From contig JAAAIG010000094.1 in assembly GCA_015852425.1 (NCBI GenBank), forward strand, positions 1-62,003: a stretch of 62,003 nt of DNA, read 5' to 3'. Under the pieces are notes generated by a model. The model was not told where the DNA came from and did not search any database. It saw only the letters and a program-made list of their open reading frames with translations. The position numbers and the translations under genes were made by a program. Shown in pieces: positions 1-62,003 of the stretch. Position 1 is the first letter of the stretch; every line of letters starts with the position of its first letter. This DNA comes from Gryganskiella cystojenkinii (Eukaryota; Mortierellomycota; Mortierellomycetes; Mortierellales; Mortierellaceae).

Positions 1-1269
1 ATTGTAGTTATGTAGATCTTTCAGTCAACGGAAAGACTTACTCTGGCAAAGGCTCATGTGAAGAATGGCAAGACAATTATACTGGGGGTCTTAAGCATTA
101 CAGGAGATCAACATTGACTATCGGCTGTCAGTATTAGTGAATAGATTGAGATGATTAGGGTTTTTTTTGAAATTTTTTACCCTTTCCTTTTCACTCTTAT
201 TTTATTTTCAGTCTAGACCTTCCAGTCTTACTTGATCCTTCCTTATTCTTACTTTTATTTTTATCCCTTCTTTTTTATCATCAATCCCTTTCTTTTAAGT
301 AGCAGCGTTCTTATTGTCTTCCCTGAATTAAAGATCTCTCACTTCCCTTTTATTGTTTTCGTCACAAGCAGATCGATAGTCAATACAGTCAATCCGGAAT
401 TATTGGCATGAACTTCGTGTTTTTTGGCGAAAAAAAAGTAAAAAATTAGACCTCTCGTTGGCAGTTTCCGGATTGATTGTACCTTTACGGCATGTCATAA
501 ACGTTCATAACAATTAGTTTTAACGTTTCAGAAGAGTATAAACTTGTATTGTTTGCCACTGGTGGCTGGGGCGTGTGCTCCAAAGTCCAGAGATGCTTCA
601 ATTGTTCAGTGGCTGCTTCAATTGCTCTGTGGCGTGTACAATTGTTAAAGAAGACTCTTTGCCACCAATTTTATACGGCACTTTTCTTGATTGTTTCGTA
701 AAAGCCTCTTCTTTTCTACCGGGTCAAGTTGATCTAGGTCCTATCTTATGTCACGACCCACATTAATAGGCCACTTCCCTCCACTTCTGGAACTCCACAA
801 CCTAGTTCCTGACTGTGGAGCATCCATTTCCCAGCTCAGTTCGCAATGGGCAAAAAAAAAAAAGGAAAGAAAGAAAGAAAGAAAGGTAGTTCACAGATTG
901 GAGCATTCTTGCACGCGATTTCAAAAGTCTGGGAGTCGCTTCAGGAAAAATTCTGATGATGACTGAGGTTCACTTTGTTAATCAAGATTGACAAGTGGAC
1001 GCCATGCTAGGCGCGTGTTGCCGTGAATACATAATATCGGCCTTTTTTAGACGACAAAAAAAGGAAGAAATAAAGGAATGACCCTCAGGTTCGTGATCCT
1101 TAATGTATTGTGTGTTTGCAAATGTCCCACCGAACTAGGAACCAAGTCAAACTAAAGAAAAGTGACTGCTCAACGACAAAGCGACGCGCGTGTGTTTAGC
1201 TCTTCTGAGAGGGGTGGGTAGGAACCCTCTTAAAGGAGTCGTTTATATTGAAACCTGGCAATTCACTCT
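1..1269. other. Left-edge intergenic region, no supported gene
   Basis: No open frame here looks like a conserved protein. Short frames around 575-966 run into A-rich and GAAA-repeat sequence (851-884) and have no recognisable motif. The stretch is rich in T and C tracts (for example 180-300), as in the promoters and 3' flanks elsewhere in the window. It is probably the 3' flank of the GST kappa gene plus unrelated spacer. Confidence 0.5.
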
Positions 1270-2451
1270 CTACAACCTGGCAGCGCTGTTCTTGGCAAGA
1301 CCGTAGTAGGGTAAATTCAGGAGCGCACTCATGAGCTCAAAACGATCCGAACCAAAGAAGAAATGCTCTTCCTCACTTCCGCTGGCCTTGACCACGAACG
1401 AGGGTGCTCCAAACGCACCCTTCTCCAGGGCCTCCTCCGTGTTCTTGGTGAGTTCCTGTTTAACATCCTTGTCTGTGGCCTGCTGAAGGATCTCCTCGAC
1501 CTTGGCCGCTGATCCACCAAAGGCTGGTGCTAACGTAGCGACGACCACGTCCTTCTGAGTGATGTCTTTGTCTTGATTCCAGTAAGCGTCCTACAAACAG
1601 CAACATGATGTATATCATTAGTTCACGCGTGCCTAGGGACTGACATGTGATCGATCCATCGACTTTTTTTCCCTTTTGATCGTTGTCCAGACTTACATAG
1701 AGCTGACGATCACGAAGAACAATAAAGTATTAAAAGAGAGAAAGAGAGAACAAGAGATAATCAGATATTTGACAGTCAACTCTCCCAACCTTGCGCCTCG
1801 ATATCGTTCATGGAATCAACAGAGCAACAATCCAAAAAAAAGCTACCAATTCGATGGCCAGCTGATATTTCGCAGGTTCCTGGTTCTTGACTACAATCAA
1901 CGCTCGCATTACATGCACGGTCTGAATTGGGAAGGCTGAGGGGAAAGTGAAAGGGATGCCGGCGATAGCACTGGTTTTCTTCAGGTCCGAGATCTATTCG
2001 CATCCCCAGAAAGAAGATAGAGTGGGAGTAGCGTAAATTTTCAAGTGTAAAGAAAAGTGGCGCCATCTGACGAATCGAAACCATGTTTGAAGGTGGCCCT
2101 ATTTCTCGGGATTTCTTTCGGGAAGGAGTAGCTCACCATGTACGAGCCCTTGGCAGCGACCACGGCTGGGGGTTGATTCTTGGATCCCTGTTAGATATTG
2201 ACAACAAGGCGAAAGAGCTTAGCCGGTATGATCATGAGTTTTAGGTCAAAAACAAGAGGGATTGCCAATGTCAATGAGAATGACAAAAAAAGACATTTTA
2301 CAATCATGATCCCATGGAGGTATGTGGGCCGGAACTCGACTTGGACCTTGTCACCCCAAAGGGCTTTGTAACGGTTTAGCAGCGTGACTCCATAGTAACT
2401 GTAAGGTGAAACGATGTCGAAGTAGCAGATGATGCTTGCTGGTGAGGACAT
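1270..2451 (-). CDS. GSTK1: Glutathione S-transferase kappa (GSTK1-like, DsbA fold), probably peroxisomal
   Basis: Four exons, all phase 0, at 2451-2302, 2187-2137, 1993-1847 and 1590-1270 give 222 residues, the usual size for kappa-class GSTs. The N-terminus reads FDIVSPYSYYG, matching the kappa active-site segment with the catalytic serine before PYS. Downstream are the KGSYM segment, a NQDKDIT segment aligning with RNEDIT of the animal enzyme, and the C-terminal GAFGAPSFVV and FFGSDRFELM blocks that complete the thioredoxin-like domain. The protein ends in AARL, a PTS1-like tripeptide; animal GSTK1 also ends in ARL, so a peroxisomal site is likely. Kappa GSTs conjugate glutathione to electrophiles and resemble 2-hydroxychromene-2-carboxylate isomerase. 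The ATG at 2451 begins the conserved domain directly. Family and exon model are secure; substrate is not known. Confidence 0.9.
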
Positions 2452-2800
2452 GATGGTGAAAAAAAGATGAGAGCGTTGAGATGGATGGATGGATGGAAAG
2501 GTGAATGGAAAGAGTGAAAGTGAAGGTGAGAGGCAATAGAAGATAGAAAACTATGAGACTTGGTCGAGCTGAGAGCGACAGGGGGAAACGGCGAGTTCAA
2601 AGGCTCGGCTCGTGTCTCTTCTGACAGGTTCTGTCTGATGTCTCTTCGATCAGTAGAATCCCTTCCCTGTTTTCTATTTTGTGTGTTCACTTCCAGCCTT
2701 CTCTTACTTGCTCACACATACCACGTATTGTTTGTCAATATTCTTTTTTGGTGTACTTTTGGGATATGTTCTATGGTAAGATCTCGTCTCGACGGACAGA
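2452..2800. other. Promoter/spacer between GST kappa and AP-1 gamma
   Basis: These 349 bases separate the GST kappa start from the stop of the upstream AP-1 gamma gene on the same strand. They hold a GGAT/GAAAG-type simple repeat near 2480-2530, which is a pyrimidine tract on the GST strand, and no plausible gene. They probably serve as 3' flank of AP-1 gamma and promoter of GST kappa. Confidence 0.5.
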
Positions 2801-5800
2801 CTAATAAGCGCCTTCAGGGAATCCTGCAAACTCAGAGAGGTCAGAGACCGCGCCATGGTTTGCAGTGGTATATACGACCTTGAGACGCAGGCGAACAGGG
2901 GTCTAAAATACAACAAAAGCAGAAGCACGCACTGGTTAATATCAAACATTATCTCACATAGAACACATTCGAAAAGAAGAGTGGCATTGTTCGCTTCACC
3001 TTTTGTGGGTTGGCAATCTTGAGCAATTGGGTCGCATTGCCTCCAGCGGGGACATCGCTCGAAGAAGCAGCGCGCATTTGAAGCTGTTGAGTCTTTGTGA
3101 CCGCAGCATGGAATTGTACTCCACTGATGTTACCTCCAGAGACGCTCGAGTCATTGTGGAAGGTCGCCATGATGTTGACAACATTAGGGTTAGCGCTGTC
3201 CCGCTGGGGTGTAAAAATAATCGAGAAGCCATTCTTGCTGTAGACTGGGTACGTCTTCTGACTGCTTGCGGAGCCATTGCTGGTGTTGGATGCTGTCCGC
3301 GCAAAGACAGGCGAAGGTGTTGGGGAAGGTGCCTGGGCAGCCATGCCACCCCCAAGAAGATCCAATATGTTGCTGTTCGCACTTGATGCTGGGGAAGAGC
3401 TGGCACTGGCAGGGGAGCCAATTCCGGCAAAGAGATCTCCAACAGCCGCCGCAGAAGGTTTTGACGCCGCAGGTTGTGACACACTCGAGCCTCCAAACAG
3501 ATCAGCCAACAGATCAATGTTGCTTGCAGGTCCATTTCCAGTAGCCGGCACTCCAGTCGTGATCTGAGCATTAGTGGTACCTCCACTGGTACCGATACCC
3601 ATGAGATCGAGGAGAAGCTTTTTTTTAGCAAAAAAAGACAAAGGAGATATGAATATCATTTCTAATGGCAGCGATCGATGTATTCTCGTCAGTCAATAGA
3701 CTTACGTCTTGATCACTAGGACCAGCGGGCTCGACTTGAGTGGATGCGCTTCCAGAAGCTAAAATGAATCGCAAAAGAGGAGTTAGTTAGTGATGAGCTT
3801 TCTTGAAAAGGCAACAACAGGATATTACCAGTCTTCACAGCTAAGTGACGTACAAGCGCTGTTAAGGTGCTCGCCTGCAATGACGGTCTCCTTGATCTGC
3901 ATGACCGGCATTCTTTCCAAAACTGCAGGACGAATCTCATCGTATTGGAACAAGTTTGTAAACTCGACAGCACGCTGTTGAATCTCAACCTCGATCGAGG
4001 TAGAGAATCCCACTAACAGGAGCTTCACTCTCTCCGAAGAGGTAGTGGATGTAAATCTTGAGGTCAGCTTCATAAGAGAAGTGATGATGTACTCCCGAAG
4101 AACTTGGTTAGCGAATGGTCCCGCGAGAATAGACTCCAACAAGTCAATGACATCAGTTTCCGACACCTATTGTATTAGAAAATCAAATGCTTGTCAGACA
4201 CGTTGATCGCGGGAGAGACTCTTACAATCGTCCGTGCCTTTCCGGTGGATTACCTCCTTGGCAAGCTCTTCTTCCTCATAGCTGCCTCCCTGAACAAGAA
4301 TATCGCCGTATTCACCAATGACCCAGACTCCTGCCAAAGTAAGCGACTCCTGTGAGATATCTTCCTTGAGAGCAGTGTATAACTTTTGAACAGTGTATCC
4401 TTGCATTTCTGGGGTCTGAGTGATTAGTCGAATAAAGGCAGCCAACATCTCCTCACGGACATAATTTCCTGCAAGTTTCAAAACACGCAAGACTGTATCA
4501 ATGTGCCAGCGCTTGTTGGGAGCAAATCTGTTGGGTTTTAAAAGAGTCGACATGTTAGTTTTCAACCTCGATCACACACCACCAAGGCCTATCCAGAAGC
4601 ACCAACGCACCTTTCCGCTGCGAGACAGATCTTGGTAGTCATGCTGGGCTTGAACTCGTTATCGGCAATCTCCAAGAAAGCCAAGAGTTCACGAGTCAAT
4701 ACTCGCACGTTAGACTCATTGATCAACGAAAACGACAGTTCCAGAGCACGTCGACGGATGGAGATGTCGGCATCACGGAGGCAGTCCAGAATGATGTTGC
4801 GATGACGTTGAACGGCATTGACATCCAAAGAAATGGACTTGTTGAGAGTGGTCAGGGCAACATATCTGATGTTTTACGTATAGATAAAACGTGGAAAAAT
4901 AAAAATAAAAATAAAATATAAGAGCCAATGGTGAGTGATCAATGCATCGCCACGTTGCATATTTTGTACATTTTGCACATTCTCGAGGTCTCCTTTATAG
5001 TCGCCTTAAAACATACCTGATGTTGTTGTCCCTGTTACTGAGGAACTTTCCGAGAATGTTGATAGCAAGAACACGAAGAGCGTTGTCGGAAGGGGTCTCC
5101 ATAATGGTGAGAACGGTCTCATACAAAATGGAGTTTCCGACATTCTTCGAAGACTCGGTATTGGTGGCAACCTACAATCATAATGTCATAATGTCGTATT
5201 AGTATCCAAACACCCTGATCGACCTGCTCAATTGAATCTCATGTTCAGAAAACAATGAAAGGAGTAGCGTCGTACCTGAGCCAGAATATCGTTCATAGCC
5301 TCACTGCTTTCGACATCGTCCTTGCCCAGAATGCGCAAGAGTCTCAAAATCTTGATCTGCAAGAAAGGATCCGTGACTCCAGTGACATCGTGCTCAGGCG
5401 AGAATCCTGCACTGACCAAGTTCTTCAAGTGACGCACAAGAATGGGCACACTCTTGCGGAAGCGCAAAAGTGTCTTATCCGAAGCAAGGCACATTTCCGT
5501 GATGAGAGTAATGCCGGAGAGAAGAACTCCGTGATTACGGTCGTTCAATAATGAGGAAGCGCGCTCGACATAGTCCACTTGCAACTCGGGCACCTTGCGA
5601 ATGATCCTGATAGCGCAAAGAGCGGCCTATTATTTGGCAGAATAACCGATAGAATGTAAGTAAAAGGGATTGAGGACTGTCGCACACACAGAGGGAGGAA
5701 ATCGACAGATCTTTTGGAATCCTGTCTTGAATACCTTCTTCCGGATGTACATGTTGGAGCTTCCAAGAAGCTTCTCGACCTCTGACGTCAAATCGCGCGA

Positions 5801-6456
5801 CATTTCAGCAGAGGCAATGTTGCCCAGAGTACATAACGCCAATCCGACGATATACATATTCGCGTGGTTCAGATCGCTAATGGAGGGAATGAGGAAGGGA
5901 CATGGGTTAATGATCTGGCGGTGCATAAAGATAAGTATATTATACGCGGCTGTTACATTGTTCCTTCGCAAGCTTACTTCTTGAGAGAGTTGGTCAAGAG
6001 CGTCAAGACTTCCTGGTTCTCGTCCAAAAGCAACATGGTCCCAAGATAGCCCAATCGCTTGTCCGAGAACAGAGGCGAAGCTGCCAACTTTAAACATTCA
6101 ATTTGGCCGAAATGAGCAGGGTATCCGAGCATGTGAATGTAGAGCAACTTTGAGATGTTGGCATGGCGAAGTTCCGTGTTCTCTTCCTTGAACGAGGTAC
6201 GAATGAATGCAGACTCTTTTTGGATGACAGCCCGTTCATCCGCGTGAGTCTTGCAGGCTCGAATGGCCTTGATGAGGTCTACGAGGGGACAGAACAATAG
6301 GAAATGTGTCAGGAACAGGGTTATATGTTTATCTATGAGCATGCCATCCAAGAGAGAGGTCGAAAGAGAGAGAGAGAAAAAGAGCTGATGGTGGGAATGC
6401 AAATTGAACGAAAAGTCTGGCCCTGAGGTGATACCTTTCAGGCGGTAAAACACCAT
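2801..6456 (-). CDS. APL4: AP-1 clathrin adaptor complex subunit gamma (gamma-adaptin)
   Basis: Eleven exons (6456-6435, 6278-5978, 5876-5735, 5626-5276, 5171-5017, 4865-4611, 4527-4254, 4166-3854, 3758-3706, 3617-3000, 2902-2801) give 861 residues. The 22-base first exon encodes MVFYRLK and joins to [20 protein letters not shown], the standard N-terminus of gamma-adaptins. The trunk is the adaptin solenoid, with blocks such as [45 protein letters not shown] and [20 protein letters not shown]. The hinge (about residues 620-700) is Ala/Ser/Pro-rich with clathrin-box-like LLDLMG and ILDLLGGG motifs. The C-terminus is the gamma-ear: [11 protein letters not shown] to [13 protein letters not shown]-1 sorts cargo at the trans-Golgi network and endosomes. 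The exon-10 acceptor is unusual, a run of A followed by AG. Identity is secure and phases close throughout. Confidence 0.95.
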
Positions 6457-6960
6457 TGATGCGGGGTAGGATGATCAGATGTGATGAGGATGAGACACCC
6501 AAGTGATGACAGAGACGAGAAAGACGAGACCGGAGAAGGAGAAAAAGGGACGAGAGGAGGCGTGAAGAGGGACGGAAGTGAAGGAATGTGGAGAGAGGAT
6601 GAAGAGGATGGAAAAAAAAGAGAGAACGTGTCGAGATGACAGATGATGGCCTCAAAGTACAGCAGCGCGCTACTCACCACCCCCATTTCGTTCACAGTCA
6701 GAAGCGCCGAAAAGTTTGGATACGTCACCGAAGTGAGGAGTCGCAGATCCTGCAATCATGTGCCCAAAATTCTTCTACCCAATTATCCATTATTGTTCGC
6801 TTCGCTGAACAATCCATGAACAATCCGCTGATTGACAATCCACTGAACAATCCACGCTTGACAACACTCTCGTCCTTGTCCTGTCCAATCATGTGACAAA
6901 ACATATGAGTCGGATTCCAAGTTTACACACAATCTTTCGAGCCCCTCTGAGACTGACACA
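6457..6960. other. AP-1 gamma upstream region
   Basis: This is the 5' flank of AP-1 gamma. It is polypurine on the plus strand (6360-6620, GAGA-type), so polypyrimidine on the gene's own strand, like other promoters in the window. Around 6790-6860 there is a short cluster of imperfect repeats of TTGACAATCC / GAACAATCC type. I see no coding sequence here that I can support. Confidence 0.4.
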
Positions 6961-8150
6961 TCTGAAACATGTCTGTGTCCACGATGCGACAAGACCCATG
7001 GCACTCTACCAGACAGGGACAAACACCTCGACCTTTCACCACGTTTGAGAATATGGATTCGATTGGAACTCTCAAGGGAAACCTCGTCGGATATATACCG
7101 GAAATATTCTCTCGGCCGAGTTTGTCGCGAACATGTCTAGTCCCATGGCCTTGACTCTGGATGACGACTCGAAGGTCAAAGTGTTTGGAACTCTAAACAT
7201 GGCCGAACAATACGGGGACGAAGGATCATCGATTTAATAGAGATGAGCAAACCAGGACCCAGAGTCGACTCCACCCAGTTTCTTTGTCGCAGGCATTGCT
7301 GTCTCACCATTTCGGAAAACTGGTCCTAGGCGGGATTCAATTTTACAAAGCACCCGACACCAAACTTGCCACTGGAATTTCAAATCATCCGCCAGGAAGA
7401 TTGCTAAGAGTCGGCTGGAGCGTTAATCCATTCCATGAACGACGTCTTGCTTATTCTCAAAATCGGGCTGTATGGCAGAAAGATATCTGAGGATCCACAC
7501 CAGCAACCTTTGGCGTTTCCTGCGATCGAATTATATGTAGTGCAATCAGTTCAGCACGATCGCACCACCAAGATTGCGATAGGCACGGCGTCCTGGTTTA
7601 GCCTTGGTAACTTCGTGTGAGCAGCTGAATACAGACGATATCATGATAGGACCCCACAACACGGACTTCATTCTCTGTGCACATACAAACAACTACGTTC
7701 GAAAAGATTACAAGTTGAACATTACGGCCGAGCGTTACCTGCGATCAAAGGTCCACAAAGCCGAGACATACATGGAATGCGCCGAGTTTTTCATCTGTTT
7801 CAACAATTCGCCGGTCTACCAATAACGCTTCCTTCCTTGCACAGTTATTTTATGACCAAACCTCCAGCGGAATTAAAACATTGGCAGCAACCTTTTTTCA
7901 ACTCTAAGTATGAGAATAAGACCAGGAGAGCTCGCAAGACCTCCATCAGCAGCAGCAGATGCTGAGCCAAAGCGACGGCGACATGGTCACGGTTTCAGAA
8001 AGTATCAGTCAACAACTTCGAGTTTATGAAAACGCGCAGGCAAAACTCCCACTGACACATGAGTCGTACGTCAAATTTATTACGCTGGTCTGGACCGTCA
8101 ATTTTATCACTTTGTTTTTTTTTTTTTAGTTAAATAGGGTTCACTAAACA
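6961..8150 (+). pseudogene. Probable relic of an unrecognised gene with one intact intron
   Basis: Protein-like stretches occur in changing frames separated by stops: around 7045-7110 (FENMDSIGTLKGNLVGYIPE), 7140-7236 (SSPMALTLDDDSKVKVFGTL), 7284-7490, and 7640-7824 (MIGPHNTDFILCAHTNNYVR and following). Near the end a consensus intron is visible, with donor GTACGT at 8066 and a long T-tract before TAG at 8127-8129. I cannot join the pieces into one frame with plausible introns. A decayed gene is the likeliest reading, though a live gene with unusual introns is possible. I do not recognise the family. Confidence 0.3.
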
Positions 8151-9120
8151 GGATTCGCCGAGGGAGAGCAATAGAAGCACGCTCCTTGTATGCCTTCCTG
8201 TCACTTGATGGAACACGCTGAGAAATGGAGTAAACGAGACTCATCACTTCATCACTCTAATTCCAATAGAATTACACTGCGACAATTACCTTTCGAGTAA
8301 CTCAGAGATTGAAAACGGAGCAGTTGTGTGTCAGGGGAGTGCGTTGAATGGAGTAACAGCGAGCAAAAAGAGAAATTGCGCAAAATGAGAGCGTGAGACG
8401 ACGATAAAAGAGTAAAAGTGATGAATCGGTTCAATGGGGCACTCTGGCAACGAAGTAAATGAAATGGAAGACAAACAACATGTGAAAGCATTGGGCGCAG
8501 TCTAAATTCCAGCGTTCAAAGTGCCAGCCGTGTAGGTCGTCACCACGTAAGAGAAGAGTACAGGATCGCAAGTTCTACAGGCTTTTTCCTTCATTAAAGC
8601 CGAAAACGGAAGGACGCGTTTCGCAGTCACAGTTCACCTCCACACGTTCCATTCATTGTTTGCGTTCCTTCTCTTTGCTTTTCTTTCTTCTCTTCTTCTG
8701 CACTCACATTTTTGACTCACTCTTTCTTTTCCTTCCTCTTCTTCTTCCCTTCTTCCCTTCTTTTGTTTGTTTTGACCCTTCCCTGAACGCACTTTTCTCT
8801 TCATTTCTTTTCCTTTTCCTTTGCATTCACGACAACTGCAATTCTCTTTGCCCTCTTTGCACCCCATTCACTATAGAACGCGTTCAGCTTTCCATTTTCA
8901 AACAAAAAAACAGACAAAACAAACAAACACACATTTCCCGACTTTTATTCTTTTGACGTTCTTCATCAGCAAATCGTTTGTCACTCCTCCCCCTCACACA
9001 CACGCATACGCACACCCGCACATTTCTTTCTCTCTCTCTTTCATTACTTCCCTTGTCCCAATTCATCCGCTCTCTTATTTCACCGTTCACGCGTCTCCGT
9101 TTCATCACCTCTGCCCAAAG
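8151..9120. promoter_or_regulatory. Long pyrimidine-rich leader/promoter of the 9121 gene
   Basis: From about 8650 to 9115 the plus strand is almost continuous CT-rich sequence (TTCTTTTCC, CACACACGC, TCTCTCTCTTTC), ending just before the ATG at 9121. Such tracts precede several genes here. Open frames run through it, one in frame with the gene from 8821, but their residues are low-complexity Phe/Leu/Ser/His and look non-coding. I see no other gene. Confidence 0.45.
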
Positions 9121-12100
9121 ATGGGTTCCCGGCATCACGGCATGGACTCGTACAATTCACTCCTTTTGCCGCCCACCTTCCACTCTTCATCCACATCCCA
9201 AACTGGCGCAGAAAGGTCTCATCAGCCCGATGGTGCACATCTCCCACATAGTACTGGCACCGCCTCTGCAGGCCAGAGCGGCGCCAACACCTCAAAGACT
9301 GAAACTGAAGGCGCAGACAAGGCCAAGCCGGTTCGGAAAAAGAGAGGCCAGTACAAAAAGACGATCCTCCGACAACAACAACAAGCCGCCGCGGCCGCTG
9401 CTGCTGCTGCTGCGGCAACCGCTAGTCATCCTCATACAGAGCCAGTTCAATCCTTACAGACCTCGAATCCAACCTCTTCCAAGTCCAGGTCTGATGTCTT
9501 GTCTTCTTCCAACATGACAACTTCACGAGAGCTTCAACATCATTCACATCATCATCTACAGTCCTCGACTGTCGAGAATTTGAGCATTCGTCAGTCCAAA
9601 TCCGGGATGGACTACAGTCGTCGTACAGCACTAGAGATGGAGCGAGAGCTAGCCATGTTGGCAGAGGAAGCCGAGGAAGCCGAGGAAAATCGGAAGCGAC
9701 GTGACGAAGAGGCTGCAGATCGGATCCTTAAACGAGCTCAGGTGGTCAACGTAAGTGATTTTCAGTGACTTTTTTCATTTATTTTTGCAGGTGGTCTCCT
9801 TATGAGATCATTTTTCTTATCATTGCCAATACCTAACACTTTTACATTACATTTTATGCTTGCAGCACTTGCGCTCATTAAAGTCCAAACTTGCCAGTGC
9901 CCAGATCCAGATTGGAGAGGATTTGCATTACCAGAGCGTCGATTTATTCTCGGACATCTTTGACGAAGTTCTTGAGGACATTGGCAAGGATAACTCGGAG
10001 ATGCTGGAGCTCATCAAAAAGTCTCGACTGGATCTTGATCATAAAGACGAGGACATTGTCAAGATCGAACCAACAGCCGAACAACTTGGTCACATGCCAA
10101 CACGATCCTCGGACAGGCCCAGAAAGCGAGACCTTGTGTCCAACGTACCCAAACCGTATTCTGGATCCAAGTCAGGATCCAGGGACCAGCATTACTACCA
10201 GTCTAGGGTATTGGATCGTGACGATCAAGACTCTGACCAAGAAGATTCCACTGTCAAGCGATACAAACGAAACAAAGGCGGTGAGCACTACGTTGGTGTT
10301 GGTCAGTCATGGGATGTCGGTGGTGGTGGTGGAGAAGGAGACGATGACAACGACACTGCGCCTCGATCCTCGATTGATCGAAACAAAGGCAATCATGGCA
10401 AAACAAGTCGGTCTGGAATGGAAGATGGTCTGAGCGATGATGACGCGATCAAAGTGGATAATCACAAAAGGTCATATGGAAGCAATGGTACCCATGGAAT
10501 CAAGTCTGTCTATCGAACACGAGAGGATCTTCAACATCAGCATCGACTCGAGCTTGAGGAGCTTCAGCTGCAGCAACGGAAAGATCAAGAAGAGTTTCAA
10601 CGTAGGCAGCTCGAACAGCTGCGCGACCTCCAGATGCGCCAGAACGAGGAATTCCGGGCTTTTGAAGCAGCCAAGGCCAAGCGCTATCGAGAGCGCATGG
10701 GGGCCGTGACGGACAAGCGCACAAAGTCCGTTCAGCCAAGTCATCCGCTTGGCTTATCCCGATCCAACAAGACATCTCGATCACAAGCGCTTTCGTACGA
10801 ATTCGATAATGGGTTTGAGCATCATTCCGGTGAGGAATATGATGACTCTTCCTCATCACGATCGCCTTCACCCTCGCCGCCACCAGTCTCAAGTCGCTCC
10901 CGGGAAACATTTTCTTCCTCATCGGGATCTTTAGTGCCAAACAGAGGGACGCCTGCACCACGACCGCGCCAAAACCTGAGCAAGGTCCAGTCTCTCCCAA
11001 TGTCGACCATGACGATGGCGCTGACTGCTATGAATGAGAAGAAGAAGCAAATGAAACGCGCGCAACGGAAGCAGCCTGATCATGATGAAGAACATGACGA
11101 CCATGACCAATCAGACGAATCAGCGGAGGAGTCTGATTATCGGCAGCACGCAGATGCCAAAAATTCGAGATCCCAACAGTTTTCTAATGGAGCTCAAAAG
11201 CGAACTGCATCGGACAACCCTATGGACACCAGAAAACGGTCAGCCTCTCTCACCCCCTCGGCTCGATCCGCTTCCAGCTACAACTCAAGAATCCAGTACG
11301 AACCGACTCGCTCCAGTTCAGGCTCTATCTCACAGCCAAAGCACTCGGCCAGGGAAACGTCAATGTCAGATCGATATGATCGCCAATTTACACCACGTTC
11401 GTCTGGTGAGTGTCACACTCCGTCATCGAAACCACGAACCAAGAAACAAAAGCACGATGCATCAACCTCAGAACACGCCAACGATCATTCATCAGAACAG
11501 GACCAAACAACCTCCAAGTCAGCGATCGGATTCAACAAGACGCTCTTGAGCCATTTTGAGAGATGGAATCCTGACACGAAGACTGAAAACTTTTTCGATT
11601 TTGTGTTAAGTGATCCTCCAGATGTGGAAGTCGATGAATCGGAGGTGGAGGGACTTCTTAGTCGCGTCAAGCCACCCACAGAGCGTGCCCAGCCCAAGGA
11701 CATGAACGTGACACCGACCTCGAACGCCTTCCGATGGTACCAAGAGCAGCAGCGGCTGGCGCAGGAACTCGCTCGTCAGCCGAAGATCAAGCCCCTCTCG
11801 TTTGAGAACCTCATAGATGATGAGCACAATGGTGCTTCTGCCTTGTCTACAATTCCCGCAGACCCATCAAACCCATTTGGGGGAAAAACTAGTTCGGAAG
11901 AACTGACGTTAGGAGTGGATCCTCTGGCTGCTTTTACGCTCAAGAACAGGAAAGAGCAGAAAGAGACTCAATCTCCAGTAGCAACAATGGGTCTGAAGCA
12001 TGGCGTTCCTGAAAGCAAGGAGGCTGGAGTATCCATGAATCAAATTCCAGACTCTTCACCGATGATTGGCAGCTCTCCTGCGATGAACATGCTCTATTCC

Positions 12101-12223
12101 GATGATGGCGAGCATGACTGGGGGTTCAACCCATTCATGGTGGACTCGACCGATGAATATGTCCATCAAGACTCTCCTTTGCAGAGCGACCAAGCTAGCG
12201 GAGACTTTGAACTCCCGTTTTAA
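9121..12223 (+). CDS. Unrecognised 995-residue low-complexity protein with coiled coil, probably nuclear
   Basis: Two exons (9121-9750 and 9866-12223, intron phase 0) encode about 995 residues. A basic stretch (KPVRKKRGQYKKTILRQQ, about residues 70-87) precedes a poly-Ala run near residues 90-100. Next come an acidic helix (MERELAMLAEEAEEAEENRK) and a likely globular segment spanning the splice junction (HLRSLKSKLASAQIQIGEDL, then SVDLFSDIFDEVLEDIG). Gln/Glu-rich coiled coil follows at about residues 430-500 (HQHRLELEELQLQQRKDQEE), then long Ser/Asp-rich disordered tracts with basic clusters such as PRTKKQKHD. No enzyme motif is visible. The next gene, a ZZZ3 homologue, is co-oriented 282 bases away. 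The composition suggests a chromatin or transcription factor, which is inference only. The start at 9121 was chosen because upstream sequence looks like leader. Confidence 0.75.
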
Positions 12224-12505
12224 TGAAAAAAAAATTAAAATAACGCGTTACAGCGAATGTGGCTTAACTTGTGACCTGTTTCTGTTCTCTGTTCAGTTGC
12301 TTTGTGTGCTCTCAAGCCCTTGCTTGCCCTTCGCCTCTTTCCTTCCTCTCTTCTCGCTCAACGACACAATCATCAAAACCCCACGAATCTCGTCGACAAT
12401 CAGAACCAAGAAGAAGCAGCCAACAGTAGCTTCATCGACTCCATTCCTCAAACAGAGAGAGCGAGAGAGAGAGAAGGACAACACGTTACAACAATAAAAC
12501 AAAAA

Positions 12506-15227
12506 ATGTCCTTGAAAATAGAGCCAGACGCAATGATCTCTTCTCTCACGCCACCACCGCCACCGCAGCAACAATCTCCTGTACCGACCGCACCTTCAAT
12601 AACACCGCCCCCTGCTATCTCTACTACAACCTTGCTTTCAACCCAACAGACCGATGCTTTACCTACCTCAATCATGGAATCACCGCGGATAGCGCAGCCA
12701 CCGGTCAATGGCAACAGCAATGGTACTCCAAACACGACCACTCCTCCTTCAAGACCGACAGAGGAAGTCGCGAGAGGGCCTTTGGGTTTGACAGCAGACG
12801 AGGAGGAATGGGTCAGGAGCAAGATGGAATACGCCTTGCATGAGTGAGAAATTGGCAATTATTCTTAGTAATCAATTCGAGATTTATGGAAAAAGCGAAA
12901 GCTCTTCTTGCTAAAACGTCTTGCTCTGGGTCCTTTTTCTCTACCTGTCTCTTTTCTATCTATAATAGTTTTGAAGTGCTCGCATTGGCGATCAAGCGGT
13001 ACAAGTGGCAATTAAATCAGGTACCCAAGGATGTGGATCGACTTCAAAGTCTCAAGGAGAAGCACATGGAAGACCCCTACGAGTTTCTGAGGCAGCTAAA
13101 GACAAAGGTATATTTGGATCATGTCAACTAACATCCGGCGGCAAATGCGAACTTAATCGTACAGTACAGGTCTATAACTTTTTTTCCATTTTTCTGCTTT
13201 ATCTGTTTTCTTTTTGGTCTGAACGACTAACAGGAGTTCCGATATCCGGAAGGTCAAAAGACGTTGCCAGTGCCCTCGATCGAATGGTCAAAATACCAGT
13301 TTCCTCCAGCAAACCCTATCGTTCCTGCAAAACCTGCAACAGTCGGCTTCTTGGTACGTTTGGAGGTCTTGGGATCTCCGTTGCCTGAAATAGGCGCCTT
13401 CGGTTTTATAGTATCCCCCCTAACCATCTAAGTTTCCGTTGTTATCACTTTGCTTATCTTGTCAGGGCTCGAGCGTCTTCGCGTCAAGCACTGATCGCAG
13501 TAGCAATATCGTGTCGTTGAACTCGAGTGGCGTACGGTCAAGAGCAGGATCACCATCCAATGAGCGAATGCGAGCCGTCAAGGATACCGCAAGGAGTCTT
13601 GGAATCCATATCAGCAGAAGCAGCAGCAGCAGCGCCAGTCATCGACCGCAGTCAGCACTTCCTCGCCACTATCCAAGCAGTCAGGATATTAATGGATCGA
13701 CTGCCATTCGGATAGAGGGATCGGTTTATGCGGCAGAGGATGCCCAAAACCTACCCAAATATGACCCTACCGTTCCCCCTCCTACCACCGTCGCTACCTC
13801 AAATACCACCGCCATCGTCGAGAGCAGACCGTTGTCCAGACAAACCTCTCAAGAGGTTATTCCACAGGAGCGAGAGTATAGTCATACGCCTAGTACCGTT
13901 GTCGTCCATTCGAATGATATGGAAGGCGTGGTTTACAACTCTGGACAGACGATTGCAGTTGTACCCCGAGCTAGATCCACAACGGTCACGGAAAATACAA
14001 CGATACAACATTTCCATGCCGCTCAATCTGCATCGCTTACCCAACACGCGTACGCTGCCACGGTCGAGCCCAAGATCGAAGGGGCATCTTATGTGATCCA
14101 ACACAACCTGGACCCAAATTTTGGACTTGGTTCTGTGGCTCAGAACAGCAACCTCCAGAACAGAAATATTACCATCAACCACATGAGCGGGAGCGTTGTC
14201 GATATCCAACCCTCGATTGCAGCAGCTTCGTCGGCTTCATCCTCGAAGACCAAAGCGGCAGCATCGAGAGAGGGCAGTGGTACAAGAGAAGAGCCACCAA
14301 AACCACCTCTGTTCAACATACCGTGGAGTGACGATGAACAACGACTGTTGGAGAAACTCTTGGATGAATACCCTGACGAACCCGTTGCCGCTCAACGATT
14401 TCAAAAGATCTCAGCCGCGATGGGAACCCGGACGCCGAAGCAGGTTGCCAGTAGAGTTCAAAAGTATTTCATCAAGTTGGTCAAGGCTGGATTGGAGGCT
14501 CCTGGAAGGATGAATTATTCATTAGAGCCGACTAAACCGAAACCCAAGGGCGCTTCTCCGACCAAGGGCAAGAAACGGAAAGAGGGTCCACCAGAGGGCA
14601 CCACACCGAAACCAAAGGCGAATCGATCCAGAAAGAAGGAGGAAGGAGGAGCAGGAGGGCCTCGATCTAGTTCATCTGCACCGTCGACCAAGAAACAGAA
14701 ACCGAAATCACTTTTGGGATCGGGTTTTGGACGGACTTCAGGAACCCAGTACTTGAATTACTCCGCTGCGCCCACGGTTTATATGAGCGAGGAGGATGAC
14801 GAGGAGAATGTTCAGGATATGATGGGTGTGAGCAATAACTATGGGACGCCTGCTCCAAGCGACGGTGTCGTCAGCCACATCGGTTTTGCCGTAAGTTTCT
14901 TTGTCTCGACTCCGACCTATAATGCAACTTATTCATACTCGTTTTATCTAACACCAGCTTATGTCTTTTTTTCCATTTTCTGTTCAATAGTGCGATTCAT
15001 GTGGCGTCGAGCCGATTTTGGGAACACGATATTCTTGCATGAACTGCGAAGAATATGGAGGCACGGATCTGTGTGGTCCTTGTTTTTACTCTGGTAACTA
15101 CCAAACAGAGTACCATCTGGTCTCGCACCGATTTCAGACCGTTGATACTGCAGAGACGCCGGCTTATGGATCCGATTATGGTCGACCCTCAAGTGCAGGA
15201 CCGAGCAATAGCGTCTATCATTCTTAA
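12506..15227 (+). CDS. ZZZ3: ZZZ3-like protein (Myb/SANT plus ZZ zinc finger), candidate ATAC-type acetyltransferase subunit
   Basis: Five exons (12506-12843, 12969-13107, 13234-13353, 13466-14890, 14991-15227) give 752 residues. The N-terminal 100 residues are Pro/Ser/Thr-rich. A conserved helical region follows ([17 protein letters not shown], then [17 protein letters not shown]), with a short [13 protein letters not shown] block. The Myb/SANT domain lies near residues 480-540: [17 protein letters not shown] and [20 protein letters not shown], the latter almost identical to animal ZZZ3. The last 79 residues hold the ZZ finger ([19 protein letters not shown], then DLCGPCF and a closing H..H pair). 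In animals ZZZ3 is a histone-H3-reading subunit of the ATAC (GCN5/PCAF) complex. The Myb followed by a C-terminal ZZ is diagnostic of the family; membership of an ATAC complex in this fungus is inference. Confidence 0.88.
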
Positions 15228-15346
15228 ATAAAAATACAGACAACACAAACGTGTCAACCACCAAAGAGCTCGACTGGAATGTGACTGCCAGGAAGGAACG
15301 TTTTCTGAAAGTCAAAAAAGATTAAAAGGGCGATGACAACTTTGAA

Positions 15347-15968
15347 ATGAGTTTCGTTTCTCGACATCTCATTCAACGATTGAACGCCAAAACAAAATCA
15401 ATGTCCAACTATCAACAACCCGCCTACGTGGACTCGAAGGTCCTCAAGATCCTTCTTGAGGACAAGTCCAAGGTCCCTGGAAGGGATTACCTCGTCGTTG
15501 ACGTCCGCGATTCCGATTACATTGTACAGTACAGTTTCAGGCTAGCTTTCGATTGCTCTCTTTTTGCTTTAGCTCTTTACTCGGCCTCATGCACTAACCA
15601 TCTTTTCCTTCTTGTATCCTGTTACGGAAAATGGACTATCTTTTTGACAGGGAGGCCATATCCCCGGAGGCATCAACATTCCCTCCTCAGAACTCCGGGA
15701 TCGTCTCCCTACTTTGATCGAAGAACACAAAGATGTCCCCCAGCTGTTTTTCCATTGTGCACTCTCACAAGTCCGTGGCCCCAAAGCTGCGCGTCGGTGG
15801 TCCGAAGCCTTGGCGGCCAAGACCGAGGAGGCTGGTCTGGCCCAGAACCCCGCCGTTCATCAACAAGTCAACATCTTGCGCGGAGGCTTTGGAGACTGGC
15901 AAAGACTCTACAAGAATGACAAGAATCTGGTCGTCGATTACATTGCTGAATACCATGAGGACTACTAG
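15347..15968 (+). CDS. Rhodanese-domain phosphatase/arsenate reductase of Cdc25-Acr2-Ibp1 type
   Basis: Two exons (15347-15523, 15651-15968, phase 0) encode 164 residues, normal for the single-domain family. DYLVVDVRDSDYI and GGHIPGGINIPSSEL form the first half of the rhodanese fold. The catalytic loop is HCALSQVRGPKAARR, with Cys-x5-Arg as in Ibp1/Ych1/Acr2 proteins. NILRGGFGDWQ closes the fold. Fungal relatives dephosphorylate Cdc25-type substrates or reduce arsenate; which applies cannot be told from sequence. The first 18 residues (MSFVSRHLIQRLNAKTKS) are basic and could be a mitochondrial presequence, with a second in-frame Met at 15401 giving a cytosolic form. It ends 112 bases from the converging BRCA1-like gene. 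Confidence 0.87.
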
Positions 15969-16080
15969 ACGAAGAAATAAAAGAGTTGGGCGAGCAACAT
16001 ACCAGGTATCATCATCAACAATGGTAAAGGGGAGGAAGGGGGGATGTCATGTATTTTTAATAGTGATCAGACTACGATCG

Positions 16081-18554
16081 TTAGATTGAGGTGTTGGCTA
16101 GACCACGCATATTGTATTGTGCGATGGAGTTGAGCAAGTCTCCGCAGGTCACAACATCCACCTTCTTGCCCAGGGGTCTCGCCAGATCCATACAGACTTC
16201 AATATCTGTACGCAACTTTTTGACCTTGAGAACGCCTTCGTTAGCCTGATCGAAAACGACCAAATGTTTCTTGGCAGGAGGCACCGTCGAGATCGTGTAG
16301 ACATCTTGAGCTCTATTTTCATTTCGAAACAACTGCTGGACGACTGTCCCGCCACCTGCTCGGATCATCAACTCCATTTCCTCCCGCAAGGGTTTAATAA
16401 ACGCGCCGGTAAGCTGCACCTCGTACCCTTCAAGTAATTTGGGTTCCTAACCAAGCAAATTGGAAGATGATAGCATTTAATTTTTCGGTCACGCTACTGC
16501 TTCGATGCAAAGGAAAAAAAAACAAACAACTTTGATATGACGCCTTAATCTTACTTCTCGAGCATGACTTGCTCGCGATCTCCTTGCACCATTGTTTCCG
16601 AATTCGTTATCATAAAGCAAAAACGGTTCTTCTTCTACCCAAAAACCTGCTTCCATAGACGCCTCCACCCCTACGATTTTTTTTTTTTGGTAAAGCAAAT
16701 ATAGTACTCGTTAGTATCTCAGTTGATGGTAAAAATGAAATTTCGCGCGATGGAGGATATTTCTTACATTCAAATCGAAGAACCCATGAAGCTCGTAAAA
16801 GTCCAAGAAAGAACTTGACCGTCCTACCGCCACCTCCTGCACATTGTTTCTCGGCTGTTATAACAACAGAAAATTTCGCGTTATTGTTAGTTCAAAAGCT
16901 CATACGAAGAGAAAGACAGCATACCAGGGATCTACGAATCGAAATCAGTCTTACTGATATTCAAAACTACATGAGTCGGTCTAGTTGAAAGATCGTCGAT
17001 CGTCTTTGCCTTGAGAGCTTTGGCCGCATTCTCTAGCCGCAGCTACGAGTCCAATGAAACAAAAAAAGCAGGTGGCAATGTGTCGGCGTCAGTTAGCTCT
17101 CATAATACATAAGATCAGCCAAGAAAATTGGCAGACTTTGGGTCTTGGTTTTTACCTTCTTCGCAGACGTTAGATTCGTACCAGAGAGGACAATATCCTT
17201 CTCCTTGGACGCTCTCACAGATTCAGTGACAAGAGTGGTGTCTGCTCCGGTGCTTTGAGAAGCAGGTTCCTCCTTCGGTACAAGCAAAGGCGGATCCGAT
17301 TGAGGAGGGAGCGTGGGTTGATCAACAATGTCTGTTGGCTCAAGTTTGATCGCAATCATGTCTCCAGATGATCGCTGTCTCATCAACGGCTGAGGCGTTG
17401 CTTCCCGTTGTGGTACTGATGCCACCTGAGATGTCCTTGCAGGTTGAGATGATGTGGGTTGTCGAGGTTTCGGCGGGGGCTGAGATTGAGAGTGAGATGG
17501 CGTGATTGGAGTGGGGTTGGAGAAGATATCGTTGAGATTAAGTTGGGACGAATATAGCGACATGATGGCCAGCATCTTTGTAGCCAGAGCAGCAGCCTGT
17601 TCTGCTGAAACTGTATCCAGATCCGTCTCAAATGCATCGAGATCCATGGCCTCTGGCAAGTCGTTATTTCTTTGAGTGCCGCTATGGGTGGCGAGTGTCG
17701 CGGATGTGGCCACTAGTGCCGGTTCTTGGTGTGCTTGTTGTAAGTACTGTAATTGCGGCTGTAGTCGTTGTTGCCTTTGATGAGGTGTCGAGTTTGGCGG
17801 TGTGGCTGTTGATAATGTTGTTCTCAATGCAGAGGTTGTTTTTGATTGAGTTGTAGGCGAAGCAGGCGCAGCCTGCAAAGCATCACCGGACTTTTCGGCG
17901 TAAGGGTAGAGTTGAGTCAAGTTCTCTTGTGGCTCTGAATGATAATACCGTGGTGCCTGCGACAAAGCTAGATGAGGTTTGATAGCAAGAAAATAGATGT
18001 ATTGCTGTTAAATGGCGCCTTTTCTTCCTCCGTGCCATGATCCCTGCCAGTTAGATCATCGTGGGTCCTGCAACGTTACCAATGCCGACCTCCTGTTCAT
18101 AAGCTTCCCGAAGGTTCTGATAGGCTTTGATAACACTCTCCAAATGGTCAAGTTTGTTCAGACTTCGTTTCGTGACAGGATTCTTGCAAAGTGGACAGCC
18201 TCCTTTGTGATCCAGCGCCTGACGTACACATGCGTTACAAAATATGTGGTTACACCCGGTGGATACTGGCTCCTCCATAGTCGCGAGACTAATAAAATAA
18301 AAAAGAAGAGAGGAGCGCCAGATGTGCGAGAAGAAACACAGGCGGGTTAGACTATATGCCTCCCACTTGACCGTACTGCGCCGTTGATTGAATGTCAATA
18401 AACGCTGACTGACATACCAAATGGAACATTTAAGCTCTTCTGCCATTCGAAGGAGGATCCCTTCGATGGTGTCTGGCAAGATCTCTTTGTTTAAACTGTC
18501 GTCATCATCTTGGGAGGAGATTCCTCTGTCGTTTGGATCCAGTGCCCTTGTCAT
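16081..18554 (-). CDS. BRCA1: BRCA1-like protein: N-terminal RING, disordered linker, C-terminal tandem BRCT
   Basis: Seven exons (18554-18418, 18288-18080, 17967-17156, 17042-16955, 16854-16768, 16670-16555, 16446-16081) close in phase to 604 residues. The RING, about residues 42-90, reads LKCSIC..., then EPVSTGCNHIFCNACVR and CPLCKNPVTKRSL, strikingly like BRCA1 (EPVST.C.HIFC..C and CPLCKN.ITKRSL); the Ile of C-x-I-C used for E2 contact is kept. A Gln/Pro/Ser-rich linker spans about residues 116-375. BRCT1 has IVLSG, RPTHVVLN, RTVKFFLG and WVLRFEWVEAS; the BRCA1 phosphoserine-pocket Ser-Gly and the Arg/Lys of R-x-x-K are kept. BRCT2 is LLEGYEVQLTGAF to DVVTCGDLLNSIAQY, lacking the usual late Trp. 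No ankyrin repeats, so not BARD1. BRCA1 acts with BARD1 as an E3 ligase in homologous recombination. Head-to-head with the 18787 gene. Confidence 0.9.
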
Positions 18555-18786
18555 GAGATCATGTCGCGCTTTGGGAGAGAAAATAATTGATAGAGAAGGT
18601 GAAAGGTGTGGTGGGACAATCGATTTGAATGTGATTTGCCACCATTTTTTATTCTTTGAAATTTTATTTTATTGTGCGATATTTGAACACCTGCGGCCCT
18701 CTTCTCATTCCTCATTCCTCATTCATTCATTCATTCATTCATTCATTCATTCATTCATTCATTCATTCGACAACTCGCAGAGGAGA
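18555..18786. promoter_or_regulatory. Shared divergent promoter with (CATT)n microsatellite
   Basis: Only 232 bases separate the BRCA1-like start (minus) from the start of the gene at 18787 (plus), so both promoters must fit here. The segment contains about twelve perfect tandem copies of the tetranucleotide ATTC at 18721-18768, preceded by three imperfect CTCATTC copies. The repeat ends about 18 bases before the plus-strand ATG. Confidence 0.7.
18721..18768. repeat. (ATTC)12 microsatellite
   Basis: Twelve perfect copies of ATTC in a row lie in the intergenic space between two divergent genes, flanked on the left by degenerate copies (CTCATTC). Its length probably varies between strains. Confidence 0.95.
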
Positions 18787-21270
18787 ATGGACCATCGATC
18801 AGAGAATGCAACTTCGACTCATGGGACTATAGAACCGAACCCGACATGGCTTCATGCTGATGCTGACAATGCTGATCCAGCAAGGCTTTTGGCCTTGGTC
18901 CTGATCTTTTACAAGGACGCCATGGCGAATCAGCTCAGCCTCACTTACCTCCCGAATGTCTTCAGGGACGTACAGGATCATGCTCTCGGGTCAGGGAGTC
19001 TGGTCCAGAGACACATTCCTCTCGGTGATCCTGGATCTCCTGAGCACGAATCGAGTCAGTGGGCACGAGTACTTCCCGATAAAGATTTTACTGGCTCCCC
19101 AGCGTCGGCACTGGTCGCGTGTCTGTTCTATACGATCGTAAACCTGCAAAAGAGTGCGATCCTTACCTTCAAGCAATCTCTCGAGGCAAGGGAAACCACA
19201 CCAAGGATGAGAAAGATGAAAGAAACAAGTTACGGAAGAAATTGCTCGGGACGACTAACTGAAGTCATGAATTCTCTGTGAATAGTCCAATGCGAAGGCA
19301 GTCTTTAACGTCGTGATGGCATCTTTGATGGACGGCTCCCAGACTCGCGACTGCGAGGATCTTTTGGTTCTATGCATGTACTTAAAGATGACCGACAAGA
19401 GCTGTAAAGTCCGACTGAAACTGGGCTGTCCTTCCCCACCGTCTTTTTGTCTGCATGTGTTCTACAGTGGCACTCACCACCTGCATCTCTTTGCCTTGGT
19501 TTTTAGATCCCTTGCGCCGATGTTCCAGCGACATTTGTCTGGAAATTATTGGCGAGAGCGCATTTCCGATCTTTGCACGAATATCGATCATGAAGCTGAT
19601 TCTTGGACCAGCATGTTTCATCATGGACGACAGGAAGCTCACCACTAAGCTCGCCAACCATATCACCGAACTGGTATGTTTTACAGCATGAAGGCGCAAA
19701 GGAGTTGTTAACAAGCACAAGAACAAAACAACTGTTTCTAACTGAGGGAGAATATCCGGCAAATAGCTCCGTCAAGATTCGTTCGAGGATATCGAGTTCA
19801 GGGCTCTAGTCAACAGGATAGCCAACAAGTTGGGTATCATCAGGATTCTTTCCGAGGGTGATCAGCAAAAGATCAGGTAAGACGATGATACGGGATGTCA
19901 TTGATCGCTCCACGTTACTTCTGCCGACCTTCAACTCACAAATGCCAAACAGGATGTACAAGTACCTAGACCTGATAGCAGCCGATCCGATGCGGTATAC
20001 CAATCCAAAAAAAATAGTGAAGGTATATTCCCAACGCCATTGTCATTCACGCTGCATTAAGTTAAGTCATGGACGTTGCTGACTCGCGTCCTGTTTCATG
20101 GCTTTCAACCTGAATATAGTTCATGCCATCGCAGCAATGGAGTCGATTAATGAAGCAAGATCTGCTCCTTTCGTTTTACGAGACCGACCACAAGCATTCC
20201 ACTGTACTGTTCTTGGAATCATGCAGGATAGAGGGGATCCAGTTCACACTCCTAGGCCCAGCATCTCTTGCTAATGCAGTTTTAGGATTACGGGACAAAG
20301 AAGACGAGGTCATGTTGGCCCTACTACTCACACAAGGTGAACTGCGGCCTTCTGGAAATCTGAGTGGACAGACGCGCAGAAGGTTACTTGAGGTTGCCTT
20401 GCGTACCGGAGAGGCCTCTGGTACGGTGGAGAGACATTTAAAGGAATCGAGCGAGTTTGTTTGCGGGGCGCTTCAGGTATCTGGGGCTGAGCGCCAATTG
20501 ACGGATCTTGCAGATATGCTTCTCCAGCACAGCGTCGTAGCTCCTTCAAAATACGTCCCAAAGTTAGCCTGGTGGTTAACACTGTGTCAGCGGGTGTGTC
20601 GTGACCTGAACATACCACGCTATTATGCGCAGGTAAAGTGCTGGAGTATGCCGAACGAACTGTCGATTATACATGCGACCAAGAACTGACACTCATTTTT
20701 CCACTCTCAAACTCATAGGTTCGAGCCACAAGTGCAACATGTCTAGATGCATGGCTAGGGTTGCTAGCTCACAGGAGTCGAGACTCGAGAGCGGAACTTG
20801 AATCTCACCTCCAGCTCTTCTCTCTTCTCTTTCCTGTTCACGAAGTCACAACGTGGACAGGTACGCCCAATCTGAGTGACTCTTCCGTAACTCCAGTAGC
20901 AACGGCGAACTTTGCACCTTTTCTCCGAGAGCTCATGAGGTGTCTCGTACCAAATTTAACTCGGTATCTTCAAGATGAGGAAAGATCAGTAATGGCAGTG
21001 CTCCTTGCTGCTTCGACAGTCTTTGACACGATAGCGTACAAAGTCCCCACAGCGATACTGTGCCAAGAATCGACCGCGATTCGGATAGTGCTGGGCGAGA
21101 TTGCAGATATGATCCAGGATTCCTCACTGATCAACAAGAGTCTGTGGTCGTCCATATTTCCAGTAGAACAGACGTTACATCCGTTCCAGGTGATGCAGAC
21201 GAGGTTGGATAATTTAGACTCTCTGCACAAAAAGGACCCATTCGGCACCCACAAGCCCGAGTGGACGTAA
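18787..21270 (+). CDS. Unrecognised 626-residue, mostly helical protein divergent from the BRCA1-like gene
   Basis: A seven-exon model (18787-19137, 19286-19403, 19507-19673, 19767-19876, 19953-20022, 20120-20632, 20719-21270) closes in phase and gives about 626 residues. The first two junctions are the least certain: the frame stays open past 19137 and other donors exist. Exons 4 to 7 look firm (VNRIANKLGIIRILSEG, LTQGELRPSGNLSGQTRRRL, LADMLLQHSVVAPSKYVPKL, VRATSATCLDAWLGLL, and last exon to PFGTHKPEWT). The sequence is Leu/Ala-rich and predicted helical, suggesting an alpha-solenoid (inference), with no catalytic motif, signal peptide or clear membrane span. I do not recognise the family. 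Head-to-head placement with a BRCA1-like gene suggests, but does not show, shared regulation. Confidence 0.65.
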
Positions 21271-23263
21271 AGAAGAAAAAAAAAAAAATGCATTGAGATA
21301 TTGGTGGCAAAAATGGGAAAAGGGACAGAAGAAAACAGATAGTGTGTGGTTCGGCCAACATCCACATTTCTTCCTCATCTGCCTGGTGGTGGTTTTTTAC
21401 TCTTTGGCGGGAGAAACGGAAAGAACGAGCGAAAGAGAAAAACAAAACAGAGGAAAGTAGAAGACATCACTTATATGCATGCATGCACCTCCTCTCTTGC
21501 AGTTTAGCTCTGCACCTTTCTTTGTCCAAAATGGCGACAGGGTTGCCGATCATCTCTCTTTATTTTTTTTTTATATTTTTTTTCTTGGTCTTTATCCCCA
21601 ACCAAAGAATGTGTGTCCCATTGGATCCCTTTTTTGCTTTGTCCCACACACTAAGGACAAAACATATGCAACAAACCACACCCCCCTTTTGTGTCCAAAG
21701 CCATAGGACTGTCCACTGTGTGTGTTTTGTGCATTGCGTATTCTTGTGGATTCACGTCGCTGCTCGCTATCAAACAAACATGGCATATGTGTGTGTGTGT
21801 GTGTGTGCATCCCCTTGTTTGACACAACGACGAGTTTTACACAAGAAAAAAAAGTGATCTCCACAACCGATCGGGCGGTTCTTTTTTGGTCGTTGTCCTA
21901 CTATGTCAACAGGGATAGAAACGAGACTTGAAAAAAAAGAGGAGCGAGATTGCAATTTGTTTGTGAAAGGGTCTCCCTCCATTAATCATATTTGATTCAA
22001 AGATAGGAGTGGTTGCGGGATCGAAGTTTTTCATTTTTTTTTTTTTGCGATTGTGCATTTTTGTCACAACGTCGGAAATGTACCCGGACCTGGAGGCAAA
22101 GACAATAGGGCCGAAAAAACAAGGGGTCCAAGAAAACAAAGCCAAGAAACGTTCTCTGTCTCTCTCTCTCCGCATTCCATCCTTCTTTGAACTGTTGTGT
22201 TTGTTCCGCACTCGAGTCTGTCGAGCTTTTTTTATTTTCCCTTTGTGTTCAGTCTTTTTTTTCCCGATCCGTGCCCAGTTGCTCCGTGCACCTTTTTTTT
22301 ATTTTCCCATTTTTTTTGCTTCTTTCAATGTCCGCGACGCGAACAAAACAATAAAACTAAAACGCTATTTGCCTTCAGCCTTCAGCACTTTTAACAAAAA
22401 GAGACGAGAGAAGCTTTTTCACAAGTTTTCTCGTTCTGACAGGATCAGGACTGTGATGGCTTCATGCAAATGAAAGTCGCCCTGGAAGGTATCTTTTGAA
22501 GAACAATTGCCTGCCTGGGTGTCCATCACCCCTTTGTCGTTCTCCCTCCCCCACACGCTTCTTTGACGCACTCCTTGTTTGTTCAGGCCCCTTTTCGAAA
22601 TCTTCTTTTTGGATCCTCCTCACCATGATCCACATCCCATCCCATCCCATACCATCACCATCTCTCACTCTCACTTTCTGCTCCAACCCCTGTGTCCAGA
22701 ACAACAACTTTTTTCGTCCCTCCTTTGTCGTCTTCCCACTCAACCTAGCCCAGGCCTCAACGACCGTTTTTTTTTTCTTTCCGTGCGTGCTGAAGGGCGA
22801 GGTTGTTGTTGTGTACCCGTTCGCAGGTATCACTCTCCAGCACTCGTTTCTGTCCCTCCATCGTTTGTTCCTTCGGGTCTTTGTTTCGTGCGACCCGAAT
22901 CGCGACGGAACTCTTGCCCCGCATGTTTTTTTTCAAGTCGATAAACAATCAATTAGCTATTTGAGCATTGGGAGATCCATCGTTCTTCTCACTCCTCTCT
23001 CTTGTTCGTTTCTTCGTTTCTTCGTTTCTTCCTTTGTTCTATCTTCATTCTTTTCTCCTATTCTTTCTATTCTTCCTCTTCTTTCATTGCACTTTGTTGT
23101 GTGCATCCTTTCTTCTTCTCTGTCTTCCCATAACCGACAACTTTCTTACACACGAAAAAGCTTTGTCTACTTCTTTCTTCTTTCTTTCTTCTTTCTTCTT
23201 GTCCTCCTCCCGTCCTCCTCTTTTCCTTTCTTTGTGTTTCCAGGCCCCATTCGTTTCCAGTTG
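21271..23263. other. Long pyrimidine-rich intergenic/leader region
   Basis: Nearly 2 kb without a convincing gene. It contains T-tracts, a (GT)n run at 21787-21808, and from about 22160 to 23260 mostly CT-rich sequence continuing to the Bub2-like start. A frame in register with that gene stays open from 22496, but its residues are low-complexity Phe/Ser/Leu/Pro, which I read as leader. Part may be a transcribed 5' UTR. Confidence 0.5.
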
Positions 23264-26200
23264 ATGGAGATTGTCGTCGACAGGAACGATCACGATCTGG
23301 CTGCTCTCATTCACACCCAAAACCATAACGACCACTTTATTATTAAAAAGAGTTTTTTCGGGATGGCTCCTCCACATTCACATCTTTCCTCCTGTTCAGA
23401 CACTTCCATCCTCCTCCTCGACACCTCTTCCGCCTCAGCCCCTGCCTCCCCCAACTCGATAGCTGCCTTGGAGGCTACCTCATTCCCTTTTACTCATTCA
23501 ACAACGGCAACCACAAACACAACAGACTCACAATTAGTCACAGCCGCTGCCCTTGACCATCGGCGGCTCAGTAGTCGGATACAAAAGATCATTCGGATCC
23601 CCATCAGTGTCTCCCAGACACATTCTCGCATGGGTTCCATTCGACTCTCACTCCGTCGCGGAGATAAAAAGAAACAACGACCAGCGCTCTCGCCTTCGTT
23701 CTTTTCTTCAGGGTCAGAACTCACAAGGGAAACAGCAGAGGTCTTAGCAGGACCAGTAGGAGAGGCAACAGGACAAGGTAAGGCAGCGACACCAACCACA
23801 ATGCCTTCTGCAGCAAAAACTGCAACCCCTCACCCTGCTGACAGCAACAACAACAACACAAACAACAACAATAACAGCAACAGCAACAGCGCTACACTCC
23901 TTTCTTCTGCTCTTGCAGCTCAATCAGCAGCAGACACCTTGCAGCAACAACAACAACTGCAGCAGGGGACAACAGAATCAGAGCAAGACGATCGCGACTC
24001 GACAACTAGAGCTGCTGGACAAAGTATCGGTCGAGAGGGCTTTACTGTCGCGCTCTCCCTGTTTGCAAAAGTCAAGGCAAGGGTCATGCACCACGCACTT
24101 CATCCCGTTTCATCCAAGATCAGTCAGAGTAGTAACAGCAGTGGCAACAGTAGTGGGGCCGATTCCGGTACCCACGAAGGGGGTGCACGTCCCCATGGTG
24201 CCACAAAGGAGGAAGTAGAGGAAGAAGTAGAAGAGTCCCCAGAAACCGGTAGAGGCTCAAGAACAACATGCGCACCTGGGACTGGTAGCGGGAGCAACAC
24301 TGTCTCTCATGGACTCTCACCACACGGTGGTGTCCACCCCACCATCAGTGCTCTTCTCCACATGGATAATGACACAACCGACAACCAAAACCGCCCCACC
24401 AACAATAGCAACCCCGTTCACGATCAAATCAGTATCCACTCAGACAGTACGAGCTGTCTTGACTCGATGGACGGCGGTGCTGGACAGGATCCTGCGAACG
24501 ATAGCGAGAGCACTGTCACAGATCTGGACGAGGCCGGGACGAGCTTGCGCCATCGCAAATATGTGTTTGAGGATGAAGTCGATGACCATCATCATCATCC
24601 GCACGAGGAGACTGCCGTCATCATTGTCGAGACGAACGGATCAATGACTACTACTACCGCCTCCATCCCACCGCCGTCCGGGGAGAACTCAACGGTGCAA
24701 GAACAGGACACATCAAACACAAACACAGAGGAACACACCGCTGTGATCGCGGACCTACCTTTGATCCTGGTCGACGAAGCCGATAAACAGGATCCGATCA
24801 AACTTTTTCAGTCAGTCCTGACCCGTCGACATGAAACTGAGGCCCAGATCGAGGAATCGCTTCATGACCTACGTCGGCTGATCCTGGCTTATGGAATCCC
24901 TTCAGAGGTTCGTCCTTTTCTATTTTATTTTTGACTTCTTTTTTTGGAGTCTGTTGATGTTGTTGATGTTGATGTCGGAGTCATTGGAACGGACGGACGG
25001 TTAGAGGTCGAAGTTTTTGCATTAATGCGGCTCGGGTTTTTTCCCTGTTATCCTCACGTTCCCCTATCCTCGGGCACAAGAAGTCCCTTCACTACTCTCA
25101 CGTATCTTTTTGCCCTTTTTTTTTTTTTTTTGGTATCTCTCCGAGACATACATCGTCTTGTGCCCCTTTGTACCGATGAGGTGTACGCAGTTTTTTCATT
25201 TTTCATTTGCGTCAGCATGTGCGATCTTCTGCTAGCGACAGCTTACTCCATCTTTGAACTGTCTTCTTTCCTGCGTGTTGTCTGGTGCGGTGGCGGCCGT
25301 CATTGTCGTCATTGTCCTTTCATTCTATGTGGTGTCAGACATTGGAATCATGTCATTGTTGCCCCGATCCCCTTTTTCATTTTTGCCCAACCCCTCTCTT
25401 TTTTTTTTCTCACTCTGTTTTTTCCCTGTTTGCAACCGTGCGCACGTCCCAACGGTCCAAACTCCATGTCCCAGAGAGGGGTGAGCATCCAGCATTGACT
25501 CCGAGGTTGTACAAGGTTTCTTATTCTTTTATTCCGCAGGACTCAATCCCTTGTTTTCATTTGTTCTGGAGTGGCTCTTCATTTTACTTCGTTTCAGTGA
25601 ATCTATTTCAATTTCAATTTGAGTAACGGGATGGATGTGAGGAAAGTGAAAAAAAAAGAGGGAGAAGGGGCACTGGCTGTTTCGAGTTTCTTTGTTTGCT
25701 TTCGCTGCCCTTTTTTATTTTTATTATATTTCTCTCTTTGTGTCCCGTTGTGCAAAAAGGTCAATGCTTCGGTCGTACACGTCCTAAACATCACAAACAG
25801 AGTGACGGGAAGAAAGAGAGGGAAAGAAAAAGGCAATCAGAAGGTTTTGTGGTTGTGGGGAAATCCTGCATACTTCTGCGAGTCTTGCATTGCATAAGTG
25901 CGTCCTCAAGGAACACAAGGGCACAGTATTTGGTATCTATGTGCTCACACCCTCTTTTTTCTTGTCATTATTGTGTCATTTTAGCCCGCCGATGCCAGTG
26001 GTAGTCCAATGACAGGTCCTCGATGCAAACCATCGATCCGAGCCAAATGCTGGAAGTTGTTGCTCGAGGTGCACCATGTCTCAGCCCAAGAATATATTTC
26101 TCTAGTCAAACAGGGTAAACCTGAAGAATATGGCAAGATCCGTAACGACACGTTTCGAACACTTGCTACAGACAAGAAATTTTTGGATGTTGTGGAAGAG

Positions 26201-27327
26201 GACAGTCTGATCCGCGTCCTCTGTGCATTCTCTTGGAGTACTCAAGGTAAGGAGAGAGACACGTGAAAATGAATAGAGAAATGAAAGATGGGGTGTGATA
26301 ACTGCGCGTGGCCATTCGGCTCCAATGGCCAGTCTCATTTTTGCTAATTGCAACGGTTTTTTGTCTCTTCCTCCCCATGATTTCGCTACTGCCCGAATCC
26401 CTCTTTTTAGCGACTTCATCTGATGAATCAGGAGTGTCGTTCACATATGTACAAGGAATGAATGTGCTGGCCGCCCCATTCCTATACGCGATGAGTGAAA
26501 TGGACGCGTTTTACTCTTATTCAAATTTCATCAAGAATTGCTGTCCTCTTTACGTGCAACCCACACTCCAGGGCGTGCACTGGGGGATCAAGGTAATTAT
26601 GTTAGGTCCCTCAGAGTGTTTCTCCTTCGCGATAGATTTGATATTTTATACCTCTTGTTGCTGACAGGAACTTGTTTCCTTCTCGCATCTGAACTGTTCG
26701 TATATTAGCTTCTTGAAGAATGTCTGGCCAAGATCGATCCTGAGCTTTACGACTATCTGAGGTCTAAGAGGCTCTCAGCCGAGCTCTACGCCTTTCCTTG
26801 TAAGTGACCCTTCACTGAATTCATTTTGTGAGTGCTTCATGAGCACGCTATTATGCATATGATCGCCTATTAACTCTGGTTTGCCGTCCTCCCCATGCTC
26901 TGTAGCGATCTTGACGATCTGCGCTTGTACGCCTCCGCTGGATCAGGCAATGCAGCTTTGGGACTTTTTACTCTCGTGGGGAATCCACCTGAACATTATT
27001 TGCATCATCGCTCAGTTGCACTCAATCAGGGACGAGCTTATGAGCCATGCCAGGTTCGTATTCTTCCTCCCCCCTGTATTTTCTTTGCTACTCTGGGGTT
27101 TTATATTAATCAAGGCGGATACTCTTTCTAACCCTGTAATTTGTACACTTTTTCTTTCCATTTTTTTTTTTTTTAGTCCCATGAAACTTTTGAGGATCTT
27201 CCCCGACCTGGATGCTGATCGGATTATTGGTGAAACGATCAGGATGATCCGACTCCTCCCCGACGAGCTCTATGACCTCTTGGTTCGTCACCCGTACGAT
27301 CCCTCGGTCGCGGACCAAATTGGATGA
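23264..27327 (+). CDS. BUB2: Bub2/Cdc16-type TBC-domain Rab-like GAP with long N-terminal extension
   Basis: Six exons (23264-24907, 25985-26246, 26411-26592, 26709-26799, 26906-27053, 27177-27327) close in phase to 825 residues. The TBC domain starts near residue 535: LHDLRRLILAYGIPSE, then IRAKCWKLLLEVHHV, KIRNDTFRTLA with the IxxDxxR arginine finger, FTYVQGMNVLAAPFLY with the YxQGM glutamine finger, and LWDFLLSWGIHLNIICIIAQ. It ends in a Bub2-like tail (LLPDELYDLLVRHPYDPSVA). Bub2/Cdc16 with Bfa1/Byr4 forms the GAP for Tem1/Spg1 and restrains mitotic exit or septation. Yeast homologues are near 300 residues; here about 535 extra residues precede the domain, rich in Ser/Thr/Asn/Gln (poly-Asn near 23850, poly-Gln near 23945), with one probable folded patch (REGFTVALSLFAKVKARVMH). 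Intron 1 is 1,077 bases. The start could instead be 23363. Confidence 0.83.
24908..25984 (+). other. Unusually long intron (1,077 bases) in the Bub2-like gene
   Basis: Most introns in this window are 60 to 160 bases. This one is about ten times that. Its donor is a weak GTTCGT and its acceptor is TTTTAG. It separates the extension plus first TBC helix from the rest of the TBC domain, in phase 0. The content is pyrimidine-rich, resembling promoters in this window, with no recognisable gene or transposon on either strand. Confidence 0.6.
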
Positions 27328-27838
27328 TGAAAAAAAAAACTTCTATGTGCAAAGAATTTTTTCTGCAAGAAGACTTTTTTTATTTTTTATTTTTGACCAT
27401 CGTCACCTTACTCTCTTTTTTCTTTTCTCTTTTTCATTTCATTCCTTTTTTCATCTGTTTTGTTGTTCATTATTATATTTTTTTTATTGTTGCATTCGTT
27501 GTATCATCTCCTTTTTTGTTTTCCACAACTTTGTAGTTTCTTCCGTCCATGTTTTCCTTGTAAGCGTGTTGTATGATATGTACTTGTAGTGTTATTCGCA
27601 TTAAGCGCCCTATTCCCATCATTCTGTTCTTTTTCTTTCTTTTTGTCCTTGTTTGTACCCACACCCTTAGTACCTATAGTTTTGGCATTCATCCTACAAC
27701 ACACTAATAATAAACAGCCGCCAGAGAAGATTCGTCTTCTCGAGAGGCACAATTTAGAGTCATATCAAAAGCCCCAGCCCTCAAAATACATAAAAACTCC
27801 CTTAGTTATCAATTGTAGCTTTTGTTTATGCATCTACT
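27328..27838. other. Convergent 3' intergenic region
   Basis: Some 510 bases lie between the 3' ends of the Bub2-like gene (plus) and Zim17 (minus). The sequence is very T-rich (27360-27520) and AT-rich near 27700-27830, including AATAA-type motifs that could serve 3'-end formation. No gene is seen. Confidence 0.5.
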
Positions 27839-28717
27839 CTATTCCTTCTTTTCGACAAGAGGGGGCGTATCCTTGACCAGTTCTCGGGCCTTTTGCATCT
27901 TTTCCTCCTCAAACTGCAAGATCTCCTTGGGAACCCACTCCAACATACCCTCGGAGGCCTTCTCAAGTGCCAACTCGGTTTCGGTTTTTTCTCTGGACTC
28001 TCCACCTCCGGACGATAATGAAGGGTCGATACTGGCATCCTTTGAAGTGGTGCCATCAACACCAGCAGTTGATCCATCCTTGATCAATTGATAATCCCGT
28101 GACAGTTTCTTGACCGTCTCGCCCTTTTCCTTGACCAGATCCTCGACATTGACGCCACCGTTCTTGAACCAGCCAAGGTTATCGGCAATCAGATGCCGGT
28201 TCTTGCAACCATCGCATTGCATGATGACGACACCGTGTTGATATGCATGTTTGGACATGGTCTTATGTGAGCGATGATTACAGACTGTACAGGTGAAGCC
28301 GATCAGCAGTCGAGCCTTTGGATCGAGGTTTGGAGGCATTGGGTTCTTGTGTTGATGTTGGATATCGTCATCGATCGCGGGTTGCGCCTTGGTTGTATCT
28401 TTGTCCTCGGAGTCATGGTTGTGAATGTGGTCGACTGTGGAATCGGAAGCACGGCGTTGTTCGAGAGCATGGATCGAGACATGGTAGGGGCGGAGGAAGA
28501 GCAGTGCTGGATGGGAGACGACAGAAAGTGATGACGATGGAGAGAAGGCAAAAGTTCGCTTGTTGGTCGTTTCGAGCTGCCCCGTGAGGTTGAGTGGTCT
28601 GGCAGAGATGACAAGGTTTCGTTGAAGAGTTGTACGTGTCGGCTTGATCCAGAATACTGAGGATTGAGCTTTCGCAGTAGCCCTGACGAACGAAGACAGT
28701 CGGATAGGCGCTGGCAT
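27839..28717 (-). CDS. ZIM17: Zim17/Tim15/DNLZ: mitochondrial DNL-type zinc-finger Hsp70 escort protein
   Basis: A single exon of 292 residues. The DNL zinc finger lies near residues 160-205, with FTCTVCNHRSHKTMSKHAY, then GVVIMQCDGCKNRHLIADN and LGWF: two Cys-x2-Cys pairs and the name-giving Asp-Asn-Leu. The first 50 residues are rich in Arg, Ser and Thr without acidic residues (MPAPIRLSSFVRATAKAQSS), a good mitochondrial presequence. Zim17 keeps mitochondrial Hsp70 (Ssc1) soluble during import and Fe-S protein maturation. The middle is a His/Asp-rich linker and the C-terminal 80 residues are Lys/Glu/Ser-rich, so the protein is longer than the about 174-residue yeast form. A further in-frame ATG at 28846 would add Phe/Ser-rich residues and is taken as leader. 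Confidence 0.9.
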   Translation of the reverse strand: MPAPIRLSSFVRATAKAQSSVFWIKPTRTTLQRNLVISARPLNLTGQLETTNKRTFAFSPSSSLSVVSHPALLFLRPYHVSIHALEQRRASDSTVDHIHNHDSEDKDTTKAQPAIDDDIQHQHKNPMPPNLDPKARLLIGFTCTVCNHRSHKTMSKHAYQHGVVIMQCDGCKNRHLIADNLGWFKNGGVNVEDLVKEKGETVKKLSRDYQLIKDGSTAGVDGTTSKDASIDPSLSSGGGESREKTETELALEKASEGMLEWVPKEILQFEEEKMQKARELVKDTPPLVEKKE

Positions 28718-29292
28718 CGTCTTGATCTTGGGGGGGGGTGAGGGTGAGAGTTGTGAACAAAAGAGAAAATTAAAAGAAGAGTGTTGCGCAAATAAAACAA
28801 AGCGTGGAATCCGAAAGAAAAAAAAGAGAGAGAGAGAGGAATCCAATAAACAGTCACAACCCGATCAAAAAAGTGGCCTTCAGGCGGGTGCTTGAGGAGA
28901 AGAAGGAGGTGAGAGAGGAAGGAGGAAGGAAGGACATGTGAAGCATCATCAAGCAGATAAGGATGACATTAATTTTGACTGATGACTGATTCTCAGCTAT
29001 TCCCTTCATTTCCCCTGGTCGATCACTCGATCACCATGCATTCAAAATGTCCTGCCAGACTCTCCCTCGTGACAAAAGTGATTTCCGAGAAAATTTCCCT
29101 TTTTGAATCTGTTGCCCGGTTGATTCCTTTCCCTTTTTTTTTTTTTGAATCTTCTCTCGTTGCTAATTTGCCCATTCTTTGTCTGCCAATCCCCCTTTTC
29201 TTCCTCTCCTTGTTCTTCTTTGCTTTCTTACCCATCCTTCTTGTACTCTTTCTAGTCCTTCATCAGAGCCTTGATCAACACAACCAAAAATC
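28718..29292. promoter_or_regulatory. Divergent promoter of two mitochondrial genes
   Basis: These 575 bases separate the starts of Zim17 (minus) and the PRELI/Ups1 gene (plus). Both sides carry the polypyrimidine leader usual here: AG-rich at 28740-28860 when read on the plus strand, and CT-rich at 29130-29260. No open frame in between looks real. Confidence 0.6.
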
Positions 29293-30285
29293 ATGGTCAA
29301 GTTCTATCAACACACATCCTCATTCGAGCATGCCTGGGATAATGTCACATATGCATTCTGGGTCCGGTACCCTAACCCGTTTGCGTCGCACGTGGTCGGT
29401 TGTGATGTGATTGATCGTCAGGTCGATCCAGAGACCGGTAACCTGCGCACCACCAGACTCATCCTCAAGCAAGGTGTCCTTCCTCGGTGGGGGCGTGGTG
29501 TAAGACTAGGGAGAATTGCCGTTATGATGCTATGACATTTCTTTTTCTTTTAATACGTCGACCTGGGTCGCTAATCATGTCTGCTTTGTTCAAATCAATC
29601 CATATATAGCTGATCAAGAGTACCGACACGTACATCATTGAGGAATCAGAAGTCGACCCAAAGACCATGACCATGGTCACAAGGACAAAGAACCTGAACC
29701 ATGTCCGAGTAATGCAAGTAGAAGAGACCCAGACTTTTACCGTCCATCCCGAGAATCCTAAATGGTACGAAACAACTCGCAGGAGACTGTCGTATTTTTT
29801 TTGTTTTTTTTGTTTGCCCCCGTCTTCGCTTTGTCCTGTTTTGGACAATTTGCTCTGCGGGGGAACAGCAATTTCTTCTGCCGGTTCTGTTTGTTTTCTT
29901 GCATGCGCACATATCTTTATGTCAATTTGCGAGGAGAGTCAACTACTCAAGAGGAAACCCCTCGGGAAGAATTGACGGAACAAAAGAAAAACCAGTTCGC
30001 ATCAACGGTTTAGCCCCAGGAATGATCTTCTAACGATCCCTCTCCCTTCTCTTTGTTGTTTTATTTCGCCCAATAGGACCTCTGTCAAGACCGAGGCCAG
30101 GATCATTAGTGAACTCCGTTGGGGATTGACAGGAAGGGTTGAGTCCTTTGGGATCAACAAGTTTATGGACAACTCTGTAAAGGCTAAAAAGGGTATGGCC
30201 CATATCCTGGAACGTCTTCGACAGAACGCTGCTCTCGCCGCAGCAACTGCCCCTACTGCCGCTGCCGGTGCAGCCGAGTGTTGAG
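29293..30285 (+). CDS. UPS1: PRELI/MSF1-domain phospholipid transfer protein (Ups1/PRELID1-like)
   Basis: Three exons (29293-29499, 29610-29765, 30077-30285) close in phase to 190 residues. The PRELI domain fills the protein: WDNVTYAFWVRYPNPFASHV, then NLRTTRLILKQGVLPRW, VDPKTMTMVTRTKNLNHVRV and VESFGINKFMDNSVKAKKGM. The RYPNP motif and the TRL-to-PRW segment favour the Ups1/PRELID1 branch over Ups2/PRELID3, although DNVTYAFW also resembles Ups2. Ups1, with Mdm35, carries phosphatidic acid across the mitochondrial intermembrane space for cardiolipin synthesis. The tail is Ala-rich. The start at 29293 coincides with the beginning of the domain. It is divergent from Zim17. Confidence 0.9.
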
Positions 30286-30919
30286 AATCATTGTCAGAGC
30301 CAGAGGAGGAGAAAACGAACCAAGCATGACAGCCAACCCCCAAAAGGGGAGGAAAGTGATGGAATTTTGATCGTGTGAGAATTATGTCTCACATTGGTTA
30401 CTACCATTAAGCGCTCTTCCCTGCACCACGCGACCTTACCCTTTTCGAACGGGGATATGACCTCTGTCCGTTCCGGCGCTTCGTTCGCCCACCGCCACAT
30501 CACCATATCCAATATCACTCACCAACAAGAACCTTTTCACAGCCACCACCGCGTTCTCGTTCCACCCCCCACACTCGACTGCTACCCCAATGTACTATAT
30601 CCCTCCACCATTCGCATGTCGAGGAAAAGAGAGCGCATACTTCTGCTCTTTCCTTTGACGATATTTCTTTCTTGCCTTTTTCTTCAACAGGAGATGCCCT
30701 TTTTTCAAATCCCCCATTTACCTCTTTCTTCTATTCATTTTCTTGCACCTTGTATCATAAACAATAAAGTCCTTTCCAAGTTGTCAAATCCAAAAAAAAA
30801 AAAATGTCATCAACAAAGTCAAATGTGCACAGAGAGACGGGAGAGATGGGTATGATCGGTTATTTTATGTATTATCTTCCTTTGCAGTACCCTATGCCTG
30901 TGTCGAACGCGCTTATCTT
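30286..30919. other. Convergent intergenic region
   Basis: About 630 bases between the 3' end of the PRELI gene and the 3' end of the cysteinyl-tRNA synthetase gene. An AATAAA lies at 30763-30768 and a poly-A run at about 30790-30804. A 153-codon open frame at 30394-30855 has low-complexity composition and no recognisable motif, and I do not count it as a gene. Confidence 0.5.
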
Positions 30920-33900
30920 TTAGTTTCCTTTGGCCGCCTCAGCCAAGTACTCTTCATGGAGTTTCTTTTGCGTGTCCCACTCCTTTTGCAACTTCTTTTT
31001 CCTGCTCTTGGGCAACTCTTGACCCTCCTTGTCCGTCAAGGGCATGCCCGTGCCTTCCTCAAACGAACCATAGTCCGAGGCGTTGTCAGCAAGGCGGAAA
31101 AGATCCACGGGTGCGACCTTGCCTTTTTCAAGCTTGGCAAGGCGAGCGGCTTCCTTGGCACGCGCAGCCTCCTCTTTACGAGCAGCCTTCTCAGCGATTG
31201 CAGCGGCCTTGGCCTGACGTTGAGCCGCCAATTCCTCAGCGGGGATAAACTTGATCAGGGCCTTGCCATCCTCACGATCATCCAAAGAGACACCCAAACG
31301 CTCCAAATCCTCATCACGAAGCTTGTCCGAGAGCGCCAACATCTCCTGAACGGGGCGGCCCTCACGAGCATAGGCACGGATGGTATCACGGAAGGTCGAG
31401 AGAACCTGCAAGTAAGGCATGGCGACATCCTCGGCCGAAACGCCACCAGCGGCGTCACCGCTCGAGAATCCGATAGGGTCAGCAACGACACCATCGAGAC
31501 CAAAAGTCTTCAGCATCTTGCTGACATATGTAGCGACCTTGTTGATCACCTCAACATTAGGGTTCTTGCCAGCGTCCTTGATATAGACGTTGGTGCGCGA
31601 GACCAGAGCCTGGAGCTCAGCCATCGCATTGGGGGTGTTGATCGAGTCGCAGAGAGCAGCATGGACAGCGTTTTGCTTCTCCTTGAAGGCCGTAACCATA
31701 TCCAATTCCAGACGGCGGAAGTTGTGGGTTCCGGTCGAATCCAAGGCAGTGTGCTTGGCCTCGGCAATCATGGCCTTGGTGTTGGCAAAGAAGTTCTAAA
31801 TTATTTCAATCGTCAAATATAGTAAAAAGTATTAGCAGGAATTTTCACTTTGCGAGTTTGCCACTTATATGAATACTCAAAAACAAGCCTAGTTTGGAAT
31901 GATGTCCTTACGTTAAAGGTCGACTCGACACCCATGGCCTCACTCATGCTGGTATCTCTGAAATCGACACCAGTATCCCACTGGTGCAACAAGAAAAAGT
32001 AACGAAGCTGACGGGCTGTGTACTTCTCCAACGCTTGCTATAAACGAACATATCAAGATTACGTTAGATTAGCATGGATTGGATACAATAATCGTATCAC
32101 ATGGACATCAAGTGTCTGTTTTTTTCTTACCTGAACAGAGATAAAGTTCTTCAAAGACTTGGACATCTTTTGACCCTCAACGTGCAAATGTCCGCAGTGG
32201 GTGAAATAGTTGACCCACTGGTCGCACTGGTGGTAAGCCTCAGACTGAGCCAACTCGTTGTCGTGATGGGGGAAAGCCAAATCGATACCACCCGAGTGAA
32301 TATCCATACCGCTGCCCAAGACTTCGGAAGCCATGACCGAGCACTCAATGTGCCATCCGGGACGACCGGGTCCCCAAGGAGAATCCCAAGCAGGCTCACC
32401 AGACTTGGAGGCCTTCCAGAGAGCGAAATCCATGCTCGACTTCTTTCCAGAGAGCTTGATTCCGAGCGAACCCTCAGATTCCTCCATCAAGGTGGCATCA
32501 CCCTTGGACCAAGGTGCCAACTTGGCATAGTGGTGACCATCCTTGCCGTCGAAAGCAGCCGTGTCAAAGTAGACGGATCCCTCAGCCTCGTAAGCGTATC
32601 CATTGCTGATGATCTTTTGCACAAAATCGACGATCTCAGGAACGTATTCACTGACGCGGGTCAAGACATCGGGGCGACGAACACCCAGACGATCCATATC
32701 CTTGAAGAACTCGCCCTCCCAGTAGGCAGCCAAATCTCTGAAGACCTTGGGATCACTGACCGTGTGCGAAAGCTCCTTGTCCAGCAAGTTGGAAAGTGTG
32801 GTCTTGTTGGCATCGCAGAAAGCAGCAGCATCCGTGGTTGAGGCCGACTTCTTGGCCTGCTCGATCGCATCATGAGCCTCCTGAAGAGCAGAGAAATGCA
32901 TGGGGAACTTGGGGTGGGCAGTCGTCAAGGTTGCCTTGAGAGTCTCATCCTTAGCAATCTTCTCGGTAAAGGCAACCCAATGTTCAGCAGCCTTGGCGTC
33001 GATAGCCTTGAGTTCAGAGTCAGCGTACAGTTTCCAAGCAGCCTCGGCCTTGGCAATCGCCTCGGGAGTGACAGTGTTGGTAGCGGCCTTGAAGTTGTTG
33101 AAAAGGTGGTTCTGACGGGCGCGCTTGATGATCTATTGTGAGATGTCGGGAGGGAGCACTTGTGAGTCTTTCCGTGTGTTGTTTTATACGATTGTCAATT
33201 CTTGCTGCTTCTTTCTGTGATCATACTTTGTCGTCAATATCGGTGATGTTCTCAACGAACAAGACGTTGTATCCAAAGTAGTCCTCGATGACACGATGCA
33301 AGATATCTAATGAGACATAGTTTCTAGAAGCCGAAAAGGGCACAAAAAAAAAAAACAAAAAAGAGAGGGCAAATAGGGAGGGGGCATAATTAAGAAGTCG
33401 TTTTTGTTATTCTCAGATTTCCAAGGTCCGATTATCGTTCCATTGCGTGATCACGACATTTTGTGCTTGTTCTCCATTGTCGCTGTCAAATACAAACACG
33501 AGGGGTAGAGATCCTTCTCGAGCTGATGACTTTTCATTCTCTTACCTGGCATGTCCGATGTGGGTGGAGTCATAAACAGTGGGTCCGCACGCGTACCATG
33601 TAACCTGGTTTCCATCCATGGGAACGAACTCGGTCTATGTAAACGGTGAAATGATATGAGCTTTACGGTCAACTGTTTTGTTCATTTCATGGCCAGTCCT
33701 GCAATCTGTTCAAGTTCTCCGTCCATATCCAATGCTGATATCCATGCATGATGCCTTCGTCCCTGTCCAAGTTTTGTACGCTGTATCTTGTTTCATTGTA
33801 GAGCCGAAAAGCCTAAATATCGCTCTTTGTTGAGGCTTTACCTTGGTGCGGGTCATGGAGTTGTAGAGCTTGAGCTTGGGGACAGGCTTTCCCTCGGGCA

Positions 33901-34162
33901 CGAGCCATGGGGGTTGCTTACGCGAGGTGGCGGTTGCTCCTGGTGTAGTCATGGTTGGTTGATGTAAGTTGCTGCAGGTCGAGTGGTGGCGTGCGATGGA
34001 ATGAATCCGGTTCCGGGTCGAGGTGGCTCTGGTGAATCCGAAAGTGAGTTGTCTGGAGTATTGTCCTTGTAATCCGGTGACAGTGCGAGCGCGGGTACTG
34101 TTGGTGGCGAAGATGAATCGGGAGTTGGTGCGGAAGACGAGGCTGGGCAGAGAAAAGAGCAT
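30920..34162 (-). CDS. CRS1: Cysteinyl-tRNA synthetase, cytosolic and probably mitochondrial from two starts
   Basis: Six exons (34162-33842, 33634-33546, 33323-33227, 33132-32131, 32037-31912, 31795-30920) close in phase to 836 residues from the first ATG, or 766 from the second at 33952. [18 protein letters not shown] carries the class-I HIGH signature. [20 protein letters not shown] and [20 protein letters not shown] are the zinc-binding core of Cys[12 protein letters not shown] is the KMSKS loop. The C-terminus is the eukaryotic extension ([20 protein letters not shown], Lys/Ala-rich coil, ending [11 protein letters not shown]). The first 70 residues are Arg/Ser/Thr-rich with almost no acidic residues ([20 protein letters not shown]), a typical mitochondrial presequence. 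One gene serving both compartments is known in fungi; dual use here is inference. The enzyme charges tRNA-Cys with ATP. Confidence 0.95.
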
Positions 34163-36018
34163 GAAAGAGAAGCTGTCTCCTTTGTTTTTATAACTGTTTG
34201 ATCAGATTTTGGAATCGAGAAAGCGATTGTGATCTTTTTCCCTTTGACTTCTTTTCAAAAATTTCTTTTTTCTTTTGTCCAATTGCACCTCAGTCACATC
34301 GACACGTCGTGAATGACCGCTGGATACATTGCGCCCGCAGTGCACAGACAGAGTGACTCAAAAAGGATGATGGCTCTCTCACCCCTTTGTTATTTTGTTT
34401 CTTTTTCTTTCTTTTGTTGATGGGAACAATCCCTGGACAATTCCCGCCACCACCACCGATACACTCTCCTGATTATGTCCCGCGATGGCGTCTTTTACCC
34501 TCTGCATTCAAGTGCTTCTATCAAGAGCCCATTTTCCTCTATTGCATCTCGTGGAACTCAACGCGAAGGTCAATGTTTTCCTACACTAGATACCATTCCA
34601 ACTGGTGTGGCGGCCAAGCGTTCGTAGCGACGGTGCCTTTTGGGTCCTGGAATACGTTTTTTTCGAGGGATGCGATTCTTTAGGGATGAGTCGAGGAGCC
34701 TCTACATCCTCTTGGGCGAGGACTACGTTATTGCTTTGCTTGTGTTGCTTAGATTACATTCTCTTGCACCTTTGTTAACACTCTGCTCTTCTTCCTCTTC
34801 CAGAGTAGATTGCATGTAAAAACTACGTCGAGTTGGTCAAAATTACTTTGGTTGTGACAAAAAGTGACTACTTCCTAGCCTTGAATAGTCTAGAGAAGTT
34901 GATGTTGCTGCAGGTTTTATTCTCTGAATTTCCGTAGCGCTCGGATATCTTTACATGCCCTCCTTTTCAAGATGCTGTCCTGAATGTACTTTCGTCGCCA
35001 CTCTCGTTCTCGCTGTCTGAAGATCCGTTACAAACCCGTTCCTTGCTCTACAAGAGGCTCATTGTAGTCAATACCTGGCTTCTTCTTCGACGGTTGTGTT
35101 ATAGACGCGACCTTCAGTCCTGGATTTCTGGTAGAATCTTCCATGTACAGACCTCTCTATTCATCGTCGCGCTAAAAAAAAAAAAAAACGCGCTTTGTCA
35201 ACACAGTTCTGTTGTGTGGTCGGGGAAAACTCTATGCTGCAATCTGTCAAGTAAAGAAAAGTCGTTCTGTCCTTGTTTTCGAAAACGCACTTTTGCGTCC
35301 TACCTTTCAAGGAAAAGGAAGGCGACAATCAGGCAATATTAAGAGGGTAGCATATATCTTTCCTCCCTTTTCCTTTTCTGATAGGAATGTGGGGTAAAAC
35401 CCTTACGAGAAAAAGGAAATTGAAAACAGGAAGCAAAGGAACAGGGAACAAAACAATAGTAAAAAAAAGGAACTATAAAAAAGAAGAGTGCCGTTAAGAA
35501 CCGGACTGGCTCTGCATTTGCAGGAGAAAGAGAAAGCCTGGTGACTGAGAGGACTGAGTATCTTCTCTTCCTTCCATGGAGCATCTTAAAATGATTCTTA
35601 TTCTTGTCCATCCCGGTGTCTCGTCTTTTTCCGCTTCAAAACTTCTTGGGTGAGGAGGCTAACCGTCAACTGTCAAAGAAGCAAACACAAAGTACACGTT
35701 AGAAACAAGCTGGACGTTAGAAATAAATAAAATGGAACTGACTCCAAAGTAAAACCCGTTGCGATGTCTCCGGTGCATTTACGATTGTTTGTTCCTGAAA
35801 CGAACAAAGAGTTCATACAAGCGCATTGAAGCAGCGGTGGACAAAGTGGAAAGAAAAGATAAACCTAACAAAAGAAAACTATTGAAAGATATATAAAGAC
35901 GGCCAAAACCCCATATCTTTTTCTTCTCTACTTACTCATCCACATCTGGTCTTTCGCGTATCACTCTACTTTCCTCTTATTTTCATATACCCACACATTA
36001 ATACCCACCTCCATCATC
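34163..36018. other. 1.9-kb intergenic region without a supported gene
   Basis: This spans the promoter of the CysRS gene (left) and of the lectin-like gene (right). Short open frames at 34387-34683, 35043-35342 and 35339-35611 have no recognisable motif. Poly-A runs lie at 35174-35187 and AAAAAA-type tracts near 35460. A TATATAAA-like element near 35889-35896 sits about 125 bases before the lectin start and could be its TATA box. Confidence 0.45.
35889..35896 (+). promoter_or_regulatory. Candidate TATA box of the secreted lectin-like gene
   Basis: The sequence GATATATAAAGACG around 35886-35899 is a strong TATA-like element, about 125 bases upstream of the ATG at 36019. A CT-rich stretch between the two is a likely transcription start region. 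Most other genes here lack such an element, so this gene may be strongly and inducibly expressed (inference). Confidence 0.45.
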
Positions 36019-37324
36019 ATGAAGTCCAACACAGTGCTCTCCTTGACCTTTGTCATCGGACTCTTGGTCTACTCTACCGTCGCTGCTCCAATCATCAAGC
36101 GCGACGATGGTTCCTGCCCCGGTACTCTTCGCGGTCCATCCGGAAACGAATATTTCTGTACGTGTACACGCCATCCGATCACTTTTCAACGATCACACAG
36201 TTTACCGACCAGCCCTTCGTGCTGTATTAAAAAGGCATCGACATATCAAGGAGAGTCGTTTTCTAACACGCCCTTCGTTTCTTCATCTCTCCCACACCTA
36301 CTCTCAGCATTCAGCACCAATTTGAACAATAGGGTTGCCCGACAGGCCTGTGCGTCTTGTTATGGTGGTATCCTTGCTAATGCCAATTCCGACGATGTCT
36401 CCTTCTTGACTTTAAACTTGGCACAAGATTTCTGGATCAAGTCCTGGAACGGAGATGATTACTCTGGCAGTTGCTTGACCATCAGGCCCAACGAAGCTGG
36501 AAGTAAGAAATATACTTCCGACCTTCAGATTTTTGTTGTATTCTTGTCTCTCTTTTGTCGACAATGTTTACTTATTCATGGAACACTTTTTTTTTTTTTA
36601 AAACATAGCATTGAGCGTCAGTGCCGATGCCACCTGCGCCGTTGAGTCCTGGCCTCTCTGCCAGGCCACCACAGGAGCTGAAGGTTCTCAGAAAACAGAG
36701 ATCCCCAATGACGCAACTCTGTCCAGTCTCGCCGTAGCTTATACTTTGGTGCCCACCAAAACACAGAGTGACCCTCCCTCAGTCCCGGACACGACCACTA
36801 CTGCTGATGAGGGCAACACTGAGGCCGAGATCGAGGTTGTCGCCACCAACACGGAGGGAAACTCCCCCTCAGACCCAGCTGCCACCACGACCAGTGACCA
36901 TGAGGATGCTGCTGCTGTTGAAATCGAGGCTGCGTCCAAGGCTGAGGGAGAGACACCTGCCAAGCCCACGGCGACTACCACTAGCCTGGATGGTACTGTC
37001 GCTGAGGTCGTCGAGGTTGTCGCCACCAAGACTGTGACTGAAGAGGAAGCTACAACCTCGAAACCGGAGGCCACTACCACTTCCACTTCTGAGAACGAAG
37101 CCGCTGAGACCGAGGAGGTCGTCACTGCCGCCCCCGAGGACCCTCTGCTGGTCCGTAAGGAGCGTGTTCGTTCTGCTTTCGAAGAGGAGAAGGAGGCCTG
37201 CTCCGCCGAGTTGGCCATGGGCGAACAAGACCCCGTCACGAACGAATATGAGATCGAAGAGATGTTTGATCATGATACTTGCTCCAAGATCCAGCACGAG
37301 GCTACCAAGAGTGTTGCCGCTTAA
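36019..37324 (+). CDS. Secreted protein with small C-type-lectin-like domain and Thr/Glu-rich repetitive stalk
   Basis: Three exons (36019-36157, 36308-36502, 36609-37324) close in phase to 349 residues. The first 22 residues are a clear signal peptide (MKSNTVLSLTFVIGLLVYST, then VAAP), followed at once by IIKRD, a likely Kex2 site. About 110 residues follow with paired cysteines (CPGTL, ACASCYGG, GSCLTIRP, CAVESWPLCQ), and WIKSWNGDDYSGSC resembles the core of C-type-lectin-like domains. From residue 140 to 270 there are degenerate repeats of acidic and Thr-rich units (PTATTTS, EVVEVVATKT, PEATTTSTS), low-complexity and probably O-glycosylated. A final charged domain has two more cysteines (EKEACSAELAMGEQDPVTNE). 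It is probably a cell-surface or secreted protein. The lectin assignment rests on a short match and sugar binding is unproven. Confidence 0.75.
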
Positions 37325-37539
37325 AAACGAGACAGATTTCGTAAGATGGACGTTTACAAAAGCGTGTCACCATTCCTTGCCCAGAACGCCGGCGTTCTCC
37401 TTTTGAGAAACAAGAGTATTGACCATAAAAAATAAAACAGCGCTCAAAACACCATCAATACCAGTTTATCCGCATATTAAAACAATCCCGAGCAGTTGGC
37501 TTAGAGGGTAAACAAGAAAGATGATTTCTTTTTTTTCTT

Positions 37540-40005
37540 CTATCTACGATAGAACTGGCGCTTGAAATTAAAGTGCAACTGTAACACACCTCGGTCAAAC
37601 ACGGATTTGTATCCCTTCTTGTGCGAGTGTTCCCATTCTCGGTTAACGATCCTAAACGCAATATCCTCGTAAGGAGGACCGGACTTGAACTTGATAAGGA
37701 CCGTGTCGGTCGTACCGGGTTCCTTGATGATCTCGTAGGTTGGCGCCTGAGACTTGTCGATAAGATCTGGGTAAAAGAGGTTGAACTTGTAACCCTGAAC
37801 GACCTTGGGAGGCGGGTTGTCGTGATCGTAATGGGTTTGGTTGTACTTGTTCCACTCGTATCCAGTATGGACACGATTGAAGAAGCGGGGCTTGCGAGGT
37901 CGGTACTTATCCTGCCACATGTAGGTCTGCTGTCGTTGCAGAGTCGCCTCAATATTGAACGTCTGCTCGTCACCAGCAAGTTGTTTAGCGGCCTCCTTAT
38001 CAAACAGGATCTTGGATACAAAATCGTCATCGGGATGTTGCTCATCTGTCGCTTGTTCCGTTTTCCTCTTGGGGTTAAACTGCTTGTTAAGGACTAGGCG
38101 ACGTTTTTCCAGCTAGAGAGCGAGGATAAGATTTTTTTTTCACCATTTTAGTGCCTAGCAACTAGAAAACCAAAAAAAACAACAACTTTTAAATCAATTT
38201 GCAAGACATCAAAATCGTTCACTTACTATCTCTGCCCAATCGTCATATTGATCGACGATGGTCAGGTTGGTGTCTTCTTTGGACAGGGTATCAAAAGGCT
38301 CGGGACTCATAGCACGCTCGTAGGGCACCATTGAGCCAGCAGGAGTCATATCGTCGTCCACATCTTCGGCCTGTCCATCCATGTCCTCGTCCTGAGCCTC
38401 GTGAAGAGCACTGGTATCGCCTTCAACATCCTGACTCTGCATGGCCAGGACTGCAGCAAGCTCAGCTCGTTCCTTCTCAGCCTCGCGGAGCTGACGAGCT
38501 TTGAGTTGCTCGAGACGCTTTTGAAGAATAACTTTGTGGATCATGATCAGCTTGGCCTAAATGATAAGAGGGATAGTTTGTTGTTAGTTACCAACATCAA
38601 GTAATGTTAATACAATTTTGCAATTTGCCGTCAAGCAGCAGACAGGATGAGCATACCTTTGCCTTCCACACAATGAGAGTCTTCAACAGAGCCTCCCAGT
38701 AGTCCACATCGATGGCGCCGCCGCCACTCAGTTTCTTTTGAATCTGTCCCTGAAGAAGAGTGAGTTGCTCGTGTGTCTTTCCTGCTAGTTTCGAGGCGAT
38801 ATCCTCTGCGATGTGAGGCGCGACCACACTCTGTTCATTGCGTGATGGATCCAGTTCACTCAATTTGTCCTCACAAACAATCAGCATAGCCCTCCAAAAC
38901 GCCATGCTGGATTCGTTCTTGTCCAAACTGAGATAAAACTTGATGTCGTGAAAGAGTTCTTGTACGTCGTCCAGGCCTAGGTTCTATAGTATGAAGCAAA
39001 CTCGATTTAGTACAAATGAAGTTTTCTGACGAGGTGTAACGTGAAGGACAAAAAGTGGTATCCATCTCTTACATCAAAAATCGTGTATGGTTCCTCGACA
39101 TCGATCTCGAGACCGATATCGTCCTCGTCTTCTTCTTCCTCATCCTCATTATCATTCGAGATGAGCTTGATGTTCATGGCGAGAATATCAATCGGTTTGG
39201 CTCTGTTGCTCTTGATCCTGATCTCGGCACGACGTTTCGCTTGCTTCAGATGAAACTCTTCTTCCTGAGCCTGCCAATCGCCGAGTTGTGCCTGTTCTGA
39301 GGCTCTTTGGATTCGGATCAATTCCTCCTCACGCTCCTCACGTTCTCGCTCACGTTCCGCACGCTTCTTGTTCAGCTTTTCGAGTTCGATCTTGGCCTCC
39401 TCCCGTCGGATCGCATCCCGCTTGGACGACTCTGAAGAGGAGATGCCCTTTTTGCGTTCGACCTCCCGTTTCTTGGCCCAAGTAAACTTTTGGGCGAGGT
39501 TGACATCGTTGAAGGGGTTGTCCGAGTTGGAGTAGTTGGTCATGGCGGTTTCAAGAGATTTCTTCTGCTCTTCTTTTTCCTTTTTACGCTCGGCTTTCCG
39601 GATGGCTCGTTCTTCAGAGGTCTCACGAGGTGGTTTCTTGGTCACTTCCTCCTTATCGTCTCTTGACTTTTTTTTGCTGGAAGCATGATGACTGGATCGA
39701 CCGCGGTCCCTGTCATCCTCGCTGTCAGATTCCCGACGACGCCGTGAGCGGTCTTTGTCCCTGTCGTCACGGTCGTCTCTTGACCTCCTCGAGGGTTCCC
39801 TGTCTCTGTTGCGCTCTCGAGAGTCGGCTCGAATGCTGCGATCTTTGGTATCTCTGTCCCTATCTCTATCTCTGTCGCGCCTCGAGTCTCTGTCGCCATT
39901 GTCTCTTGAACTACGGGGATCAGAGCGAGGTCTTGGAGATGGCGACCTGCTGTCTCGGCGGCGATCCCGTCTGTCCCTGTCGCGGCTTGAGCTCCTGTGC
40001 GCCAT
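37540..40005 (-). CDS. CACTIN: Cactin, spliceosome-associated protein
   Basis: Four exons, all phase 0 (40005-39073, 38983-38657, 38556-38227, 38112-37540), give 720 residues, close to animal Cactin. The first 130 residues are an Arg/Ser/Asp-rich RS-like domain. A Lys/Glu-rich coiled coil follows, then NPFNDVNLAQKFTWAKKREV and the Cactin mid domain (NLGLDDVQELFHDIKFYLSL, then FWRAMLIVCEDKL and DYWEALLKTLIVWKAK). The C-terminal 125 residues are the highly conserved Cactin C domain: MWQDKYRPRKPRFFNRVHTG, KYNQTHYDHDNPPPKVVQGY, KFNLFYPDLIDKS and GVLQLHFNFKRQFYRR. In fission yeast and animals Cactin associates with the spliceosome and affects splicing fidelity, telomeric silencing and sister-chromatid cohesion. 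The start at 40005 begins the RS domain; an in-frame upstream ATG at 40083 would add non-conserved residues. Divergent from TSR1. Confidence 0.94.
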
Positions 40006-40373
40006 CGTAGTATGTGTTTGGGGATGGGATGGAAAGGTGAAAAGTGAAGTGAAGAAAGGAATGAAAATGTCTTTCGGCAACAAAGGGGCAAAGCAACCTA
40101 TTCACCATTCATTCGACCGCATCAAAAAAAAGGGCATCGCCTTCCCCCACCCAAAGTCACTGAAAGAAGAGCTGGGAATCGTACGAGTTAATTCGTGACT
40201 GTCGCAGGAAAAATCAAAACATTTTTTTTTTTTTTTTGCCACTGACCAGAAAGCACATTTTCAAAGGCTCTGAAAAAAAAGAAAGGCAGACAGAGTACTC
40301 CACAGGAAGTGTGTTTGTTGACAGGGTTCTTTGCATTCAGCCATTCTGATCCTCTTTCTTTGTCCATCACATC
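40006..40373. promoter_or_regulatory. Divergent promoter Cactin/TSR1
   Basis: These 368 bases lie between the start codons of Cactin (minus) and TSR1 (plus), and both promoters must lie here. The segment holds a 16-base T run at 40221-40236 and a CT-rich stretch just before the TSR1 ATG. No gene is seen. Confidence 0.55.
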
Positions 40374-43300
40374 ATGTCCGAACATCAGCATCGGCCCAAC
40401 ACAAAGCTCAAGCAGCAGAACAAGCCCTTCAAGTCCAAGCACTTGACAAAGAGCTCCTTGCGCGACAAGGAGAAGGGTACATATACCTTTTTTTCTTTTG
40501 TCTACTCTTTCTATTACCTTTTCTTTTTTCAGACATGGTAGCATGCTGACTGACACTATGGAACTTCTTATCCCTACAGGCAAGGTTGAACGTGTTTCCA
40601 TCAAGGCTCAGTCCACCCGTGGTATCTCCAACAGATTCGATCGTCGCAACACCGCTCGTCTCCTCCAGCAAAAGAAACGCGAGGAGTTGTTTAGAAAGAC
40701 AAAGATTTTCGATGGCAAGAACGGTACCCCCAAGGTCGTCGCCGTTGTCCCCCTTTGTCCTGATGTGAACGCAGATGATGCCGTCACCAACCTGTTTGCC
40801 AGTGTTGAGCAGGTCCCCGCCAACAAGGGTGCTGTCCTTATGACGTACGTTTCAAAGTAACAGGGAAATCAACAAAGAATAATTGGTAATGACCGTAGCA
40901 TGGAACTAACATTCTCCGTTTTTTCTCATGGTCCCGAATAGATCGGATCGCTTCAAGCAAAAGCTCCAGTTCATTCCCCTCCAACGCAACTACCTCGACA
41001 TCATGGATGCAGCCAAGGTTGCCGACTTTATCGTTTTCGTCATGTCCGCCGTCGAGGAGGTTGACGAGTTTGGTCTCAGGATCCTGACCGGTATTCAGTC
41101 CCAGGGAGTTCCCTCTGTCGTCCCCGCCGTCAACAACCTCGAGCAGATACCCATCAAGAAGCGTGCCGACATCAAAAAATCGCTCTTGAGTTTCACCACC
41201 CATTTCTTCCCCGAGGAGGATAAGGTCCATGCGCTCGACAACTCATCCGAGGGTCTCAATGTTCTTCGTATGATCGCCAACCAACTCCCCAAGACGATTG
41301 CCTGGCGCGATACTCACTCTTACATGTTGGCAGAGTCTGTTGCCTTTGAGAGCAACCCCTCAGATCCCTCTGTTGGTACCCTCAGGGTCACCGGTTATGC
41401 TCGCGGCACTCACTTCAACGCCAACCGCCTTGTCCACTTGCAGAACTTTGGCGACTTTCAACTGGAGAAGATTACCTCGGCACCTATCACTCACAGAGCT
41501 GTGCATGTCAACAGCATGGATGCCGAGGGCACAGAGACCGTCTTGGATGCCCCCATCGCAGAGTTGCAGGATGACTTGGCTGCCGAGAACGAGCCCGATT
41601 TGCTCGGAAATGAGCAGACCTGGCCCACCGAGGAGGAGTTGATGGAGGCTGAAGGTATGTATCCGGTAATTGATCAACGAGGGATTTTTTTGATCAACAG
41701 GGGATAAATTTGAACTAACATTCTCTCATTCTAATGAAAAAAACAGAACGTGTGAAGAACTTGGATCCCAGCGAGAGACCCGAGCAGTCATTCAACTCTG
41801 TCGCTCCCAAGAAGGCCATTAGACGTGTTCCCAAGGGTACCTCCAACTACCAGGCTGCTTGGATTATTGATTCTGATCACGAGAGCGATGATGAGAACGA
41901 CGAGGACGATATGGAGGAGGATGACCATATGGATGATGATGATCTTCCTAGTGCTCGCGATAACAACGAGGACTCTGGCGAGGAGTATGAGGATCTCGAG
42001 GACGAGGCCGAGGATGTTGCCGAGGATAAGGACGTTTATGAGGACGAGTTGGAGGATGAGGAGGAAGCCAGACAGTACGCCGCCTACCTGGAGCGTGAGA
42101 AGGAGAACAGAGATGATATGGAGTTCCCCGATGAAGTCGAAGCACCAACAGATGTCGCCGCCCAGGTCCGTTTCGCCCGTTACCGTGCTCTCGAGTCATT
42201 CAGAACCTCGCCTTGGGATCCCTATGAGAACTTGCCTTTGGATTATGGTCGTATCTTCCAGTTCGAAAACTTCCGCAGGACAAAGCATCGTGTCATGAAC
42301 CAGGCCAAGGAAGGCGGTGTCCTCCCTGGTTTGCACATTACCCTTCATATCGCCAACGTTCCCGCGGCCATCATGGATACTTACTCGGCTGCTCGCCCCT
42401 TTATCGTCTTTGGATTGTTGCAGTACGAGCACAAGATGGGTGTGATTAACATTGTCGTCAACCGTAACTCGGAGTACGATGGTGTCATCAAGGCCAAGGA
42501 TCCTCTTGTCCTCCACTGTGGATTCAGACGTTTTGTCGTCCGTCCCATCTTTTCACAAAACTCGCGTAACGGCAAGGGTACTAATAACGTTCACAAGAGT
42601 GAACGTTTCCTCCAGCACGGTCGTAGTACTGTTGTCACGGTGTATGCGCCTATTCAGTTTGGAAACTTGCCCGTTGTTCTTACAAAGGATACCGAGGATG
42701 TCAATGGTGAGGGCTCATGAATCGCATCAGTCAATTCGCCTGTCAGTTGTTATCATGGTTAATCTAACACGCTTTTTGTATGTATTCGATCGTAGCCCCA
42801 GCTCTTGTCGCCACAGGAACTCTTATGGATGCTGACCCCAGACGTATCATTGCCAAGAGAATCATCTTGACAGGACATCCCTTCAAGGTCCACAAGCGTA
42901 CTGCTACCATCCGCTTCATGTTCTTCAACCCCGATGATATCTGGTACTACAAGTCTGTGGAGCTCCGCACCAAGCACGGTCGCACTGGTCATATCAAGGA
43001 GAGTCTGGGAACACACGGATACTTCAAGGCGCAATGGTAAGTTTCATATCACTTTGATGTTTAATGCTATTTGTTCTTTCTGCGGCTCGGCTTTGACTGA
43101 GCAAGTATTAACCTGATCCTGTACTTGCAATCTCACAATTTTAGGGACCAACAAATTTCCATGCAAGATACCGTCATGATGTGTTTATGTAAGTCCCCCA
43201 ATTCGAGTTCTATCAATGTAAAAAAATGCAGGGGATTGATTATCGATTCTAATATTTTGTACCACTTTCCCGTGCTCCACCAAATGGTAATTTAGACAAG

Positions 43301-43393
43301 AGAGTTTATCCCAAGTGGGGCACGACCTTGTGGGTCAACCCAGCCGCTGGAGTCACTACCACCGGAGCTGTCGAGAGCATGGACATGGATTAG
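40374..43393 (+). CDS. TSR1: Tsr1, 40S ribosome biogenesis factor
   Basis: Seven exons (40374-40476, 40580-40844, 40942-41654, 41747-42706, 42796-43036, 43145-43188, 43296-43393) close in phase to 807 residues, the family norm. The N-terminus ([20 protein letters not shown]) is the basic Tsr1/Bms1 start. GTPase-like domain segments follow ([14 protein letters not shown], then [17 protein letters not shown]), without the P-loop and G motifs, as is usual for Tsr1. [19 protein letters not shown] and the long Asp/Glu-rich insert (about residues 385-490, [19 protein letters not shown]) are typical. The conserved C-terminus has [60 protein letters not shown] and [14 protein letters not shown]. Tsr1 blocks premature joining of late pre-40S particles in the cytoplasm. 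Neighbouring Cactin is divergent. Confidence 0.96.
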
Positions 43394-43489
43394 AAAAGAC
43401 CCCATGATCCCCCAAAAACCATTTGCATTCTAATATATATCAATTTATTTTTCTATTCAACTCGAGCGATATTTCTTTATGGGAGACAG

Positions 43490-44353
43490 TTATGCCTTGA
43501 CACGGTCAATAACAGGGAATCGAAGCTTTGAGAGAGTTTTGCCACCGAAAGCCAATTCACAGGTGATGGTTTCTCCAGCGACAACTCTGCCGACGCCCTG
43601 ATTTTTTTTAAAAAAAAAAGCGGTTTGTTAGTTTTCGACCAGAAATTCGAGTACAGCACACACGACAAAAAAACTCACTTTCGGCGTCCCAGAAAGCAGT
43701 AGGTCCCCAACTTGAAGCCTCATGATCGAAGAGACATTCTCGATCAACTCGGGGATTCTAAACAGGCAAAGTCATAAACGAATCAATTATAAGCGACCGC
43801 GGCTGAGCATAGCAAATCTTAAAGGCAGGCATTATCTGTATCCGATTTTTGGCTGAGCAACAACTAACCCAAAGATCATGTCGCGCGTGTTTCCTTCTTG
43901 TTTTGTGATCCCGTCGATCTGCAGCAAGAGATCGACATTATGATGATCCGAGATCTCGGATTTGGGGATAAAGCCTCCAATGGGCGTGAACGTATCAAAG
44001 CCCTTGGACGCACTCCAGGGTCGACCCATTTTTTTCGCCTTTTCTTGCATATCACGAGCGGTCATATCCAACGAGAGCGCATAGCCGGCAATATAGTCGT
44101 CTGCGTCCTTGGCCTTGATGTCTCTCCCGTCCTTGCCAATGACAACAGCGAGTTCGAGTTCGTGGTGGACCTCGCAGCCCTCGGGGATCTCGATCGATTC
44201 GCCGTCTGTGATATAGGAGGATGTCGGCTTGAGAAAGAAGAAGGGTGCTGTTGGGACAGCATTGTTCAGTTCCTTAGCATGCTCCACATAGTTACGACCG
44301 ATAGCGATAATTTTTCGACCAGTGTGGATAAAATCGGTTACGGCGGATGACAT
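43490..44353 (-). CDS. FAHD1: FAHD1-like fumarylacetoacetate hydrolase-domain enzyme (acylpyruvase/oxaloacetate decarboxylase)
   Basis: Three exons (44353-43869, 43757-43679, 43597-43490) close in phase to 223 residues, the usual FAHD1 size. FAH-fold landmarks are present in order: KIIAIGRNYVEHAKEL, FFLKPTSSYITDG, the metal-binding EVHHELELAVVIGKDGRDI (E-x-E), YALSLDMTARDMQEKAKKMG, WSASKGFDTFTPIGGF, and LLLSGTPKGVGRVVAGE near the end. FAHD1 cleaves acylpyruvates and decarboxylates oxaloacetate, in mitochondria in animals. Here no presequence precedes the domain, so location is open. The third exon's acceptor follows a run of A and the donor of intron 1 is GTTAGT. Its promoter side carries a seven-copy 21-base repeat. 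Confidence 0.93.
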
Positions 44354-44521
44354 TGTTGGCGGGATGAATGAATGAGGAATGGAGAGAAAACTGCGGAGGT
44401 TGAAGGTGAACGAGTGAGTGTGGGAAGGAATCTTTCGAATAAGGTTGGCGCGTTTTTTTTGGGGTACATTCAACCTGCGGTCCTCTTTAGTTCTCCCTTT
44501 AGGAGCCAGCGAAGAGTCCTC

Positions 44522-44672
44522 CAGTCCCATCACACACTCTCTCCTCCAGTCCCATCACTCTCTCTACAGTCCTAACACTCTTGTCGCGCAGTCCCATCAC
44601 TTCGCCGCTCAGTCCCATCACTCTTGCTGCCAGTTCCATCATCTCGCGGGTCAGTTCCTTCACCTCGTGTGA
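44522..44672. repeat. Seven-copy imperfect 21-base tandem repeat upstream of FAHD1
   Basis: Units beginning CAGTCCCATCACTC start at 44522, 44547, 44567, 44589, 44610, 44631 and 44652; the last spacings are exactly 21 bases, the earlier ones 25, 20 and 22. The core CAGTCCCATCAC is best kept in copies 1, 2, 4 and 5 and decays to CAGTTCC in the last two. It lies about 170 to 320 bases upstream of the FAHD1 ATG. In one frame it would encode a repeated Gln-Ser-His-His, but no gene context supports translation. Confidence 0.85.
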
Positions 44673-46463
44673 TACTTCTTGCTACTTTCCCCTCCTTTCT
44701 CCTGCTGTCACCTTCTTTTCCTTCTTTTATTTCTTTCTTTGTTAATTTCCTCTCTTGTTCCCTTGTAGGCCTGTCAGCAAAACAAAAAAAATCTGCAAAA
44801 GTCTGTTGTCTCCTTCACATTGTGAACGGTTTTGAACAAAGGAGAATGTCTGAAAGCGGCCTGTGTTGTGCTGCATGCGATCCTGCTCGAACCTTGCAGT
44901 CAGTGGAGCATAAGCGCCGACATCAACTTGAGTATCGTGCAACCTCATGGATGCCGTAAGCATTTGAAAACAATCTCTTTTGGAAAAGGACAACAACGAA
45001 GAACCGCCTCAGCTTCCCTTGCCAGCGTTACGTTGCCAAAGCATCAAGTCGTTCCACCACTACCAGCACCACAAACAACCAGAAACGCGGACCTTTGATG
45101 ATGCTGTTCTCTACAGTTGTGGTGAGTTGCATGCCTCAGATCGTGAAAAGCATAAGACTCTGGGCACCATCGAAGACTTTGGACTCAAGTTTATTTCGAT
45201 CAAGGATGCTCTTGGTATTAACAAATATGTCGAGCGTTGTATTGGTGCTTCAACGCCTTCGTTTGTGTTAACAGATGCCAGCCATTCATTGGCAACAAAG
45301 ATTTTCCTTGAAGCAGAATCTCTGGAAACTGGTCTCAAGATGGCGGAAAACAGGGATACCTGGAGTGTCTCGAGCAGCAATTTGCTGTACCAGCTGTGAC
45401 AACTGAAAACAAAATTCTTTGATACATCAACCTTTACCTTTGTCGCGTTTCAAGTTTTTTCACTGAGAACCACACTTGCCAGCTGTACACCATTTTTCAA
45501 GCTGGCATCATTTGACCAAGCCCACAATGGCGATGGCGTTACGGCATCCAACCTCTTTCACACAATTGCCAGCAGTGTAATACAGGATGGTTCGAATGCT
45601 CTGTTGAACAAGGAGAAAGTGCACAGATAAAGTCGGCTTTGCTAGCGAATTTGACAGTATGTGGCATATGTGCAGAATTGTGCGGTGACGACTCTTCTGT
45701 GCCAATCCTTGGTAATCAATGCTTGAAACGCGCGACGAGCGTTGTTATGCAAAGTCGCAGAGGAGACAGGGAAAAAGAGGAAGAACAGAGGACAAGGACA
45801 AGGACAAGTGAAGACAGGATGAAGACAACGAACAAGAGACAGGGAACAAGGAACAAGACTTGGTTTTTGTTCATTATTGAAGAGATACGGTACTTCGGAG
45901 GTCTCAGAGAATTATCCTTACAAAATAAACTTAGTCAACAAATCTGTAGAACCGATCGGCCTGATCACAACCTCGCTGAAATGAAAATGGAATAACCTCT
46001 GTAATTCATAATAATTACGTCACTGATTTCTTGTGTGATCGCAAATGTTATTATCACAATAGATCAGCTTTGACAACCACTGTGCCCCCATTAACAACGC
46101 ACCGCATTTCTTTCTTCTTTTGTCCACGCTCTCGCCATTGACACCCCTCCCCCCTCAATTGGCAATCATCACCCTTCTCCTCTTTCCCTTCCCTCCCCTT
46201 TCCCATCCTCTCTCTCTTCCACCTTACTACCTCGCAAAGAAGTAGAAAGCTATTCAATCCCTTTGTTTTCCTTCGGTAAAAGAACTTTGATTGCAACCAA
46301 CCGGGTCAATCCTCACTTTCTTCTCCAATCAGCGTCTGACAATCGAAGCTGACCGAGCAATCTCTTTTTTTCTTTTGTTCAGTAGTGACCGCAAAGAGAT
46401 CAACAACAGGAAAGAAATCATCAGCTACTCGTTTATAAAGGCATTTCTAGACTCCATTCCAGC
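44673..46463. other. 1.8-kb region before PRP8 with possible gene remnants
   Basis: Apart from the candidate at 44980-45399 and small open frames around 45500-45990 (for example LLANLTVCGICAELCGDD near 45640), nothing can be supported. From 46060 to 46460 the sequence is CT-rich and A-rich, the likely PRP8 promoter and leader. Confidence 0.4.
44980..45399 (+). pseudogene. Orphan open frame, possible gene remnant
   Basis: A frame of about 139 codons has protein-like composition in its second half (LHASDREKHKTLGTIEDFGL, then INKYVERCIGASTPSFVLTD and SLATKIFLEAESLETGLKMA). There is no recognised domain, upstream exons are not evident, and the sequence beyond the stop still looks weakly coding in other frames to about 45730. 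It may be the 3' exon of a decayed gene or a lineage-specific gene. I do not recognise it. Confidence 0.3.
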
Positions 46464-54767
<8,304 letters not shown>

Positions 54768-55167
54768 TCTGTGTACTTTCCATTTCCCTTTTTTTGTTTA
54801 TTATCACGCTTGTTTCGTTTACAGTTTCTTTCTCACAATCTTGTTTTATTATCTGCCTCAAATAAATTCAATGCATCAAAAGTATGGTTCCTTTTTTTTT
54901 GTTTCTCACGGCGCCAAAGGAGGAGTTTGCACATGAATGGGAAATATTTGTCCGCCGCATTTTGGTGCAAATCGCTGCAGCGCAGTGGATACATATTGGA
55001 TTTGCAAAGTTCAACTGAGCGCAAGGATAATAATGTTTCAACGCCATGGAGAAAGATAGAAGGCCCATTTGAATTTCATGCTCTTCAATTTCATATTTAC
55101 AAAAACGAGTTTTTTCTTCTATATTTCAAAGAACAGTCTTTTGAAATGCAGTAGCGCCAGTAATGGA
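54768..55167. other. Convergent intergenic region PRP8/riboflavin synthase
   Basis: This is 400 bases between two 3' ends. It is T-rich just after the PRP8 stop, with AAATAAATTCA at 54859-54869 as a possible 3'-end signal. No gene is seen. Confidence 0.5.
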
Positions 55168-56126
55168 CTAGTTGGCGCTGCGCTTGGCCAAAACACGATC
55201 CAGGGCCTTGGCGACCATTGTCTCTCCCTCTTCACCATCAAGGAACCGCTTGATCATGGCCTCAACACCTTTGCTGGCGTACTTGCCCATCATGTCGACC
55301 TCGACATTGACCTGATCACCGATCGCCTTCTTGGGCATGACCACACGAGTCTGGGTATAAGCGATCATCATGATGGAGAAGGTTCTCTGGACATCATCAA
55401 CATCAATGACGGTGAGTGAGGTACCGTCGAGGCAGATGAATCCCTTGGGGACAATGTAGTTCATGAGCTCCTTGTACTCCTCCGAGACTTGGAAGACAAA
55501 GGTGATCGCGTTTCCGTCGTCGGTCCGGGAGAGGATCGAAACCGTGGTATCGACGTGGCCCTGGACCATATGGCCACCGAAACGGGTATGGGCGTTCATG
55601 GCGCGCTCCAGGTTGACAGCATCACCGACCTTGAGGGATCCTGTGAAGGTAGGAAAAAAAATCCACAAATCAGGAAGATCGGTTTGTCAATTGATCCGCA
55701 CAAGGTCGTTTTTCCATGTACAACCCCTTGTATGGGCCAATTGAATTGAGAGATATATCAAAAAGAAAATTACCAAGGTTGGTCTTGCGAAGAGTCTCGG
55801 GAGCGACACCGACCTTGAAGGTCGAGGCCTCAAACTCGGTAACGGTCAAGCACGTTCCTGAAAAAAAGAAGAGAGAAAAAGGGAGTAAAAGAAACGATAA
55901 GTCCTCCGGATCACAAATATGCTGACCGAGGAATCAAAGAAAGCGTAAATGGTAGGGAATAAAGATTGTTACCATTGATAGCAATGCTGTCACCGAGATG
56001 ACAGTCGCCGAGGATCTCTGCAGCATCACCAACAGTGATGCTGAATCCCTGACCGCCTGATTCGGAAGAGTCAAGGGGGGCAATGTCGACGATGCGACCG
56101 AGGATTTCGACGATACCGGTGAACAT
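55168..56126 (-). CDS. RIB5: Riboflavin synthase (alpha chain)
   Basis: Three exons (56126-55973, 55857-55774, 55640-55168) close in phase to 236 residues. The protein starts MFTGIVEILGRI, the invariant N-terminus of riboflavin synthase. Its two lumazine-binding barrels follow: the first with GDSIAINGTCLTVTEFE and RKTNLGSLKVGDAVNLERAM, the second beginning RFGGHMVQGHVDTTV, then PKGFICLDGTSLTVIDVDD. The C-terminal helix (VEAMIKRFLDGEEGETMVAK, ending AKRSAN) forms the trimer contact in this family. The enzyme converts two molecules of 6,7-dimethyl-8-ribityllumazine to riboflavin, the last step of vitamin B2 synthesis. The start is unambiguous. It is divergent from the p24 gene. Confidence 0.96.
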
Positions 56127-56557
56127 TATGAGAAAGGATGTGTGTGTTTATGGGTGAGGTGAAAGAAGGAAGGATGGATGAATGAGAAAAAAGAAGAGTG
56201 AGAAGGAGAAAGAGAGAAAGAGAGAAAGAAAAAGGAATCAGTCAGCGGTCTTCGATTGCTATGCGCAGTTGAGCAGAGCGCTTAGCAATTGCCAATTCAA
56301 GGTTTTGGTGGCGTCGGTACCTTCTCTAATTTCAAAGATTAAATGTGACGTAGGCAATGACAAAAATGAAAATTGTGCCTGGCACACAGGTAGACCGTGG
56401 TACGCCGCAATAGGGCGAGCGAAAAAAAGGGAGGAGGGGGCTGTAAGAGATGGAGATGATGATGGAGACATTGAAACAGAGCGGGATCAGCCCTTCAAAC
56501 AAAGTTCTTTTTTCTCCATCCCTTTCTTTTAATCACATTGACAAAATCATACCCATA
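56127..56557. promoter_or_regulatory. Divergent promoter riboflavin synthase/p24
   Basis: These 431 bases lie between the starts of riboflavin synthase (minus) and the p24 protein gene (plus). A GAGA-type purine stretch at 56180-56235, pyrimidine on the RIB5 strand, matches the leader style of other genes. No coding sequence is supported. Confidence 0.55.
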
Positions 56558-57677
56558 ATGCTTCGCAAGCTCGCCCTCCTCACTATCGCCCTCGTGGCCA
56601 CGATCCAGTCCGTCGCTGCATTCAACGTCGTCGTCCCCGCTCAGGAGCGCCGTTGTTTCTTTGAGACTCTCGACAAGGGCGACAACCTCCACGTCTCCTT
56701 CCAGGTCGGCGAGGGTGGTCATCTCGATGTCGACTTTTGGGTAAGAAGTTTTCTTTTTCTTTTATTCGACCCTGGACCTTACATCTTCCTCTCTCTTTTT
56801 TTTTAATGGACTTTTTTGCTGCTCCATCCTACAATCATCAACATTGAAGGCTGGAGAACGCGTTATGGTCTCGTCCAGATGCAAGATGAATGCAACAACC
56901 ATGGCGATTCATTGAACAACGAATGCCGAGTCTTAGGCAAACATGAATAATCGCCAGAAAGAGCTCCTTCATACTGACCCTACACGTGCCATGTCTTTAT
57001 GCAGATCACCGATCCCAACGAGTCTCTTGTCGAGGATGCTAGAAAGACTGCCTCGGCAACTTACAACCACTTTGCCTCCATGAAGGGCAAGTACGAGTAC
57101 TGCTTCAGCAACACCTTCTCGACCCTCACAGAAAAGACTGTCGGTTTCAACGTTATCGTCATCAAGCCATACAAGGAGGACGCAAGTAAGTGGAATTAAA
57201 GCTGGTTTGTTCTCCTTCGAACCGATCAGACAAGGAAAGGGAACATGTACTTCTCCCTCCCCCTCCTCTAGCTCCAACCTAGGGATGAATGAAACAAAAA
57301 CAAATGCTAATGCCTTTTGTTTTCTTAGCGCACAAGGCCGATCCTTTGGAGAACGAGATCCGCGAGTTGGCTGCTGGAATCGAGGAGATCAAGAACGAAC
57401 AAGAGTACACCATGGCCCGTGAGAGAACTCATCGCAACAGTACGTTTTCTGTCTTGTTATCTTGGTCAGATCCATCTACTTGAAGGTTATGCTGGATATT
57501 GTAGGCTAACAAGCGTTCTTTTCCCTTGTGATCGTTTTTTTCTGTGGGATAGCTGCCGAGAGCACAAACTCGCGTGTTGTCTGGTGGTCGCTGTTCCAGT
57601 CTGGAATTCTTTTCCTCGTCTGTGTTTTCCAGATCACTTACCTCAAGCGCTTCTTCGAGGTCAAGCGCGTTGTCTAA
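56558..57677 (+). CDS. EMP24: p24 family cargo receptor (Emp24/TMED2-like)
   Basis: Four exons (56558-56740, 57005-57185, 57329-57439, 57553-57677) close in phase to 199 residues, the p24 norm. The signal peptide (MLRKLALLTIALVATIQSVA, then A) leads into the GOLD domain (CFFETLDKGDNLHVSFQVGE, DVDFW, KGKYEYCFSNTFSTLTEKTV with the paired cysteines). A coiled coil follows (LENEIRELAAGIEEIKNEQE), then one membrane span (LFQSGILFLVCVFQITYL) and a short tail KRFFEVKRVV, with the Phe-Phe COPII signal and a terminal Val-Val. This tail is that of p24-beta (Emp24/TMED2). The protein cycles between ER and Golgi and helps export GPI-anchored cargo. Intron 1 is 264 bases, longer than its neighbours. Confidence 0.94.
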
Positions 57678-58038
57678 TATCCCGTATCTTCATGCTGTTG
57701 GAGACGATTCCCCAGCATTGTCGCTACTTTACCTTCTCAATCCACCCGCCTAGTCATCCTACATACAACAATCAATATATTTTTTTGCAGTTCAGAGAAA
57801 CAGCTACATGTAGCGGTGTTCTTTCGACCAGATCTGCTTGGGACATCAATCTTTGGATGTATTTCATCACGTGACTAACGATCTTTGGATGTATTTCATC
57901 ACGTGACTAACGCGCGAAACCTGTTCGCATAAAAGGAAGGAGGGGATTCGCCTTCTTTTTCACCTCTATCTACCCTTTCTGTCTTTTCTCTTTCCCGCGT
58001 AGTAGTGTATACCTTCACCGGGGTTTTTATCCACTACC
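57678..58038. promoter_or_regulatory. Promoter of the Arb1-like gene with duplicated CACGTGAC box
   Basis: This 361-base spacer holds the 3' end of the p24 gene and the promoter of the Arb1-like gene. A 32-base unit is repeated exactly in tandem at 57849-57880 and 57881-57912. Each copy contains CATCACGTGAC, an E-box (CACGTG) of the type bound by bHLH factors such as Cbf1. The second copy ends about 126 bases before the ATG at 58039. A CT-rich stretch follows (57950-57995). Confidence 0.75.
57849..57912 (+). repeat. Exact 32-base tandem duplication carrying two E-boxes
   Basis: Bases 57849-57880 and 57881-57912 are identical. Each unit holds TTTCATCACGTGACTAACG. The perfect identity suggests a recent duplication or selection for two sites. 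Confidence 0.95.
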
Positions 58039-60018
58039 ATGGATCGTGACAAAATCGGAGAAGAGTAAGTGCGCTCTTTTGATATCGTATCCTCCACTTC
58101 GCTGCCTCTCATTCTCCCTTTCATGATCTTCCATCGATTCTTATTGTTTCATGAATTACCATTTCCAAAAAAAAATTCCCCCACCATTAGTGAGGCGAGG
58201 GATATTGTCGGCAAGATGTTTGCGGAAATGAGCAACACGTTAAACGGTGTCGGCGACTACCCTCCGAGTAGTGATGAGCACGAGACGGACGAGGACGACA
58301 CAGAGACACAAAAGAACGAAGACTCTTCTTGCACAGCAACAGGTAACGTTGTAGCTCCTTCCACTATCGAACATGTTCTTGTGACTTCAGTATCAGCATC
58401 ATTCCTTTAAGCAAGCGAGCTGACCAATTTTTTTTTAATTCTTTTTTTTATTGATACAACGTTATATAGGCGCTGCATCCACAACATTGGGCGAGACAGA
58501 CGAGGCAACAGACGAGGTCAAGAAGAAGAGAAGAAAGAGAAAGAAAAAAAAGGCTGCCAAATCCGAAATTGATGACTTTTTGGAAGAGTCGGCGGATGTT
58601 GCGCTCGAGGAGCTTGAGATGTTTGACCCGTAAGTTGACGTTACCCTTTCTGTGGATATGGTCAAACACTGGTTGTCGCCTGATCATCTTACTAATCTCT
58701 TGCTTTCGCTCCTTTTTTCCGGATGTCATGATCACGTAGGTCCAAGTCGGTCGCAGAACGTGTTGAGCTTGCGATCACCCGGTTCCGAAAGAACCGAAAG
58801 TTGAACCCTATCAGAGGTCAGATCCTCTCTGTCTATCTCGAATATGGCGGCATCAAATCAGGGCCCAAGATGTTCCAGGGTGGTGGAGCCTCGTCTGGTG
58901 GACTCGCAGATGAAGGAGGCGCCCCGGAACCGGATTTCGAGGCCATGAACACAGGCGTGGACAGAGTCGATGATGACGAGAATCTCGTGGTCGATTTCAC
59001 CAATGTGGTCTCGACGTTTCTCTCTCAATACTTTCTCGATTACACGGGCTGGGTCGACAAGGTCTACTACACGGATACGCCTTTAGTCATCGGTGCACTC
59101 TTGAGTTATTTCCTGGTCCGGAACGTCCTCCCCGAACACAAAGAAGATATCCAACAGGCCCTTGCGATCACGGAACTCGCCAAGACCGAACTTCCGCTCA
59201 TCAAGGAGATCAGTCCCGAGTTAAAAGGCCGATTCGATAAGGCCTGCTCCTTGATCTATGGAGGCGAATGGTTCGGGTTCCTAAAGGAAGGTCAGTGGAA
59301 AGAGCCCGAGTACTATGTGGATCATCTCGGGATGGATATGCCAACGGCCGAAAAGATTTTTCGCTCGGTCGCCGGAGATGGAGTCGAGATTCGGTCGCTG
59401 AGTATCCTATCCAAGGAGTTTAGGGATCTCGAGATTGTGCGCGTGGATATGCCCGAGATTCCTGAGCCAAAAGGGCAGCTCCAACTTGATATCGCCTACC
59501 AGAAGCAACAGGCGGTCTCATCACAGATGGACGAGTCAAAGACAAAGGAAGACGAGGCGATCAACGTTCTTTCAGATACCTTTGAGGCTGCGACTCTGCT
59601 GAACGATCAACCTGAGCAACAACAGCAGCAGCAACAGCAAAACGAGCCGTCAACACCAGCGGCAGTTGTCACTGAGGAATCGATGGAGCACCTCAACAAT
59701 ACGCGTCGAATTACCGAGGTCCCCGTCCTTGCCAAAGTCATCCTGAAGGATTGGGATCGGAATGTGGATTTGGAGGGAGAAGATTACCAACGTAATCACG
59801 GGCGGGCGGAGGAACAATCGGAACCCGAGGAGGTACATTGGTACTTTACGGCGTCTATGGCTTCCAGGTTGATCCCTGGAATGAAGATGGTCGCTCAGGT
59901 CTTTACGCTCTCGAACGGTATGTCCTACCTAGAGCAGGCGTCGCTTCTCCCAACGTTCTACCTTGAGGCCGAGGTGGATGAGTCGCCTTTGGGGGAAGAC
60001 GAGGAATGGGAAGAGTAA
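58039..60018 (+). CDS. ARB1: Arb1-like subunit of the Argonaute siRNA chaperone (ARC) complex
   Basis: Four exons (58039-58064, 58191-58342, 58470-58629, 58740-60018) close in phase to 538 residues. The N-terminal 75 residues are acidic and Ser/Thr-rich. A strongly basic stretch follows (KKKRRKRKKKKAAK, about residues 78-91). Then comes the conserved Arb1 core: ELEMFDPSKSVAERVELAIT, RFRKNRKLNPIRGQILSVYL, EYGGIKSGPKMFQGG and ENLVVDFTNVVSTFLSQYFL. This matches the order in fission yeast and filamentous ascomycete Arb1 (DP..P.AER...CI.R.R...K, then YL..GGI...PK.F). Later parts include SPELKGRFDKACSLIYGGEW, a poly-Gln run (59617-59640) and an acidic C-terminus. In fission yeast Arb1 with Arb2 and Ago1 handles duplex siRNA before RITS-directed heterochromatin formation. 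Family by motif order; no domain search was run. Confidence 0.83.
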
Positions 60019-60678
60019 AAAGTCATGACCTTCTCGACCAATACATTGCATATGGTTAATTTTTTTGGTCCCATAAAAGCACAAAAAAGAGTGACTGATC
60101 ATGGTTAAAGCTTATCAGGGTTCCAAAAAAACGCGCAGACGACTCTTCGTGCCTGCTTGTCCTTCATTACGTTGCTGTCATAATTTAAATGCGCCGCATC
60201 TGTTCTTGTCGGGGAAGGGTCTTGAGTCCAGAAGGAATAATGGCGGACCGACCAAGACCATAAGTACGATATAGAACACGACGAAAAGCGCGGAAGACTT
60301 CGAGGTTGTGTTTCGATGCTATCCTGACACTGTGCCTCGATTGTTCTCTACAAAACAGCCATGTCCTTGGCAGTTCAAAACATCGTTTTTTACTCTAGGC
60401 TTGACCTGTACCCTCGCCTTTGTCCCCATCTTATCAAGGTCGAGCAATTGAAATACATCTCTCGTTCTTCTTGTCTCATTACTCATTGCTCCCTACACGC
60501 AACCGTCTACACCCACTACGGCCACCAACCACAACAGTTTCACATCCTTTCGTTTTGTTTTATTTCTTAAGGAACGTGACTTCTTCATCAAACACTGGAC
60601 TCTTCTCGGTCATTGGTTTTCTGCATTGACCTTTGTTCCAACTGTTGGATATCTCGAAGGTGGGGTAACATTCGCGAA
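60019..60678. other. 3' flank of the Arb1-like gene
   Basis: About 660 bases hold no convincing gene. Short open frames at 60361-60629 are low-complexity. The sequence ends at the stop of a possible minus-strand gene at 60679. Confidence 0.4.
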
Positions 60679-62003
60679 TCATTCATCATTAGAGCTTTCC
60701 TCGACCACTTCATCCTCATCGGCTTCCTCCAAGATTCCGCCGAAGTTCTCGAACCCCACATCATCACAGGCCTGTTTATCCATGAGTTCCTCACGTTCGC
60801 CCAATGTGGTCGAGTCCTGCTCGCTACTGGAATTTGAGGTTGGGTTGATTACGGTCCAGATCTTGATCGTTCCCCTGTTTGAAAGATATTTCAAAGCGTT
60901 GCGTTGAGATGACATTAAGCACCATTTCACAACTGTTGTTAATGGAGACACGTACATACATTTGGAGCAAGGGGTGCGAGGTCTTGGAGGCGAGGCACCA
61001 GTTCTTGGCACGGCGGATGAAAGAATGTCGAGTAGCCCCATAGGGACTTTTCAACAATCAACCAGGCGTCCAGGCAGTCTTTCAGTTGTGCCATACTCTC
61101 CATATCATAACTATCATTTAGACAAGTTATGCGAGAATCGACCTTAAGATCCAAAAGAGCAGTAAGTCACTTTCTGGTGCGTGTCATTCGAGAGGCGCAC
61201 AGTTGTCGTTTAACGTGGTGAACATAGACTCAACATCTTTACTGGCCATAGTTCCGTGGAAATTATGGCGTCTGATATCAAAGACATTGCCGAGTGTGCC
61301 ATTGCACTTTTTGCGCCCTGTCGACTAAGTTCTTGTCTTCTGAGTCCCACGTTGCAAATAAAGAGCACGAGTTGGTTTGGATAGCTCCATCTGGCAAGTC
61401 GTATTTGATAAATCCTACTCCGCTATACTCCAGTACCTTACATTTGGCATGAAGACTGATTTTCCACTTGCATGCAATGTTAACTTCTTCGTAGGTCGGT
61501 TACGATTCGATGGACTGATAGGGACAGCTATTGTCATAGTAAAGAATTTACGATGGTCAGGTGTATCTTCTGTTGTCAGCGTCAGTCCAGTCTTGATGAC
61601 ATACCAGTCCTTCTTTGGCCGACGAGTTGCTTCAGACCAAGGCGTGGGGCTTGTAAAATGTCCGCTTGTTGCAATTGTGTAGACCTTGATGGCGTGTGCT
61701 GTATTGGTGGAGTCCATCACCATTCATTTCATTCGTCATAACCAGTTCACAGTAGAATCAACATATCTAGCAGAACAACGATAGTCGTTATCATTGTCAC
61801 TGATCGTGTTTTTTTTTCAAATACGCAATGCCTTATCGGTTCCATCTTCACGAAGACCACTATTCAATGCTATATCCTCCTTGCGGTATTCAGAGTCCGT
61901 ACCATGCGTGGTAGGTCCTAGCGCACCGTGATTGTTGCCTCCGAGAGAGCCAGCGGTGCAATGATGGCAAGGGCCTCTGTTACAAGCGCGACCTCGCAGG
62001 AAG
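60679..62003 (-). CDS. Possible unrecognised minus-strand gene, partial at right edge
   Basis: Several minus-strand stretches look protein-like but are not in one frame. The last is a tail at 60679-60900 (STTLGEREELMDKQACDDVG, then an acidic DEDEVVEESSNDE before a stop), a plausible C-terminus. Upstream are segments near 61030-61150 (ITCLNDSYDMESMAQLKDCL) and 61300-61720 (PKKDWYVIKTGLTLTTEDTP, then KSVFMPNVRYWSIAEYSGVG, continuing IKYDLPDGAIQTNSCSLFAT). At 61830-62000 another frame is open to the edge. Introns could link them, but I could not fix splice sites for all junctions. No family is recognised. It may be a real gene entering from the right or a decayed one. Confidence 0.3.

What the first reader, a model, noticed from the sequence alone, without database searches (positions are those of the whole stretch)
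16081..18554. A compact BRCA1 homologue in a fungus
The model encodes RING plus tandem BRCT in 604 residues. The RING segment EPVSTGCNHIFCNACV and CPLCKNPVTKRSL is closer to BRCA1 than to generic RINGs. BRCT1 shares THVV, RT-x-K-FLG and W-V...WV--S with BRCA1, and the phosphoserine-pocket residues (Ser-Gly and R-x-x-K) are kept. The well-studied yeasts have no BRCA1, so a full-domain homologue in an early-diverging lineage bears on whether BRCA1 was ancestral to animals and fungi and later lost. All seven exons join in phase, arguing for a live gene.
Basis: partly seen in the sequence, partly recalled or inferred. Interest (0 to 1): 0.9.

Follow-up and report, generated by a model that had tools for sequence, protein, structure and literature searches.

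The report
Fungal BRCA1-family repair protein
A fungus outside the well-studied yeasts and mushrooms appears to keep a small relative of the human breast-cancer protein BRCA1; this fits a published report that such fungi have BRCA1 homologues, so it is a good new example rather than a new kind of thing.

Summary
Against PDB sequences the RING matches BRCA1 best (60.8 bits); the BRCT region matches BARD1 best (55.0), BRCA1 next (43.8), Brc1 far below (24.5). Both domains point to one family, BRCA1/BARD1. A BRCT nearer BARD1 is no sign of a chimera: Arabidopsis BRCA1 and BARD1 (recalled letters) do the same. The RING leans to BRCA1; the tree does not settle it.

Corrections: the phosphoserine-pocket pair is Thr-Asn, not Ser-Gly. 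Residues 539-604, the second half of BRCT2, show no detectable similarity. Introns 2 and 3 are not unique (96 in-frame variants).

The genome has CHS5 (fungal), FANCD2, BRCA2 and an Rtt107-like gene. No BARD1 gene was found, but the search misses split exons.

Novelty is limited: PMC11061109 (2024) reports BRCA1 homologues, some expressed, in early-diverging fungi. Verdict: new member of a known family; open point, whether a BARD1 partner exists.

The parts
18418..18554 (-). Exon 1: start codon, acidic N-terminus, first RING-flanking helix and the first C-x2-C up to the split Cys46 codon
   Evidence: gene model; alignment of residues 28-118 to BRCA1 1jm7_A residues 9-102
18289..18417 (-). Intron 1 (129 nt, GTATGT...TTAG; divisible by three and free of stops, so retention would insert 43 residues into the RING)
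   Evidence: sequence; open frame 18051-18668
18080..18288 (-). Exon 2: rest of the C3HC4 RING (ligands C43, C46, C58, H60, C63, C66, C77, C80 with exon 1) and second flanking helix
   Evidence: numbering
17156..17967 (-). Exon 3: low-complexity middle region (residues about 116-369) and start of BRCT1 (VLSGTNLTSAKK)
   Evidence: middle region used as negative control
16955..17042 (-). Exon 4: BRCT1 continued, ending in THVVLNI
   Evidence: BRCT Pfam match 374-449
16768..16854 (-). Exon 5: BRCT1 RTVKFFLG...SWVLRFE with K429 matching BRCA1 K1702
16555..16670 (-). Exon 6: end of BRCT1 (WVEAS) and the inter-BRCT segment NGARRSRASHAREE
16081..16446 (-). Exon 7: BRCT2 and stop codon; residues 480-538 supported, 539-604 not detectably similar to the reference BRCT2s
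   Evidence: BRCT_2 E=0.005; shuffles; single-sequence model pLDDT 45, uninformative

Best explanation
The gene encodes a compact (604-residue) BRCA1-family RING E3 ubiquitin ligase, inherited vertically from the common ancestor of animals and fungi and lost in Dikarya. Most likely mechanism: the RING with its two flanking helices dimerises, probably with a BARD1-type partner not found here, or else with itself; it recruits a UBE2D-type E2 through the canonical groove (I45, P78, K81 at the positions of BRCA1 I26, P62, K65); the C-terminal BRCT region docks on phosphorylated or chromatin partners at damaged DNA; and the ligase marks chromatin (histone H2A in animals) to favour homologous recombination with the BRCA2 that this genome also encodes. 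Shown here: domain content, family assignment, kept E2-contact and pocket lysine positions, presence of BRCA2 and FANCD2. Inferred from the animal and plant proteins: vertical descent, dimerisation, ligase activity, substrate, role in repair.
For: RING best PDB match is BRCA1 (1jm7_A, 60.8 bits; next families TRIM30 43.4, TRIM5 37.6, BARD1 and TRIM25 36; best 60 of 135 hits were shown). BRCT best matches are BARD1 (55.0) then BRCA1 (43.8 rat, 39.5 human), above MDC1 (38.5), microcephalin (33.9) and Brc1 (24.5). Human BRCA1 pieces used as a query against the own genome hit this gene best (47.5 bits, next 40.0; 1st of 16); human and cat BARD1 pieces (1st of 3, 26.9 bits, next 22.2) and recalled Arabidopsis BARD1 (1st of 14, 40.7, next 35.3) do the same, each through the RING. 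The fungal RING scores higher against human BRCA1 1jm7_A (60.8) than recalled Arabidopsis BRCA1 (40.3) or BARD1 (42.2) do and shares CPLCKN-x-[IV]-TKRSL with it. BRCA2 OB1 9.5e-35 on C221; FANCD2 8.2e-28 on C776; CHS5 4.7e-27. PMC11061109 reports that for 30 of 32 FA proteins fungal sequences cluster with the animal ones.
Against: No RNA evidence. The BRCT region is nearer BARD1 than BRCA1, which leaves a BARD1 reading open although the plant control blunts it. RING scores are noisy: recalled Arabidopsis BRCA1 has RING2/BMI1 (52.7), TRIM30 (45.4), RNF4 (44.9) and TRIM5 (44.7) above human BRCA1 (40.7), and by identity over aligned sites the fungal RING is no nearer BRCA1 (33 of 87) than human BARD1 (27 of 71) or an own RNF4-like RING (23 of 62). 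RING tree: support at the relevant nodes is poor (bootstrap 25-56), the fungus-human BRCA1 grouping has SH-aLRT 0, and recalled Arabidopsis BRCA1 falls beside RAD18, BRE1 and RAD5-like RINGs. The second half of BRCT2 is unrecognisable. No BARD1, BRE or PALB2 was found, the last two without a positive control. The position of BRCA1 L51 is Ala70.
Confidence: 0.75

Rival explanations
1. It is the fungal BARD1 (or an undivided BRCA1/BARD1-like protein), not BRCA1: the BRCT region is BARD1-like and the true BRCA1 is lost or elsewhere.
For: BRCT 55.0 bits to BARD1 against 43.8 or less to BRCA1; identity over aligned sites 46 of 144 to human BARD1 and 46 of 199 to human BRCA1, though the BARD1 letters used end before the poorly kept second half of BRCT2, so the two are not like for like; zf-RING_6 (BARD1-type) is matched at 34.2 bits, just under its cut-off of 35.
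Against: Recalled Arabidopsis BRCA1 shows the same preference (BARD1 87.4 to 103.8 bits, BRCA1 64.6 to 75.7), which suggests slow change in animal BARD1 BRCTs. The RING scores 60.8 to BRCA1 and 36 to BARD1, keeps Lys at the BRCA1 K65 site where animal BARD1 has Tyr (both recalled plant proteins also have Lys), and no ankyrin family is among the Pfam matches.
Confidence: 0.15
2. A fungal-specific RING-BRCT protein that arose by fusing an unrelated RING to a BRCT pair and only resembles BRCA1.
For: RING identity to an own-genome RNF4-like RING is as high as to BRCA1 over aligned sites (23 of 62 against 33 of 87); the end of BRCT2 shows no similarity to the references.
Against: Two domains both find the same family first among 177,635 distinct sequences, the RING match includes both flanking helices, and the BRCT match includes the inter-domain GARRSR...PKL segment.
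Confidence: 0.06
3. The model joins two neighbouring genes, a RING gene (exons 1-2) and a BRCT gene (exons 3-7).
For: Intron 2 has a weak donor (GTAACG) and in-frame alternatives (96 versions over introns 2 and 3); no RNA was available.
Against: Same strand, a 112-base gap, a branch-point-like TCTAAC in the intron, and the resulting order is that of BRCA1.
Confidence: 0.04

Closest known systems
BRCA1 homologues of early-diverging fungi (Barua et al. 2024, PMC11061109)
   Same: Transcripts of BRCA1 reported in Lobosporangium transversale, Mucor lusitanicus and Rhizopus delemar; trees of 32 FA proteins said to agree with the species tree (section 4, section 13 part 1, section 14 read)
   Different: Their BRCA1 entry is listed under PF00533/IPR011364; the parts seen do not describe a RING, and BARD1 does not occur in the main text (0 occurrences). 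Sequences not compared; figures and supplements not open to me
Animal BRCA1 (human 1jm7, 1jnx; rat 1l0b, species by recall)
   Same: RING with flanking helices, CPLCKN-x-[IV]-TKRSL, R-T-x-K-[FY]-F-L-G and W...WV in BRCT1
   Different: 604 residues against 1863 in man (recalled); Thr-Asn instead of Ser-Gly; Trp of the last BRCT helix missing; no recognised domain in the central part
Animal BARD1 (1jm7, 3fa2, 8off)
   Same: BRCT region scores best here (55.0 bits)
   Different: RING scores much lower (36 bits); no ankyrin match in the fungal protein
Arabidopsis BRCA1 and BARD1 (recalled, unverified letters)
   Same: BRCTs also nearer animal BARD1 than animal BRCA1; RING 33 of 83 and 32 of 84 aligned sites identical to the fungal one
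   Different: The plant proteins carry an extended PHD domain (recalled); none was matched here
Rtt107 / S. pombe Brc1 / PTIP
   Same: BRCT repeats
   Different: 24.5 bits for Brc1; the genome has its own member on C131 (RTT107_BRCT_5 1.1e-15)

Membership tests
BRCA1 | N-terminal C3HC4 RING nearest to BRCA1 | tested here: met
   60.8 bits to 1jm7_A; next family 43.4; plain identity does not separate it
BRCA1 | Helices flanking the RING (dimer interface) | tested here: inconclusive
   Aligned through residues 28-118 with 1jm7_A 9-102; no structure could be made of the spliced protein
BRCA1 | E2-contact residues I26, P62, K65 (recalled) | tested here: met
   I45, P78, K81; the further contact L51 is Ala70 (alignment, numbering)
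BRCA1 | C-terminal tandem BRCT | tested here: inconclusive
   BRCT1 clear; BRCT2 supported for 480-538 only
BRCA1 | Phosphopeptide pocket Ser-Gly...Lys | tested here: inconclusive
   Lys429 kept; Ser-Gly is Thr-Asn. MDC1 uses Thr there (recalled)
BRCA1 | BRCTs nearer BRCA1 than any other family | tested here: not met
   BARD1 55.0 over BRCA1 43.8; recalled Arabidopsis BRCA1 also fails this, so it does not seem to define the family outside animals
BRCA1 | Heterodimer with BARD1 | not testable with these tools
   No BARD1 gene seen; binding needs an experiment
BRCA1 | Groups with BRCA1 in a tree | tested here: inconclusive
   Unrooted 14-row RING tree puts it beside human BRCA1 with SH-aLRT 0 and bootstrap 42; no BRCT tree was built
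BARD1 | BARD1-type RING (Pfam zf-RING_6 above cut-off) | tested here: not met
   34.2 bits against a cut-off of 35
BARD1 | Ankyrin repeats between RING and BRCT (animals) | tested here: not met
   No ankyrin family among 18 Pfam matches at E up to 1
Rtt107/Brc1/PTIP | BRCTs nearest to Rtt107/Brc1 | tested here: not met
   24.5 bits, below BARD1, BRCA1, MDC1 and microcephalin
TRIM or other generic RING ligases | RING nearest to TRIM/RNF families | tested here: not met
   43.4 bits at best against 60.8 for BRCA1

The most novel reading that the evidence does not exclude
The lineage kept a single BRCA1/BARD1-family protein and no separate BARD1: a lone, probably self-pairing RING-BRCT ligase doing the work of the animal heterodimer, either as a survivor of the state before BRCA1 and BARD1 divided their roles or by loss of BARD1. 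[quoted passage not shown]
Probability: 0.12. Interest if true: 0.65.

Novelty: new member of a known kind. Interest (0 to 1): 0.4.

Why it matters
Model yeasts lack BRCA1 (PMC3969565, passages), so BRCA1 biology has no simple fungal model. A compact BRCA1-family protein beside BRCA2 and FANCD2 in one fungal genome fits the published view that the ancestor of animals and fungi had this system and that it was lost later, and offers a short natural version in which to ask which parts of BRCA1 are essential. Whether it has a BARD1 partner would bear on how the heterodimer came about.

Tried and rejected
Chimera of BRCA1 RING and BARD1 BRCT: raised, dropped after the plant control. Separate BARD1 in the genome: PF14835 (9 matches, none over the cut-off; this gene first at 28.1 bits, next 27.0), the fungal protein itself (24 matches, 7 of them its own exons), BARD1 pieces (3), recalled Arabidopsis BARD1 (14). 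The RING loci looked at were named by eye from their open frames: RAD5-like, RAD18, BRE1, CHFR-like, LONRF, RNF4/SLX8-like, UHRF1, RING-WD40; only L011 (RING families) and L012 (WD40 repeats) of these went through Pfam. Of the BRCT loci, Pfam identifies CHS5, the Rtt107-like and BRCT-WGR genes and a DNA ligase; RFC1, FCP1 and TopBP1 are names by eye. A profile of BRCA1/BARD1 BRCTs run on six-frame ORFs of the loci then fetched, 12 on C998 excluded, passed its inclusion threshold only in loci already brought in by the BRCT families (Rtt107-like, BRCT-WGR, L042). The absence is not proved: the BRCT exons of the known gene itself were missed, and one search found only one exon-7 piece (E 0.02). 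5.8S rRNA to name the species: no match. Relatives in GTDB genomes and IMG/VR, sought by six short peptide patterns: 14 stretches matched in GTDB, none a relative by tblastn; no match in IMG/VR. Structure of exon 7 alone: pLDDT 45, not used for fold search. Literature: ten searches (the lists showed 20 of 41 and 20 of 69 papers). Of the papers opened, PMC11061109 treats BRCA1 in early-diverging fungi and PMC3969565 touches it; PMC5913265 and PMC4102429 hold one passing mention each, and PMC8164572 concerns C1ORF112.

Full report
What is there. The window is contig C998 of a 35.0-Mb assembly of 1050 contigs. Varying introns 2 and 3, with the rest fixed, gives 96 in-frame versions; the 6 with GTA donors at both were printed and differ at the start of BRCT1, 2 of them lacking the GTNLTS segment; the other 90 were only counted. 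Splicing intron 1 restores the first zinc-binding C-x2-C of the RING, which is good evidence for that intron, although its length is a multiple of three and it has no stop.

Family. Pfam finds a C3HC4 RING and a BRCT. phmmer against 177,635 distinct PDB sequences gives BRCA1 for the RING (60.8 bits; TRIM30 43.4; BARD1 36; best 60 of 135 hits shown). For the BRCT region it gives BARD1 (55.0), BRCA1 (43.8 rat, 39.5 human), MDC1 38.5, microcephalin 33.9, Brc1 24.5 (35 hits). Species of PDB chains are recalled. As a yardstick, human BARD1 scores 45.6 (rat) and 33.3 to 36.4 (human) against BRCA1. Two domains pointing to the two partners of one family is the main argument.

BRCA1 or BARD1? The split signal looked like a chimera, so I ran plant controls with Arabidopsis letters recalled from memory. 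Plant BRCA1 (BARD1 87.4-103.8 bits, BRCA1 64.6-75.7) and plant BARD1 (3fa2 83.0, BRCA1 67.1-72.6) also have BRCTs nearer animal BARD1. Their RINGs score human BRCA1 at 40.3 and 42.2; plant BARD1 scores human BARD1 RING at 29.6, and for plant BRCA1 no BARD1 RING chain is among the 60 of 125 rows shown, while RING2/BMI1, TRIM30, RNF4 and TRIM5 stand above BRCA1. So the split is what distant members show, and RING rank is noisy. In favour of BRCA1 here are the height of the RING score, the CPLCKN-x-[IV]-TKRSL string, Lys81 at the K65 site (also Lys in both recalled plant proteins), and no ankyrin match. Plain RING identity does not separate the families (33 of 87 BRCA1, 27 of 71 human BARD1, 23 of 62 RNF4-like), and a 14-row RING tree does not resolve them. 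No BRCT tree was built.

Limits of the domains. Shuffle tests (500 each) support residues 370-452 and 480-538 in 4 of 4 comparisons each, and fail for 539-604 (338, 325, 88 of 500 in the 3 comparisons that cover it), as they do for the middle region used as negative control (62-401 of 500). The last BRCT helix lacks its Trp. AlphaFold2 on exon 7 alone was uninformative.

Genome. CHS5 (4.7e-27) marks a fungus. FANCD2 marks a fungus outside Dikarya if PMC11061109 is right that the ID complex was lost there. BRCA2 is present. A separate Rtt107-like protein is on C131. Queries with pieces of human BRCA1, human and cat BARD1, and recalled plant BARD1 each rank this gene first, through the RING. No BARD1 was found; because the same searches miss the split BRCT exons of the known gene, and eight RING places were not followed up, this is weak evidence of absence. 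BRE and PALB2 gave nothing, without a positive control. The species could not be named (no 5.8S match).

Literature. PMC11061109 (section 4, section 13 part 1 and section 14 read; passages found) reports BRCA1 homologues in early-diverging fungi with expression data; BARD1 is not named in its main text. [quoted passage not shown] PMC8483008 (passages) states in 2021 that databases held no fungal BRCA1 orthologue. So the finding supports an existing claim. Searches aimed at BARD1 in such fungi listed 2, 1 and 0 papers, by title on other subjects; none was opened.

Verdict. A credible BRCA1-family gene in a fungus that is probably outside Dikarya: a new member of a known kind, of moderate interest, with an open question about its partner.

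Noticed in passing
window 46689-54767 (+), intein within 51301-52092: A PRP8 gene (named by eye apart from its tested part) interrupted by an intein: the frame 51301-52092 carries the U6-snRNA-binding domain of PrP8 (1.4e-18) followed by a Hom_end-associated Hint domain (1.7e-17).
   Followed up: partly
window 18721-18768: An ATTC tetranucleotide run lies in the short space between this gene and a divergently transcribed frame beginning near 18787, of which three tested ORF pieces have no Pfam match at E up to 0.01.
   Followed up: partly
L042 (G000:C131:33500-38000), minus strand: On the same contig as the Rtt107-like gene, a BRCT match lies just after a 592-codon open frame with repeated APTQ motifs, reminiscent of MDC1 (recalled); that frame has no Pfam match, and that the two belong to one gene is inferred.
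   Followed up: partly
window 18289-18417: Intron 1 is stop-free and divisible by three, so intron retention would yield a RING broken by 43 residues: a possible regulated or mis-annotated form.
   Followed up: no
L003 (G000:C1022) minus strand: A BRCT-WGR protein, PARP-like, although PMC3969565 states that PARP1 was lost in all fungi it examined.
   Followed up: no
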